A stretch of DNA of 62,737 bases from positions 1 through 62,737 of the forward strand of contig JASLKQ010000006.1 in assembly GCA_030747505.1 (NCBI GenBank), read 5' to 3'. This DNA is from Verrucomicrobiota bacterium. Its GTDB lineage: Bacteria > Verrucomicrobiota > Verrucomicrobiia > Limisphaerales > UBA1100. Made by a program: the position numbers and the translations under genes. Below are positions 1-62,737 of this stretch, piece by piece. A model generated the notes under the pieces. It was not told where the DNA came from and searched no databases. It saw only the letters and a program-made list of their open reading frames with translations. Numbering within the stretch: position 1 is the first letter of the stretch; every line of letters starts with the position of its first letter.

Positions 1-680
1 CGGGGCATATCCTTTTTGATCCCCCGCCAGTCTGTGAAAACGTTCCGGGTGGATATCAGGACCGTCTCGCCCAGAAGAGCATCGCCTCCACAGTGATGAC
101 CGTAGCTGCCGGCATAGGTGCTAACGTAATGACATCTTCCTCCACCTGCTGATTGCGCTCCGTAGTTAGCCCGACCCCATCCGGGAGCCACTCCCTTAAG
201 CTTCCCTTGCACTTTCTCAAGGTCATTATAACGCTTCATCTTTGGATCAGACGGCGAAAGAACTGTATTTACATTCTGCAAATCCCCACGAATAAGCGGA
301 TTGGTCAGCACAAACCTGATGTCTGAACTGTGCCACCAATGCATCCAACGATAGTTCGCTCGTGTTTTTTGGTACTCACCCTGAGAGCCATGTTTGCCGG
401 TGTATACAGCACGTCCAAGCTGCTCATAATCGGAGTTATAAGACTGAATCGCGTCTACATCAGAAGCTACATGCCAAGGCATCTGGTTATCCATTTCAGT
501 GGCAAAGCCCGTGTAAGCCTTCGCCAGAGAACCGCAATTATTGGAGCACTTCATGCGGTTGGCTTTCTTCTTGGCCTTGGCCAAGGTGGGGAGAAGCATA
601 CTGGCAAGTATGCCGATGATCGCAATGACCACGAGAAGCTCGATCAGAGTAAATCCTCGTGCTTTTGTATGTTTTTTCAT
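1..680 (-). CDS. Type II secretion/prepilin-type N-terminal methylation domain protein (partial, runs off left edge)
   Basis: Reverse strand from ATG at 680 reads [45 protein letters not shown]..., the prepilin [18 protein letters not shown] signature; open through position 1. Confidence 0.93.
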
Positions 681-1126
681 TTTTTTGGTTGAATTATGAA
701 CTTACAAGGTAAGCTCAGGGTTGCATTTTCTGTTTCTAACCCGCCCGAAGTTAGGCAGCAACTTCACAAGCCACAGCCAGACCCATTGCGGGTACTCAAT
801 GGCACACCTAAAGCATAGACTATGCCATTTTCATATTAAATGATAAGTGCCTTTATAGTGACCTTAAAACCCTAAAATTAACCTGACTAACCAGATTTTC
901 CGCCTGAATGTGAAATACAAAACTTGCTGGCGATGTCCGCACCCCAAAAAATGTCATAATTAACGCGCAAATGTCGTGATTCTCACGCGTTTTTTCACCG
1001 GCAAGGCGAAGACCCATGAGACTCACGGTTTTTATCTGAGGCCGGACCTTCCCTCCCAAAAGTCACCCCCATATTTTTCCTGTCACCTCACCCTTAACAC
1101 GCAGTATGGTCCGTGCCGGAGAAAAA

Positions 1127-1864
1127 ATGACTGACTCAAGCGCCCCAGAAGAAGCCCCTCAAGAGCCTGATCCTTTGGTTGCGGCGCTGGAAGAACATCA
1201 GGGCAATCTTTACTGGGCGGTGAAATCAATCGCCCGGCGAGTGGAAACCAATGCCAAGGGAGAAGTTACACTGCTTTTTATCAAATATCCGGTAAAAGTG
1301 AGCGATGAGGGATTCAGGTTAATCGGGCAACTCAAGAAACTCGAGAGCCTCGATGCCACCGACGCCGCAATCACCGATGCGGGTTCCGTTCATTTGGCTG
1401 AGCTTCAGCACATGAGAGAGTTAATCCTAGATATTACGGCTCTGGGTGATGAAGGACTGTCTGCTATCAGTCAGTTGCAGTCCCTAAAACGTCTTTCCCT
1501 CTCAGCTACACGGGTCGGAGATCTGGGGTTAAAGGTCATTGCCAAGCTGCACGGCCTGGAATCTCTGGATCTTTCCGGGACAAACATCACACATGTCGGG
1601 CTGAAGTATTTGCGGCCCCTCTCAAACCTTACTCACTTGGATTTGGGAGAGAATGGTATACGCGATGACGGAATTATCCACCTCCGGGCGTTCCAAAAAT
1701 TGCAAAGCCTAACCTTAAATTATAATCGGCTGACCGACCACTCAGCCGATTGGCTCAAGGGCTACAAACAATTGAAGTTTTTAAACCTGAAGGGCAACCT
1801 CATCTCCGACAAAAAAAAGGCGGAACTGATCGAGTGCATGCCACGTACCTCGATCAATACGTAA
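1127..1864 (+). CDS. Leucine-rich-repeat protein
   Basis: Repeated LxxLxxLxLxxTxIxDxGL units; start could be 1106 or 1127. Confidence 0.8.
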   Translation: MTDSSAPEEAPQEPDPLVAALEEHQGNLYWAVKSIARRVETNAKGEVTLLFIKYPVKVSDEGFRLIGQLKKLESLDATDAAITDAGSVHLAELQHMRELILDITALGDEGLSAISQLQSLKRLSLSATRVGDLGLKVIAKLHGLESLDLSGTNITHVGLKYLRPLSNLTHLDLGENGIRDDGIIHLRAFQKLQSLTLNYNRLTDHSADWLKGYKQLKFLNLKGNLISDKKKAELIECMPRTSINT

Positions 1865-1921
1865 AATTCTCTCAGTTTCTTACGCAATGGGGCTTATATT
1901 AACCTGCTCATAAAATAACCC

Positions 1922-3874
1922 TTACAAGTCTCCACAACAGGAACTATGTGTCCCTTCTGCCGCTTCAGTAGACACCGACTCCTCGATCGGTCCCCGCTTC
2001 ATGTGCACCATCACGAGACTCACATCAGCAGGCGAAATGCCTGAGATTCGGGAGGCTTGACCCAAGGTGGCGGGGAGATGCTCCAATAGTTTCTGGCGCG
2101 ACTCATTGCGTAAGCCTTTAATTACCGCGTAATCCACCCAACTGGGAATCTGCTTATCTTCCATCTGGCGAAACCGCGCGACCTCATCCTCCTGCCTATT
2201 AATATATCCTTCGTATTTTATAGTAATTTCTACCTGGCGCTTTATTTCTTCCTCCAGCGTTTCGTCCCGCGAAGGTAACTGATCGTAGGTCATTTCGCTG
2301 CGCTTCAAAAGTTGAGACAAAGAACCGTGCCCCTCATTTGTGGAATTCAGCCTTTTTATCTCCGATTCGATGGTCCTCTTCTTCTTGGAAAAAATATCGA
2401 AATAGCTCTTTTTTATAACTCCTATATCGTTGCCGATTTCAGTTAAGCGCATGTCTGCATTATCCTGGCGCAACAAAAGCCGGTATTCAGCCCGGCTGGT
2501 AAACATCCTGTAGGGCTCTGCGGTTCCCTTGGTAATCAGGTCATCTATCAGCACTCCGATGTAGGCCTGGTCACGCCTCAACACAATCGGCTCCTTGCCC
2601 TGAACTTGTCGGACAGCGTTGATTCCTGCCATCAGCCCTTGAGCCCCTGCCTCTTCATAGCCGGACGTCCCATTGATCTGACCGGCCAGATAAAGGTTCT
2701 TACAAGGCTTGGTCTCAAGAGAAGGATTCAGTTGCCTTGGAGGAGCATAGTCATATTCCACAGCATAAGCAGGCCGAAGAATTTCAGCGTTTTCACAGCC
2801 CTTAATCGTGCGCACCAAATCATATTGAACCTCGAAAGGCAGACAGGTGGAAAGACCATTCACATACACTTCATCAGTGGCAATCCCCTCAGGCTCGATA
2901 AAGATATGGTGAGATTGCTTGTCGGCAAAACGCATGATTTTATCCTCAATAGCCGGACAATAACGCGGCCCAACCCCCTCAATTTTACCAGAGTACAGTG
3001 GAGATTTTTGTATATTATCGCGGACGATGGCGGCTGTCTGCTCATTGGTATATGAGACCCAGCACTTCAATTGGCCATTAAGACGATCAAGGATAGATCC
3101 TGGCGGGTATTTGCCATCAGAAAGACTATTCTCCGAAGAGTTGAGAGATGATTGTTCCACGTGGAACAAATCGTCTTTCCAGAAGGAAAAATAGGGCACG
3201 GGCTCATCTCCCGGCTGCTCCTCCAAAACCGAAAAGTTAATGGAACGCTTCAGCAGGCGTGGCGGAGTGCCGGTCTTTAGTCGCCCCAGCTCGAGCCCCA
3301 CTTCAGCCAGTGCCGCCGATAGACCTGTTGCAGCACTTTCCCCAGAACGCCCACCTTTTTGCTGGGCCTCACCCACATGGAGCAACCCTCGCAGAAATGT
3401 CCCCGTGGTGATCACAACCGACTGACCATGGTATTCCACCCCCATCCCGGTCCTGACCCCATAAACCTCCCGGTCCTTGTGTAAAAGACAGTCCACCTGA
3501 CCCTGTTGAATGGTTAGATTAGGCTCCTTTTCACACACCCATTTCATCCGAAATTGGTAGGCCTTTTTATCGCACTGGGCACGAGGTGCCCAAACCGCAG
3601 GACCTTTTTTAAGATTGAGCATTCTGAATTGGAGCCCGGTCATATCCGTGCATTTGCCCATCTCACCTCCCAATGCATCTATCTCACGAGCCAAATGCCC
3701 CTTCGCCAACCCACCAATGGCAGGATTACAGCTCATTTGGCCGATAGTATCGGCATTGGTGGTGAGCATCAAAACCTCCGCCCCCATACGGGCACCAGCC
3801 AGTGCGGCCTCGACCCCAGCGTGCCCTGCGCCGACCACAATGACATCGAAGTCTTTAGGATAACGGAAGCTCAT
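1922..3874 (-). CDS. mnmG: tRNA uridine-5-carboxymethylaminomethyl(34) synthesis enzyme MnmG (GidA)
   Basis: [82 protein letters not shown]; start probably MSFRYPKDF at 3874 rather than 3928. Confidence 0.97.
3152..3169. promoter_or_regulatory. parS-like ParB-binding site 1 (TTGTTCCACGTGGAACAA)
   Basis: Perfect 18-bp palindrome containing TGTTCCACGTGGAACA, matching the known chromosomal parS consensus; inside mnmG. Confidence 0.9.
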
Positions 3875-5477
3875 CTGAATCGGAGCGTGTAAATGTGTAC
3901 TGGGCATCGAAACGCCCTTCCCCGGCAATCTTCTTCAAGCGCCCATTGGCACTTAGATGCTCGCATATCTGATATATTGTCTCTACCTCATCGACTGCCT
4001 GCATTTCCATCGCCAAATCATCCACACACAGCGGATGTCCATCACGCCTCATTAGGCATTCAAATAGATCCATTTGCAGATCAATTACCCGCTGCGCCGC
4101 CTTTTTACCCGCTTCCACGCCTGGTTGATGGTATGCATTAATGTTAACCAAAGATGCATAGAATCCTACTGCCCGCTCATAAAGCGCAATCAAAACTCCG
4201 ATAGAAAATGCTGATACATCCTTCACTGTGATCGTGATCGATTCGCGACCGCCTTCATACAAGGCCCTCCGGGTTCCCTGAAAGAACCCACTGAGATAAT
4301 CCCCAGAGGTAATGGCCTCATGTTCCACGTGGAACAATTCGCCAGATCGCTCTTTTTGGACCTGAATAAAGGTGGCAAAGAAGTTCGGAACTCCGTCCCG
4401 CAGTTGCTGAATATATGCGTGCTGATCGGTCGAACCCTTGTTCCCGTAGACTGCAATGCCCTGATTTACCACGTTGCCCTCCAAATCTTCTTTTTTTCCT
4501 AGCGATTCCATGATAAGCTGCTGTAAATAGCGCGAAAAGAGCTCTAAACGGTCTTTATATGGCAAAATAACCATATCTTTATCACCTTTACCGTTACAGG
4601 AGTGCATCCAGGCTAGTGCGAGCCGGGCAGCCGGGTTGAAATTAATATCTTCCTTTCGGGTTACTTCATCGCAGGCAGCGGCACCAGCCAGCAGTTGATC
4701 AATATCCACTCCCTGAAGCGCGGCAGGTAAAAGACCCACTGTGGAAGTCTCACTGGTTCGGCCCCCTACCCAGTCCCACATTGGAAAGCGTTTCAGCCAA
4801 CCATCCTTCTGGGCGACCTGATCGAGGGCGGACCCTGCCCCAGTAATCGCGCAAGCATGCTCTGAAAAGTTCAACCCAGCTCGATCGTAAGCTGCCTTGG
4901 CTTCCAGCATCCCGTTTCGCGTTTCCTTAGTGCCTCCCGACTTGGAAATGACAATTGAAAGTGTCCTATCGAGAGAATTCCCTATTTCTGACAAATCTTT
5001 ATCGATACCGTTTGGGTCTGTGTTGTCAAAAAACCAAATTTTCATGCGATCTAAGCTTGAATCACCTAATGCATGAGATACGAACTGAGGGCCCAATGCC
5101 GATCCGCCAATCCCAATAATAATGAGGTTCTCAAAAGGGCCCCCTGAGCCAGTGATCTCACCGCTGTGGACGCCCTTGGCAAATTCCTTCACTGAAACTA
5201 CCGCTTCATCAATCTCCTGCTTAATTTGCTCTGTCGGAGCCAGAGCTGAGTTGCGCAACCAGTAATGACCCACCATCCTGTCTTCGTCAGGGTTGGCAAT
5301 GGCGCCTTTCTCCAGATCTGCCATATCAGAAAAAGCCTTACCAATAGACTCTTGATGGGATTCAAAGAACTCATCGGCTAAATCCAAACGGCTCAGGTCA
5401 AGGCTCAGCCCAATTTCATCGTGAAAAGTCGTGCGCTCTTTGTAGCGCTCCCAAAGTTTAAGTGCGTCTGTTTCCAT
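3855..5477 (-). CDS. pgi: Glucose-6-phosphate isomerase
   Basis: [63 protein letters not shown]. Confidence 0.95.
4321..4336. promoter_or_regulatory. parS-like ParB-binding site 2 (TGTTCCACGTGGAACA)
   Basis: Perfect 16-bp palindrome identical to the core of site 1; inside pgi. Confidence 0.9.
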
Positions 5478-5569
5478 GGGGGAAGGGGAGCATATACAGT
5501 AAGGCCCCTCATCAGCAAGCTGGCGGTGAAGCCCTTTTTTTGGTAAGGAATTCTCTCCAGAGGGTCAAA

Positions 5570-7141
5570 ATGAGTAAAAATCGTGTCCTAATCTTCGATA
5601 CAACACTGCGCGATGGCGAACAATGCCCGGGTGCCTCCATGAATTTGCGGGAGAAACTGGCTGTAGCCCGCCAGTTGGGTGCACTGAAAGTGGACGTGAT
5701 AGAAGCTGGTTTCCCAGTCATTAGTGATGGCGATTTTACTGCCGTCCAGACGATCGCCAAACAGATCAAGGGTCCTCAAATCGCGGGCTTGGCGAGGTGT
5801 GTTTCCAAGGACATTGATGCAGCTGGAGCCGCCGTGAAGCCGGCTGGAAAACGCGGTAGAATCCACGTTTTTCTGGCGACTTCCAAGATCCACCGGGAAC
5901 ACAAGCTGGGCAAGGCCCAGGATGAAATTCTCCGCCTCGCCGTAGAAGGCGTTAAGCGGGCACGTAAATATGTAAAGGACGTAGAATTCTCTCCGGAGGA
6001 CGGGTCTCGGACCGAACCTGATTTTCTCGTAGAAATCTGCAAAGCCGTCATCAAGGCTGGAGCCATCACCGTCAATATCCCTGACACCGTCGGCTGGGCG
6101 GTCCCTGATGAGTTTGGAGAACTCATCAGTCATTTACATGAAAATGTGCCTGAGTTCCAGAGCGGTAAAGCCATCATCAGTGTCCACTGTCACAATGACC
6201 TGGGTCTGGCGGTTGCCAATTCACTAGCCGCAGTCCGTGCGGGGGCCAGACAGGTCGAGTGTACGGTTAACGGCATTGGCGAACGTGCCGGCAACGCCGC
6301 CATGGAAGAGGTGGTGATGGCCCTCAAAACCCGCAAGAATTTCTACCGCGGATTTTCCTGTGGATTGGAAACCAAAGAGATCGTGAAGGCCTCCAAGCTG
6401 GTTGCCCGGATGAGTGGGCTGGGAGTACAACGTAGCAAGGCTATCGTGGGGGAAAATGCCTTCGCACACTCGAGCGGAATCCATCAGGACGGCATCCTGA
6501 AAAAACGTGAGACCTACGAAATCATGAACCCCAAGCACGTAGGCTGGGGTAAGACCGAGCTCCCCCTCACCAAACATAGCGGTCGTGCTGCCGTAGCCGC
6601 GCGGCTGAAACATCTGGGCTTCAAGATGGATGTAACCGAGGTCAGCTCCATTTTCGATAAGTTTAAGGAAATCGGGGACAAGAAAAAATTTGTCTATGAT
6701 GATGACTTGGCCGCATTGGTCGAAGGCCACATCACCACCGTGCCTGAGACCTGGGCATTGGATTATCTAAACGTGAGTACCGGCAACCAAACCGTGCCCA
6801 CGGCCACGGTACGCCTCACCAAAAAGGACGGCAACAAGACCCGGATCGAGCAGGACGCCGGCATTGGTGATGGCCCTGTGGATGCCTCCCTGAAGGCCAT
6901 TGACCGTATCTCCAAAACGAATGGAAAACTGATGGATTACACCATTAGGGCGGTATCTCAAGGCAAGGATGCTCTGGGTGAAGTTACTCTGAAGGTCGAT
7001 TTCGGTGACGGCGATCTCGTGACGGGGAAGGGTGCCAGCACCGACATTATTGAGGCCAGTGCCCGGGCTTACCTGAATGCGGTTAACCGCTATCTAAACA
7101 ACGGTCGGAAAGGCCGGAGACGTAAGCCACGTCTTCCCTAG
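5570..7141 (+). CDS. leuA: 2-isopropylmalate synthase / alpha-isopropylmalate synthase family
   Basis: [57 protein letters not shown]; start trimmed to MSKNRVLIF. Confidence 0.9.
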
Positions 7142-7240
7142 AGTTGAAGATAAAACGATCATTGTCTCAGTTAAAGTGTACCACAGACTTTTCCTTTCCT
7201 AGCACTTGCTTCATTACTACTTGAAGCCTAACGTGGGGCC

Positions 7241-8215
7241 GTGAAGCCTATCTATTTTGCCATAACTTTAATGGCGCTATACACCTGTCTGCACGCCGGA
7301 GACAAAATTGGGGTAGTCCAAAAGGTCGCCCCCAACGTTTACTTTCATCAAGGCAATATCGATAAGGGCCACTGCAATCAGGGTTGGATTATCTTCAGGG
7401 AATTCGTCCTCGTAATCGACAGCAATTTCCCCAGCGGCGCAGCTGAAGTCTTACCGAAAATCAAAGCCACAACCAAAAAACCAATTAAGTATGTGGTGGA
7501 TACCCACCACCACGGCGACCATGCCTATGGGAACCAAACATGGGCAGAAGCAGGAGCCACGGCCATTGCTTCTGAAGGGGCTCTACAGGAAATGAAAAAA
7601 TACGAAACCGGATTTTTTGGAGGACATCCACTGGGCCGATGGGAATGGGCAGCCAAAAGCCGGGCGGATGTACGAAACAGCAAGCTCCTGCCACCCCAGA
7701 TCACATTTAGAAAAAAGATGGTATTTGATGATGGCCAAATGCGCGCTGAGTTACTCTACCTTGGCAACGCACACACGCACGGAGATGTGTTTGTGTGGTT
7801 GCCCAGGGAACGCATCCTGTTTAGCGGAGATGCCTGCGTAAATGGCCCCTACAATTATATGGGGGACGGCAATTCTCTGGACTGGCCAAAGACTCTGGAT
7901 GCCGCCAAAGCACTAAGGCCCAAAACCATTTGTCCCGGGCACGGAGCAATGGCCAATGGCAGTTTGATTGATGATCAAAAAGCCTATTTTATTACGCTCC
8001 AGAAGCAGGTCCTGCCGCTGGTAAAAAGAAAGGCTTCGCTCGAACAGCTGACCGGCCAAGCAGAAGCGATTCGAGCCAAGGTTCTAAAGAATAAAAAAAT
8101 TAGCCGTTACGTTGGAAATAAGTTTGCAGATCAACTGAAAAAAATTTATGGGGATTTTACCGGCCAAACATTGGGGCGCCTTGATGTAGTTAAAGAATCT
8201 GAAAAAAACAAATAA
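7241..8215 (+). CDS. Secreted metallo-beta-lactamase-fold hydrolase
   Basis: Signal peptide; VVDTHHHGDHAYGNQTW (HxHxDH), GDVFVWLPRERILFSGDACVNG, CPGHG; GTG start. Confidence 0.87.
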   Translation: MKPIYFAITLMALYTCLHAGDKIGVVQKVAPNVYFHQGNIDKGHCNQGWIIFREFVLVIDSNFPSGAAEVLPKIKATTKKPIKYVVDTHHHGDHAYGNQTWAEAGATAIASEGALQEMKKYETGFFGGHPLGRWEWAAKSRADVRNSKLLPPQITFRKKMVFDDGQMRAELLYLGNAHTHGDVFVWLPRERILFSGDACVNGPYNYMGDGNSLDWPKTLDAAKALRPKTICPGHGAMANGSLIDDQKAYFITLQKQVLPLVKRKASLEQLTGQAEAIRAKVLKNKKISRYVGNKFADQLKKIYGDFTGQTLGRLDVVKESEKNK

Positions 8216-8217
8216 CA

Positions 8218-9471
8218 ATGAAACTCACACTTCAATTCATTCTCTTTCTTGCTTTGGTATCTACCCTAGCCGCGGCAGAATCCGGAACCAAATGGTGGAA
8301 AGGTAATTTGCACACGCACTCCCACTGGAGTGACGGAGATGATTACCCTGAACAAATCGCGAAATGGTATAAAACTCACGGCTACCATTTCCTGACCCTT
8401 ACCGATCACAACACCCTGCAAGAAGGCGAACGTTGGATTGATGTCATGAAGAGTAAAGGTGGGCCACCCGCCTTTACCAAGTACTTGAAGGATTGGGGGA
8501 ACGATTGGGTTCAAACCCGAACCCAGGAAGGACGCCAAGAAGTACGCCTGCGCACTTTTCAAGAATTCCGAAAGAAACTCGAAACTCCTGGAAGGTTCTT
8601 ATTAATTCAGGGTGAAGAAGTAACCGACAGATGGAAAACCGCTCCTGTCCATATGAATGCAACCAATTTGCGCGAACTGATTAAGCCTCAGGGAGGCAAC
8701 AGCGTTTATGAAGTCATGCAACGCAATATGAACGCATTGGCCGCCCAACGTAAGGCTACGGGACAACCGATGTTTTTACATCTAAATCACCCGAATTTTG
8801 GCTGGGGAGTCACTGCAGAGGATCTCATGAAAGTTAAAGGAGAGCAGTTTTTTGAGGTCTACAACGGGCATCCTTCAGTCCGCAATATTGGAGATAAAAC
8901 ACATGCCAGCACCGAACGGATGTGGGATATCATTAATACCCGCAGACTCGGAGAACTGAACATGAACATTCTCTATGGATTGGCCACCGATGATTCTCAT
9001 AACTACCACGGAATGACGCCAGCCCGCAGTAACTCAGGACGAGGCTGGGTCATGGTTCGTGCATTAAATCTCGAGCCAACGGCTTTAATTAACGCGATGG
9101 AATCAGGCGATTTTTATTCCAGCACCGGAGTTACCCTGAAAGAACTAAAACAGACAAAAAAGGAAATCTCCATCAACATTGCTTCAGAGAAGGGTGTTCG
9201 CTACACCACTAAATTCATTGGCACGCGCAAAGGATACGACCCAAAGAATGAACCCTACACCGTACCGAGCGGAGCAAAATTACGTGTCACCCACCGCTAC
9301 AGTGACGATATTGGACAGGTCCTAGCTACCGTGAAGGGGCCAAACGCAACTTACCGGTTAAAGGGAAACGAACTATTTGTAAGAGCCCAAATCGTATCAT
9401 CCAAACCACAGAAGAACGCCATCACTCCTAACGCAACCGAGATGGCTTGGACTCAACCTATCTCTCCATAA
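8218..9471 (+). CDS. Secreted PHP-domain phosphoesterase
   Basis: Signal peptide, WWKGNLHTHSHWSDGDDYPEQIAKWYKTHGYHFLTLTDHN. Confidence 0.88.
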   Translation: MKLTLQFILFLALVSTLAAAESGTKWWKGNLHTHSHWSDGDDYPEQIAKWYKTHGYHFLTLTDHNTLQEGERWIDVMKSKGGPPAFTKYLKDWGNDWVQTRTQEGRQEVRLRTFQEFRKKLETPGRFLLIQGEEVTDRWKTAPVHMNATNLRELIKPQGGNSVYEVMQRNMNALAAQRKATGQPMFLHLNHPNFGWGVTAEDLMKVKGEQFFEVYNGHPSVRNIGDKTHASTERMWDIINTRRLGELNMNILYGLATDDSHNYHGMTPARSNSGRGWVMVRALNLEPTALINAMESGDFYSSTGVTLKELKQTKKEISINIASEKGVRYTTKFIGTRKGYDPKNEPYTVPSGAKLRVTHRYSDDIGQVLATVKGPNATYRLKGNELFVRAQIVSSKPQKNAITPNATEMAWTQPISP

Positions 9472-9516
9472 AAAAAAGCCGGACCAGGTGGCCTGAAGGC
9501 GGCCGTCCTGGTCCGG
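9471..9516 (-). terminator. Strong intrinsic terminator (minus-strand orientation)
   Basis: CCGGACCAGG...CCTGGTCCGG 10-bp perfect stem followed on the minus strand by GGC-TTTTTTT. Confidence 0.8.
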
Positions 9517-9634
9517 TGAACACAGAAACAGTACAAGTAGGCTACTGCAGGTAACGGCTCCGATTGTACTGGATCAGAGCCTAAATTCGCTTTTGTTTAC
9601 GGGTCCAGCAGCACCCTCCTTGGTGGTACCACTG
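9471..9634 (-). ncRNA. Candidate independent small RNA (unclassified)
   Basis: No convincing ORF; minus-strand TTGACA (9664-9669) with 17-nt spacer to TTAGCT (9641-9646), internal pairings such as CAGTACAA/TTGTACTG, ends at the strong terminator. Confidence 0.35.
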
Positions 9635-9742
9635 CATGTGAGCTAACCAGCAATTAGCCTGAGTGTCAAGAACAGCATTTGTTGAAATCACACCACTGGT
9701 GGTGTGTATAGAAAAAATCAGGACCAGATGGAGTAGATAAAG

Positions 9743-10048
9743 CTAATCTCCCAATAATTTACGCATTGCCTCTTTTGCCGCATCTTCTCGGCTAATTTCA
9801 CCCTCTGAACGCTCGATCTTTTGGTAATTGCGGCGGGCAAAATCGAAGTATTCGCAGTAATTATTATGGTCCTTTTCATCCACCGGTTCGGCTCTGCGTT
9901 CACGACATTGGTGTGCAACGATCTGGTCATAATGAATGCAATTACGGCAGCAACGAAGGTCGGTATTACAGCCTTCGCAGGCATCACGGCGTCCCGGTAA
10001 ATGGGCCGAAATCCATTCTCTTCCACAACTGAAACAATGGCGCGTCAT
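9743..10048 (-). CDS. Small cysteine-rich (zinc-ribbon-like) protein
   Basis: MTRHCFSCGREW...CEGCNTDLRCCRNCIHYD...YCEYFDFA; multiple Cys pairs. Confidence 0.75.
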   Translation of the reverse strand: MTRHCFSCGREWISAHLPGRRDACEGCNTDLRCCRNCIHYDQIVAHQCRERRAEPVDEKDHNNYCEYFDFARRNYQKIERSEGEISREDAAKEAMRKLLGD

Positions 10049-10132
10049 GCTGACTGGTAGCCTACTTAGGTGAGTAAGTCAGGACAAGTTTTCCGTGTCT
10101 AGACTGGCTCTGAAATTAGCCTTGGACTCCCT

Positions 10133-10924
10133 TTGAGTGCCTACCATCAATTACTGAGTGCAACCATCGATTTTCTGCAACAGCAGAAATCACGTGGCCA
10201 ACGCCATGTGCAGGTAGACCCAGCCAAGTTGGCGGCACTGATGCGCGCTCCACAAGCAACCCAGCCGCATACCGCGACCACTCAACAGCCTTCCTCAGTC
10301 GGCACTAAGGCCGATTCCTTTGCGGCGTTACGCGAAATGGTGCAGACCTGCACGCAATGTCCGAACTTGGTTTCCTCCCGAAAAAACGTGGTTTTTGGTG
10401 TGGGGAACGAGTCGGCAGACCTAATGTTTGTCGGGGAAGCCCCCGGGGAGGATGAAGATGAGCACGGTGAACCTTTCGTCGGCAAAGCCGGTCAACTCCT
10501 TACCAAGATCATTGAAACCATGGGGCTAAAACGCGAAGACGTTTACATCGCCAACATTCTCAAATGCCGGCCCGATACTCCTGGTAAACGATACGGCAAC
10601 CGACCTCCCACTGGTGACGAAATGGCCACCTGCTCACCGTGGCTGCATCGGCAAATCGAATTCATTCAGCCCAAAGTCATCGTAGCCTTGGGTAAAACAG
10701 CGGTGGAGGGTTTGCTAGAGCAGCAAGTAGCCATCACCCGCTTCCGCGGTACTTGGCAGACCTACCGTGACATTCCGCTCATGCCGACTTTTCATCCTGC
10801 CTATCTCTTGCGGAATCAGTCGCTCACCGAAAAACGAAAAATCTGGGAGGACATGCTCTCGGTCATGGGGAAACTGGATTTGAAAATTAGTGAGAAACAG
10901 CAGGGGTTCTTCCTGTCTAAATAG
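10133..10924 (+). CDS. Uracil-DNA glycosylase, family 4-type
   Basis: LMFVGEAPGEDEDEHGEPFVGKAGQLLTKII, YIANILKCRPDTPGKRYGNRPPTGDE, PTFHPAYLLR. Confidence 0.92.
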   Translation: MSAYHQLLSATIDFLQQQKSRGQRHVQVDPAKLAALMRAPQATQPHTATTQQPSSVGTKADSFAALREMVQTCTQCPNLVSSRKNVVFGVGNESADLMFVGEAPGEDEDEHGEPFVGKAGQLLTKIIETMGLKREDVYIANILKCRPDTPGKRYGNRPPTGDEMATCSPWLHRQIEFIQPKVIVALGKTAVEGLLEQQVAITRFRGTWQTYRDIPLMPTFHPAYLLRNQSLTEKRKIWEDMLSVMGKLDLKISEKQQGFFLSK

Positions 10925-10941
10925 GCTTTTGGCTCGTTTTT

Positions 10942-11778
10942 GTGGCTATTTTGGGTTACAAAAGAGTCGTGCCATTAAAACAAACATTTGGATTCCTAGG
11001 TGCCGGACGCATGGCCTCCGCTCTGGCCGGCGGCATGGTGGAATCGGGCCTTATCAAAGGCCGACAACTGATTGCAAGCGATGTGGTGCAGGTGACCCTC
11101 AAGTCCTTTACCAAGTCCACAGGTGGACGTACCGCCAAGAGTAATGCCGAAGTGCTGCGCAAAGCAGATATTATTATTATCGCTGTGAAACCGCATCAGG
11201 TCATCGATCTTTTGAACGAACTGCCTGATCAAATCAACTCAAAGCACCTTTTTATTTCCATCGCTGCGGGAGTTACGCTGGAGCAGTTGGAGGAATCTCT
11301 TGGAGGCAAGGTTCGGGTCATCCGCGTTATGCCAAATACCCCGGCACTGGTGGGCGAGGGCGCCTCAGGGTTTGCCCGCGGCACTCACGCCAAAGTTGCA
11401 GATGCCAAGCTCACCCAACAAATACTGGAAGCTGTCGGCATAGCAGTGGAGGTCCCCGAACGGCTAATCAATGCGGTGACCGGTTTAAGTGGCAGCGGCC
11501 CTGCCTATGGCTTTCAAATGATTGAGGCCATGAGTGATGGCGCCGTCGCGGCTGGCCTACCCCGCGAACTGGCCACTCCACTGGCCGCACAAACACTTTT
11601 AGGAGCAGCAAAAATGGTGTTGGAAACAGGGGAACATCCCGGCAAACTTAAGGACATGGTCACCAGTCCCGGTGGCACCACTATTGAAGGGCTCCATGAA
11701 ATGGAGGCCGCCGGGGTGCGTGATGGACTGATGAATGCAGTGCGGGCAGCTACTGATAAAGCAGCAAATCTAGGCTAA
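10942..11778 (+). CDS. proC: Pyrroline-5-carboxylate reductase
   Basis: FGFLGAGRMASALAGGMVESG, VRVMPNTPALVGEGASG, VTGLSGSGPAYGF, SPGGTTIEGLHEME. Confidence 0.95.
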   Translation: MAILGYKRVVPLKQTFGFLGAGRMASALAGGMVESGLIKGRQLIASDVVQVTLKSFTKSTGGRTAKSNAEVLRKADIIIIAVKPHQVIDLLNELPDQINSKHLFISIAAGVTLEQLEESLGGKVRVIRVMPNTPALVGEGASGFARGTHAKVADAKLTQQILEAVGIAVEVPERLINAVTGLSGSGPAYGFQMIEAMSDGAVAAGLPRELATPLAAQTLLGAAKMVLETGEHPGKLKDMVTSPGGTTIEGLHEMEAAGVRDGLMNAVRAATDKAANLG

Positions 11779-11780
11779 AC

Positions 11781-12995
11781 ATGGCGTTTCCTTCTCCATC
11801 AGAAAAACAGGCCAAAGTGTTGTGGTTTTCAGTCACCGCACTGGCTATCGCTGTATTTCTGGCACTCTTGGCATTGATGTTCTACGGCTTTGCTTGGCTG
11901 CTGGACCGACTATCGCCTGTATTATTGCCACTGGCTGTAGCAGGTATTCTGGCGTTTCTCCTCAATCCACTGGTGAATATATTTGAAGACAAAATGTCAG
12001 CCAAGGTGAGCCGGTTATTTCATAACATCCGGAACCCCAAGCGAGTGAAGGCCATCATACTGGTCTTTATCACTGCCATTGGAATTATCAGCACCCTCAC
12101 GGTGATTGTGTTGCGCACAGTGGTCCCGGATGTAGTCCGCCTCGGCAAGGATGCCCAAATCGAGCAGATTGAACAAAGTACCAAAAAGTGGCTCCTCAAA
12201 AATCAGCAATCCGGTTTGGGAAAATTCATGCAACTTGATCAAGTTGATGCAAGTAGACTTGAGTTGCAGAGCCTCATAAAGCTGGATGCCGTCAGCTTCA
12301 AAGAACTTTCTGCCAAGGGACTTTCTAATGCGATTACCTGGATCGGAATGCTGGCGGGGCTAGCGTTGGTTCCGGTTTATGTGTTTTATTTCCTTCTCGA
12401 GGCTCAAACCATCCAGCGCAAATGGAGCGATTACCTGCCGCTCAAGGAATCCAAATTCAAAGAGGAGTCGGTTTTTATTCTCGAATCATTTAATGACTGC
12501 CTGGTTGTCTTCTTCCGCGGACAAGTACTGGTGGCGATCACCGTCGGAATCTGTTTGGCAATCGGCTTTTCTTTGATCGGTTTGCCCTACGGAATATTAC
12601 TGGGACTGCTGGCGGGGATTGTGGGAATCATCCCTTATTTTGGAGTAATCGTTTCCACTGCACCCGTCCTGCTGCTTTCCTCAACCCAAGGAAACCAGAT
12701 GAGTTTCTTTGGTATTGAACTGGGAGTTTATGCGCCCATCGTGGCCATAGGTGTTTGCGTCGCGGTACTTTTTCTCGAGAAAACAGTGATCCAGCCTAAG
12801 ATCATCGGCGACAGAGTCGGGATGCATCCGGTGGCAGTTATCATCTCGGTCCTAATGGGCACCACTCTGGTAGGTGGGATCATTGGAGGTCTATTGGCCA
12901 TTCCGGTCGCCATGGCGCTGCGCACGGTCCTCTTCCGATACGTATGGGTCAAACGCCAGATACCCCAAACCGCCGTCCAAATGGAAGCACTCTAG
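11781..12995 (+). CDS. AI-2E family transporter / permease
   Basis: Multiple TM segments; GLPYGILLGLLAGIVGIIPYFGVIVS, EKTVIQPKIIGDRVGMHPVAVIISVLMG. Confidence 0.9.
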   Translation: MAFPSPSEKQAKVLWFSVTALAIAVFLALLALMFYGFAWLLDRLSPVLLPLAVAGILAFLLNPLVNIFEDKMSAKVSRLFHNIRNPKRVKAIILVFITAIGIISTLTVIVLRTVVPDVVRLGKDAQIEQIEQSTKKWLLKNQQSGLGKFMQLDQVDASRLELQSLIKLDAVSFKELSAKGLSNAITWIGMLAGLALVPVYVFYFLLEAQTIQRKWSDYLPLKESKFKEESVFILESFNDCLVVFFRGQVLVAITVGICLAIGFSLIGLPYGILLGLLAGIVGIIPYFGVIVSTAPVLLLSSTQGNQMSFFGIELGVYAPIVAIGVCVAVLFLEKTVIQPKIIGDRVGMHPVAVIISVLMGTTLVGGIIGGLLAIPVAMALRTVLFRYVWVKRQIPQTAVQMEAL

Positions 12996-13006
12996 GGTAG
13001 TGCCTA

Positions 13007-13585
13007 TTAAGAGGGCAAAACTCCTGGAATTTGGCGCACGTCAACCGCTTCCATGCCCGCAGCAAGGATGGCTTCCATGCCGATATCGGTGTCTTCATAT
13101 GCCCGGCATTCATCTGGGGGCACACCAAGGAGTGCTGCTGCCTTCAAGAAAGTATCGGGCGCTGGCTTATGATTCTCAACATCATCAGCGGTGACCACCG
13201 CCCCAAACCAATCCAAAATCCCCACACCATCCAGGAGCGGCCTAATGTATTTGGTGCGGCCACCCGTCGCAACTGCCATGGGAATTTTACCTCGTGCTTC
13301 GCGAGCAATAGCGGCAATGGGCTCTATCAATTGCGCCTCGGGCATGAGTGGAATATACGCCTCCTCTTTCTGGCGCGAGACTTCAGCGGGGTCAAAATCC
13401 AAGCCCTGCTCTTCCTTAAGCATTTGAAGAATTTTCACCGATGGGACTCCACCCATGGCGTAATGCCGCTCTTCAGTGAACTCGATTCCATTGCGCTTGC
13501 AGGCGATATCCCAAGCGCGCCAATGCAGCGCCATCGAATCAACCAGTGTTCCATCACAATCAAAAATGAGTGCTTTAGGTTCCAT
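13007..13585 (-). CDS. HAD-superfamily hydrolase, beta-phosphoglucomutase-like
   Basis: MEPKALIFDCDGTLVDSMALHW, VATGGRTKYIRPLLDGVGI, KPAPDTFLKAA, YEDTDIGMEAILAAGM; start trimmed from 13627. Confidence 0.92.
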   Translation of the reverse strand: MEPKALIFDCDGTLVDSMALHWRAWDIACKRNGIEFTEERHYAMGGVPSVKILQMLKEEQGLDFDPAEVSRQKEEAYIPLMPEAQLIEPIAAIAREARGKIPMAVATGGRTKYIRPLLDGVGILDWFGAVVTADDVENHKPAPDTFLKAAALLGVPPDECRAYEDTDIGMEAILAAGMEAVDVRQIPGVLPS

Positions 13586-13589
13586 CAAA

Positions 13590-14663
13590 TCAGGCCTCAA
13601 TCGCAGCAAGCTTTTCCTCAAGATCATGCTGAATAAGGGAATTAATCATCTCGTCAATTTCTCCCTCCATGAATTGAGGTAGGCTATGCAGGGTCAGTTC
13701 GATACGATGGTCGCTGACCCTATTCTGAGGGAAATTATAGGTACGAATGCGTTCATTTCGCTCACCGGTCCCCACCTGTGATTTGCGTTGAGCAGCGTAT
13801 TTTGCCTGCTCCTCGGCCAACTTTTGATCTAACAATCGTGACCTTAACACCTTCATGGCCTTGGCCTTGTTTTTATGTTGGGATTTCTCATCCTGACAGG
13901 TGACCACCAAACCCGTTGGCTTGTGAGTAATCCGAACCGCTGAATCAGTCGTATTGACACTCTGTCCCCCTGGCCCACTGGACCGGTATACATCCACCTC
14001 CAATTCAGCAGGATCGATCTCCACATCCACTTCCTCCGCTTCAGGGAGCACCGCCACGGTCACTGTGCTGGTATGATTGCGCCCACTGGCCTCAGTAGCG
14101 GGCACTCTTTGAACCCGATGAACTCCACTCTCAAATTTCATCAGCTTGTAAACTCCCTCTCCGTTGAGAGCAAAGATCACTTCCCGGTAGCCGCCCAGTT
14201 CAGCAGCATTGCCCTCCATCAATTCATGACTCCATCCCTGAGCAGTAGCGTAGTGGGTATACATCCGGTAGAGGTCCCCCACAAACAGGGCTGCTTCATC
14301 ACCACCGGCCCCGGCACGAATCTCAACGATGGTATTACGCGAGTCAGCTGGATCAGGAGGAACCAGGCCGAACTGCAGTTCCTTTTCCAATCGAGAAACT
14401 TCCTTCTCAAGAGCAGTCACCTCTTCTGCAGCCATTTCGGCCATTTCTTCATCTCCTCCATCAACCAAAGCGCGGTTTTCTTCCAGTTCCCCCTTTGCTT
14501 TGTCTAACTGCTCCCCTAGTTGAACAAGGTTTTTAAGGCGGGAATACTCACGCCCCAGTTCTTGTGCCCGCCGATTATTCTCGAAAACCTTGGGGTCCCC
14601 CAGCTCAACTTCCACTTCGGCCATGCGAGCGGCAAACTTGGCAATATGCGGCTGAAGATCCAT
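13590..14663 (-). CDS. prfA: Peptide chain release factor 1
   Basis: [70 protein letters not shown] (GGQ); PAT rather than RF2 SPF. Confidence 0.96.
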
Positions 14664-14728
14664 GAGGGGCAAAAAAGAAACCACCCGCCTCGGAAATAAC
14701 CGGGCGGGCGATTATTAAAATCGAATGG

Positions 14729-15013
14729 CTATTTCTTTCCTTTAGCCGCACGCGCTTCGGCCATCTTTTTGGCCTTGGCCGCCCGTTGCTGGAACTTGTC
14801 CACGCGGCCAGCGGTATCCACAAAGGTCTGCTGACCGGTATAAAAAGGGTGGGAAAACCCGCTAATCCCCATCGAGTAGAGCGGGTATTCTTCTCCTTCA
14901 AAGGCCCCTGTTTCCTTGGTAGGGGCACAGGAGCGAGTGAGAAACTCATCGCCTGTCCCCGTGTCTCGGAAGATAACCGGTCGATAGTTTTCTGGATGAA
15001 TATCTTTCTTCAT
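14729..15013 (-). CDS. rpmE: 50S ribosomal protein L31, type B
   Basis: [29 protein letters not shown]...[35 protein letters not shown]. Confidence 0.93.
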
Positions 15014-15083
15014 GGTTCGCTGCCTTTTGCTAAACAGGGCGCAGGAAAATAGCAGGCAAATCCATCAAAGCAAGCGAAATAGA

Positions 15084-15521
15084 CTATTTTTCAGCGGGTT
15101 CAGTTACAATCTCCCCCTTCCGTTCCCGTTGGGGCATAATGGCACAGGCATCTTTACAGCCGAAAAACCGGCTGAGAATATAGCGGTTACGACTGATCAG
15201 ACCGTACACCTTCTCCGCAACCCAGATGACCCCTGGCACCCACATAAACAGTGAAAAAGGGATGAGAAGCGGCATACGTAACCCCAGAAAGCGCAGGGCA
15301 CGAGCCCCACGCAATACAGTACCATCAATCTTCACGCAGTGGATCGCTTCCATCAGCTTTTCGTGCGTGAGCCCCGGTGCCATTTGCAAACACGCAGGAT
15401 CTGAAGCAGGGACCAATTGCGCCACGTTAAGCCAATCCAGCCACGTCAATACCCGCATCTGAAAGGTACACATGGCACATTCATCATCATATAGAAGTCG
15501 GTGTTTTTTCGGCTCGGCCAT
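15084..15521 (-). CDS. DCC-family (DUF393) thiol-disulfide-type protein
   Basis: HRLLYDDECAMCTFQMRVL (DxxCxxC), VLRGARALRFLGLRMP. Confidence 0.82.
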   Translation of the reverse strand: MAEPKKHRLLYDDECAMCTFQMRVLTWLDWLNVAQLVPASDPACLQMAPGLTHEKLMEAIHCVKIDGTVLRGARALRFLGLRMPLLIPFSLFMWVPGVIWVAEKVYGLISRNRYILSRFFGCKDACAIMPQRERKGEIVTEPAEK

Positions 15522-15566
15522 TCTCCACTGACAATCTACCTTGCCTCCCCCTAAAATCCAAGCCTG

Positions 15567-16544
15567 ATGAGCCGAACTCTTAACACCCTCACCAACCTGT
15601 TCCCCCTCTGGGTTACCGTGTGCGGCGTACTGGCACTTTTCCAGCCTGCCTGGTTCACGTGGTTTCAGGGACCACTGATTGTTTGGGGGCTGGCAATCAT
15701 CATGCTAGGCATGGGAATTACCTTATCATTGGAGGACTTTAAAAAAGTCGCACGTACTCCTCGGCCGGTCGCATTGGGTGTTATTGCCCAGTTTTGCATC
15801 ATGCCTTTTATGGGTTGGGCCATCGCCTATGCATTGAATCTTCCGACTGAATTCGCTGCAGGACTGATCCTGGTCTCGTGTTGCCCAGGAGGAACAGCCT
15901 CGAACGTGGTGGTCTATATCGCACGGGCAAACATCGCCCTTTCTGTCCTTATGACCATGTGCAGCACTTTCGCCGCCATTGCCTTGACCCCGATCCTTAC
16001 CCAATGGCTCGCTGGCAAATATGTGCCGGTCGATGCATGGGCACTCTTCCGGAGCACTGTCCAAATTGTGCTTCTACCCATCGTTATTGGGATGCTCCTT
16101 AACCGGTACGCACAAAAAACGGTCGAACGCGTTAAGCCAGCCGCTCCACTGGTTGCAGTAATCGCTATTGTACTAATTGTCGCCAGCATCCTTGGCGCCC
16201 GCGCCGAACAGATTCGTGAAAGTGGAGGCATTCTGCTTTTAGCCGTCACCTTGATGCATATGGGCGCTTTTGGCTTAGGGTATGGCATCACGCGTGTGTT
16301 AGGTTTTGAGGAACTGGTCCGTCGCACCGTCGCCATTGAAGTGGGCATGCAGAATAGTGGTCTGGGCAGTGCTCTGGCAGTGAAACATTTCACCCCATCG
16401 GCTGCGACCCCGTGCGCCATTTCGGCGATCATGCATTGTATCCTGGGAAGCTTTTTGGCAGCACTCTGGCGACGCGATGCCGAAAAGTTGAACAACGCTA
16501 AAGAGTCCGATAATCTTGGTCCTAAACCCCAAGACGAATCATGA
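15567..16544 (+). CDS. Bile acid:sodium symporter (BASS) family transporter
   Basis: LGMGITLSLEDFKKVARTPRPVALGVIAQFCIMPFMGWAIA, SCCPGGTASNVVVYIARANIALSVLMT, EVGMQNSGLGSALAVKHF. Confidence 0.93.
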   Translation: MSRTLNTLTNLFPLWVTVCGVLALFQPAWFTWFQGPLIVWGLAIIMLGMGITLSLEDFKKVARTPRPVALGVIAQFCIMPFMGWAIAYALNLPTEFAAGLILVSCCPGGTASNVVVYIARANIALSVLMTMCSTFAAIALTPILTQWLAGKYVPVDAWALFRSTVQIVLLPIVIGMLLNRYAQKTVERVKPAAPLVAVIAIVLIVASILGARAEQIRESGGILLLAVTLMHMGAFGLGYGITRVLGFEELVRRTVAIEVGMQNSGLGSALAVKHFTPSAATPCAISAIMHCILGSFLAALWRRDAEKLNNAKESDNLGPKPQDES

Positions 16545-16882
16545 GTGAAGAATCCTGTAATTTATCCGAGCGTGAATGTAAACCCTGCCAAGGAGGAGTC
16601 CCTCCCCTAGCTGGTGAAGAATTAACAACCCTGCATAACCAACTGGGAAACAATTGGGAGGTCATTGACGGGCATCATTTGGAGAAGCAATATTCCTTCA
16701 AGAATTTTGCTGAAGCTCTCGAGTTTACCAACAAAGTTGGGGCATTGGCTGAAGAAATCTTCCATCATCCAGATATCTTCCTAGCGTGGGGCAAGGTCAA
16801 GATCTCCATCTGGACTCACAAGATTGACGGCCTAAATGAAGCGGACTTCATTTTCGCCGCCAAAACCGATGCCTTGCAATAA
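16541..16882 (+). CDS. 4a-hydroxytetrahydrobiopterin dehydratase (PCD)
   Basis: ECKPCQGGVPPLAGEEL, YSFKNFAEALEFTNKVGALAEEIFHHPDIFLAWGKVKISIWTHKIDGLNEADF. Confidence 0.92.
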   Translation: MSEESCNLSERECKPCQGGVPPLAGEELTTLHNQLGNNWEVIDGHHLEKQYSFKNFAEALEFTNKVGALAEEIFHHPDIFLAWGKVKISIWTHKIDGLNEADFIFAAKTDALQ

Positions 16883-16942
16883 AAGCAAGGTCTCACTTGC
16901 CCCTCGGTTGCGGCTACGGCACACTCAGCCCCGCTCCCAGTT

Positions 16943-18400
16943 ATGAAGCAGTACAATAATTTTATTAATGGCCAATGGGTTGCCGCCGCTTCAGGCGACA
17001 CCTTTACCAATTGCAACCCCGCCGACACCCGCGAGGAGGTGTCCGTTTACGCCAAAGGCGGCAAGGGCGACGCACAAGCCGCTATTGAAGCCGCACAAGC
17101 CGCTTTTCCCGGCTGGCGCGACACGACCCCACCTGCACGCGGAAAAATCCTTTCAGCAGTAGCCAATAATCTCGCCAGCCGACAGTCGGAGCTGGCGGAA
17201 TTACTTTGCCGCGAGGAAGGTAAAACTAGAGTGGAAGCGGGCATGGAAGTGGGTCGTACAGTCGATATTTTCAGGTTTTTTGCCGGTCTCTCCTACACCA
17301 TCGGCGGGTCTGTGGTCCCCCACGACCTACCCAATAACATGCTCTATACCAAGCGTGAACCGCTGGGTGTTGCCGCACTGATTACTCCATGGAATTTTCC
17401 CATCGCCTTGCCTGCGTGGAAGTTGGCCCCCGCCTTGGTGAGTGGCAATTCCGTGGTGCTTAAGCCTGCATCCCTCGCCCCGGCGATGACCCTGGAAATT
17501 GCCAAGGCATTTGAGGAAGCAGGCCTGCCTGCGGGTGTTTTAAATGTCGTGGTGGGTAGCGGCAAGGAAGTCGGCGATGAACTAGCCACCAACCCTGCTG
17601 TTCAAGCCCTGTCCTTCACCGGCTCACACGAGATAGGTCAGGGCATCTACCAGCAACTGGCCCCACGCATGACGAGGGCACAGATGGAGATGGGCGGCAA
17701 GAACCCCACTATCGTTTTGGCTGATGCGGACTTGGATTACGCAGCCAAGATCGTGGCCATGGCCGGCTATATGATGACCGGACAGGTTTGCACCGCAACC
17801 AGCCGCGCAATCGTGGAAGAAAGTGTAGCCGACGAATTCACCGAGAAACTGATCGCCGAAGCCCAGTCCCGTAATGTGGGCAACGGCCTTACCGAAGGGG
17901 TGAACATGGGCCCGGCTGTAAGTGCCAGTGAACTGGATGGCAACCTTGAGTATCTACAGATCGCCAAGGATGAAGGAGCTGAAGTCCTTTGGGGTGGAGA
18001 CCGGTTAACTGAAGGCGACCTCGAACACGGTCACTTCATGAGTCCGGCGGTTATAGGCAATGTTAAGAATTCCATGCGGATTGCCCAAGAAGAAGTATTT
18101 GGGCCAGTGATTAGCGTGATAAAAGCCGGTGACTTCGATGAAGCAATTAACGTAGCAAATGATATTGAGTATGGGTTGAGTGCCTCCATCATCACCCGCG
18201 ACATCAATAAAGCCATGCGCTACACCGACCGGATTGAAGCGGGCGTAGTGAAAATCAACCAGATCTCCACCGGCCTTGCCCTGCAGGTGCCTTTTGGGGG
18301 CGTAAAACATTCCAGCACCAACAGTTTCAAGGAGCAGGGTCAGAGCGCGATCGATTTCTACACGCGCATCAAGTCCGTGTACCTGGATTATTCCGGTTAA
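16943..18400 (+). CDS. Aldehyde dehydrogenase, possibly alpha-ketoglutarate-semialdehyde dehydrogenase type
   Basis: ITPWNFPIALPAWKLAPALVSGNSVVLKPA, FTGSHEIGQGIY, EMGGKNPTIV, GQVCTATSR, EEVFGPVISV. Confidence 0.9.
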   Translation: MKQYNNFINGQWVAAASGDTFTNCNPADTREEVSVYAKGGKGDAQAAIEAAQAAFPGWRDTTPPARGKILSAVANNLASRQSELAELLCREEGKTRVEAGMEVGRTVDIFRFFAGLSYTIGGSVVPHDLPNNMLYTKREPLGVAALITPWNFPIALPAWKLAPALVSGNSVVLKPASLAPAMTLEIAKAFEEAGLPAGVLNVVVGSGKEVGDELATNPAVQALSFTGSHEIGQGIYQQLAPRMTRAQMEMGGKNPTIVLADADLDYAAKIVAMAGYMMTGQVCTATSRAIVEESVADEFTEKLIAEAQSRNVGNGLTEGVNMGPAVSASELDGNLEYLQIAKDEGAEVLWGGDRLTEGDLEHGHFMSPAVIGNVKNSMRIAQEEVFGPVISVIKAGDFDEAINVANDIEYGLSASIITRDINKAMRYTDRIEAGVVKINQISTGLALQVPFGGVKHSSTNSFKEQGQSAIDFYTRIKSVYLDYSG

Positions 18401-19252
18401 ATGAAACTTTGCCGCTTTCAGAATGCTTCGGGTGAAGTTCGTGTGGGGCAAATTGTAGACGAATCGAGTGTTGTCGATCTCTCAGCTGCAGGCATTACTT
18501 CGGTCACCGAACTGTTGGAGGATGAAAACCGCGTTGCCCGTGTCGAATCACAATCAGAAGCGCAGCCCCTCCAGTTGAGTGAGGTCACGCTCCTTACCCC
18601 CGTGGAACAGCAGGAAGTATGGGCTGCAGGAGTTACCTATCTTCGCAGCAAAAAAGCGCGCATGGAGGAAAGCGATTTCTACGCCAATGCCTATGATCAG
18701 GTATATGATGCCCCTCGACCGGAAATCTTTTTCAAGGCGCTGCCTGAAAAGGTAGTGGGGCCGAATGAGCCGGTTGGCATTCGTGCCGATTCCAAATGGA
18801 ATGTGCCCGAGCCTGAGCTAACACTGGTCGTTAACTCGGCCAAGGAGCTGGTCGGTGTCTCCATTGGTAACGACATGAGTTCGCGTGACATTGAAGGCGC
18901 AAACCTCCTCTACCTGCCTCAAGCCAAGCTTTATGATAAATCCTGTGCCATCGGCCCCTGCATTGTGACTGGCGCTAGTGAAGAGGAGATAAGGCAATGG
19001 ACCATTGGGGTGGAAATCTCCCGCCAGGAGGAAGCGGTGTTTAATGGAGAAACCTCCATTGACAATATTAAACGTAGTTTCAGTGAATTATTGGATTATC
19101 TGGGCCGTTCACAGAGTTTTCCCCACGGTGCCATGCTGCTTACGGGTACCGGCGTAGTGCCCGATGATGACTTCACTCTTGAGGCAAACGACAAAGTATC
19201 CATCACAATCTCAGGGATTGGAACGCTCAATAACCCTGTGATTACGGTCTGA
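18401..19252 (+). CDS. Fumarylacetoacetate hydrolase-family protein (2-keto-3-deoxy-sugar-acid dehydratase-like)
   Basis: WAAGVTYLRSKKARMEES, RPEIFFKALPEKVVGPNEPVGIRADSKWNVPEPELTLVVN, GNDMSSRDIEG; ATG directly follows the ALDH stop. Confidence 0.85.
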   Translation: MKLCRFQNASGEVRVGQIVDESSVVDLSAAGITSVTELLEDENRVARVESQSEAQPLQLSEVTLLTPVEQQEVWAAGVTYLRSKKARMEESDFYANAYDQVYDAPRPEIFFKALPEKVVGPNEPVGIRADSKWNVPEPELTLVVNSAKELVGVSIGNDMSSRDIEGANLLYLPQAKLYDKSCAIGPCIVTGASEEEIRQWTIGVEISRQEEAVFNGETSIDNIKRSFSELLDYLGRSQSFPHGAMLLTGTGVVPDDDFTLEANDKVSITISGIGTLNNPVITV

Positions 19253-19354
19253 ATGTAACTACTTTTAGCCTTGTGCGTCACCATACTGCTGGTGCACATT
19301 CTGCACCCCCCCTACTGTAGAAACAGTAACCAACGAACACAGAAAATAAGTACT

Positions 19355-19717
19355 ATGAAAAAAATCATTATGTTAGCCGTTGCGGCTATGCTGGCATTCA
19401 ATGTGTCTGCTGCTGACGACGACAAGAAACCGGCCAAGAAGGGCCGGCGTGCTGGTGGCATTCAAGCCATGCTCAAGCAATTGGACCTGACCGCCGACCA
19501 AAAGAAGGCTCTGGCCGAGTACAACAAGGAAAATAAAGGAAAAAGTGCTGAGGCGCAAAAGCTGGAAGGCAAGGAGCGCAGAGCGGCGATGAAGAAAATT
19601 GCTGAAGCCCGCAACGCGAAGCTAAAGGAAATCCTCACTGAGGAGCAGGCCAAGAAGCTAAAGGAACTGCAGGCAAAAGCCCAAGCAGACCGCAAGAAGA
19701 AGGCCGAGACTAAGTAA
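19355..19717 (+). CDS. Small secreted Spy/LTxxQ-like helical protein 1
   Basis: Signal peptide MKKIIMLAVAAMLAFNVSAA; LDLTADQKKALAEY, ILTEEQAKKLKEL; start trimmed from 19271. Confidence 0.75.
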   Translation: MKKIIMLAVAAMLAFNVSAADDDKKPAKKGRRAGGIQAMLKQLDLTADQKKALAEYNKENKGKSAEAQKLEGKERRAAMKKIAEARNAKLKEILTEEQAKKLKELQAKAQADRKKKAETK

Positions 19718-19744
19718 TCAAATACCCTTAGTTAATATCCTATT

Positions 19745-20098
19745 ATGAATAAAATCTGGATTCTACTCTTGGCTGCTGTGTTGAGCTTCAACGCTCAGGC
19801 TGTAGACAAGAAAGCCAAGAAGCAAAAAGGGAATACCGCTTACACGAAGCTAATCGCTGAACTCAAGTTGAGTGATGATCAAAAGCCAACATTCCAGGCC
19901 CTCCAAAAGGAGCAAAAGGAATTCATGGCCGAGCAGAAGAAGCGCTCTGCAGAAGAAAAGAAGACTGCAGGCAAGCCCTTCTGGAAAGCACGTACTGCGA
20001 AGCTCAAGGAGCTCTTCACTGAAGATCAAATGAGCGTTTGGAAGGCGTATCAGGCCAAGCAGAAGGCTGCCCGAGAGAAAAAGGCTCAGGAGAAATAA
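19745..20098 (+). CDS. Small secreted Spy/LTxxQ-like helical protein 2
   Basis: Signal peptide; LKLSDDQKPTFQALQ, LFTEDQMSVWKAYQ; paralogous to the preceding ORF. Confidence 0.75.
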   Translation: MNKIWILLLAAVLSFNAQAVDKKAKKQKGNTAYTKLIAELKLSDDQKPTFQALQKEQKEFMAEQKKRSAEEKKTAGKPFWKARTAKLKELFTEDQMSVWKAYQAKQKAAREKKAQEK

Positions 20099-20125
20099 GT
20101 AATCCCCTTCCTGAAACAATCACCA

Positions 20126-20153
20126 AGCGGTCTTTTAATAGGCCGCTTTTTTT
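20126..20153 (+). terminator. Intrinsic terminator
   Basis: AGCGGTC-TTTTAATA-GGCCGCT followed by TTTTTT. Confidence 0.85.
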
Positions 20154-20229
20154 GTAGAACCCAGCAATTTTATAAGTGCAAATCAACCGATACGTGCTCT
20201 AATCGAACCCAACAGCCCTTTTTCAACTT

Positions 20230-20985
20230 ATGAAACACACATCTCTCATTCTTTCGACGATTGCCGGAGTGCTGGCAATTTCAACCGGCGCACAAGATAA
20301 ACCAAAGGTTAAGCCACAACGCCTCCAATTGCAGATTCGCCCCGCCGGAGGGGCGTTACTGGCACGCCCAGCCATTCTCCCGCGAGGCGTTCAGCTAAAC
20401 CTTACTGAAGCGCAGCAGCAACAAATTGCCGCCTTGCGTAAAGACCACAGTGCCGCCATCCGGGAGATCATCCAAAACCGTGAACTGGACCCGCAGGATC
20501 GGCGCGATCAGATGCGTGATCTTTCCACCGATTTGCAGGAGGGCATTAAGGCAGTCTATACGCCAGAGCAGAAAGCTCAGTTAGCCAAAGCCGAACAGGA
20601 TGCAGCCCAGCGCCGCGAAGAGATGCAAAAACTGCGCATCGTGTTATCTGATGAGCAGAAAGCAAAAGCAAGAGAGCTGAGTGCCAAACGCATGGATGCT
20701 CTAAAGCAAGCCCGAGCGTTGCCTCAGGAAGAAAGGCAGGCTGCCTATAAGAAAGCTTCAGATGAATACCGCAAGCAATACGACAAAATCCTGACCAAGG
20801 AACAGAAGGAGAAGCAAAAGCAACTGCGCGAACTTCAGGGGAATAGACAGAACGTCCGAATCCTACCGATCCCTTTCGGGGGGCAAATACGACCACCACA
20901 ACCACGCCGCATCCAGCCCGCACCCGGTAAAGATCAACCACGACAGGTAAAGCCGCGGCAGGTTCAACCCCGTAAAGTTGATTAA
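20230..20985 (+). CDS. Secreted Spy/LTxxQ-like protein 3 with proline-rich basic tail
   Basis: Signal peptide; LNLTEAQQQQIAALRKDHSAAIREI, VYTPEQKAQLAKAEQ, IVLSDEQKAKAREL, ILTKEQKEKQKQL; tail RQVKPRQVQPRKVD. Confidence 0.75.
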   Translation: MKHTSLILSTIAGVLAISTGAQDKPKVKPQRLQLQIRPAGGALLARPAILPRGVQLNLTEAQQQQIAALRKDHSAAIREIIQNRELDPQDRRDQMRDLSTDLQEGIKAVYTPEQKAQLAKAEQDAAQRREEMQKLRIVLSDEQKAKARELSAKRMDALKQARALPQEERQAAYKKASDEYRKQYDKILTKEQKEKQKQLRELQGNRQNVRILPIPFGGQIRPPQPRRIQPAPGKDQPRQVKPRQVQPRKVD

Positions 20986-21020
20986 TACTTTTAAGTATCC
21001 TAAATTTGCTTCCCCTCAAG

Positions 21021-21049
21021 AGTGGCCCCCAATTAGGGGCCGCTTTTTT
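21021..21049 (+). terminator. Intrinsic terminator
   Basis: AGTGGCCCC-CAATTA-GGGGCCGCT followed by TTTTTT. Confidence 0.88.
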
Positions 21050-21100
21050 ATTGCCAACGCCCCGCCGAACGGTAGTTTTTAGTCAGTAGGAGTCTCTGAA

Positions 21101-21691
21101 ATGCACACGAGCAGCGTGAAGAGTTTACCATTGGTTATCTTGTCGGGTTTTATTCTTTCAGGAATCCATGCCCACACTCAGTCTATGGCGAAAACAGGGT
21201 TCGGCCAGATTATTGAGGCGCTGAATATCTCCGATCAGCAAAAACTTCAAATTGAAGTAGGCATACACAGCCATCTCACCAATCTTGTGGCCATAAGCCG
21301 AAACCCAAATCTGACCCAACAGAAAAAAACCGATGAGTTAACCGGCATCCTCAGAGGGATTGACCTGGAATTTAAGCGTTTCTTGTCACCGACCCAACAA
21401 CGGGAGTATGAGGTTTTGCGCGACAATCTGTTTCTCTCTTCGGGCGAAGAATCCGGTGTCTTTCTATCAAAAAAACTCAAGCTGTCTTCACGGCAAAAAG
21501 TAACCGTACTCCCCTTGCTTCGCCAACACCTCATTCAAATGAACAGCATTCGTAATAATCCCCAGCTTGATCCTGTCCTGAAAAAGAGATCCATGCATTT
21601 TACCGAACGTAATTTCAATACTCTCATCCGAAAGCTCATTTCTCCCGATCAGTATCAAGAATGGCTGAGGCTGCAAAAGCAGAGTCCGTAG
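21101..21691 (+). CDS. Secreted Spy/LTxxQ-like protein 4 (two internal units)
   Basis: Signal peptide-like N-terminus; LNISDQQKLQIEV, FLSPTQQREYEVL, LKLSSRQKVTVLPLL, LISPDQYQEWLRL. Confidence 0.65.
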   Translation: MHTSSVKSLPLVILSGFILSGIHAHTQSMAKTGFGQIIEALNISDQQKLQIEVGIHSHLTNLVAISRNPNLTQQKKTDELTGILRGIDLEFKRFLSPTQQREYEVLRDNLFLSSGEESGVFLSKKLKLSSRQKVTVLPLLRQHLIQMNSIRNNPQLDPVLKKRSMHFTERNFNTLIRKLISPDQYQEWLRLQKQSP

Positions 21692-21756
21692 TATAAATCA
21701 AAGTCCCTTATGCTTCTTGGGGACATCTCCAACTTGTCGCATATCCCGCTGGGCAC

Positions 21757-22470
21757 ATGATGGGACTCATGCGATGGTTATGCATATTGGCGGTCCTGAA
21801 ACTTCCCCTTGTTGCGGAGTCTCCGAAGGAAATCCTGGTATTGTGGCGCACGCTCCCCAAGCTGGCCAAAACCACCCCGGATAAAGCGTACAATAAACTC
21901 AGTACCTGGCTGCCGGAACTGGGATTACGAGGCCTTTATGCCAAGGCACAATTCGCTCTTAACCTCAGCCAACTGGAACAGGTTTCGGGCCACAAAATCT
22001 ACCTTGCCGGACCGCATAAAGAGGGAAAACTCAACCTAAATGCCCGGAGCGATTTCGGTCATTATAACCCGAAGTTCCTGCAATGGGCTGCTGCCAACGG
22101 CATTCCCGGACTCAAGGATGCCAAACTTCGCGGGGAATTACAGCCGGTATACGAAAAGTTTCTGCGCAGTCGTGCCCGTTCCTTTTATGCTGCCCACAAA
22201 AACCTACATACCAACCCCAAGCGCCTGCAGAGAGCCTTGGATAAATACAACGATTTAATGGCTGCAGAAAAACCCGCCTTTGCGATGCAGGAATTCTTCC
22301 GGGCAGATTCAGACCGGATGAAAAATTCCGATCTGGATTGGTATGAAACAAATGTAGCCCACGTCTTCTGGCTACGCCGATCTTTGGATGGCTCGGCAAA
22401 GTCCTGCCACAGTCTTGTGGTTGCTCTCCTGCAAACTCACGATGCCAAGTGGTTAAAGCAAAACCGCTAG
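21757..22470 (+). CDS. Hypothetical secreted protein
   Basis: Long ORF with hydrophobic N-terminus; no recognised family. Confidence 0.6.
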   Translation: MMGLMRWLCILAVLKLPLVAESPKEILVLWRTLPKLAKTTPDKAYNKLSTWLPELGLRGLYAKAQFALNLSQLEQVSGHKIYLAGPHKEGKLNLNARSDFGHYNPKFLQWAAANGIPGLKDAKLRGELQPVYEKFLRSRARSFYAAHKNLHTNPKRLQRALDKYNDLMAAEKPAFAMQEFFRADSDRMKNSDLDWYETNVAHVFWLRRSLDGSAKSCHSLVVALLQTHDAKWLKQNR

Positions 22471-22627
22471 GCAGTAAATATTAGAAAATCTAATTTGCGC
22501 TATCAGGCAACCAGTGGAACCTTGTACTTAGCCGAGATGGACAGGACCCCATTTTCGGCATGTTACGAGACACAGATACCAGCCCGGTTATCGGCGGTTG
22601 CGTCCAAAATACAGTCGATAGGTCTGG

Positions 22628-22737
22628 AGCGGCGGAATTGAGCAACAGGGGGCATGGCCTCTTTTAGAGACCCTTGCCAGCGGGAGTTTCAGAACTCCTG
22701 CAGTGTCCCCAGCGTCCCACAGTTCAGTTCCGCCGCT
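22628..22737. repeat. Structured palindromic intergenic element (16-bp arms, internal 9-bp hairpin)
   Basis: AGCGGCGGAATTGAGC (22628-22643) pairs with GTTCAGTTCCGCCGCT (22722-22737); inner GCGGGAGTT-TCAG-AACTCCTGC (22680-22701); followed on + strand by TTCTTTTT. Confidence 0.7.
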
Positions 22738-22743
22738 TTCTTT

Positions 22744-23538
22744 TTACCGAACCCAGAGTTCACTTTTTTCCGCCGGTTGGTCGGTGCGCCGGGCTCGCAA
22801 TTGAATGTAGGGAGCCACATATTGCCCGCGATATTCAAAGCTCCCGGGCTGAGCTGAGGAATCGGCAAACTTGGGCTCAGTCACTGCCTCAATCGCAAAA
22901 CCTGACTCGCACAACCCGCCAAGTAAATCCCCCCATCGGTGCAAAAATTCCATGGTGCCCTGCTCACGGTGGGGACCGGAACGTTTAGCCGGAGAAAGCG
23001 CCCCGTCCAGATAATAGGGCGAATCAATCACGAACCCGTTTGGCGCAGGGGCTAAATCAATCTGCAGGTTGGTCGGCTGTTTGTGCCGACTGATATAGAC
23101 TCCTCCAGGTTGCATCACGCGTGCCAGTTCGCGGTAGGCAAGACGAATATCGGGAACGTAACAGGTGCTGACCGGCTGCATCACTGCCTCATACCCAGCC
23201 TCGGACAACATGGACAAGTCATCAATGGAAGTCTCCACCGTTTGCACCTGTAACCCTCTTGCCTTGGCAAGTTCGTAATCAAGCTTGAGCATCTCGGGGC
23301 TGATATCCACTACCGTGACCTGCGCCCCCGCACTAGCGAGCATCGGACCATGGCGACCACCGCCTGCCCCAAGGCAAAGAATGCGTTTACCCGTAACATC
23401 GCCACCCAGCCAACCAAGAGGGTCGAGAATTTCCAGGGGCCGTGACATTTCATCATCAGTCGCGGCAACCGTGAAACGTTTGCCTCCTCGAACGCGGGCA
23501 TCCCATGCGGCTCGGTTGTGGTCGTGAATTGGATTCAC
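22744..23538 (-). CDS. Class I SAM-dependent methyltransferase
   Basis: GKRILCLGAGGGRHGPMLASAGAQVTVVDISPEML, VMQPGGVYISRH. Confidence 0.88.
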   Translation of the reverse strand: MNPIHDHNRAAWDARVRGGKRFTVAATDDEMSRPLEILDPLGWLGGDVTGKRILCLGAGGGRHGPMLASAGAQVTVVDISPEMLKLDYELAKARGLQVQTVETSIDDLSMLSEAGYEAVMQPVSTCYVPDIRLAYRELARVMQPGGVYISRHKQPTNLQIDLAPAPNGFVIDSPYYLDGALSPAKRSGPHREQGTMEFLHRWGDLLGGLCESGFAIEAVTEPKFADSSAQPGSFEYRGQYVAPYIQLRARRTDQPAEKSELWVR

Positions 23539-23541
23539 GAT

Positions 23542-24930
23542 TTATTTTTTCTTCGGCTTAGGACGGGCAGTGAAAAGCGGAAATTTTTCTGAAGGAGTAT
23601 GGGCGCTGCGAAAAAGAGGAGTGATGCGCTTCACCACATCCGGGTGATCGGCAGCAATATTCTTGGTTTCGCCAATATCAGTCTTCAGGTTGTAGAGATT
23701 AATGGGAGCATCAGGGTTCCCCCGTACTTTAAGGCGGATCGCTTTCCAGTCTCCCATGCGTATGGCCTGTGTATTGCCATAGGAATGGAATTCCCAATAG
23801 AGGTAGTTATGTTTCATTTGTTTGCCTCCGGTCAAAGCAGGCACGTAGGAAATTCCATCAGAATGTTTGGGCGTCGCAATCCCGGCTAAATCGCAGAGAG
23901 TCGGCATGAGGTCCCAGTGGGCACAGATGTGATCATTCACGCTGCCGGCCTTTACCTTGCTAGGCCAATGAGCAATAAGCGGCACACGAATCCCTCCCTC
24001 ATACAAATCTCTTTTGTGCCCTCGCAAGGGACCGTTGCTATTGAAAAAACCAGGCTGATGCCCCCCTTCGTAGTGAGGGCCATTATCACTGGTAAATAGC
24101 ACGAGCGTGTTGTCAGAAATTCCTAGTTCATCCAGCAAGTCGAGCAATTCGCCGATGCCGCGGTCCATACGGGTCATCATTCCAGCAAAGGCGGCTACGG
24201 GGTTGCGAACCTTTGTCCCGTGACTGTATTTCCCAATCTTGTCTTCAAACTGTGAAAACTTTTCCCGGAACGGGGCCACATCCTCCTCGGGACACTGCAT
24301 TGCCGCGTGCGGAATGGTAATGGGCAGGTAGGCAAAGAAGGGTTTCTTGGCATTATCCCGAATGAACTTGAGGGATTGTTCATGGATGAGGTCATGCGAA
24401 TAGGTTTTCCCGTCCAGCATCACTTTATTGTCATTGTGCCACAAATGCTTTGGATAAAACGTGTGTGCTTGCCGCTGACAATTGTAACCGTAGAATTCAT
24501 CCCAACCCTGATTGACCGGATCGCCGGTGGAGCCTGGCGCTCCCAATCCCCATTTACCAAACATACCTGTGGTGTAACCGGCTTTTTGAAGCAGCTTGGG
24601 AATGGTCACCAGATCTGCCGGAATAGGCGATTGTCCTTCGGGCTGAACCTCGCGGTTGCCGCGCACATAAGCGTGACCGGTATGCACACCATTCATCAGG
24701 CAGCAGCGGGTCGGAGCGCACACAGTACTGCCAGCATAGTGCTGTGTAAACTTCATCCCTTTGGCTGCCATCCGGTCAATATTGGGGGTCATGAATTTCT
24801 CCTGCCCAAAACAGCTGAAATCTCCGTACCCGGCATCATCGACCATGATGAAAATAAAATTCGGCCTTTGCTTCGCCTCAGCCATCAGGCCAGCAAGCAT
24901 TATTACGAGAGTAGGAATGAGTTTTTTCAT
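23542..24930 (-). CDS. Secreted type I sulfatase
   Basis: Signal peptide; RPNFIFIMVDDAGYGDFSCFG, formylglycine motif VCAPTR, GMFGKWGLG, FTSDNGPHYEGGH; start trimmed from 24981. Confidence 0.94.
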   Translation of the reverse strand: MKKLIPTLVIMLAGLMAEAKQRPNFIFIMVDDAGYGDFSCFGQEKFMTPNIDRMAAKGMKFTQHYAGSTVCAPTRCCLMNGVHTGHAYVRGNREVQPEGQSPIPADLVTIPKLLQKAGYTTGMFGKWGLGAPGSTGDPVNQGWDEFYGYNCQRQAHTFYPKHLWHNDNKVMLDGKTYSHDLIHEQSLKFIRDNAKKPFFAYLPITIPHAAMQCPEEDVAPFREKFSQFEDKIGKYSHGTKVRNPVAAFAGMMTRMDRGIGELLDLLDELGISDNTLVLFTSDNGPHYEGGHQPGFFNSNGPLRGHKRDLYEGGIRVPLIAHWPSKVKAGSVNDHICAHWDLMPTLCDLAGIATPKHSDGISYVPALTGGKQMKHNYLYWEFHSYGNTQAIRMGDWKAIRLKVRGNPDAPINLYNLKTDIGETKNIAADHPDVVKRITPLFRSAHTPSEKFPLFTARPKPKKK

Positions 24931-24986
24931 AGGATAAATCAGGTATCGTAAATTTATGGCTTTAAAGAAAAGCTTAAGCAAAACCG

Positions 24987-27380
24987 CTAGTCCTTCTTTT
25001 TTTCTTCTGGCTTCTTCTTCTGAGCGTCTGCCTTTTTCTTTTCTTCCTCCTGCTTGCGTTTTTCCTCTTCGCGCTTGGCTTGTTCCTCTTCGCGCTTGGC
25101 TTGTTCCTCTGCCTTCTTCTTGTCCCGCAACGGATTGCCCGACTTCGATGGCTTGCTCAAACGGAATTGATGTTCGCGGATGCGCCTTGGAAAGAAATTA
25201 TTTTCGATGTCGACATCGGCGGTTTCCCGGTGTGGGTCGATCTCAATCTTGGCAATTTTCTTTTCTGTTACCAGCATCTTGGATACTGCCTCGGGATTGC
25301 GACGCCAGATTTGGGCAGGTAACCGAAACTCTTCGGTGCTTTCATCCTCAAAGGTGGCTTTAATCACAACTGGCATTACTAACCCCCCATTGTTCTTGAG
25401 ATCGATCTTGTAGAAGTGCTGTTTCTCCTTAAGCAGGGCCTTCTCCTTATCACTCAAACCCTTGAGCATTTTCTCATAAGACTCCCGGTCTTTGTCTGTG
25501 ATTTCGAGCTCATCAAACTCGTTGTAGAAATCCTTAAGCTCCGGAAAAGAATCAACCCGCTTGGGCAATGATTTGTTCCGGTTCTGAAAAAGGCGTTTAG
25601 GCTCTTCATCACGTTTATTTTTCTTGGCGGTTTTTTCCTTGTAGGGATCACGTGTGTCCACTGAATAACGATGAATGTTCTCAATGGAAATATCGGTGTG
25701 GTCGGTGCCGTAAAACCAACCGCGCCAGAACCAGTCCAAATCCTGCCCGCTGGCATCCTCCATGGTCCGGAAAAAGTCAGCAGGAGTGGGGCGCTTGAAC
25801 TTCCAACGCTGTGCATACTGCTTGAAGGCATAGTCAAACTGCTCGCGACCTAGGACGCTCTCACGCAGGATATTCAGAGCCAGCGTAGGCTTGGTGTAAG
25901 CATTGTACCCGGTGCTCTGAAGAGAATCAGCCCCCGTCATAATCGGCATCTTGTTTTCCTGCTTCAGGTATCCAAGCAATCCTCCCTCCCGCTCAGGCAT
26001 GATTCGGGAGGGATAATTCTCTTCCCACTCCTGTTCGGTCAAAAACTGGACAAAGGAGTCCAAGCCCTCATCCATCCACATCCATTGGCGTTCATCCGAG
26101 TTGACAATCATGGGAAACCAATTATGCCCCACTTCGTGGATGATAACTGAGATAAGACCGTACTTGGTTCGTTTAGAATAAGTCCCGTCCTTCTCTGGTC
26201 GGGGTCGTTGCCAGCAGATCATCGGATATTCCATTCCTCCAATAGGAGCGTTAACTGATATGGCAACCGGGTAGGGATAATCGAAGGTAAACTTGGAATA
26301 GACATCAACTGAATGGGCCACCGCATGAGTACTATAGCGGCTCCAAAGAGGCTCTCCCTCCTTTGGCCAATAACTCATGCACATAATCTTACGTCCGTTG
26401 AGGTCAACTCCCATGGCATCCCAGAGAAACTTACGGGAGCTGGCAAAAGCAAAATCTCGAACGTTGTCCGCCTTATAAACCCAGGTCTTTTTACCCTTGG
26501 CCTTTTGCTTTTCATTCGCCTTGGCCTCTTCAAGATTCACAATGAAAACCGGTTTCTTGGCATTCCGCGCCTTCGCTAAACGGGCCCGCTGCTCCTTGGT
26601 GAGAATCTTTTCAGGATTTTGCAGCTCCCCGGTAGAGGCAACAATATGGTCTGCGGGGGCAGTGATTCGCACAAGGTAATCTCCAAACTCCAGAGCGAAT
26701 TCACCTGTGCCTAAGTACTGCTTATTTTGCCACCCATTCACATCAGTATAGGCACACATACGGGGAAACCATTGGGCTAAAGCATAAAGATGGTTCTTAT
26801 CCTCCTTAAAATATTCGTAGCCCATGCGCGCGCGCATCTTGGTGGCATCTACGATGTTAAAATTCCAATCGACTGAAAAAGTGATCTTCTGCCCCGCCTT
26901 TAACGGCTTAGGGGGAATAATGCGCATCATTGTCTGCACGATCACATGTTTCAGAGGCTTGCCAGAGGCATCCTTTACTGCGGTGATCTTGTAACCTCCA
27001 TCAAACTTTTGCGCCTGAAGCATGCCTTCAAATGCGTTGAAGGACAAACCGCTGATTCCGGAGGTCGTACGCGATTGCGCAGCAATCATCTTGGGATCAA
27101 AAAGGTTCTGATCGAGCTGCATCCAGAGGTAGTCCAGCGTGTCTTTCGAATTATTATGGTAGGTGATCTTCTGGCTGCCGATGATGCGGTGCTTCTCTTC
27201 ATTGAGTTCCACATCGATGACATAATCGGCACGCTGCTGCCAATACCCTGGGCCTGGAGCTCCGGAAGCACGGCGCTGCTCGTCAGGAGTGGGCAGTAAA
27301 TCATCAATTTGTTTAAAAGGATCCCGAGGCGCAGCCTGAAGGGACAGCACGAGGGCAAAGAAAATAAGCTTTTTCAACAT
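24987..27380 (-). CDS. M1-family metallopeptidase with charged C-terminal tail
   Basis: Signal peptide; HEVGHNWFPMIVNSDERQWMWMDEGLDSFVQF (HExxH...E); tail EEQAKREEEQAKREEEKRKQEEEKKK. Confidence 0.9.
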   Translation of the reverse strand: MLKKLIFFALVLSLQAAPRDPFKQIDDLLPTPDEQRRASGAPGPGYWQQRADYVIDVELNEEKHRIIGSQKITYHNNSKDTLDYLWMQLDQNLFDPKMIAAQSRTTSGISGLSFNAFEGMLQAQKFDGGYKITAVKDASGKPLKHVIVQTMMRIIPPKPLKAGQKITFSVDWNFNIVDATKMRARMGYEYFKEDKNHLYALAQWFPRMCAYTDVNGWQNKQYLGTGEFALEFGDYLVRITAPADHIVASTGELQNPEKILTKEQRARLAKARNAKKPVFIVNLEEAKANEKQKAKGKKTWVYKADNVRDFAFASSRKFLWDAMGVDLNGRKIMCMSYWPKEGEPLWSRYSTHAVAHSVDVYSKFTFDYPYPVAISVNAPIGGMEYPMICWQRPRPEKDGTYSKRTKYGLISVIIHEVGHNWFPMIVNSDERQWMWMDEGLDSFVQFLTEQEWEENYPSRIMPEREGGLLGYLKQENKMPIMTGADSLQSTGYNAYTKPTLALNILRESVLGREQFDYAFKQYAQRWKFKRPTPADFFRTMEDASGQDLDWFWRGWFYGTDHTDISIENIHRYSVDTRDPYKEKTAKKNKRDEEPKRLFQNRNKSLPKRVDSFPELKDFYNEFDELEITDKDRESYEKMLKGLSDKEKALLKEKQHFYKIDLKNNGGLVMPVVIKATFEDESTEEFRLPAQIWRRNPEAVSKMLVTEKKIAKIEIDPHRETADVDIENNFFPRRIREHQFRLSKPSKSGNPLRDKKKAEEQAKREEEQAKREEEKRKQEEEKKKADAQKKKPEEKKKD
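25063..25109. repeat. Short 21-bp tandem repeat within the M1 peptidase tail
   Basis: Two copies of about tcctcttcgcgcttggcttgt plus a partial third, encoding EEQAKRE repeats. Confidence 0.7.
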
Positions 27381-27433
27381 AGGAATGGCTCCGATTTACC
27401 GGAGCCAGTCGAAAAAAGCAATGCGAACGCAGT

Positions 27434-28174
27434 CTATCTTTGAGAATTCAATTTCATGAGCAAATGGAGAATCTCAATATAAAGCCATATAAGCGTAACC
27501 ATCAGGCCAAAGGCTCCAACCCATTCCATATATTTGGGAGCTCCTCTTTCTGCGCCGTTTTCAATGAAATCGAAATCCAGCACCAAATTTAGCGCAGCAA
27601 TGATGCAAATAAAGACACTTATCCCAATACCAATGGGGCTCGCATCATGAATGAAGGGGACTGTGATCCCGAACATACCAAGAATAAACGTCGCCAAATA
27701 AATGAGAAATATACCTCCGGTTGCCGCAGTCACCCCCAATTTAAAGTTCTCAGTCGCTTTGATTAATCCACTCTGATAAGCCGCCAACAACGCAAAAAGA
27801 ATACCAAAGGTCAATCCTGCAGCCTGCGGCACAACCCCTGGTTGATATTTGTTTGCAATGGCTGAAATGCCTCCAATAAACAGTCCCTCCAGTAATGCAT
27901 AGATTGGCGCAGTAAACGGAGCCCATTGTGGTCTGAAAATAGTTGCCAATGCAAAAATCAGACCTCCAATTAATCCACCAAACATAAAAGGCATCGGGCT
28001 GGAGTTCCCACTGAAAACCATGTGCCATGTCATGGAAGCAGTAGCCAGCAACAATAATAAAAGGAACCCGGTCTTGTGGACCGTTCCCATTAAGGTCATT
28101 CGCTCGCTGGAAACATCAAAGCCAGTATAATCTGAAAAGGTTTTGTCGTTTAATGCAGGATTTCCTGATCTCAT
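27434..28174 (-). CDS. Bax inhibitor-1/YccA-like membrane protein
   Basis: About 7 TM; RSGNPALNDKTF N-terminus, YALLEGLFIGGIS, DFDFIENGAERGAPKYMEWVGAFGLMVTLIWLYIEILHLL. Confidence 0.92.
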   Translation of the reverse strand: MRSGNPALNDKTFSDYTGFDVSSERMTLMGTVHKTGFLLLLLLATASMTWHMVFSGNSSPMPFMFGGLIGGLIFALATIFRPQWAPFTAPIYALLEGLFIGGISAIANKYQPGVVPQAAGLTFGILFALLAAYQSGLIKATENFKLGVTAATGGIFLIYLATFILGMFGITVPFIHDASPIGIGISVFICIIAALNLVLDFDFIENGAERGAPKYMEWVGAFGLMVTLIWLYIEILHLLMKLNSQR

Positions 28175-28304
28175 AAAGTTCCTCCTATCAGTTGATATTT
28201 TTAACTAACGCCCCGAAGGCAAGGTAATAGCACAAAAAAATCTTCCCGTCTATGATGCGGTTTTGCCTCGCCTCAAGCACAGCGGTCCGACACCATGAAC
28301 GGCC

Positions 28305-29798
28305 ATGGCTGACACGCCCTACCAGACTGCTCCCGTGAAAAGTGAGACGATGCCCAAAGGTATTCCTTACATCATCGGCAACGAAGCAGCCGAGAGATTT
28401 TCCTTTTACGGTATGCGCTCGGTCTTGTTTGTCTTCATGACAACCTACCTGATGCAGCCCGGCGGCGCACTGGACACCTTTACTGATCAGGAAGCGAAGA
28501 AGTGGGTCCATTACTTTGTTGCCTCCGCCTATTTCTTTCCAGTCATTGGAGCGCTAATCTCCGACTCTCTTTGGGGCAAATACCGTACGATTATCACTCT
28601 GTCTTTAGTATATTGTGCAGGACACGCCTGCTTGGCATTTATGGGTGTCATGGGAGACACAAAGGCGTGGCTGATTGGCGGATTACTTCTGATCGCCGTG
28701 GGATCAGGAGGCATCAAACCCTGCGTTTCCGCCCATGTCGGTGATCAGTTTGGTAAATCCAATGGTTTTCTATTGAGCAAGGTTTTCGGTTGGTTTTATT
28801 TTTCAATTAACCTCGGTGCTTTTTTGAGCGGCATGCTCACCCCGTTTTTATTGGAAGCATCCGCAGGGGAAGGCATGGGGGCCAAGGTCTACCCACATGT
28901 CCAATGGTTGGTCGGGGAAAAAGAACCTGGCGATATCATATTTGGCCCACACTACGCTTTTGGGCTGCCAGGGATATTAATGGCTCTGGCTACCTGGGTT
29001 TTCTGGATGGGGCGCAACAAATTTGTTCACATCCAGCCAGAAGGCCCCAAAAAGTATTTCAGCGAAACCTTTTCCACTGAAGGGGTTCAGGCAATCGGAC
29101 GAATCAGTATCATTTTTGCTTTCATTATCATCTTCTGGTCTTTGTTTGATCAAATTGGCACCACATGGCTCATTCAAGCCAAGAGCCTAAACAGGATAAT
29201 CCCGGAAGGGTTGCCACTGATTGGAGGCCAGGAGCTTTTGCCGGCCCAAATTTCAGCAGTTTTTAACCCACTATTCATTCTGCTCCTGATTCCCGTATTT
29301 AACTATGGGGTGTATCCCCTTATTGACCGGGTGTTTCCATTGACCCCATTGCGCAAGATCGGCATCGGACTGTTTGTTATGAGTGCGGCCTTCGCCACGG
29401 TGGCGCTGGTACAGATGTCTGTCGACGCCGGCAACACTCCTCACATGGGCTGGCAGATCCTCGCTTGTGCCTTGTTAACTTCAGCAGAGGTTATGGTTTC
29501 TATCACAGGATTGGAATTTGCCTATACGCAGGCCCCCAGACAGATGAAGTCCTTTATTCTGTCACTATTCCTGTTGACCGTTTCGCTGGGGAATGTCCTC
29601 ACAGGCGTAGTCACGAGCCTTACTACAGATACTGAAGGCGAATCCAAATTCAGCCTAACCCAGGAGCTCTGGTTCTGGGCAGGCCTGATCTTTGTTGCCG
29701 CAGCAATCTTCGTCCCTGTAGCTAAATCATATCAGCCCAAGGAATATCTTCAGGAAGAAGATGACTCCGAGAAAGATTTGGAACCAGAAAAGGCCTAA
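28305..29798 (+). CDS. POT/PTR-family (proton-dependent oligopeptide) MFS transporter
   Basis: IGNEAAERFSFYGMRSVLFVFMTTYL, GSGGIKPCVSAHVGDQF, FYFSINLGAFLS. Confidence 0.93.
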   Translation: MADTPYQTAPVKSETMPKGIPYIIGNEAAERFSFYGMRSVLFVFMTTYLMQPGGALDTFTDQEAKKWVHYFVASAYFFPVIGALISDSLWGKYRTIITLSLVYCAGHACLAFMGVMGDTKAWLIGGLLLIAVGSGGIKPCVSAHVGDQFGKSNGFLLSKVFGWFYFSINLGAFLSGMLTPFLLEASAGEGMGAKVYPHVQWLVGEKEPGDIIFGPHYAFGLPGILMALATWVFWMGRNKFVHIQPEGPKKYFSETFSTEGVQAIGRISIIFAFIIIFWSLFDQIGTTWLIQAKSLNRIIPEGLPLIGGQELLPAQISAVFNPLFILLLIPVFNYGVYPLIDRVFPLTPLRKIGIGLFVMSAAFATVALVQMSVDAGNTPHMGWQILACALLTSAEVMVSITGLEFAYTQAPRQMKSFILSLFLLTVSLGNVLTGVVTSLTTDTEGESKFSLTQELWFWAGLIFVAAAIFVPVAKSYQPKEYLQEEDDSEKDLEPEKA

Positions 29799-29890
29799 AA
29801 TTGATAACTTATACCCAAAAGCGCTATTGACACTACCTCCTATTTTTGGTCTCATCCGCCTCCCTTTTCACGAATTTTTTGTATTTTCTG

Positions 29891-30205
29891 ATGTATGCAG
29901 TATTTGAAACCGGCGGCAAGCAGTACCGCGCCTCAGCTGGCGATCTGGTTAAGGTAGAGAAGCTCGGTAGCGAGAACGGTGCGACCGTAACGTTTGATCG
30001 TGTGTTGCTTGTCAACAATGACGGCAAAGTCACTGTTGGAACACCAACGGTGGACAAGGCCTCGGTAACTGCCGAAGTAATCGAGTCTGAACGCAAGGAC
30101 AAGAAACTTATCATCTTTAAGATGAAACGGCGTAAAACTTATCGCCTTAAGAAAGGCCACCGTCAGCGCCACTCAATCGTAAAGATTACCGACATCAAGG
30201 CCTAA
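29891..30205 (+). CDS. rplU: 50S ribosomal protein L21
   Basis: [48 protein letters not shown]. Confidence 0.97.
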
Positions 30206-30218
30206 CTCAGGATTAATT

Positions 30219-30485
30219 ATGGCACATAAAAAAGGACAGGGCTCCTCCAAGAACGGCCGCGACAGTAACGCCAAACGACTGGGTCTCAAGCGTGGGAACC
30301 AGCAGCTCGTCGAAGCGGGAACCATCATCGTGCGCCAACGCGGAACCCAGCACATTGCCGGAGAGAATGTAGGTATAGGGCGTGACCATACGCTTTTCGC
30401 GAAGGAAACGGGTCGCGTTCGTTTCGACCGCAACAAAGGCAAAAGCCGGGTGAATATCGATCCGGTTGAGGTTGTGCAAAACTAG
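30219..30485 (+). CDS. rpmA: 50S ribosomal protein L27
   Basis: [61 protein letters not shown]. Confidence 0.98.
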
Positions 30486-30510
30486 CCACCGCGCCAAACA
30501 CCATTCCTCC

Positions 30511-30538
30511 GGCGAGGTTCACCGCCTCGCCTTTTTTG
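30511..30538 (+). terminator. Intrinsic terminator after rpmA
   Basis: GGCGAGG-TTCACCG-CCTCGCC followed by TTTTTT. Confidence 0.88.
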
Positions 30539-30560
30539 TTGTCTCATATACAATCCCCTC

Positions 30561-31691
30561 ATGTTCATCGATCAGGTGAAAGTCTATGCGCGCGCCGGCC
30601 ACGGCGGGGCCGGTTGCGTATCCTTTCGCCGAGAGTCCTATGAGCCAAAAGGGGGCCCCGACGGAGGCAACGGAGGGCGGGGAGGCAACGTCATCCTTGA
30701 AGCCAGCCACGATATCAATAACCTGATCGCCCAATTCTACGTGCCACGCCTGATTGCCAAAAACGGCAACCCCGGCGAAGGCCAAAAGAAAAGTGGTCAT
30801 GCGGGCAAAGATCTCACCATCAAAGTTCCATGCGGCACAATCGTCTGGAAATTACCCAACCCAAATGAAGAACAAGAAGACCCTGCCCCTGAACTGGTTC
30901 AGGGAGAGGAAGGAGAACAAGCCCTCTTAATCGATTTCGATACAAAACCGCTTGATGAAGGCGAGAACACACCTTCCCCGGAACTTTCCATTGGAGAAAA
31001 TGCTGAGCTAGTCACTGACCTTACTGAGGGTGGGCAGCAATTCGCCCTCTGCAGCGGTGGGCGCGGAGGAAAAGGCAACCATCACTTCACTTCTTCCACC
31101 AACCAGGCTCCTCGCCATTCCCAGCCCGGAGAGCCTGGTACCGAAGGCCATTATCTTCTGGAACTACAAATGGTGGCCGACATCGGTCTGGTTGGCTATC
31201 CCAACGCCGGCAAAAGTACCCTGCTTAATGCCATTTCACACGCCAAACCCAAGATTGCCCCCTATCCCTTCACCACCCTGCATCCGCAGATTGGGGTGGT
31301 GGAAATGGATGGATGGGAACGCTATACCGTGTGCGACATTCCCGGCATCATTGAGGGAGCCCACAACAACGTCGGGCTGGGCCACGCGTTTCTGCGACAC
31401 ATCCGTCGGTGTGGCACCTTATGTATCATTCTAGATATGGCGGGCATTGACGACCGTAACCCCTGTGATGATTACGAAAAGATCCTCTATGAACTGGAGC
31501 AATACGATCCCGAGCTCGCCGCCAAACCGCACCTCATAGCCGCCAATAAAATGGATGAAGACGCGGCAGAACCAAACTTAAAGCTTTTCCGCAATCGCTT
31601 TCCAAAAGTGGAAGTCTTGGAAATTATGGCGGCCATTGATGAAGGAATCCCTGAACTCAAGGAACGATTCAGGGAATTAGCAAAAACGTAA
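30561..31691 (+). CDS. obgE: Obg-family GTPase with acidic insertion in the Obg domain
   Basis: MFIDQVKVYARAGHGGAGCVSFRRESYEPKGGPDGGNGGRGG, GYPNAGKSTLLNAIS. Confidence 0.96.
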   Translation: MFIDQVKVYARAGHGGAGCVSFRRESYEPKGGPDGGNGGRGGNVILEASHDINNLIAQFYVPRLIAKNGNPGEGQKKSGHAGKDLTIKVPCGTIVWKLPNPNEEQEDPAPELVQGEEGEQALLIDFDTKPLDEGENTPSPELSIGENAELVTDLTEGGQQFALCSGGRGGKGNHHFTSSTNQAPRHSQPGEPGTEGHYLLELQMVADIGLVGYPNAGKSTLLNAISHAKPKIAPYPFTTLHPQIGVVEMDGWERYTVCDIPGIIEGAHNNVGLGHAFLRHIRRCGTLCIILDMAGIDDRNPCDDYEKILYELEQYDPELAAKPHLIAANKMDEDAAEPNLKLFRNRFPKVEVLEIMAAIDEGIPELKERFRELAKT

Positions 31692-31735
31692 ATCGGCTTC
31701 CCCCCTGCCTTCCCTTCACCTATTCTCCGCTGCCC

Positions 31736-32839
31736 ATGTTACGAGCTGGAATTGTTGGTCTGCCTAATGTTGGTAAATCCACCCTGTTCAATGCGCTAAC
31801 CCGCACGCGCAAGGCTGAATCAGCCAATTATCCATTTTGCACCATCGACCCCAACGTAGGCGTGGTCACCGTGCCCGATGCCCGCCTTCAACCTCTCTCC
31901 CAAATTGAGCAATCCGCGGAAATTATTCCTGCTGCGGTGGAGTTTGTGGATATTGCGGGCCTTGTCGCCGGCGCCTCCAAAGGGGAGGGGATGGGTAATC
32001 AATTTCTCAGCCACATCCGTGAAGTGGATGCGGTTGTCCAGGTGGTGCGGTGCTTTGAGGATACTGAAATCCACCACGTAGTCGGCAGCGTGGATCCGGT
32101 ACGTGACATCGAAACGATTACCACCGAACTCATCCTCGCAGATCTGGAAAGCCTCCGCCGACAAATCCCCAAGCTCGAAAAAGATTCCAAGCGGGGAGAC
32201 AAGGAAGCTTCATCAAAGCTTGCTCTAGCTCAAAAACTGGAGCCTCATTTGGATCAGGGTAAACCAGCCATTACCCTTGAGCTGGAAGAAGAGGAGAAGC
32301 TTGCCGCCAAGTCCCTTTTCCTCCTGTCAGGCAAGCCCACCATTCTGGCTGCCAATGTAAAAGACAGTGATCTGGCCGAGGCGGACAGCAATCAGTACGT
32401 GGAAACTGTGCGTGCCTATGGGCGCGAACATCATGGATGTGACACAGTGGTTATCAGTGCGCAAATTGAAAGTGAGCTGGCTGATCTCGATGAATCTGAC
32501 GCCAAAGAATTCCTCGCTGATCTTGGTATCACCGAAAGCGGAGTCGGCCAACTCATTCAGGCTGCCTATCATCTCCTGGGACTACAAACCTACTTCACTT
32601 GCGGCCCCAAAGAAACCCGGGCCTGGACCATCCACATTGGGCAAACGGCCCCACAAGCGGCAGGAGTAATTCACACGGATTTTGAACGCGGTTTCATCAA
32701 GGCTGAAACTGTGGGCTATGAAGACCTGATGGCCAACGGATCCATTCAGGCGGCCAAGGAAAAGGGATTATATCGTCAGGAGGGAAAAGATTATGTCGTG
32801 CAGGACGGCGACGTGATTCTGTTTAAATTCAACGTCTGA
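31736..32839 (+). CDS. ychF: Redox-regulated GTPase/ATPase YchF
   Basis: [69 protein letters not shown]. Confidence 0.97.
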
Positions 32840-32905
32840 AGACTCGCCCTCCCTCATCTTGCTCCATTGTTCCCGCTCTATGGCTGCTGCCTTCTTCGCA
32901 GCAGC

Positions 32906-35077
32906 TTATTCGTTGAAGGCCTTTGGCCGGTCAACCGATTCGAGGCACTTCTCCAAAGACACCTCATTTGATTCGCTTGCGCCGGGAAGCGTGTCGAGAA
33001 AAAAAACAAACTCCAACTGGGGATTGGGATTCTCATATTCGTTTGCAAACTTCCGCATAATCCCCAGTGGGGTGACCACCTTTTTCCCAAGCACCGACTC
33101 CATCTGAAAATCCAGCAACCCCTCATAGGCGTGATAGACCAGCTCACTGCAAACCAATTTGGACGCCGTGTTAAAATCGAAATTAAAATCATAGGGCTTT
33201 CCGTAATCAGCAAAGGCACGTCGAATGGCCGTTGCCTTTTGGGACGGACTCAGGTTTGGGCGTAACACAGCCACGTAATCAGCATGCAACGAGTGCTCTG
33301 CACTGGCAAAGACCACCCCGTCACTGACGGCCTCCAGAATCACCCGGGGATGCCCGTGGTCGCGCCTAATATACGCCTCCCAAGCAGCGCCAGGTTTTCG
33401 CTCAGGTAATTTCTTCAGATCGGAAACAAGTCCTTGCTCGAGGGCTTCCAGCTGCTCTTTCTTGCCAATGTATAGTGCAGTATGAGGCCAAAACCCCGGC
33501 AAAAAAGCGTTGGATAAAAACCAATTACGACGTTCTAGGATGATATCCCCAGGTTGCAGTTCATGTTTCTTGAGCGTTTGCTGAACAAGCGACACGGGAA
33601 TAAACGGTTGACGCCTTACAATACGCGTGTCTCCAACAAAGGTGGCCACTAACTCCTGTGCTCCGTATACCGGTTTGTATGCATCTTCTTTCAATCGGCG
33701 GCCCACGCGTGACAACCATGCTATCCTGTGGCTAATGGCTTTTGTTTTTTCCTCAACCACAAATCTACCAGCCTGAATTTGGCCATAAATCCATTCCAAA
33801 TCTTCTTCAGAAAAAACCTCTTCCTCCTCCCATTTGAACCGGTTTCCGTCAAATACTCGTCCTTGCTCTTTGAACTTTTTAATGTGATCGCGTGAAGCAA
33901 CGCTTTGGTACACCTCTTCAAACATTCCCGGCCTTAATCCCAATTCCCCCTCGTTTAGCTTGGCCCGCGCATATTTATTTTCCATGTAGTCCAATACAAA
34001 TTGTCGACCCGCTGCCAACGCAACTGCTGCAGATCCATAACCCAAAAGGTATGCCCGGACCCGGGTTCCCTCTTCCTTCACTGAGTCATAGCTAGAATAA
34101 AAGACTGCCATCTGGATAAGTACTTCACGGTGATACAGGTACTCAGCAAATAAACTCCGAATGTCACTGTCTTGTGTTGGCGTATACATTACGCGCCCTT
34201 CCCTCGCCCAGTTTGAACGAATCTCTTTGTCAAGTTGCTCTGATTGATTTTGAAGTTTTTCCAAGCCTTCGGTCAGTTCACGTAACTTTTTAAAATCGGT
34301 TGTGATTCGTTCTTCCAGCTTTTCGTTAGCTAATGACCCCAACGCCTGCGGCGGTTGTTCAAAAGGGCTGGGAGGCGGCACCGATAAACGGCCAACATAA
34401 AAACTTCCCGCGCTCAAAGTCATCAAGCCGCTTGCAATCAAAGCCGTCCGCATCCATTTTGGCAGCGGTCGAGAAGCTTTCGGGCGCCCTTTCATCCACC
34501 GCCCAATGATCACCGCTGAGCCAATCAACGCACCGGCTGACATCACAGCGGCCAGCACATGCCACAATCCCGGCAAGGTCGCCATTGGGTTTTCCCTAAT
34601 TGACAGCCACCCCAACAATAATCCCAACCCGGCTGTGAACCCCAGTGTGGTCAGGCCTGATTTCCATTCCCACCGTGCCCCCGACCGCCACAAAACCTGC
34701 AGCCATCCCAATCCCACTGCCGCCACGATTGTTGCCCACCACAACCGCCAACCAATATATCCAATATTATGCCAGGAATTTTCGCGCCAGCTTTCTGACC
34801 ACACCAACATTTGATAAAACACCTGCGATGCAGCAACGAATCCTAGCGCCACTCGACCGAGCCGGGTTAGTCGCCCGTCAACCGGATGCGCCATTCGTGC
34901 AAAAGCGGCCCCGGTGAGGACCCCAAAGGCACAAAAGGCCAATTGACCCATTGGAGACTGAAAACGCCCCAACAAAAACCCGGCCAATAATAGGAGAAGC
35001 ATTACCAGAGCCGCACTCCACTGAATCAACCGATACCAAGGGCGCCAAACAACCTCCTTTCCTTCTCCCTCCATCAA
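32906..35077 (-). CDS. Multi-TM membrane protein with C-terminal YiiX/YebB-like NlpC/P60 domain
   Basis: About 7 TM segments at the N-terminus; C-terminal LQPGDIILERRN, WPHTALYIG, SKLVCSELVYHAYEG (permuted His...Cys order). Confidence 0.75.
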   Translation of the reverse strand: MMEGEGKEVVWRPWYRLIQWSAALVMLLLLLAGFLLGRFQSPMGQLAFCAFGVLTGAAFARMAHPVDGRLTRLGRVALGFVAASQVFYQMLVWSESWRENSWHNIGYIGWRLWWATIVAAVGLGWLQVLWRSGARWEWKSGLTTLGFTAGLGLLLGWLSIRENPMATLPGLWHVLAAVMSAGALIGSAVIIGRWMKGRPKASRPLPKWMRTALIASGLMTLSAGSFYVGRLSVPPPSPFEQPPQALGSLANEKLEERITTDFKKLRELTEGLEKLQNQSEQLDKEIRSNWAREGRVMYTPTQDSDIRSLFAEYLYHREVLIQMAVFYSSYDSVKEEGTRVRAYLLGYGSAAVALAAGRQFVLDYMENKYARAKLNEGELGLRPGMFEEVYQSVASRDHIKKFKEQGRVFDGNRFKWEEEEVFSEEDLEWIYGQIQAGRFVVEEKTKAISHRIAWLSRVGRRLKEDAYKPVYGAQELVATFVGDTRIVRRQPFIPVSLVQQTLKKHELQPGDIILERRNWFLSNAFLPGFWPHTALYIGKKEQLEALEQGLVSDLKKLPERKPGAAWEAYIRRDHGHPRVILEAVSDGVVFASAEHSLHADYVAVLRPNLSPSQKATAIRRAFADYGKPYDFNFDFNTASKLVCSELVYHAYEGLLDFQMESVLGKKVVTPLGIMRKFANEYENPNPQLEFVFFLDTLPGASESNEVSLEKCLESVDRPKAFNE

Positions 35078-35159
35078 GGCACTGTAATATAATTGTATTA
35101 ATTATCCAATCCGCAAATCCCTTTGCACATGCTTAACCAGCGGCTACCATCTGCCCTCC

Positions 35160-35966
35160 ATGAAATTCTGCCTGAACACCAGCACCATTAAACCACAGCC
35201 ACTGCTCAGGAAAATTGAGCTGGCCGGACTGGCCGGTTATGACGGCATCGAACTCTGGATCAATGACGTGTACGACTTTATTGGCCGTGGAGGAGAAGTC
35301 CGTGAAGTGGAGCAGGCACTTCAGGGTAACGGCCTAATCGTTCCCAGCATGATTGCCATCAGGCAATGGGGTGAAACCAATGGGTGGGAATATGAACTGA
35401 TTAAGGATGAAGCACACCGCCGATTTGCCCTGGCGGCCCGGCTCGGAGCACCTTACATCGTCGCCACCCCTCCTCTGGAAATTGAGGAGCAGGATCATTT
35501 ACCTGAACGTTACTGTGACCTCCTGCAAATCGGGCGGGAAGAAGGGGTTAAACCCACCTTTGAGTACATCAGCTTCTTTAAGAGCGTAAATAATCTGGCC
35601 GATGGATGGCGGATTATTCAGGAGGCAGACGATAATGATTCTTCCATCATTCTAGATGCGTTTCATAACTGGAACAGCAATTCATCCCTAGATGATTTAC
35701 GCGCCATCCCAGAAGAAAAAATCAGCCACTATCACATCGACGACGCTCACCCGGATATCGCTCCTACCAAACAAAAAGACCCTGATCGTGTAATGCTGGG
35801 AGACGGCCAAATTGACCTCATTGCAGAACTTAAACTCCTGAAGGAAAAAGGCTATGATCGCACCATGAGCCTCGAACTGTTTAATGAAGCGCTGTGGAAT
35901 CAGGATCCGCTCGAAGTCATTGCCACCGGTTTGGAGCGTATGAAGTCACTCTGGGCTAGTGCCTAG
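35160..35966 (+). CDS. Sugar phosphate isomerase/epimerase (TIM barrel)
   Basis: MKFCLNTSTIKPQPLLRKIELAGLAGYDGIELW, ILDAFHNWNS, ISHYHIDDAH, MSLELFNEALW. Confidence 0.88.
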   Translation: MKFCLNTSTIKPQPLLRKIELAGLAGYDGIELWINDVYDFIGRGGEVREVEQALQGNGLIVPSMIAIRQWGETNGWEYELIKDEAHRRFALAARLGAPYIVATPPLEIEEQDHLPERYCDLLQIGREEGVKPTFEYISFFKSVNNLADGWRIIQEADDNDSSIILDAFHNWNSNSSLDDLRAIPEEKISHYHIDDAHPDIAPTKQKDPDRVMLGDGQIDLIAELKLLKEKGYDRTMSLELFNEALWNQDPLEVIATGLERMKSLWASA

Positions 35967-38131
35967 GCGAAATGGTACATCATGAAAACTGCGCTTGAAG
36001 CGAGGAGCCCTGCCCAAAAGAGATCCTCCCGTAAAAAGCTGTAGGCTCGGCCCTTGGCTGCGGCAGACAGCACAACCTTGAAGAGTGAATCGAGGAACAT
36101 CATGAAAGTCCAAATGGCCCCCAAAACTCCTGCCCCCATAGGACTAATAATCTTACCGGTCATTAAAACCGCCAGCAGGATAAAGATTAGCACGGACCCC
36201 AGAAGCTTCATGCCAAAGTGCTGCAAGTCCGATTCCCGCATTATCTTGAGTCCCACCCACGTGTATTTCGCCTTATCATCGTTGGGCTGAGTCGCAAGAC
36301 TGGTGATAACGTTGGCTGCCAGCGCACAAAGAAAGGCGATGAAAACAGCGTGAAAAGGGTTTAAACTCGTGCCAAACCTCATGACAATCTCTTTGGCAAT
36401 CGACCCTTCCCCCGCCGTAACCAAAGCATAGAGGCTAGGCAGCCCGTAGGATACAACAACTCCTGTAATGATTGACACAAACCCTGCCGTTGGCGTAGCG
36501 CGTGACCACAGCATCCCCACCATGAAGGCAGCCACCAGCCCTGAAACCAGCTTTGCCTGATGGCCAAGCACGTAATTCATGAACGGCTCATCGGCATTAG
36601 GATCAAAGACCACAATTGTTAGGATTGCCGAACCAAGCACAAGAATTCCAATAATAACTTTACCAAGGCGGACCAGTTTTTCATCGCTGGCTTCGGGATT
36701 CACAAAACGCTTGTAGCCATCAAAGGTGATCAAAGTGGCAGCTGAATTCATCATCGAGTCCACACTGGAAAGAATCGCTCCAATTAAACCAGCGGCCACC
36801 AGTCCCACCAATCCCGGCACAGCCAAAGGCGCAACCACCTCTCGCATCAACATGGGGAACGCCGTGTCCCCCGCCAACTGCACCCCGGGCATAAGCTGCT
36901 GAAAGAGGTAATAAGCGGCGATGCCGGTTCCGATAGAAATGAACGGGATCAAGAGCTTCACAAAACCTGCGGCAATAATACCCGTTCGCGCGTCCTTAAG
37001 CGAACGAGCTGCCAAGGCTCTCTGGACTATAAACTGGTTGGCTCCCCAATAATAAAAGTGAAGGACTAATACCCCTGAAAGCATTCCGGTCCACGGATGC
37101 TTCGGATCATCCATGGGTTTGTAGAGATGCATGAGATCCCTCCCTTCAACAATCTCCTTTAACTTGTTCTGGTCAAAATCAATCATCATCGACCAACTGC
37201 CGATAAGGTTGTGGTTAAACGTGCACCAGGCCACGATAAGCATTCCCAGCAGGATCAAAACCGACTGAATAACGTCAGTAATAATAACCGCCCTTAACCC
37301 TCCCACAATTGTGTAGGCACCGGTCACCAGGGCCATAATAAGAATGCCCCAGATGTACAGCTTGCGATCCACCTCGACTCTCTTGAGCAACCCCCACTTG
37401 GCTTCAATCGAAGGTATCTGGTTTTTAATTTCCTGAAAAGGAGGAGGCGTCCCTTCAGGATAAAGTTCGGCGTAAGCATCGTTATAAGTCGCCTCCGTGA
37501 ATTGTCCGGCTTTCTGGGCCAGGCAAATAGGGCCGTACTTTTCCCATGCATCCAAAACCTCGGTCCGGGCTTCAGCTTCGCTGGCGGTTAGATCATTTAA
37601 ATCCCTTGAAGGAATCTTGCCCGTATTCTCCAGTTGGGACGCATACTGGGCCTGAAGGATTTCAGCTTTGTCTACCAAGAGAATGTTTACAGCTCTTGAG
37701 CCGAGGTAGAATGCCGGCAACATCATCACCAGCACGATGATAGTCACCATAATCCCGGCATAAGCCACACGACTCCGGTCATCAAAGCGCCGGTTCAGGT
37801 AATCGGACAGGGTAAAGATGTGCAGCTTGCGGTAAACCGGTAAAAAGAAATAACACAACAGCAACAAGCCGGCGATGGCCGTAATCTCCAAATGACTGAT
37901 AACAAAGCCTGCCCCAAAGCCCACCGCCATCATTCCCACCATGTGATTGGCCGAAACATTAGATCCAAAAATAGAACCAGCCACCGCCCACCACGGAGTA
38001 TCTTTCCCTGCCAAGTAATAATCCTGTGCCGACGAGCCGTCGTTACGGCCGACCCATAGCCCTACGGCCATCACCCCAAACAGGATTCCAAAAAAAACAA
38101 TAAAATCGGCTGTTGAAAGAATGCCTTCCAT
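35963..38131 (-). CDS. Sodium:solute symporter (SSS family), sugar-transporter type
   Basis: DYYLAGKDTPWWAVAGSIFGSNVSANHMVGMMAVGF, FTLSDYLNRRFDDRSR, YTIVGGLRAVIITDVIQS. Confidence 0.92.
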   Translation of the reverse strand: MEGILSTADFIVFFGILFGVMAVGLWVGRNDGSSAQDYYLAGKDTPWWAVAGSIFGSNVSANHMVGMMAVGFGAGFVISHLEITAIAGLLLLCYFFLPVYRKLHIFTLSDYLNRRFDDRSRVAYAGIMVTIIVLVMMLPAFYLGSRAVNILLVDKAEILQAQYASQLENTGKIPSRDLNDLTASEAEARTEVLDAWEKYGPICLAQKAGQFTEATYNDAYAELYPEGTPPPFQEIKNQIPSIEAKWGLLKRVEVDRKLYIWGILIMALVTGAYTIVGGLRAVIITDVIQSVLILLGMLIVAWCTFNHNLIGSWSMMIDFDQNKLKEIVEGRDLMHLYKPMDDPKHPWTGMLSGVLVLHFYYWGANQFIVQRALAARSLKDARTGIIAAGFVKLLIPFISIGTGIAAYYLFQQLMPGVQLAGDTAFPMLMREVVAPLAVPGLVGLVAAGLIGAILSSVDSMMNSAATLITFDGYKRFVNPEASDEKLVRLGKVIIGILVLGSAILTIVVFDPNADEPFMNYVLGHQAKLVSGLVAAFMVGMLWSRATPTAGFVSIITGVVVSYGLPSLYALVTAGEGSIAKEIVMRFGTSLNPFHAVFIAFLCALAANVITSLATQPNDDKAKYTWVGLKIMRESDLQHFGMKLLGSVLIFILLAVLMTGKIISPMGAGVLGAIWTFMMFLDSLFKVVLSAAAKGRAYSFLREDLFWAGLLASSAVFMMYHFA

Positions 38132-38244
38132 GGCGGTCTGTCACTAGGGTCAATTATGCTTTATATTCACCGGATTTCCAATGACAAAAGCCTTGCTAGG
38201 AGACGTTGACTGACCCACCTTTTGCTCTCCCCTCCATTGTTTTT

Positions 38245-38313
38245 ATGAAACGCATATTATTGATACTTCTTTTTATCTCACCATGTGGGGCACGCTGGTG
38301 GTGGAATAGATAA
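38245..38313 (+). CDS. Candidate micro-ORF: MKRILLILLFISPCGARWWWNR
   Basis: 22-codon ORF in the intergenic gap with a hydrophobic N-terminus and three consecutive TGG codons; no good ribosome-binding site seen. Confidence 0.2.
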   Translation: MKRILLILLFISPCGARWWWNR

Positions 38314-38379
38314 ATTGCGTTGAACCCATGACCCATTTGAGCTAACCACTGCAGCCCGTTATCAAACCAAAACTAGACC

Positions 38380-39660
38380 ATGGCTATTGCTCCCAAATCC
38401 GTTAAACAACTCAAGACCGTCAAAAAGAATGTGCGCAAACATGTGGACGCTGCGTTGGAGGCGACCGGAGGACTGCTGCGCTTGGCTCCAGCATGGGTGC
38501 CGCGTTCCTTCCTGCAACCGGGTCTGCGGTTAAAGCTGCATCCCGATGACACCTATGCCTATGGCCTCAACCGAGGCGGCATTGACGAACGCTGGTTTGG
38601 CTCCACCACCGAAGCTGCCAACGAGGGCCGAGTGCCCGATGAGGGTTTAAGTTATGTGGTGCATGGACGCAACCGGTTCACCCTGCGTGATGCGGTAGCC
38701 GAGTGCGGCGCGGACATTATCGGCAAACGGATTTGGAAGAAATACGGTAAATGGCCTGTATACTCCAAGTTCTTCGACAACATGGGGCCCATCCCGCATC
38801 ACATGCACCAAAATGCAAAGCAGGCAAAGCTTGTGGGGCAGGAAGGGAAACCTGAAAGTTACTACTTCCCTCCGCAACACAACAACGTAGGCAACAATTT
38901 CCCCTACACCTTCATGGGCCTTGAGCCGGGCACCACGAGAGCGCAGGTACGCAAATGTCTGGAGGATTGGAACAAGGGCGACAATGGCATTCTGGATTTG
39001 TCGCGCGCCTATCGCCTGAAGCCTGGTACCGGCTGGCTGATTCCTCCCTGCATTTTGCATGCCCCGGGCAGCCTATGCACCTATGAACCGCAGTGGGGCA
39101 GTGATGTCTTCGGCATGTACCAGAGTCTGGTGGAAGGACGCGAAGTACCGTGGGGCCTGCTGGTCAAAGACATGCCCAAAGGCAAGCATAAGGATCTGGA
39201 TTTCATCGTCGATCAGCTCGACTGGGAGGGCAACTTGAACCCCAAATTCAAGGATAGTCACTACCTTGAGCCGGTCCCGGTGGCCGACACCCGTAAGGGG
39301 GGCTATGTGGACCGATGGATTGTTTATGGCCGCATCAAGAAGGAGCAACTTTTCACCGCCAAGGAGCTCACCGTCGACCCCGGCGCCAAGTGTACCCTAA
39401 AGGATAAAGGCGCCTGGAGCGGCATCTGTGTGCAGGGCAAAGGCACCATCAACGGCCAGCCCTTGAATAGCCCCAAGCTCATCCGTTTCCACGAGTTGAC
39501 TGAGGACGAATATTTCTGCACCGAAGACGGTGCCAGATCAGGTGTCACTTTTGAGAACACCAGCGACACAGAGCCCCTGGTGCTTTTACGCTACTTCGGA
39601 CCGGAGACAAATCCGGATGCGCCAAGGATGGGCGCCTACCGGAAAAACAAATTCAACTAA
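38380..39660 (+). CDS. Cupin-fold, mannose-6-phosphate-isomerase-like protein
   Basis: GPIPHHMHQN, PGTGWLIPPCILHAPGSLCTYEPQWGSDVF; C-terminal second cupin-like segment. Confidence 0.6.
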   Translation: MAIAPKSVKQLKTVKKNVRKHVDAALEATGGLLRLAPAWVPRSFLQPGLRLKLHPDDTYAYGLNRGGIDERWFGSTTEAANEGRVPDEGLSYVVHGRNRFTLRDAVAECGADIIGKRIWKKYGKWPVYSKFFDNMGPIPHHMHQNAKQAKLVGQEGKPESYYFPPQHNNVGNNFPYTFMGLEPGTTRAQVRKCLEDWNKGDNGILDLSRAYRLKPGTGWLIPPCILHAPGSLCTYEPQWGSDVFGMYQSLVEGREVPWGLLVKDMPKGKHKDLDFIVDQLDWEGNLNPKFKDSHYLEPVPVADTRKGGYVDRWIVYGRIKKEQLFTAKELTVDPGAKCTLKDKGAWSGICVQGKGTINGQPLNSPKLIRFHELTEDEYFCTEDGARSGVTFENTSDTEPLVLLRYFGPETNPDAPRMGAYRKNKFN

Positions 39661-39668
39661 ATTAAAAC

Positions 39669-40439
39669 ATGAAACCCAAGCTTATCCCTCTTCGTTTATT
39701 CATCGCCACCATGGCGGCCTTGGCCATTCAGGTTGGCTTTGCCGCGGACAAGAAACAAAAGCCGCTGCGCGCTTTGTTGATCACCGGCGGTTGCTGCCAT
39801 AACTACATCTTCCAGAGCCAAGCGTTGATTGATGGAGTGGCTAAGCATGCGAAGGTTGACTGGACTGTCATCAATGAAGGCGGCAAGGGAACCAAGGCGA
39901 TGATCCCGCTTTACAAGAATGCAAACTGGGCCAAGGACTATGACGTGGTGGTACACAACGAATGCTTTGCCAACACCAGCGACAAGGAGTACGTGCAATC
40001 CATCACCAAGGCGCATGAGGCGGGCGTTCCGGCAGTAGTGATTCACTGCGCGATGCACACGTACCGGGCGGCGAGCTTTGATGATTGGCGCAAATTTTTG
40101 GGCGTGACCAGCAGGCGCCACGAGCACAAGAGTGAGTACCCGGTGAAGAAGGTCATGAAGCAGCATCCCATCCTCAAGGGGATGCCGGATAACTGGAAAA
40201 CGCCGAAAGATGAACTTTATGTTGTTGAAAAGCTCTGGCCCAGTGCCAAGGCGCTTGCCACCTCCGTAAGTGAACGCGACAAAAGGGAACACGCGGTGAT
40301 CTGGACGCACCAGTACGGCAAGGCACGTGTGTTTGGCACCACCTACGGGCATTCTGATGAGACCTTCAAGGATCCTGTTTTTCTCAATTATGTTTCTCGC
40401 GGACTGCTTTGGGCCGCTGGCCGCCTGAACGAGAAGTAA
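39669..40439 (+). CDS. Secreted ThuA-domain protein
   Basis: Signal peptide; LRALLITGGCCHNY, DYDVVVHNECFANTSDKEYVQSITKAHEAGVPAVVIHCAMHTYR, YGKARVFGTTYGHSDETFKDPVFLNYVSRGLLWAAGR. Confidence 0.9.
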   Translation: MKPKLIPLRLFIATMAALAIQVGFAADKKQKPLRALLITGGCCHNYIFQSQALIDGVAKHAKVDWTVINEGGKGTKAMIPLYKNANWAKDYDVVVHNECFANTSDKEYVQSITKAHEAGVPAVVIHCAMHTYRAASFDDWRKFLGVTSRRHEHKSEYPVKKVMKQHPILKGMPDNWKTPKDELYVVEKLWPSAKALATSVSERDKREHAVIWTHQYGKARVFGTTYGHSDETFKDPVFLNYVSRGLLWAAGRLNEK

Positions 40440-40542
40440 TTACTGCCACCAAAAAGTTTCCGCAAAGGGCGAGGACTACCCCCCCTTTTTCTTGTGTTTA
40501 AATCCCAAGCAGGCATAGTGCGCAGCGCCTGAGGAGGTTTGG

Positions 40543-42378
40543 ATGCGTTCCCTACGAAATATAGCCATTATTGCGCACGTAGATCATGGCAAAACTACAC
40601 TCGTAGATTGCCTGCTTAAACAATCAGGGACTTTCCGCGCCAACCAAGCCATTGCCCAAGAAGATCGCATCATGGATTCCATGGATTTGGAGCGAGAGAA
40701 GGGCATCACCATCAAGGCAAAAAACGCTGCGTTTGAGTGTTGCGGCCAGTATGTCAATATTGTTGATACCCCGGGTCACGCCGACTTTGGAGGCGAGGTT
40801 GAAAGAGCTTTAAGCATGATCGACAGCGTGCTGCTATTGGTCGACGCCAAGGACGGCCCTCAGGCACAAACCCGGTTTGTGTTAAGAAAGGCATTGGAAA
40901 TTGGTATACGGCCTATCGTCGTCATTAATAAGATAGACCGGGAGCATGCTCGGCCTGATTGGGTGCATGATCAGGTGCTGGAGCTCTTTTTTGCGCTGAA
41001 CGCAACAGAGGAGCAGCTGGATTTTCCGTTTGTTTATGCCAGTGCCAAAGACGGATATGCCACACACGATCCCAGCATGCGGGAGGGAGACATGACTCCG
41101 CTTTTTGACATGATTTTAAAACATGTCCCCCCTCCGCACGTCGAGGAAGGGGCCGGGTTTCAAATTGCTGTCGCTAATGTCGATTACTCCGATTATCTGG
41201 GACGCATTGCCTTCGGAAAAATTCGCAGCGGCTCTATTTGTGTTGGGGATGCGCTGCATAGCTTACAGGACAAAAAAATAACGGGCTCCGGCAAGGTTAC
41301 CGCTCTCTTCCAGTTCGAAGGGCTAAAACAAATCCAGATTGAAGCAGCTCAAGCAGGCGATATCGTCGGAGTCGCCGGCCTGCCAGACGTTTTAATTGGA
41401 GAAACCTTGGTTGATAATCCTGAAAGACCCTCTCTGCCATTCAAACCCATTGACCCACCAACCATTAAAATGGCTTTTGCAGTCAATAACGGCCCGTTTG
41501 CCGGCCAAGATGGGAAGAAGGTCACCGCACGACAAATATGGGACCGACTTGAGCGGGAAGGAAGAGCCAACGTATCGGTTCAAGTTGCGCAAACAGACGA
41601 GAGTACCGTTTTCCACGTCACCGGGCGCGGAAGCATGCAGATAGCCGTACTCGTTGAACAAATGCGCCGAGAAGGGTATGAGGTTTTGGTCAGTCGTCCT
41701 GAAGTATTAAGACACCAGAACGAAAATGGTCAGTGGGTTGAACCCATGGAAAAAGTCTTTCTGGAAGTTCCTGCCGAAGCTGTTGGAGATGTGATGGAAT
41801 CATTAGCCAACCGCAAGGGGACCGTGATCGACATGGCTCCGGTCACTGACAGAATGACTATTCAAGCCATTGCCCCGACACGCGGACTCGTCGGGTTCGA
41901 GGTCGAGTTACTCAACCTGACTCGCGGCGAAGGACTCATGAGTCATTTGTTTCATGAATACGGTCCGGAAACCGGGGAGATTCAGTCTCACCGCAACGGG
42001 GTTTTATACAGCATGGAGGACGGAGATGTGACTGCTTATGCCCTGGATCAATTGCAAAACCGCGGCAAGTTGCTGGTTGTCCCGGGCGACAAAGTGTACA
42101 AGGGTATGATTGTCGGGGAAAACTTACGTGACAACGATCTGCCAGTTAACCCTGTACGATCAAAGCACCTCACCAATATTCGTTCACAGGGAGATGGTAA
42201 AGGCATCATGCTGAAAGCTCCCCTAAGCCTGAGTCTGGAGCGCGCTCTGGAATATATTGCCACCGATGAGTACGTTGAGGCTACTCCCACCTCTCTTCGC
42301 CTTCGGAAAAAAATACTCGATGAACACGAGCGCAAACGGTCCGAAAAATCGCTAGCGGCGCAAACTGCAAATCCCTAG
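40543..42378 (+). CDS. typA: Translational GTPase TypA/BipA
   Basis: RNIAIIAHVDHGKTTLVDCLLKQSGTF, ERGITIKAKNAA-like motif EKGITIKAKNAAF, GHADFGGEVERALSMIDSVLLLVDAKDGP. Confidence 0.97.
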   Translation: MRSLRNIAIIAHVDHGKTTLVDCLLKQSGTFRANQAIAQEDRIMDSMDLEREKGITIKAKNAAFECCGQYVNIVDTPGHADFGGEVERALSMIDSVLLLVDAKDGPQAQTRFVLRKALEIGIRPIVVINKIDREHARPDWVHDQVLELFFALNATEEQLDFPFVYASAKDGYATHDPSMREGDMTPLFDMILKHVPPPHVEEGAGFQIAVANVDYSDYLGRIAFGKIRSGSICVGDALHSLQDKKITGSGKVTALFQFEGLKQIQIEAAQAGDIVGVAGLPDVLIGETLVDNPERPSLPFKPIDPPTIKMAFAVNNGPFAGQDGKKVTARQIWDRLEREGRANVSVQVAQTDESTVFHVTGRGSMQIAVLVEQMRREGYEVLVSRPEVLRHQNENGQWVEPMEKVFLEVPAEAVGDVMESLANRKGTVIDMAPVTDRMTIQAIAPTRGLVGFEVELLNLTRGEGLMSHLFHEYGPETGEIQSHRNGVLYSMEDGDVTAYALDQLQNRGKLLVVPGDKVYKGMIVGENLRDNDLPVNPVRSKHLTNIRSQGDGKGIMLKAPLSLSLERALEYIATDEYVEATPTSLRLRKKILDEHERKRSEKSLAAQTANP

Positions 42379-42504
42379 CAAAAGTGGAGTTTTAGGGTTG
42401 AACGCTCCTGCCGGGTTGCTACCTTGTCGACCGACTTCCGCCTCTTTTAATAACGGCTCCCGTGTCGTTGCCTGTTGCGGACGTAATAATTTAAATACAG
42501 CATC

Positions 42505-43533
42505 ATGAGTAAATCCCCTAAACTCCACAATGCCATGTGGCCCGGACTCGTCGGAAAAGGCGACGAGGAAGGCCAGGAACCCCCTATCAGCCTTGAGCAT
42601 ATGCTCGATCTCACTGCCGCCGCCGAGGTGGATGGCCAGAAGTTTGATGGCATCGATTATTTCCTTTTCCTGCCACACACAAACCCAGAAGCCAGTGATG
42701 ATGATCTAAAAAAGATTGCCGACCTTATCCAAGGCAAAGGTTTCGACATAGGCTCCCTTGTGGCTCCTGTTTGGCCCGGAACCGTGGGCGACTCAGCCAT
42801 GGGCAGTGCCGAGCAGCGCGGCAAGTTTCTTGACGCCGTTAGAATGGCCTGTCGGATCGCAAAAACATTCAACCAACACGGTGCGCGCAAACGGGGCGTC
42901 ATCCGTATCGACTCCGCAGAGTTCGGAGTAGAAAAATGGCGCGAAGATGCACCTGCAAACACGGCAACTATCGTGGAAACCTTTAAGGAAGCGGCAACCA
43001 TAGCCGCCGGCGAGGGCGAACGCCTTGCCGCCGAAGGGGAGATTTGCTGGGCCGGTATGCACAGTTGGAAAGATATGCTCGACGTCCTTGAAGGCGTTGG
43101 CATGCCAGAAGCCCTCGGCTTCCAAGCCGACCTTGCGCACACCTATCTGTACACGCTTGGCTACAATGCGCCGGAGCATGCGCTCCTTCAGGAAGGCTAC
43201 AGCGATGAAGAATTCTGGTCGGCTTACGAGAAGATGACCGATGCCTTACGTCCGTGGACAATTGATTTTCACGTTGCCCAAAATGATGGCGAAGTTCACG
43301 GGGCCGGCAGTCACGACAAGACGGGTAAACACTGCCCGGCTGATGATCCTAACGGCAAACTGGACATCACCCGTTGTGCCGGCTACTGGCTTAAGGATGC
43401 CACCGACCGGGGCATCGAACACATCTGCTGGGACGGATGCATGTTTCCCAATGCCACCCTCGAAGACCCCAACACTTGGAATGCCATTCTTAAAGCCATG
43501 ATTGACGTTCGCAACGCACACGGCTGGGAATAA
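42505..43533 (+). CDS. Sugar phosphate isomerase/epimerase (xylose-isomerase-like TIM barrel)
   Basis: [54 protein letters not shown]. Confidence 0.82.
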
Positions 43534-43545
43534 TTTTTTGATACC

Positions 43546-44688
43546 ATGAGCGATAAAAAACCTCTGAATATTGGACTGGTGGGCTATGGCTTTATGGGCC
43601 GCACTCACTCAAACGGTTATAAGCGTGTTAGCGACTTCTTTCCCGACTTGGAGCATCGGCCCGTACTAAAAGCCGTGTGCGGCCGCACCCAGGACCGCAC
43701 CAAAGCCTTCGCCGAACAGTGGGGTTTTGAAAGTCATGAAACCGACTGGCGCGAGCTGGTCAAGCGCGACGACATTGACGCAATCGACATCTGCACCCCC
43801 AATGATCAACACGCCGAAGTGGCCATTGCTGCCGCTGAAGCAGGCAAAATGGTTCTCTGCGAGAAGCCGCTGGCCCGGACGGCTGAAGAGAGTGCTCCGA
43901 TGGTTGATGCGGTGGAGAAGGCCGGCGTAGCCAATACCGTCTGGTACAACTACCGGAGAGTCCCCGCCGTTACGCTCGCCAAACAAATTATTGATTCAGG
44001 CAAACTCGGACAAATCTTCCACTACCGCGCCAATTTTCTGCAGGACTGGACCATTAGCGCAGATCTACCGCAGGGTGGCGAAGGGCTCTGGCGGCTGGAC
44101 GCAGCAGCAGCTGGCAGCGGTGTCACGGGTGATTTATTGGCCCACTGCGTTGACACGGCCATCTGGCTCAATGGAGGTATCCGAGATGTGTCGGCTGTCA
44201 CCGAAACCTTCATCAAGGAACGCGTACATACTGCCACGGGTGAAAAGCAGGAAGTCACCATTGACGATGCCTGCATCTTCCACTGCCACTTTGCCAATGG
44301 ATCGCTGGGCCTGTTTGAATCCACGCGTTATGCCCGTGGCCACAAGGCGCTTTACACCTTGGAGATCAATGGCGCCGATGCCTCCATCCGCTGGGATCTG
44401 CACGACCTCAACCGGCTTGAGTTCTTCGATCACAGTGATGAATCAACTACACGAGGTTGGCGCAGCGTGCATATCACCGATGGCGACATGCCTTACATGG
44501 ACAAGTGGTGGGTACCCGGTCTCTGTATCGGCTACGAACACACCTTTGTGCATCAAGTGGCCGACTTCCTCGGAAGCCTGGATACCGGCACTCCATGCAA
44601 CCCCACCTTCCGTGACGCACTGGAAACCGCCAAAGTCTGTGATGCAGTCCTCGATTCGGCGAAAGACCGCGCCTGGAAGAACGTGTAA
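43546..44688 (+). CDS. Gfo/Idh/MocA-family oxidoreductase
   Basis: [67 protein letters not shown]. Confidence 0.95.
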
Positions 44689-44707
44689 GAAAATCCATTT
44701 TAAATCA

Positions 44708-44734
44708 CCCGCACTGAATGGTGCGGGTTTTTTT
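44708..44734 (+). terminator. Intrinsic terminator
   Basis: CCCGCAC-TGAATG-GTGCGGG followed by TTTTTTT. Confidence 0.9.
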
Positions 44735-44780
44735 ATTGCCTTACCCCGTGAGCAGAACCAAATGTTTCCCTGATTTATCC

Positions 44781-45287
44781 ATGGAACCACGCATTCGGAT
44801 TGAGACAGAAATGGATCAAGCAGCCATTCGAGATATTAACGTAACCGCTTTTGGATCCGAAACAGAAGCGGACCTGGTGGAGGATTTGCGCACAGAAGGA
44901 TACGCACGATTATCTCTGGTAGCAGAAATTAATGATGTGCTAACTGGACACGTCCTTTTCAGCACCATGAGTATTAAGGGAGAATATGGAGCAGTGGATG
45001 CACTGGCCTTGGCCCCGTTGGCAGTGCGACCAGAATGGCAACGAAGAGGAATTGGATCGCGTCTTGTTGAAGACGGCCTGGAACAATGCCGCAAGGCGGG
45101 GTGCCAAATTGTACTGGTGGTGGGGCATCCGAAATTTTACGGGCGCCTTGGGTTTTCCGCCAAGCTAGCAGAGGCAATTGCTTCACCCTATTCAGGGGAA
45201 ACATTTATGGCTCAAGGACTATCACCAGATGCACTGCGTGGGGTAAAAGGAACAGCTCAATATCCACAACCTTTTTCACTATTATGA
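44781..45287 (+). CDS. GNAT-family N-acetyltransferase
   Basis: ALAPLAVRPEWQRRGIGSRLVEDGLEQCRKAGCQIVLVVGHPKFYGRLGF. Confidence 0.93.
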   Translation: MEPRIRIETEMDQAAIRDINVTAFGSETEADLVEDLRTEGYARLSLVAEINDVLTGHVLFSTMSIKGEYGAVDALALAPLAVRPEWQRRGIGSRLVEDGLEQCRKAGCQIVLVVGHPKFYGRLGFSAKLAEAIASPYSGETFMAQGLSPDALRGVKGTAQYPQPFSLL

Positions 45288-45357
45288 TTCTGGCTAGCTT
45301 GATGACGCAGTGCATCCATGAATTATTCCCTCAGATAAGGCCGAGGATATAAACCCC

Positions 45358-45918
45358 ATGGAGAAGGACAGAACAAAGTGGAATCGAAAATTCTCTGAAC
45401 GCCTCGGGGAACTGAATGAGCCTGAGCCATTTGTGGTTCAGTCCGCTGACCAATTGCGCCCCGGCAGCGTGCTGGACCTGGCCTCGGGCGATGGACGCAA
45501 TGCGGTTTATTTGGCAGCCGGTGGTTTCTCGGTGTGTGCAGTCGATATCTCCGAGGTGGCCCTTAAGCGATTGGCGCAGTTTGCAAAGAGACGGCAGCTT
45601 CCCATCCAAACCCGCCAAATGGACTTGGATGAGACAAGAGACCTTGATGCCTTGGGGGCATTCGACAATCTCTTGGCCTGCCATTATAAGCCGGCTCCCG
45701 ACTTGCTGGACCGTTTTCCTTTGCTGGTACGACCCGGCGGCATGGTGATCCTGTGTGTATTCAACCTACGCCAACATCATGAGCACGGTTTCTCATTACG
45801 GTATTGTGCTCAAGATGAGGAATATCTGAACTCCCTGCCCGGGTTCGAAGTACTGCAATACGAAAAAATGGCGGATAATGGCGCCTACTTGGACGGTTAT
45901 CTCTTCAGAAGAAAATAA
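45358..45918 (+). CDS. Class I SAM-dependent methyltransferase (TehB-like)
   Basis: PGSVLDLASGDGRNAVYLAAGGFSVCAVDISEVALKRL. Confidence 0.9.
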   Translation: MEKDRTKWNRKFSERLGELNEPEPFVVQSADQLRPGSVLDLASGDGRNAVYLAAGGFSVCAVDISEVALKRLAQFAKRRQLPIQTRQMDLDETRDLDALGAFDNLLACHYKPAPDLLDRFPLLVRPGGMVILCVFNLRQHHEHGFSLRYCAQDEEYLNSLPGFEVLQYEKMADNGAYLDGYLFRRK

Positions 45919-46099
45919 CCTAATTCCATGACACCTCCCACATTGGAATGAGCTCATAAACACACACCTTAACGAGTTTTCCTGATTTTTTACGGGAATT
46001 TACTTGAATAGCCTGTTAGGATGTGGCGTCTTTATTCCTCTAGGCCGATTTTCTGAAAAAATCCGGTTTAATACAGAAATTAACGAAAAGGAACTCGAA

Positions 46100-46537
46100 A
46101 TGTTGAAGCATGTTATTACTGGTACTCTTTTGGCAATGATACTGATGCTGGGTATCAACGCATCGGCGGCAGACCTCCCAAAGCAGAAGATTTGCCCATT
46201 GATGATTGAGGAAGAGATTGATCCTGAAGACTTTGAGGTCGTGAATTACAAAGGCGTGAAAGTCCTGATGTGCTGCAGCACCTGTAAGAAGATGTGGGCG
46301 CAGAACCCTAACTACTTTGCGGTTGTAAGCGTGAAGGAAGCACCCCAGCTCAAAGCGGTAGCGTCCAAAGAAATCAAGCCGATGAAGCAGCTCTTTTGCC
46401 CGGTGTACACTGACACGCGCGTACATCCCAAGAGCCCTTCGATGGAGTACGAGGGCAAGAAGATTTACTTCTGTAAAGATCGCGCCAAGTCTCGTTTTGA
46501 GGGCAACCCGGCGAAGTACGCCAAGAACCTCAAATAG
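46100..46537 (+). CDS. Secreted protein with two TRASH/YHS-like cysteine modules
   Basis: Signal peptide; CPLMIEEEIDPEDFEVVNYKGVKVLMCCSTCKKMWAQNP and CPVYTDTRVHPKSPSMEYEGKKIYFCKDRAKSRFEGNPAKY; start trimmed from 46004. Confidence 0.75.
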   Translation: MLKHVITGTLLAMILMLGINASAADLPKQKICPLMIEEEIDPEDFEVVNYKGVKVLMCCSTCKKMWAQNPNYFAVVSVKEAPQLKAVASKEIKPMKQLFCPVYTDTRVHPKSPSMEYEGKKIYFCKDRAKSRFEGNPAKYAKNLK

Positions 46538-46561
46538 CGTTTCAGTCGGCACAATTTCTGC

Positions 46562-46587
46562 GCCCCCGTTTTCGGGGGCTTTTTTTA
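46562..46587 (+). terminator. Intrinsic terminator
   Basis: GCCCCCG-TTTT-CGGGGGC followed by TTTTTTT. Confidence 0.92.
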
Positions 46588-49500
46588 TGCCTCCATCACC
46601 TGAGCCGGCCGGGTAAAGACAAGGAGGCAGGTGATGTCATCCTCCTCTAGACCAGTAAGCCGGGCAAGCACACGGCGATAGAGCGCGAGTTGAGGCTGGT
46701 GACGCTGAATGGCCTCTGTCAGTCCCTTGCCATCCACGCGGTCGGTCTTGAAATCGATGATTTCTGCATTGTCCTTGCGCAACACCACGCGGTCGAACAC
46801 GCCTGAACAAAACTCGCCATCGACCACGAGTTCAAATGCACGCTCACGCCATACCTCGGCTTGAGAGTCCGGCTTAAATAGCTCACCAATTTCCTTCGTA
46901 TCAAGACAGCGCGCCACCTCGTCTGCCGCAGCTGTATTTTTTTGGCGGAATTGTTTTAATAGTTCTGGGCTTGTCTCATCGTTCCATTCGATCTGCTCAA
47001 AAATTTCATGTACCGCCCTCCCAAATGACGCCGCATCAGAACCATGCGGCGCGAACAGACTGGCACCACGCAGAATAGTGCCGCCATGAGAGGAAGGGCG
47101 AAGATGAGCCATGCGAGGGTGGCTGCGTTTGTTCGTAATGAGGTCCGGTTCAATGACAGGAGGGTCTTCCTTGGCCGGCTTTTCTTCCACCCAACCGAAG
47201 TCACCTTCCTCAAATATTTTTTTGGCCGGCAGGGGCGAGTCCTCAAGTGGCTTGCCATCGCCTTTTGCCAATGTCTCGGTGAGTAATTGGGAGTAATTAT
47301 TGGAGGAACCTGAAGGCGTGGTGGTGATGACATACAGGCCCTGCCGGGGTCGTGTAAGCGCCACGTACAATTTGCATAAATTTTCGTAGCATGCCTCGGA
47401 TCGGGCTTGGGCTAACGCGGAGCTGAGCTGGGGGTCAGCAGTGCAGATTTCCTTTGGCGGCAGATCGAGAATCCATTCGGCTTCGCCCTCGTCATCGGTG
47501 TGGGTATGCAGGGCGTCCCTGCGTGTTCCGTCTAGGCGACTACCCTCAAGGTCAGGCACAATGGTGAGATCGAAGGTGAGCCCCTTGGCCTTATGGATGG
47601 TCATCACCTGCACCACGTTCGCGCCGGATGCGCCAGCAAGTTCCTGTGCGGGAACAAAACGAAGGAACTCATCAATGTTGCGGCTGCCGCTTTCATCAAA
47701 CTGTCGCGCCAATTCAATGAATTGGCGGGCTCTCCAAAGGCTAAAGTCGTTGAGTTGTGCCTTCAGTTGCGCGATCCATTCGCGAGCCACCTCCTCAAAT
47801 CCAACCTGATGAATATTGCGCTGTAGCTCGCGCATGGCATCCTCCCACTGGTCAGCCTCAGCGGGCAACAGCGCCCCAAGGGGCGTCATCCGGACGTGAC
47901 CACGGCTGAATCGGTCGGTTGGATGCGCCGCACAGTTAAAAAGCGAGAGCAGTGCGGCCCCCAGTGGATTATCCGCGCCCGGGTTGGTTACTGACTCCCC
48001 CACTACCGGCAGGTCCGTCAATGCACCGCGCAAATGATCCACCACCTCGCGCACCGCCTGATTTGTCTGCACGAGAACGGCGCATTCCAGGCCATTGGCA
48101 ATCGGCTGGAGACGCTCAAGCAAATTGGCCACCAACGGCCAACGCTGATCCTTCTCCTCCACGGTCAGGTACAGCGAATGCCCTTTGGTTTCCTTTAGCG
48201 GCTTGGCCGAGACATGTTCATTCCAGATCTTGTTCCAGCGTTTGGCCGCGGTTTCATTTTCATCGTATTTACGCAATGTGGCAGCATCGCCGAAGACGGC
48301 GTTGATCAGCTTAAGTACATTCGGGCAGGAGCGCCATGATTCATCCAGTGAACGAATATCAAACTCCTGGCCGGTGCCCTGCTCGTATCGTTTTGCCACG
48401 CGATCAAACAGCTGCGGATCGCCGCCTCGCCACTGATAAATGGATTGCTTCTGGTCCCCCACACAAAAGAAGGTGCGCGCTCCATCGGGATCCTGGGCAA
48501 CCTCGTCGATGAGGTTTTCCACCACGTGCCACTGCACCGTGCTGGTGTCCTGAAATTCATCCAGCAACCAATGGTCAAACGCTCCATCAAGGCGATACTC
48601 AAGGTCGAGTTGCCCACTTCCCAGGGGGGGTCGACCCTCGCGAGGGGCAAGCAGTACCGGCAAATCCGCAAAAGTCAGCCGACCCACCCGGCGCACCTGC
48701 GCGTCATAGCGCTCTTCAAACGCCCAAAGCAGCCCATGGATGCCCTGTGCACACGCAAGCTTTATGGTGAGTTCTTGAGCCACGCAATGGCGCAGAATAC
48801 GCGCAAGTTTCTGGCTGAATTCCGGGGAGGGGCAATAAGCCTTACGGCTATAGATAAATTCCCATTCACCGCGTTCCATCGCCTCGAGGTTTTCCACGGC
48901 CAACCTCACCAGCGTTGGGGATCTGGCGAAAAGATTTTTTCTGGGAGCCCAGGTTGCAAGGTGGTCGGCCACTCTCCCCCAGTTATTTTGCAGGGCCGCA
49001 GTAAAACCCTGATCGGTTTCCAAGTGCGGTCGCCAGTCGGCGACCATGTCCGGCAACGATACCTTTTGCTCAGTCCATGGGTTGCCGGTCGGCCAAATCA
49101 ACGCAGGATCTCCCCATCGATTGGCATCAGGCACGCGCAGGAGCAGCTCATGGCAGCTCTTGAGATGCTCCTCAAATGAGCCGACAAAATTCCGGCTGTC
49201 CTGACCCGCGGTGGAGAGTCGGAACGACTCAATCAGGTCATCGCGCTCCTTCGGGCGCGTTTCGTGATGAGTCAGCAGGTTTTCAAGCACGTGCAGCCGT
49301 GCCTGTTGCTTGTGAAATTCACTCATCATCTCAAACTCGGCTCCGAGTCCAAACTCCATCGGGAAGAATCCCAGCACACGATGGAAAAAACTATCGATGG
49401 TGCCCAATGAAAGCCGTCCCATGCCGTCTACCAACGTGCGCAACGCTCCCCCAAACGTGGCTTGCGAGGTGCCCGGCATTCCGATGTCGCCGGCCAGTTT

Positions 49501-49710
49501 CTTTGCAGCCTTTGTGTCCTGCGCGGCTTCGGCCAGCTTTGTCAGTATTCCCTCGAAAAATTCGCCGGCTGCCTTGCGCGTGAAAGTCAGGGCAATGATT
49601 CGTTCGGGCAACTGGCCGCAAACCAGTAACTCGATGAAACGGTTGGTCAACTGGTATGTCTTGCCCGAGCCCGCCGAGGCGCGAATCATCACGTGTTGAA
49701 TCTTCTTCAC
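46585..49710 (-). CDS. UvrD-type helicase-nuclease, AddA/RecB-like
   Basis: IRASAGSGKTYQLTNRF (Walker A), IALTFTRKAAGEF, VGDQKQSIYQWRGGDPQLF, TIHKAKGLTFD, C-terminal IIDFKTD nuclease motif. Confidence 0.92.
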   Translation of the reverse strand: MKKIQHVMIRASAGSGKTYQLTNRFIELLVCGQLPERIIALTFTRKAAGEFFEGILTKLAEAAQDTKAAKKLAGDIGMPGTSQATFGGALRTLVDGMGRLSLGTIDSFFHRVLGFFPMEFGLGAEFEMMSEFHKQQARLHVLENLLTHHETRPKERDDLIESFRLSTAGQDSRNFVGSFEEHLKSCHELLLRVPDANRWGDPALIWPTGNPWTEQKVSLPDMVADWRPHLETDQGFTAALQNNWGRVADHLATWAPRKNLFARSPTLVRLAVENLEAMERGEWEFIYSRKAYCPSPEFSQKLARILRHCVAQELTIKLACAQGIHGLLWAFEERYDAQVRRVGRLTFADLPVLLAPREGRPPLGSGQLDLEYRLDGAFDHWLLDEFQDTSTVQWHVVENLIDEVAQDPDGARTFFCVGDQKQSIYQWRGGDPQLFDRVAKRYEQGTGQEFDIRSLDESWRSCPNVLKLINAVFGDAATLRKYDENETAAKRWNKIWNEHVSAKPLKETKGHSLYLTVEEKDQRWPLVANLLERLQPIANGLECAVLVQTNQAVREVVDHLRGALTDLPVVGESVTNPGADNPLGAALLSLFNCAAHPTDRFSRGHVRMTPLGALLPAEADQWEDAMRELQRNIHQVGFEEVAREWIAQLKAQLNDFSLWRARQFIELARQFDESGSRNIDEFLRFVPAQELAGASGANVVQVMTIHKAKGLTFDLTIVPDLEGSRLDGTRRDALHTHTDDEGEAEWILDLPPKEICTADPQLSSALAQARSEACYENLCKLYVALTRPRQGLYVITTTPSGSSNNYSQLLTETLAKGDGKPLEDSPLPAKKIFEEGDFGWVEEKPAKEDPPVIEPDLITNKRSHPRMAHLRPSSHGGTILRGASLFAPHGSDAASFGRAVHEIFEQIEWNDETSPELLKQFRQKNTAAADEVARCLDTKEIGELFKPDSQAEVWRERAFELVVDGEFCSGVFDRVVLRKDNAEIIDFKTDRVDGKGLTEAIQRHQPQLALYRRVLARLTGLEEDDITCLLVFTRPAQVMEA

Positions 49711-52547
49711 GCCACCTCCTCCACCGGTTGCGCTGCTGTCAACTCAGGCAGGCCAAACAGAATGCCCTCAAATTCATCGTAATCCACCTTGGACCGCGGC
49801 GGCCAAAAAACACCCGACTGCACATCCTTCACCACCCCGCGCGCGCAGATGAGTGCGGCCTCAAGTATCTCACGATCAAATGGATCCAGTGGCGCGACGC
49901 CCATGTCCGCACCGACAGCAGGCAGATTAAAATATCCCAGCGTCAAGTCCGACCCGTACTCCGTTTCAAGCGCCCAGGCATAGAGCGGCAGTTGCAGGTT
50001 CGTCCAGCGGTACGCCTTATCATCGATTTCAAACCGCGCATAGTCCGGCACCGTTTCGGCGTCCCGCTCCTCCCGATATTTCCGCCAGTGCTGGCTGGCA
50101 GGTTGCTTGGCGGTGTTGGAAGTCTTGTAGTCAAGCACACGTACCGCGCCGGTGTCGGCATTGCGCTCTATCCGGTCGATGCGTCCATTAACCGGGATTC
50201 CGTCGAGTTCCTCATTGAACTGTCTTTCAGAACCGATAATTTCCCAGCCATCGGTCCGCTCGATTGCCTGTTGCCGGGCGGCATGGTGCAGCCGTTGCCG
50301 GGCAATCCCCTGCTGCACCAATAACGGGAGAGGTGGATGCTTTCCAAAATTCTGTTCCATTTGCTGGCCGAGGAGCCTAACCAAAGTTGCATGGATCGCC
50401 CCGGGATCCTTCAGCTGCCGGGCTTCTTCATCCCTGCCGAAAGCATCAAGCACATTGTGCATCAGCGATCCAAAGCCGCGCGCATCCATCTCACGTTGCT
50501 CCAAGTCCGGTAATTCCATCCGCAGCACATGCCGCAGATAAAATCGATAAGGGCAGGCCAGGTAGCTGGTCATGGAGGTGGCACTGAGTTTTTCCATCGG
50601 CTGGATCAATCCCGGCTTCAGTTCCCATGCCGGCTTCCATGCCGGTGGCTGCGGTCCGGGCGACAGTTTATCAAAGAGGCGCTCAACCCGCCTTGGCAAC
50701 TCTCTGTCTATGCAGCCGAAGAGGAGTCGCGAAGGCTTGAGCGGATCACCGTTTGCACACTGTCGACCCACCAGGATATCGACCCGCCCTTCATTAGCCC
50801 GTGTTCTTAGAAGCAGTTCCAGTAGCCACGCATCACGGGCAAAGCGGTCGCCGTTGGTTCGCAGGCCAAGGCGCTCGCGAAGTTTCTCAGGAAGAAACCG
50901 GTCGCCGTGTATTGATTCGGGCAAGTGCCCCTCATTGGCCCCGGCCACGATAAGGTGTGGAGCATCCTCCCATGCCAACTCCAGCCAACCTTGAATATCC
51001 ACCGCTTCCTGATGTCTTTCAGGGAAAATCGGCTCGCGTTCCACCAACTCCAACAACAACGTCAGTGCCTCGGAGGCCGGTGGCCGCTCTTGATCGCCCA
51101 ATACAGACTCCCACTCGGCAAGGCGCGCCATGAACAGACGCGCGGATTCCAAGTCGGCGGAGTCCTCCTCGCGCCCTTCGGTAAAGGTTCGGTCGGTAAA
51201 AGCCTCCTGCAAAAACTCCACCAATCCCCCGGACAACGGTGTTTTTTCAATACGATCCAGCGCCCTCTCCAGCTGTCGCAGCACCGCTCGCGCGTGGCGA
51301 CGGTTTCCAATATGTTTCCCTTCAAAAAACAACTGCGCCGCATCCCCCAAATTAACCGGCAGATGACTTGTGCGGATTTCATCAAGCCCCTTCAAGAGCC
51401 GCGTCGGGGACAACTCATCGACTTGGCCGCGAGCCCAGCCCCAAGCATCGGGCAGTCGCAACAACGCATCTGCGTGGCTGAAACTGCGCTGCTGTAGCAG
51501 GGCTTGGAGTGCTTTCAGGAACGCCAGCATGGGGGCGTGACGCAGAAGCCTCCCTTCAGGATTGAAGCAGGGAATATCCGCATCAGCCAAGGCGCGCTCA
51601 AGATGCGGTGTCACCGCAGTGTCCACGACTCCCACAGCCAAGTGACTTGGGCGGTTGTGGTTATATGGAGCGAGTCGTGAGACAGTCTCGCTTGCCTGCG
51701 CCACCTCGTCGAGGCAGGTGTTCAATTGCCCGTCGTCCAACGGTAGTTCCCGGGTGGCCCAACATTCAGGTTTAGGCCGTCCCCAATCATCAAAGAGTTC
51801 TTTTCCCCCTTCCGGTCCAAAAACAGTCACCTCCACCGGCACTCCCTCCGCCACCAATTTTTCCAGTGCCCGCTGAATTAGAGTCGGCAAATCCGGAATC
51901 CCCAGGATGACCATCCGGTTGATGCCTGGCGGCAACACGGGGGATCGCGCAGCTTGGCGTTTGGCATCATGAAGATCCGTTTGACCATCCAGTAGATTTC
52001 TATAAGCCGCCTCCAGATTCTTCAGCCCCTGCCATCGTGCCGATTCCTCCTGGCACACTTCACTGTCAGCCACCGCTGTAAAGTCCAGATCGCCTTCGGC
52101 CAACGTCCCACGCAGTTCATGCAGTGTTCTGGCCATCTCCCTGCGCCAAGTGTAATCCGGATTCCTGGGTGCCTGTGAAAATAGGCTGGGAAACCGGCGT
52201 AAATCCACTTCTTCCAGAACGCGGTTCCAGTACCACAAACAGGCCAATTCCGGTGCTGCGTCATCACTCGGACGCACAAGATGCCAAGGGGTGGTGGTCA
52301 TGGACGGGAAAAGCGCTCCCCCGCGTTGGTCCATTTCCCAAGCCAACGCCTCGCGCAACCGCCGTCCCGCTTGACGGGTGGGCAGCAGCAGCCAACTGGC
52401 GCTCAAATCCAAAACCCCCTCCGGAGCATCAGAGAGCAGCCATTCCACCGCCACCGGCAGAATTGGACGATCCCATGGCAGACTGACGATCTCGGGACGT
52501 TTGTTCATGTTTAAGTATACGCCAAAAAACAGGCGATCACTGAGCAT
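49707..52547 (-). CDS. PD-(D/E)XK nuclease-helicase partner, AddB-like
   Basis: SYLACPYRFYLRHVL, GSLMHNVLDAF, GRIDRIERN, VLDYKTSN, LQLPLYAWAL; 4-bp overlap with the AddA-like ORF. Confidence 0.88.
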   Translation of the reverse strand: MLSDRLFFGVYLNMNKRPEIVSLPWDRPILPVAVEWLLSDAPEGVLDLSASWLLLPTRQAGRRLREALAWEMDQRGGALFPSMTTTPWHLVRPSDDAAPELACLWYWNRVLEEVDLRRFPSLFSQAPRNPDYTWRREMARTLHELRGTLAEGDLDFTAVADSEVCQEESARWQGLKNLEAAYRNLLDGQTDLHDAKRQAARSPVLPPGINRMVILGIPDLPTLIQRALEKLVAEGVPVEVTVFGPEGGKELFDDWGRPKPECWATRELPLDDGQLNTCLDEVAQASETVSRLAPYNHNRPSHLAVGVVDTAVTPHLERALADADIPCFNPEGRLLRHAPMLAFLKALQALLQQRSFSHADALLRLPDAWGWARGQVDELSPTRLLKGLDEIRTSHLPVNLGDAAQLFFEGKHIGNRRHARAVLRQLERALDRIEKTPLSGGLVEFLQEAFTDRTFTEGREEDSADLESARLFMARLAEWESVLGDQERPPASEALTLLLELVEREPIFPERHQEAVDIQGWLELAWEDAPHLIVAGANEGHLPESIHGDRFLPEKLRERLGLRTNGDRFARDAWLLELLLRTRANEGRVDILVGRQCANGDPLKPSRLLFGCIDRELPRRVERLFDKLSPGPQPPAWKPAWELKPGLIQPMEKLSATSMTSYLACPYRFYLRHVLRMELPDLEQREMDARGFGSLMHNVLDAFGRDEEARQLKDPGAIHATLVRLLGQQMEQNFGKHPPLPLLVQQGIARQRLHHAARQQAIERTDGWEIIGSERQFNEELDGIPVNGRIDRIERNADTGAVRVLDYKTSNTAKQPASQHWRKYREERDAETVPDYARFEIDDKAYRWTNLQLPLYAWALETEYGSDLTLGYFNLPAVGADMGVAPLDPFDREILEAALICARGVVKDVQSGVFWPPRSKVDYDEFEGILFGLPELTAAQPVEEVA

Positions 52548-52635
52548 GCCCCACCCCTTGGGACATTTACAGTCCGTTCCATTGGAATTCTACTTGCTTT
52601 GATTCTGCGGGGGGGTTTGGTTTGTCTTCCCTACA

Positions 52636-53721
52636 GTGAGTTACCCAGCCTTGTTGATAGCTGATAATCCGGCCTGTGAGTCTACCCTGGCAACATTGAC
52701 GGTCCTTGAGCGTCTTGTAATCGCGACTCACAAAGCCGGGGCCAAGACGATCACAATCGTCCATTCTGGAAAACCTCCGGACTTGGCACACGCCAACAGA
52801 CTGAATATCGCTTACAAACTAACCGAAACAGTCCCACCCTTGCATGAACCCACTCTGCTTTTGGCAGGGAACTTGGCCGCGCAGGAAGCGGATCTCGCCC
52901 GGGTACTGAGCAAGAAGGGCCGACTGTATACTCCAGCCCGGGAGCCGCTACCCTGTGGTGTGGCCATTGAATGGGCTGACGAGCTTGATGCCTCCTTGCC
53001 TCAGCACCCCAAAATCGAGGCCTTCGGTGTTGGCCAAGTGGTAAAAGACAGCCTTAGCGCAATTCAAGCCGAGGATGCTTTATGGGACACCATGGGGAAG
53101 GAAACCGACAGCGTTGTTGATCACAACTTCAACCGTCCCATTGGACGCGCCATGTCAAAAGCCCTCATCCATACATCTCTTTCTCCAAATGCCGTGTCCG
53201 TGATAGGCACAATCATCGGTGTCCTTGCCGCATGGTGTTTCACCCACGGCGAAGCGCACCTGATGATCTTGGGAGCCCTATTGTTGCAGCTCTCTGCAGT
53301 AATCGATTGTGTTGATGGAGACATAGCCCGGATTCTACACAAAGAAACTAAAGCCGGCAAATGGATCGATCTGGGAGGAGATCAGCTGGTGCATCTGCTG
53401 CTTATCACAGGCATAGGAGTGGGGCTATACCGCATGACGGAACAAACCGGGCCGACCTTATGGCTCGGGTTGGGGGCAGCACTCGGCGTGGTGATGTCGT
53501 TCCTAACCATTCTGCGAGCAGAACAAAGCCCCCTCCCTCTTCCTCGTCTAAAAAAATTCCTCTCCAAAACCGCCAACCGTGATTTTTCCGTGCTCCTGAT
53601 TGTCTTAGCCATTGTGGAACGCGTGCAATGGTTTCTATGGATCGCCTTCTTGGCTGTGCATATATTCTGGCTCTACGGCGCCTGGCTGCGATGGCAGGAT
53701 GAGCAGGAGCAGTCCCAATAA
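52636..53721 (+). CDS. CDP-alcohol phosphatidyltransferase-family protein with N-terminal nucleotidyltransferase-like region
   Basis: DGDIARILHKETKAGKWIDLGGD matches DGx2ARx8Gx3Dx3D; N-terminal ~150 aa Rossmann-like. Confidence 0.85.
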   Translation: MSYPALLIADNPACESTLATLTVLERLVIATHKAGAKTITIVHSGKPPDLAHANRLNIAYKLTETVPPLHEPTLLLAGNLAAQEADLARVLSKKGRLYTPAREPLPCGVAIEWADELDASLPQHPKIEAFGVGQVVKDSLSAIQAEDALWDTMGKETDSVVDHNFNRPIGRAMSKALIHTSLSPNAVSVIGTIIGVLAAWCFTHGEAHLMILGALLLQLSAVIDCVDGDIARILHKETKAGKWIDLGGDQLVHLLLITGIGVGLYRMTEQTGPTLWLGLGAALGVVMSFLTILRAEQSPLPLPRLKKFLSKTANRDFSVLLIVLAIVERVQWFLWIAFLAVHIFWLYGAWLRWQDEQEQSQ

Positions 53722-53961
53722 AAAATCCCCGTGATCCCTTCTTTTCGCGGCCGGGCTGGAGCTTTTTGTTGGTTTATTCAGCGGACTGGTTGGAGCGATA
53801 TCCTTAGAACTTGGATGGCTCTTTGCTCAGACTAGGGGCAGGGGAGGCGAAAGGAGCTGGAATCCTCATCCGGCCCCGCCCTGTAAACCACAATCTCTCA
53901 AACTCAAGCTTGCGAAATAATAAATTACCAAGCAACATTCAGAACTCCCTCGTTGGACTAA

Positions 53962-55785
53962 TTGCAAAAGATGTTTTTGCGTACCTACATCCTAATATTG
54001 CTTCTGTTTTCAGTTGGCTGTGCCAGTTGGCAATCGGATTCTGCCTTAAAGGATCTGCCTGAGCCGTCTCACCCGGAAGACGTGCAGCTCCTGCTCCAGA
54101 CTGCTCCAGACCCTTTAGAGCAGATGAATCGTGCGTTCTTTGCGCTAGATAAAACGCTTTTTACCTATGCTCTGGAACCCATATGGTCCAGCTACAACGC
54201 AGCGGTGCCTCAAAAGGCACGAAAGGGCATTCGGCACTTCAGTGACAACCTTAAATATCCAGTCCGACTGACAGGCAATCTCCTGCAAGGCGAGTGGAAA
54301 AATGCCGGCACGGAAACCAAGCGGTTTTTTATCAATACCACCGTAGGGATACTGGGCTTTTCCGATCCAGCCGCCGACAAGTATAACATATATCTGGCTG
54401 AGGAAGATCTCGGGCAGGCACTTGGCAGATGGGGCTGGAAAGAATCGGCTTACCTCCATGTACCGGTTTGGGGAGCCTCCTCTCCCCGTGATGTCGTTGG
54501 AGGAGTCGGAGCAATCGCGCTGAACCCGTCCTCCTGGGTTTATGGAGCTGGCGCAACCTTCAGGTTCAACGATAAATCGTTCAAATCCGAGTCAACCCGC
54601 AAGTTGCTTGCCGTGGAGCTTGACCCCTATTCACTCAACAAACTTTATTACAGCCGGAGGCGTGCTATTGAAATCGCCAACACACAGCCTGCCATGGAGG
54701 GAGAAGACACCCCGCAAACCCAGACCCTGCAGGCAATATCCAATCGTCCTCAGGATGGCAAGTTCCCCAACAAAGCCGGAATAATAAAGGTTCAGCCCAC
54801 AGGCTTTCGCAAACCTCTCCCTGCCTCAGTGTGGATGCAGTCCAAGCCCGCTCCCATCGCGTTTGTTATCCCCGGACTGGGTGGTCACCGGCTCGGCGCT
54901 CAGGCCCTCGCCCTGGCAGAACTAGCATACCAAGAGGGATATCACGTGGTTTGTTTCAGCAACAACCTAAACTGGGAGTTCATCCTAGCCGCTCCAGCGG
55001 ATTACACTCCTGGATATCTGGATGATGACCTCCAATATCTCCGCCAAATCCACGAAGCGACCATCGTAAAGATCGGAGCAAAGGCAAAAGGGAAGCCTGC
55101 GGTAATGGGCTTTTCCATGGGAGGTTGGTACACTCTCAATTTGGCGGCCACCGGTGCCCCTGAGGAGTATTCCAACGCACTGGCCATTAATCCCCCTCTG
55201 GATCTTAACACGGGCTTGCGCATGCTCGACAAACTGTTTCGCAAACCCGCAGGGGAAGAAAATCTGCAAGCCATCAAGGAATCAGCCCTGGTTAAGTTAT
55301 TGGCAAGTCAGCAGCGTTCCGCTGAGCAAAACATCCTCCCATTCAGTGATCAGGAAGCCTCTTACATTATCGGGCTGAGCTACCGCCTTACCCTCACACA
55401 AACCATTATGGCGAGTCTGGATATCACTCCCAGTTCCAAATCTCACAAAAAAATAGGCACCTTGGGCTGGGAAGATTATTACAGTAAAATTGTTGCTCCG
55501 GCCCTAGCCGCACGGAAAATTAACCCTGAAGCGCTGGATCGTGCCAGCAACCTCCGCACGCGTGAAGCGGGTTTAGCTGCAGCAAAAAACTTGAAACTGG
55601 TGTTAACGGGCAACGATTTTCTCCTTACCCAGGAGGACCTCGCATGGTTTCGGAAACGATTCCCAGACAATCGCACCGTCTACACTGAAACCGGGGGGCA
55701 CATGGGGCAATTGTGGAAGCCCAAGGTGCGGAAGTCGATACGCGCGGCCATTCGGAGGAATCAGTCTGTTTCCTCGTCCAATTAA
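53962..55785 (+). CDS. MlaA/VacJ-family lipoprotein fused to a C-terminal alpha/beta-hydrolase
   Basis: Lipobox LLFSVGC; DPLEQMNRAFFALDKTLF...AVPQKARKGIRHFSDNLKYPVRLTGNLLQGEWKNAGTETKRFFINTTVGILGFSDPA; then FVIPGLGGH and GFSMGGW in one ORF. Confidence 0.88.
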   Translation: MQKMFLRTYILILLLFSVGCASWQSDSALKDLPEPSHPEDVQLLLQTAPDPLEQMNRAFFALDKTLFTYALEPIWSSYNAAVPQKARKGIRHFSDNLKYPVRLTGNLLQGEWKNAGTETKRFFINTTVGILGFSDPAADKYNIYLAEEDLGQALGRWGWKESAYLHVPVWGASSPRDVVGGVGAIALNPSSWVYGAGATFRFNDKSFKSESTRKLLAVELDPYSLNKLYYSRRRAIEIANTQPAMEGEDTPQTQTLQAISNRPQDGKFPNKAGIIKVQPTGFRKPLPASVWMQSKPAPIAFVIPGLGGHRLGAQALALAELAYQEGYHVVCFSNNLNWEFILAAPADYTPGYLDDDLQYLRQIHEATIVKIGAKAKGKPAVMGFSMGGWYTLNLAATGAPEEYSNALAINPPLDLNTGLRMLDKLFRKPAGEENLQAIKESALVKLLASQQRSAEQNILPFSDQEASYIIGLSYRLTLTQTIMASLDITPSSKSHKKIGTLGWEDYYSKIVAPALAARKINPEALDRASNLRTREAGLAAAKNLKLVLTGNDFLLTQEDLAWFRKRFPDNRTVYTETGGHMGQLWKPKVRKSIRAAIRRNQSVSSSN

Positions 55786-55793
55786 CGCACTTC

Positions 55794-57578
55794 ATGTCAT
55801 TGCTTAACCTGAGCGATGTATCCTATTCATGGGATGGAGACCCTCTTCTGGAAGCCGTCACGCTCAATCTTGAAGCAGGCGAGCACATCGGTTTGGTGGG
55901 CCGCAATGGGTGTGGGAAATCCACTCTGCTCAAACTGTTGGAAGGAGCCATTGTCCCCGACCGAGGAGAGGTTCATCGTGCGGGGAACTTGTGTGTGCGG
56001 CGCCTGACTCAGGAAGTTCCTGATGGAGTTGAACAAACAATTGAGGAAATCATCGGGAAAAATCTTGATTACCCTGAAGAGGAAATTTGGCGTAAAGACA
56101 AGGCTTTGGGGGGCATAATGAGGCAAATGCAGCTGGAGGGAAGCAGCCTTTTCTCCTCCCTTTCCAGCGGCATGAAACGCCGAACACTGCTGGCTCAGGC
56201 CATTGTTGATCATCCCGATGTCCTGCTTTTGGACGAACCGACCAACCACCTTGATATTGAGTCCATCACCTGGCTCGAGGGATATCTAAAGGCCTACACA
56301 GGCACCCTGCTGTTTGTCACGCACGACCGAGCATTCCTCCAGGCATTGGCCACCCGCATTCTCGAAGTGGACCGCGGCCGGCTCTTGGACTGGAGCTGCG
56401 ACTACCAAACATTTCTTCAACGCAAACAAACCACCTTGGAAGCGGAGGACAAGCATAACGCGAATTTCGACAAAAAACTCGCTCAGGAGGAAGTGTGGAT
56501 CCGCAAAGGCATTCAGGCTCGGCGCACCCGCAACGAGGGTCGTGTCCGTGCGCTGAAAAAAATGCGTGCAGAACGTCAACAACGCCGCGAACGGGCGGGT
56601 AATGTCCAAATGCAGGCTTCAGAAGCAGAGAGGTCAGGCCAGCTGGTCGTAGAAGCAAAAAACCTATCTTTTACCTATGGAGCCGAGCCTGTTGTAAGAG
56701 AACTTTCCACCTTAATCACTGCCGGAGATAAGATTGGAATCATCGGCCCCAATGGCGCGGGTAAAACAACCCTCATCAAACTCCTCCTCGGAGAGATCCG
56801 ACCTCAGGCAGGCTCTGTGCGGCGGGGAACCAAGCTGGAAACAATTTACTTCGACCAGCTTCGCGACCAGATTAAGGATGAACTCAGTATCATCGAAAAT
56901 GTTGCTGATGACCGTAAAACGATCACCATCAATGGACGCACCAAAAACGTGTATAGTTATCTTGAGGACTTTCTGTTCACGCCGGATCTGGCGCGCAAGC
57001 CGGCAAGCACCCTCTCAGGAGGAGAGCGAAACCGACTGCTACTTGCCAAGCTATTTCAGCAGCCGGCAAACCTGATTGTAATGGATGAACCCACCAACGA
57101 CCTGGATGCTGAAACCCTGGAGCTTTTAGAAGAGGTGATCGCCGCCTTTGCGGGCACGCTATTACTCGTCAGTCATGACCGCGCGTTTCTGAATAATGTC
57201 GTGCAAAGCATCCTTGTCTTCGAAGGGGAGGGGAGGGTTAAGGAGTACGCCGGGGGATATGACGACTACCTTGCCCAGAGCAAAACCGGTTCCAAGGGCA
57301 GGCCCAAGCCGGAAAAGAAAAAACCGCAAAAGCTTGCGGCCAGTTCTGAAAAGAACAAGAAACTTACCTATAAGGACAAACTCCTACTTGAGTCATTACC
57401 AGATAAGATCACCAAACTGGAAAACGAACAAGAGGAGCTCCAGCGGCAAATCAATGACCCGGATTTTTTCAAAAAGCCTCTTGAGGAAACTCGTTCCACA
57501 ACGACCCGTCTGGAAACCATTGAAACCAAGCTGATCGAAATCTACGCCCAATGGGAAGAGCTTGATGCCCGGGCCTGA
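55794..57578 (+). CDS. ABC-F family ATP-binding protein (Uup-like)
   Basis: Two ATPase cassettes: VGRNGCGKSTLLKLL/LDEPTNHLDIE and IGPNGAGKTTLIKLL/LSGGERNRLLLAKL/MDEPTNDLD; C-terminal coiled coil; start trimmed from 55713. Confidence 0.95.
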   Translation: MSLLNLSDVSYSWDGDPLLEAVTLNLEAGEHIGLVGRNGCGKSTLLKLLEGAIVPDRGEVHRAGNLCVRRLTQEVPDGVEQTIEEIIGKNLDYPEEEIWRKDKALGGIMRQMQLEGSSLFSSLSSGMKRRTLLAQAIVDHPDVLLLDEPTNHLDIESITWLEGYLKAYTGTLLFVTHDRAFLQALATRILEVDRGRLLDWSCDYQTFLQRKQTTLEAEDKHNANFDKKLAQEEVWIRKGIQARRTRNEGRVRALKKMRAERQQRRERAGNVQMQASEAERSGQLVVEAKNLSFTYGAEPVVRELSTLITAGDKIGIIGPNGAGKTTLIKLLLGEIRPQAGSVRRGTKLETIYFDQLRDQIKDELSIIENVADDRKTITINGRTKNVYSYLEDFLFTPDLARKPASTLSGGERNRLLLAKLFQQPANLIVMDEPTNDLDAETLELLEEVIAAFAGTLLLVSHDRAFLNNVVQSILVFEGEGRVKEYAGGYDDYLAQSKTGSKGRPKPEKKKPQKLAASSEKNKKLTYKDKLLLESLPDKITKLENEQEELQRQINDPDFFKKPLEETRSTTTRLETIETKLIEIYAQWEELDARA

Positions 57579-57580
57579 TT

Positions 57581-58504
57581 CTACCGGGACTCCTTTAACT
57601 CAACTGCTTCACGAGCCTCTCTTCCCATTTGCAGCACCTCCACGGCCTTTTCCAGAGCAAGCGTCTCAAACCTGATCCGACTGCCCGGACGACACTGCCC
57701 CAGCTTCCACAAGTCTGCAGACAGGACCGATCCCAGCTTCGGATAACCTCCTATTGTTTGGCGATCATTCATCAGCACGATGGGCTGTCCATCTGGAGGC
57801 ACCTGAACGGCCCCCAGACATATTCCTTCGGATAACAGTCCCTCCGAAGGAGCCTCGACCGCGGGCCCTTCCAAACAAATCCCCATCCGATCAGAGCGGT
57901 TGGATACAGTATAGAGACCTCCCAAAAACTTTTCACGGGATTCATGGCTAAACCGATCAAATTGATAGCCCGGCACCATCCTTAATGGCACCTCGTCCTC
58001 ATAACGGGGGACACACTCCAGAGGTAAAGCCCCTGGTGCACGGTCTATCGCAGCACACTCCAAGATTTGCCCCGGGACCAGAGCCTCCCCGATTCCTTCT
58101 CGTAACACCGTAGCAGTACTTCCTAAAACGGGTCTCCCCGTGAAGCCGCCTGCGGTCGCTACATAAGCGCGCATCCCCCTCTCTGCATATCGCAGATCAA
58201 CCACGTCCCCAGGAGCAACCCGGTGGCTCTGCCAAAGTGCCTTGGTGTGTCCATTAATGGTCAGGGGCAATACCGCCCCGGTAACCACAATTGACGTGGC
58301 CACTTCACTTTCCAGCTTTAAGCCTCCCACCGCCACCTCTATCACCGTCTCTCCCGGTTGATTGCCCACCAATCGGTTTGCCCAGTAGAACGCCTCTCCA
58401 TCGACGGGACCACCGGTCGTTAATCCCATGGCGTGATATCCAAAACGCCCCGCGTCTTGAAACTGGCTTAGAATCCCCGGGTCTATCACACCGAAGCCAC
58501 TCAT
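57581..58504 (-). CDS. pxpC: 5-oxoprolinase subunit PxpC (biotin-dependent carboxyltransferase family, KipA-like)
   Basis: VIDPGILSQFQDAGRFGYHAMGLTTGGPVDGEAFYWANRLVGN, MNDRQTIGGYPKLGSV. Confidence 0.92.
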   Translation of the reverse strand: MSGFGVIDPGILSQFQDAGRFGYHAMGLTTGGPVDGEAFYWANRLVGNQPGETVIEVAVGGLKLESEVATSIVVTGAVLPLTINGHTKALWQSHRVAPGDVVDLRYAERGMRAYVATAGGFTGRPVLGSTATVLREGIGEALVPGQILECAAIDRAPGALPLECVPRYEDEVPLRMVPGYQFDRFSHESREKFLGGLYTVSNRSDRMGICLEGPAVEAPSEGLLSEGICLGAVQVPPDGQPIVLMNDRQTIGGYPKLGSVLSADLWKLGQCRPGSRIRFETLALEKAVEVLQMGREAREAVELKESR

Positions 58505-59196
58505 ACATCGCCTCCCAGTTCGAGATATGTCGTCCGGTTAATGGCCTCAAATCGCACACGATCTCCCACTTTTACTGTCATCGCCTCGGTCGCGTGCAGG
58601 TCAAACATCGCGAGAGGGCATCTCCCAATCAAATTCCATCCCCCCGGAGATGTAGCCGGATAAACAGCCGTCTGGTGATTAGCAACTCCCACCGCGCCAC
58701 GCGGCACTTTTTGGCGAGGGGTGTCCAGCCGGGGCGTGGCAATCCGTTCATCCACTTGCCCAAGGTAAGCAAATCCCGGGGCAAAGCCGATTGCATACAC
58801 TCTATACTCTCGGGACTGATGAATCTGGACAACTTCCCCAGTCGTCAGTCCTTTTTCCTTTGCCAGCCTTGCCAGGTCCTCCCCTGCATCGCAGCCATAC
58901 CAAACGGGCAAGGTAATAAGTCGTCCTTCCGGTTCCAGTACAGGCAGATCTTTAACCTGTTCAAGGGCTTCCTGGATTAGTTCACGGCACAACCTGGAGG
59001 CAAGGTGGTTTTGGCGATAAATAATTAGAATAGAAGCATAAGAGACAATGGTGTCCAGCAGCCCTTCCCCCAATCGCTCACGCACGGTTCTGTCCAGCAA
59101 GCGGACCCGTTCGTTCACGGTTTCTGATATCGTATCGCCACAATAAACGATAAACGCGTTTTCTCCGGCCACTTCAATGCGTGGCCACTCATTCAT
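58501..59196 (-). CDS. pxpB: 5-oxoprolinase subunit PxpB (KipI-like)
   Basis: LPVWYGCDAGEDLARLAKEKGLTTGEVVQIHQSREYRVYAIGFAPGFAYLGQVDERIATPRLDTPRQKVPRGAVGVANHQTAVYPATSPGGWNLIGR. Confidence 0.95.
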   Translation of the reverse strand: MNEWPRIEVAGENAFIVYCGDTISETVNERVRLLDRTVRERLGEGLLDTIVSYASILIIYRQNHLASRLCRELIQEALEQVKDLPVLEPEGRLITLPVWYGCDAGEDLARLAKEKGLTTGEVVQIHQSREYRVYAIGFAPGFAYLGQVDERIATPRLDTPRQKVPRGAVGVANHQTAVYPATSPGGWNLIGRCPLAMFDLHATEAMTVKVGDRVRFEAINRTTYLELGGDV

Positions 59197-59857
59197 TATC
59201 CAGAATTCCCCGAATCAGTGGAAGCAACCCCACTCCCACTGGATTATCCCCATGGACACAAAGTGATTGGGCCTGCAATTCCAACCACTGCCCTGAAACC
59301 GTCCTCACTATTCCTTTTTCAACAAGTAATCTTACCTGTTGGAGTGTTTCATCTTCATTCAGGATCGAGCCCTCTTCATTGCGTGAGAGCAACTCACCTG
59401 AATCAGTATATCGCCGGTCCGCAAAAGCCTCAAATATCAGTCCGGGCGCTTTTTTTCCTTCTCCCGGCAGGGCCTGCACCATAAGCATTCGTCCTTCAAC
59501 TGCCGATTGAATCGCTGACAGCAATTTTTCATCCCGCATCATGTCATGGTACAATGCCCCGTGTGGTTTCACATAATCCACATCCCCCATTTGGGCGAGC
59601 ACCCCCACCTGCCCGGCAACCATTTTACTGATTTCTTCAGGAGAAAGATTCATGGATACCCGCCCGAAGTGTTCCCGGTCCGGGTAGCCCGGATGGGCAC
59701 CGATACTAACCCCGTGCTGGTGCGCCAGAGCCATTGTTTTCCGGATCAAATCCAAGTCCCCGGCATGAGCTCCACAGGCAATATTGGCCTGGTCAATAAA
59801 TGGCATCACGGTCGCCTCATGTCCGGCTCCTTCTCCAAGATCGCAGTTTAGTTTCAT
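59189..59857 (-). CDS. pxpA: 5-oxoprolinase subunit PxpA (LamB/YcsF family)
   Basis: KLNCDLGEGAGHEATVMPFIDQANIACGAHAGDLDLIRKTMALAHQHGVSIGAHPGYPDREHFGR, YVKPHGALYHDM. Confidence 0.95.
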   Translation of the reverse strand: MKLNCDLGEGAGHEATVMPFIDQANIACGAHAGDLDLIRKTMALAHQHGVSIGAHPGYPDREHFGRVSMNLSPEEISKMVAGQVGVLAQMGDVDYVKPHGALYHDMMRDEKLLSAIQSAVEGRMLMVQALPGEGKKAPGLIFEAFADRRYTDSGELLSRNEEGSILNEDETLQQVRLLVEKGIVRTVSGQWLELQAQSLCVHGDNPVGVGLLPLIRGILDNE

Positions 59858-61188
59858 GATTTACGCAGTACCGCACCGAAAAACCCATCGGTACCATCGG
59901 TGTGTGGATACAAACGTAAAAAAGGCTCATCGACCACGAATTCCTTGTGCCCTGATATGAATGTATCCACCTGCCTTTCATTTTCCTCGGGCAAAATGGA
60001 ACAGGTCGCATAAACAAGGCGGCCTCCTGATTTCACCAATCCTGATGCATTCTCGAGAATCGACCGCTGCAGTTCCTGTGCCTCCTTCAACTCCTGAGGC
60101 GTCGTACGCCTTCGCAAATCCGGATTTCTCCTCCAGGTTCCTGTTCCTGTACAGGGCACATCAAGTAAAACCCAGTCGACCGTACCACAGTGCCGTTTTA
60201 CCACGTTGTCGCGTTCGTTTTTAAGCACGCGCATCTGCACATTGCTGACCCCGGCTCGGCCGAGGCGTGGTTTCATTTGGCCCAACCGCTTACTCTGTGT
60301 ATCCCAAGCGAGAATTCGCCCGCGATTTTCCATTTCTGCAGCCAAGGCGAGCGTTTTGCCTCCGGCGCCCGCGCAAAAGTCCACCCCCTTGTCCCCGGGC
60401 TTTGCCTGAACCAGTCCTGCAACCAGTTGGGACCCTTCATCCTGTATTTCAAACCAACCCTGCCTGAAAATTTCCATCGCGAAAAGCGATCCGCGTTTTT
60501 GTAGGCGCACGCCCAGGTCGGAATGCGGGGTTGGCTCAGGCTCCAGCCCTTCTCTGGCCAACTCCTGCAGCAACTCTTCACGGGTAGCCTTAAGGGTGTT
60601 CACGCGAAGGTCAACCGGCGCCTCCCGGTTCATTGCCTCCATCGCCTCAGGCAATGTTTCATCCAACAGCTTCTGTAGGGAGGGCTCCATCCATTCAGGA
60701 TAATGAAATTTCACCGCCCGGGGCATCTCATCATGAAACAGGGACTGGGCGGTATGACTTGTAACCCAGCCCAGTTCAGCCTCACTCAATCTTGCAGGAC
60801 AATACTGCCCGCCATTGTACAGTTCCTGCAATTCCTCAAACCCCATTCCATCGACCAGTACGTGGGCAGCCATCACGCGCACGCGCGGATTGGGCTCCAC
60901 TCCGCCGCGGGTCAACTGCCAGTCTAAGGCCGCTTCATGGCGCAACACTATATAGACAACCCTGTAAATTTCACCCCGATCCTTGGATCCTATGAAGCGC
61001 CGGTGCCTGAAGAACTGGTTCAGCACCCCATCAGCCGAGGCGCGGCTCCCTTGGCCCCAGAGCGACTCCAGCTCCTCCAACACCTCAATTGCTGAGGCGA
61101 CACGTGCACCCGATTTCATGTGGCAGCCATTTGACCTGTCCTGCAGCTGGGAAAGAAGATAAAAATGAAGCACGCCAAAGGCTTTCAC
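59854..61188 (-). CDS. 16S rRNA m5C methyltransferase RsmB-like (NusB-like N-terminus + Nop2/Sun domain)
   Basis: GDKGVDFCAGAGGKTLALAAEM, VLLDVPCTGTGTWRRNPDLR, LVYATCSILPEENERQVDTF. Confidence 0.92.
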   Translation of the reverse strand: MKAFGVLHFYLLSQLQDRSNGCHMKSGARVASAIEVLEELESLWGQGSRASADGVLNQFFRHRRFIGSKDRGEIYRVVYIVLRHEAALDWQLTRGGVEPNPRVRVMAAHVLVDGMGFEELQELYNGGQYCPARLSEAELGWVTSHTAQSLFHDEMPRAVKFHYPEWMEPSLQKLLDETLPEAMEAMNREAPVDLRVNTLKATREELLQELAREGLEPEPTPHSDLGVRLQKRGSLFAMEIFRQGWFEIQDEGSQLVAGLVQAKPGDKGVDFCAGAGGKTLALAAEMENRGRILAWDTQSKRLGQMKPRLGRAGVSNVQMRVLKNERDNVVKRHCGTVDWVLLDVPCTGTGTWRRNPDLRRRTTPQELKEAQELQRSILENASGLVKSGGRLVYATCSILPEENERQVDTFISGHKEFVVDEPFLRLYPHTDGTDGFFGAVLRKS

Positions 61189-61226
61189 TTTTTTATCTCG
61201 TTCTTTAGGGTATCTATAACCCTCTC

Positions 61227-62264
61227 ATGAAACGCCGTAATTTCATTTTCAGCACAGCTGCCGCGCTGGCCGCCACGCCCCTCTATGCCAGAGCCAATCG
61301 CCCACGAATCCGCATTGGCCAAATCGGACTGGCACATCCCCATTCGCTGGGGAAATTAAACGCGATCCGTTCTTTGCCCGACACTTATGATCTCGTTGGC
61401 GTGGTGGAACCTGATTTGTCGCTTCGCAAGCGAGCCAAGGGGCTAAATTTCATCTCTCTGAATCAGCTTATGAACACAAAAGGCCTTGAAGCTGTGGCGA
61501 TAGAAACCCGGGTAAAAGACCTGGTTACAACCGCACTTCCAGTAGTGGAAGCAGGTAAGCACATCCATCTGGATAAACCAGCCGGACCGGCACTGGCACC
61601 CTTTCAAAAACTGCTCGACCTGGCAGAACGGCAAAGGCTGACCGTTCAAATGGGCTATATGCTGCGCTATAACCCCGCCTTTACCTTCATGTTCAAAGCG
61701 GTGCGGGAAGGTTGGTTTGGGGAGATCATGGAGATTGACGCAATGATGGGCAAAAAAGCCGGGGACGGGATGCGCAAAGAGTTGGCTGAATTTAGAGGGG
61801 GCGGATTCTTTGAACTGGCCTGCCATATTTTGGATGCTGCAATCCATATTCTGGGCAAACCTCAAGCCGTCCATGGATTCAATCTACGTACCCGAAAAAA
61901 ATCCGGAGACACTTTTGCTGACAATCAGTTGGCAGTTCTAAAATTTGCGAAGGCGACTGCCTGCCTGCGCTGCAATCACAATGATCCCTTCGGATTTCCC
62001 CGTCGGCGGTTCAACATCGCCGGCTCCCGGGGGGGAATGGAGATTCAGCAACTTGAGTCAGGCCGGTTTGTGCTGAATCTTGATCAAGCTCGCGGTGAGT
62101 TCAAGAAGGGCTCCCAAACCGTACAACTGAAGGGAGGACGCAGCTATAGCGCTGAATTCACTGACCTAGCCAGGGCCATTCGGGGAGAAAAGCAACTCGC
62201 TTGGAGCTATCAACACGATCTTGCCGTACACGAAACCCTGCTGAAGATCTGCGGCATGGGATAA
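61227..62264 (+). CDS. Gfo/Idh/MocA-family oxidoreductase with Tat-like signal
   Basis: MKRRNFIFSTAAALAATPLYARA; IGQIGLAHPHSLGKLNAI, KHIHLDKPAGPALAPFQKLLDLAERQRLTVQMGYMLRYNPAF. Confidence 0.92.
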   Translation: MKRRNFIFSTAAALAATPLYARANRPRIRIGQIGLAHPHSLGKLNAIRSLPDTYDLVGVVEPDLSLRKRAKGLNFISLNQLMNTKGLEAVAIETRVKDLVTTALPVVEAGKHIHLDKPAGPALAPFQKLLDLAERQRLTVQMGYMLRYNPAFTFMFKAVREGWFGEIMEIDAMMGKKAGDGMRKELAEFRGGGFFELACHILDAAIHILGKPQAVHGFNLRTRKKSGDTFADNQLAVLKFAKATACLRCNHNDPFGFPRRRFNIAGSRGGMEIQQLESGRFVLNLDQARGEFKKGSQTVQLKGGRSYSAEFTDLARAIRGEKQLAWSYQHDLAVHETLLKICGMG

Positions 62265-62266
62265 GA

Positions 62267-62300
62267 TGGAGCGGGTGATGGGAATCGAACCCACGTCTCG
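62267..62300 (-). tRNA. 3'-terminal tRNA fragment (tRNA-Gly-like), probable integrase attachment site
   Basis: Minus strand reads CGAGAC-GTGGG-TTCGATT-CCCAT-CACCCGC-T-CCA: complete T-arm, acceptor 3' strand, discriminator and CCA; no matching 5' half (GCGGGTG) within the next ~80 nt. Confidence 0.8.
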
Positions 62301-62390
62301 TTTCCGCCCTGGTGACCCCCTTGTTTTCTGGGGAAAAACACCTAACAACACACCATTGACGCCAGTGACGTTAGCACTTTTGTTAGCACT

Positions 62391-62737
62391 ATGGCGAGTA
62401 TCCACAGGCGTTCCAGTTCACCATATTTTCAGGCAGCATTCCGCGATGGGCAGGGACGACAAATCCAGCGCAGCACCAAGGAGAAAGACCGTTCCAAGGC
62501 GTTGACGATCGCACTGGAATTGGAACGGGTAGCAAAGAATCCTGATGAACTAGTCGAAGCGCAAGCCCGTAAAGTTGTCTCGGACCTGATGGAACGTGTT
62601 GGTAATGAACCAATCCGTACCCCCTCGACTGAGGCTTTTCTCCGGGAGTGGATACGCGGCAAGGAACTCAACCGCTCTGAGGGGACAGCAACCCGCTACC
62701 GCAGCGTGGTGGAGCGTTTCTTGAAAGGGTTGGGCAG
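62391..62737 (+). CDS. Tyrosine recombinase/phage-type integrase (N-terminal part, runs off right edge)
   Basis: Translation MASIHRRSSSPYFQAAFRDGQGRQIQRSTKEKDRSKALTIALELERVAKN...AFLREWIRGKELNRSEGTATRYRSVVERFLKGLG: arm-binding and SAM-like core-binding style; adjacent to tRNA fragment. Confidence 0.85.
   Translation, partial: MASIHRRSSSPYFQAAFRDGQGRQIQRSTKEKDRSKALTIALELERVAKNPDELVEAQARKVVSDLMERVGNEPIRTPSTEAFLREWIRGKELNRSEGTATRYRSVVERFLKGLG

Follow-up and report, generated by a model that had tools for sequence, protein, structure and literature searches.

An orphan tRNA-Gly 3' end beside a tyrosine integrase gene marks the left boundary of a small mobile element in a Verrucomicrobiota genome, with an attachment-site geometry apparently shared by relatives

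Mobile DNA often inserts into tRNA genes. Does the junction at the end of the contig studied here, where the 3' end of a tRNA gene lies next to the start of an integrase gene, mark such an insertion, and where in the tRNA gene would strand exchange have taken place? The window, that is, the whole stretch of 62,737 bp that was analyzed, is the entire contig C220 of a Verrucomicrobiota genome (G000; 253 contigs, about 91% complete), and the element junction sits within its final 471 bp. Because the window is one entire contig of a fragmented genome, the catalytic part of the integrase, the cargo and the far end are missing. The contig ends in the left boundary of a small mobile element, of an ordinary kind and inserted in a tRNA-Gly gene. 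More interesting than the boundary itself is the attachment-site geometry that it appears to share with its relatives; this geometry is supported by comparison, and the relatives point with unusual clarity to a rule by which a single integrase family could exploit many different tRNA genes.

The tRNA-Gly(CCC) 3' fragment that would form the attL core (62267..62299, minus strand; TGGAGCGGGTGATGGGAATCGAACCCACGTCTC) is the last 33 nt of the tRNA including CCA, and comprises variable loop, T-arm and acceptor 3' strand. These 33 nt (34 in one genome) are identical to the intact tRNA-Gly(CCC) of five relatives (G002, G007, G012, G016 and G017), with the sequences divergent beyond; as this identity stops at the variable loop, the idea of an anticodon-loop crossover was abandoned. 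No intact tRNA was found by ARAGORN anywhere in the window, and the fragment is thus an orphan 3' end, as proposed in a preliminary description of this DNA. Scanned against Rfam, 62150-62450 showed no match to a tRNA at the fragment; the only matches were a weak one to the tmRNA T-arm (E=0.11) and one to a frameshift element of no relevance here. The 3' ends of the intact glycine tRNAs found in the genome itself (anticodon TCC, on C187; anticodon GCC, on C88) differ from the fragment.

At a distance of 92 bp from the fragment end (about 90 bp had been claimed), an ATG at 62391 begins a rightward frame that is open to the contig end (62391..62737, plus strand) and encodes the first 115 aa of a tyrosine integrase. 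Its identification as a tyrosine recombinase, also made in the preliminary description, is upheld by 76-77% identity over these N-terminal 115 aa to full-length L075 and L076, its nearest relatives (376 aa each). L076 matches Phage_integrase (PF00589, E=7e-21) and has the catalytic positions (R, K, HxxR, H, Y), which are kept in nearly all full-length members of an alignment of 15 integrases. Alone, the 115-aa ORF gave no significant match against Pfam and a weak integrase match against PHROG (E=0.0035). The best solved relative by sequence is lambda Int, which is also the top fold match, obtained from a low-confidence model and with top fold matches at ~19-20% identity. The N-terminus in the window is modeled with a mean pLDDT of 70 (residues 1-18 mostly <50), and that of L076 as strand-strand-strand-helix (pLDDT about 79-87), the C-terminal half of the L076 model being poor. 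Relatives in phages and plasmids are all below 60% identity, the best being an Akkermansia phage (28%), while neither L076 nor the window integrase found a relative in scans of IMG/VR. No match to a sigma-70 promoter was found upstream of the gene.

Integrase homologs were present in 22 of the 98 genomes in a search of relatives (own genome counted), and in 53 of the 287 genomes in a search of the class. In most of them, the opposite strand carries a tRNA 3' end ~114 bp ahead of the integrase ATG, the kind of tRNA varying. The recurrence of this layout beside most homologs, together with the 33 exact bases of the fragment, shows that the association of fragment and integrase is not chance. Ten of the homologous elements are complete (5.1-15.9 kb), their far ends each holding an intact tRNA that lies on the same strand and has the identical 3' part, and their targets are seven kinds of tRNA: Gly(CCC) (5.1 kb), Phe (5.9, 6.3 and 9.5 kb), Arg (9.2 kb), Gln (10.4 and 15.7 kb), Val (12.2 kb), Cys (14.4 kb) and Leu (15.9 kb). 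An intact far-end tRNA had been predicted for the window element as well; this arrangement holds in the ten homologous elements, but in the element's own assembly, about 91% complete, the contig ends and no intact tRNA-Gly ending in the fragment's 3' sequence was found.

The cargo of the relatives is variable, and includes excisionase-like HTH proteins, primase/helicase and DnaB-like proteins, and genes for type I restriction-modification and candidate defense, with single proteins matching a tape measure protein, a head protease family and a TrwC relaxase. Small size, together with the excisionase-like HTH, primase/helicase and DnaB-like genes and defense-type cargo of several relatives, likens these elements to phage satellites and small integrative mobilizable elements, from which they differ in that a packaging or conjugation set is not established in the relatives. 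At L076, two elements apparently lie in tandem at a tRNA-Gly core, and the right part of the apparent tandem element (L076:1-2040) encodes a PLD/SNF2-domain protein and an excisionase-like HTH protein. Intervals of 4.4-4.7 kb at L248:764-5544 and L249:345-4828 run from a tRNA-Gly 3' fragment to an intact tRNA-Gly(CCC), and are without a homolog of the window integrase. At L117:5884-5920, an element right end contains paired repeats and a tRNA-Gly core, and the sequence after it is not tRNA; this is possibly a secondary-site insertion.

The junction is probably, with a likelihood of roughly three in four, the attL of an integrative element with a lambda-type tyrosine integrase, inserted in the 3' part of tRNA-Gly(CCC) with the crossover beside the T-loop. 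The rule describing its att site was derived from the first 24 loci (window counted) and then tested on 32 further loci. The putative core half-site C (GGAATCGAA; 62281..62289, plus strand) covers the T-loop and two T-stem bases, and is matched at 8-9 of 9 positions in 21/24 and 26/32 homologous loci, at a median of about 114 bp ahead of the integrase ATG. Next to it lies the putative 7-bp overlap CCCACGT (62290..62296, plus strand), which consists of the T-stem 5' strand and two variable-loop bases and is where strand exchange would occur, followed by the putative element-borne core half-site C' (CTCGTTTCC; 62297..62305, plus strand), a 7/9 match to the inverted T-loop. Core symmetry peaks at exactly 7-bp spacing in both locus sets, with means of 7.1/9 in the first and 5.2/9 over 26 new loci, against at most 4.6 (first set) and about 4.1 (second) for the other spacings tested, most of which score 1-3. 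The inverted T-loop copy is present in closer relatives, and many of the more distant members have a weak C' or none; a score of at least 7/9 is reached by only 7 of the 26 new loci. A compensatory half-site change, with GGAATTGAA paired with TTCAATTCC, is seen in L087 and L207; in a permutation test, compensatory change gave p=0.31 in the first set and p=0.015 in the second, being significant in the second only. As read from the sequences, the attL/attR direct repeat stops at the end of the 7-bp overlap in eight of the ten complete elements, and is 2 and 5 bp longer in the remaining two.

Just ahead of the integrase gene, the window contains a paired direct repeat, GTTAGCAC-tttt-GTTAGCAC (62370..62389, plus strand), whose units are putative arm-type integrase sites. 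This pattern was found nowhere else in its own genome, the single occurrence being that in the window. Paired repeats identical at 8/8 positions with a period of 11-12 occur at the same place in 14/24 and 17/32 loci, and in 0 control regions. In most of the ten complete elements, element-specific 8-bp repeats recur next to the tRNA at the far end; in L095, TAGTAAG is repeated at both element ends, and in L246 a far-end repeat matching the near-integrase repeat was not seen (p=0.83). The paired repeats and T-loop sites fit the arm-type and core-type sites of a lambda-like integrase. Core sites and separate paired repeats near both ends are likewise features of lambda-type heterobivalent integrases, from which the present family differs in its tRNA targets and in its paired 8-mers of period 11-12, whose binding by the integrase we infer.

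In the proposed mechanism, the integrase would bind the tRNA T-loop on one side and the element's inverted T-loop copy on the other, exchanging strands in the 7 bp between them, with its N-terminal domain tethered to the paired arm repeats at both ends. The element would bring the missing 3' end of the tRNA, so that an intact tRNA would be restored at the far end. Since nearly all tRNAs share the T-loop, the integrase family could switch tRNA mainly via the 7-bp overlap and the carried 3' end.

The position of the crossover is where a rival account departs from this one, holding that the element is real, that exchange takes place inside the T-loop as proposed for mycobacteriophage Ms6, and that the inverted copy carried by the element is incidental. 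The T-loop is the site to which class II integrases are assigned, and the study of the Ms6 integrase, which states their crossover point as unknown, suggests exchange within it (PMC1762012). Like the present family, the Ms6 enzyme uses the 3' portion of a tRNA gene, T-loop included. By contrast, the Ms6-type class II identity block contains the T-loop and excludes the variable region (PMC1762012), a pattern not found in the complete relatives here, in which attL/attR identity goes on for 7 bp past the T-loop and, in the eight elements already mentioned, ends there. The same 7-bp segment is the symmetry centre in both locus sets, which also argues against a crossover inside the T-loop, and we consider such a crossover unlikely.

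Two further accounts concern the host flank, a Gfo/Idh/MocA oxidoreductase gene identified through Pfam (61227..62264, plus strand) that ends 2 bp before the fragment. Its orthologs in the same-genus genomes G001, G002 and G004 are directly followed by a gene for what we take to be a DUF1592-type protein, with no tRNA, and the flank is thus not the tRNA-Gly(CCC) locus of the relatives, in which the tRNA has a PfkB-type kinase gene as its neighbor. In this respect the preliminary description of the contig end as a mobile-element boundary fits less well, while the adjoining tRNA-Gly 3' fragment and tyrosine integrase on which it was built stand. A search of the genome itself for an ortholog of the DUF1592-type gene found only paralogs at 30-46% identity. 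The odd host flank may stem from a rearrangement, from decay or from a misjoin at the repeated core.

Two other contigs were considered and set aside. C214, a candidate for the tRNA-Gly(CCC) locus, has the relatives' kinase, but next to it a different integrase and no tRNA; this second tyrosine integrase (L011:640-2058, 399 aa), after the PfkB-type kinase and beside a T-arm-like GGGAATCGAACCC, occupies the tRNA-Gly(CCC) position of the relatives. The second core copy on C243, a candidate for the intact far-end tRNA of the window element, is actually an element right end fused to a tRNA-Gly-type core by a mannitol dehydrogenase gene (L013:11687-11768). At the equivalent place, G005 has a T-loop-like half-site without a recognizable element end, and G003 has a T-loop-like site with an apparent element end. 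The mannitol dehydrogenase site may be a non-tRNA target.

If the junction were a relic, decay or partial deletion of the element would have left the tRNA fragment and an integrase beside an unrelated host gene. This would suit the tRNA 3' end lying so close to the stop codon of a gene that has no tRNA neighbor in relatives, the failure to find tRNA-Gly(CCC) in the assembly, and the presence of GGGATAA both just before the junction and left of the tRNA-Gly core of G015, with a deletion at this short repeat being speculative. However, the integrase frame is open for 115 codons, and its start codon, the paired repeats and the core are all at the positions usual for the family, and a relic seems improbable. 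Least probable is an assembly artifact in which the contig jumps at the 33-nt repeat between tRNA-Gly contexts: the core is indeed repeated in the genome (on C243), the contig stops 471 bp past the junction and the adjoining host gene is without a tRNA in relatives, but the integrase side and core follow the standard layout of the family, and a misjoin would alter the host flank only and not the attL structure.

Among known systems, the element is close to the Islander-type tRNA-gene islands (PMC4383910), with which it shares a tyrosine integrase and a displaced 3' fragment and, as seen in the ten relatives, a restored tRNA at the opposite end in the same orientation. The crossover sub-sites described for such islands are the anticodon loop, the T loop and the T/acceptor stem junction (PMC4383910), whereas the crossover here would fall at the T-stem 5' strand and variable loop. 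It is an evenly balanced question whether the relatives together form a widespread Verrucomicrobia integrase clade that uses the T-loop as a fixed core half-site, crosses over in the adjacent 7 bp and pairs with an inverted T-loop copy on the element, with retargeting achieved through a new overlap and a new carried tRNA 3' end only. If so, these integrases would use a tRNA sub-site absent from the three usual ones, the novelty of the T-stem/variable-loop sub-site being provisional. With many natural elements, at least seven kinds of tRNA and one geometry, the clade would make the recognition rule directly testable, and it might yield integrases that are easily aimed at a chosen tRNA gene.
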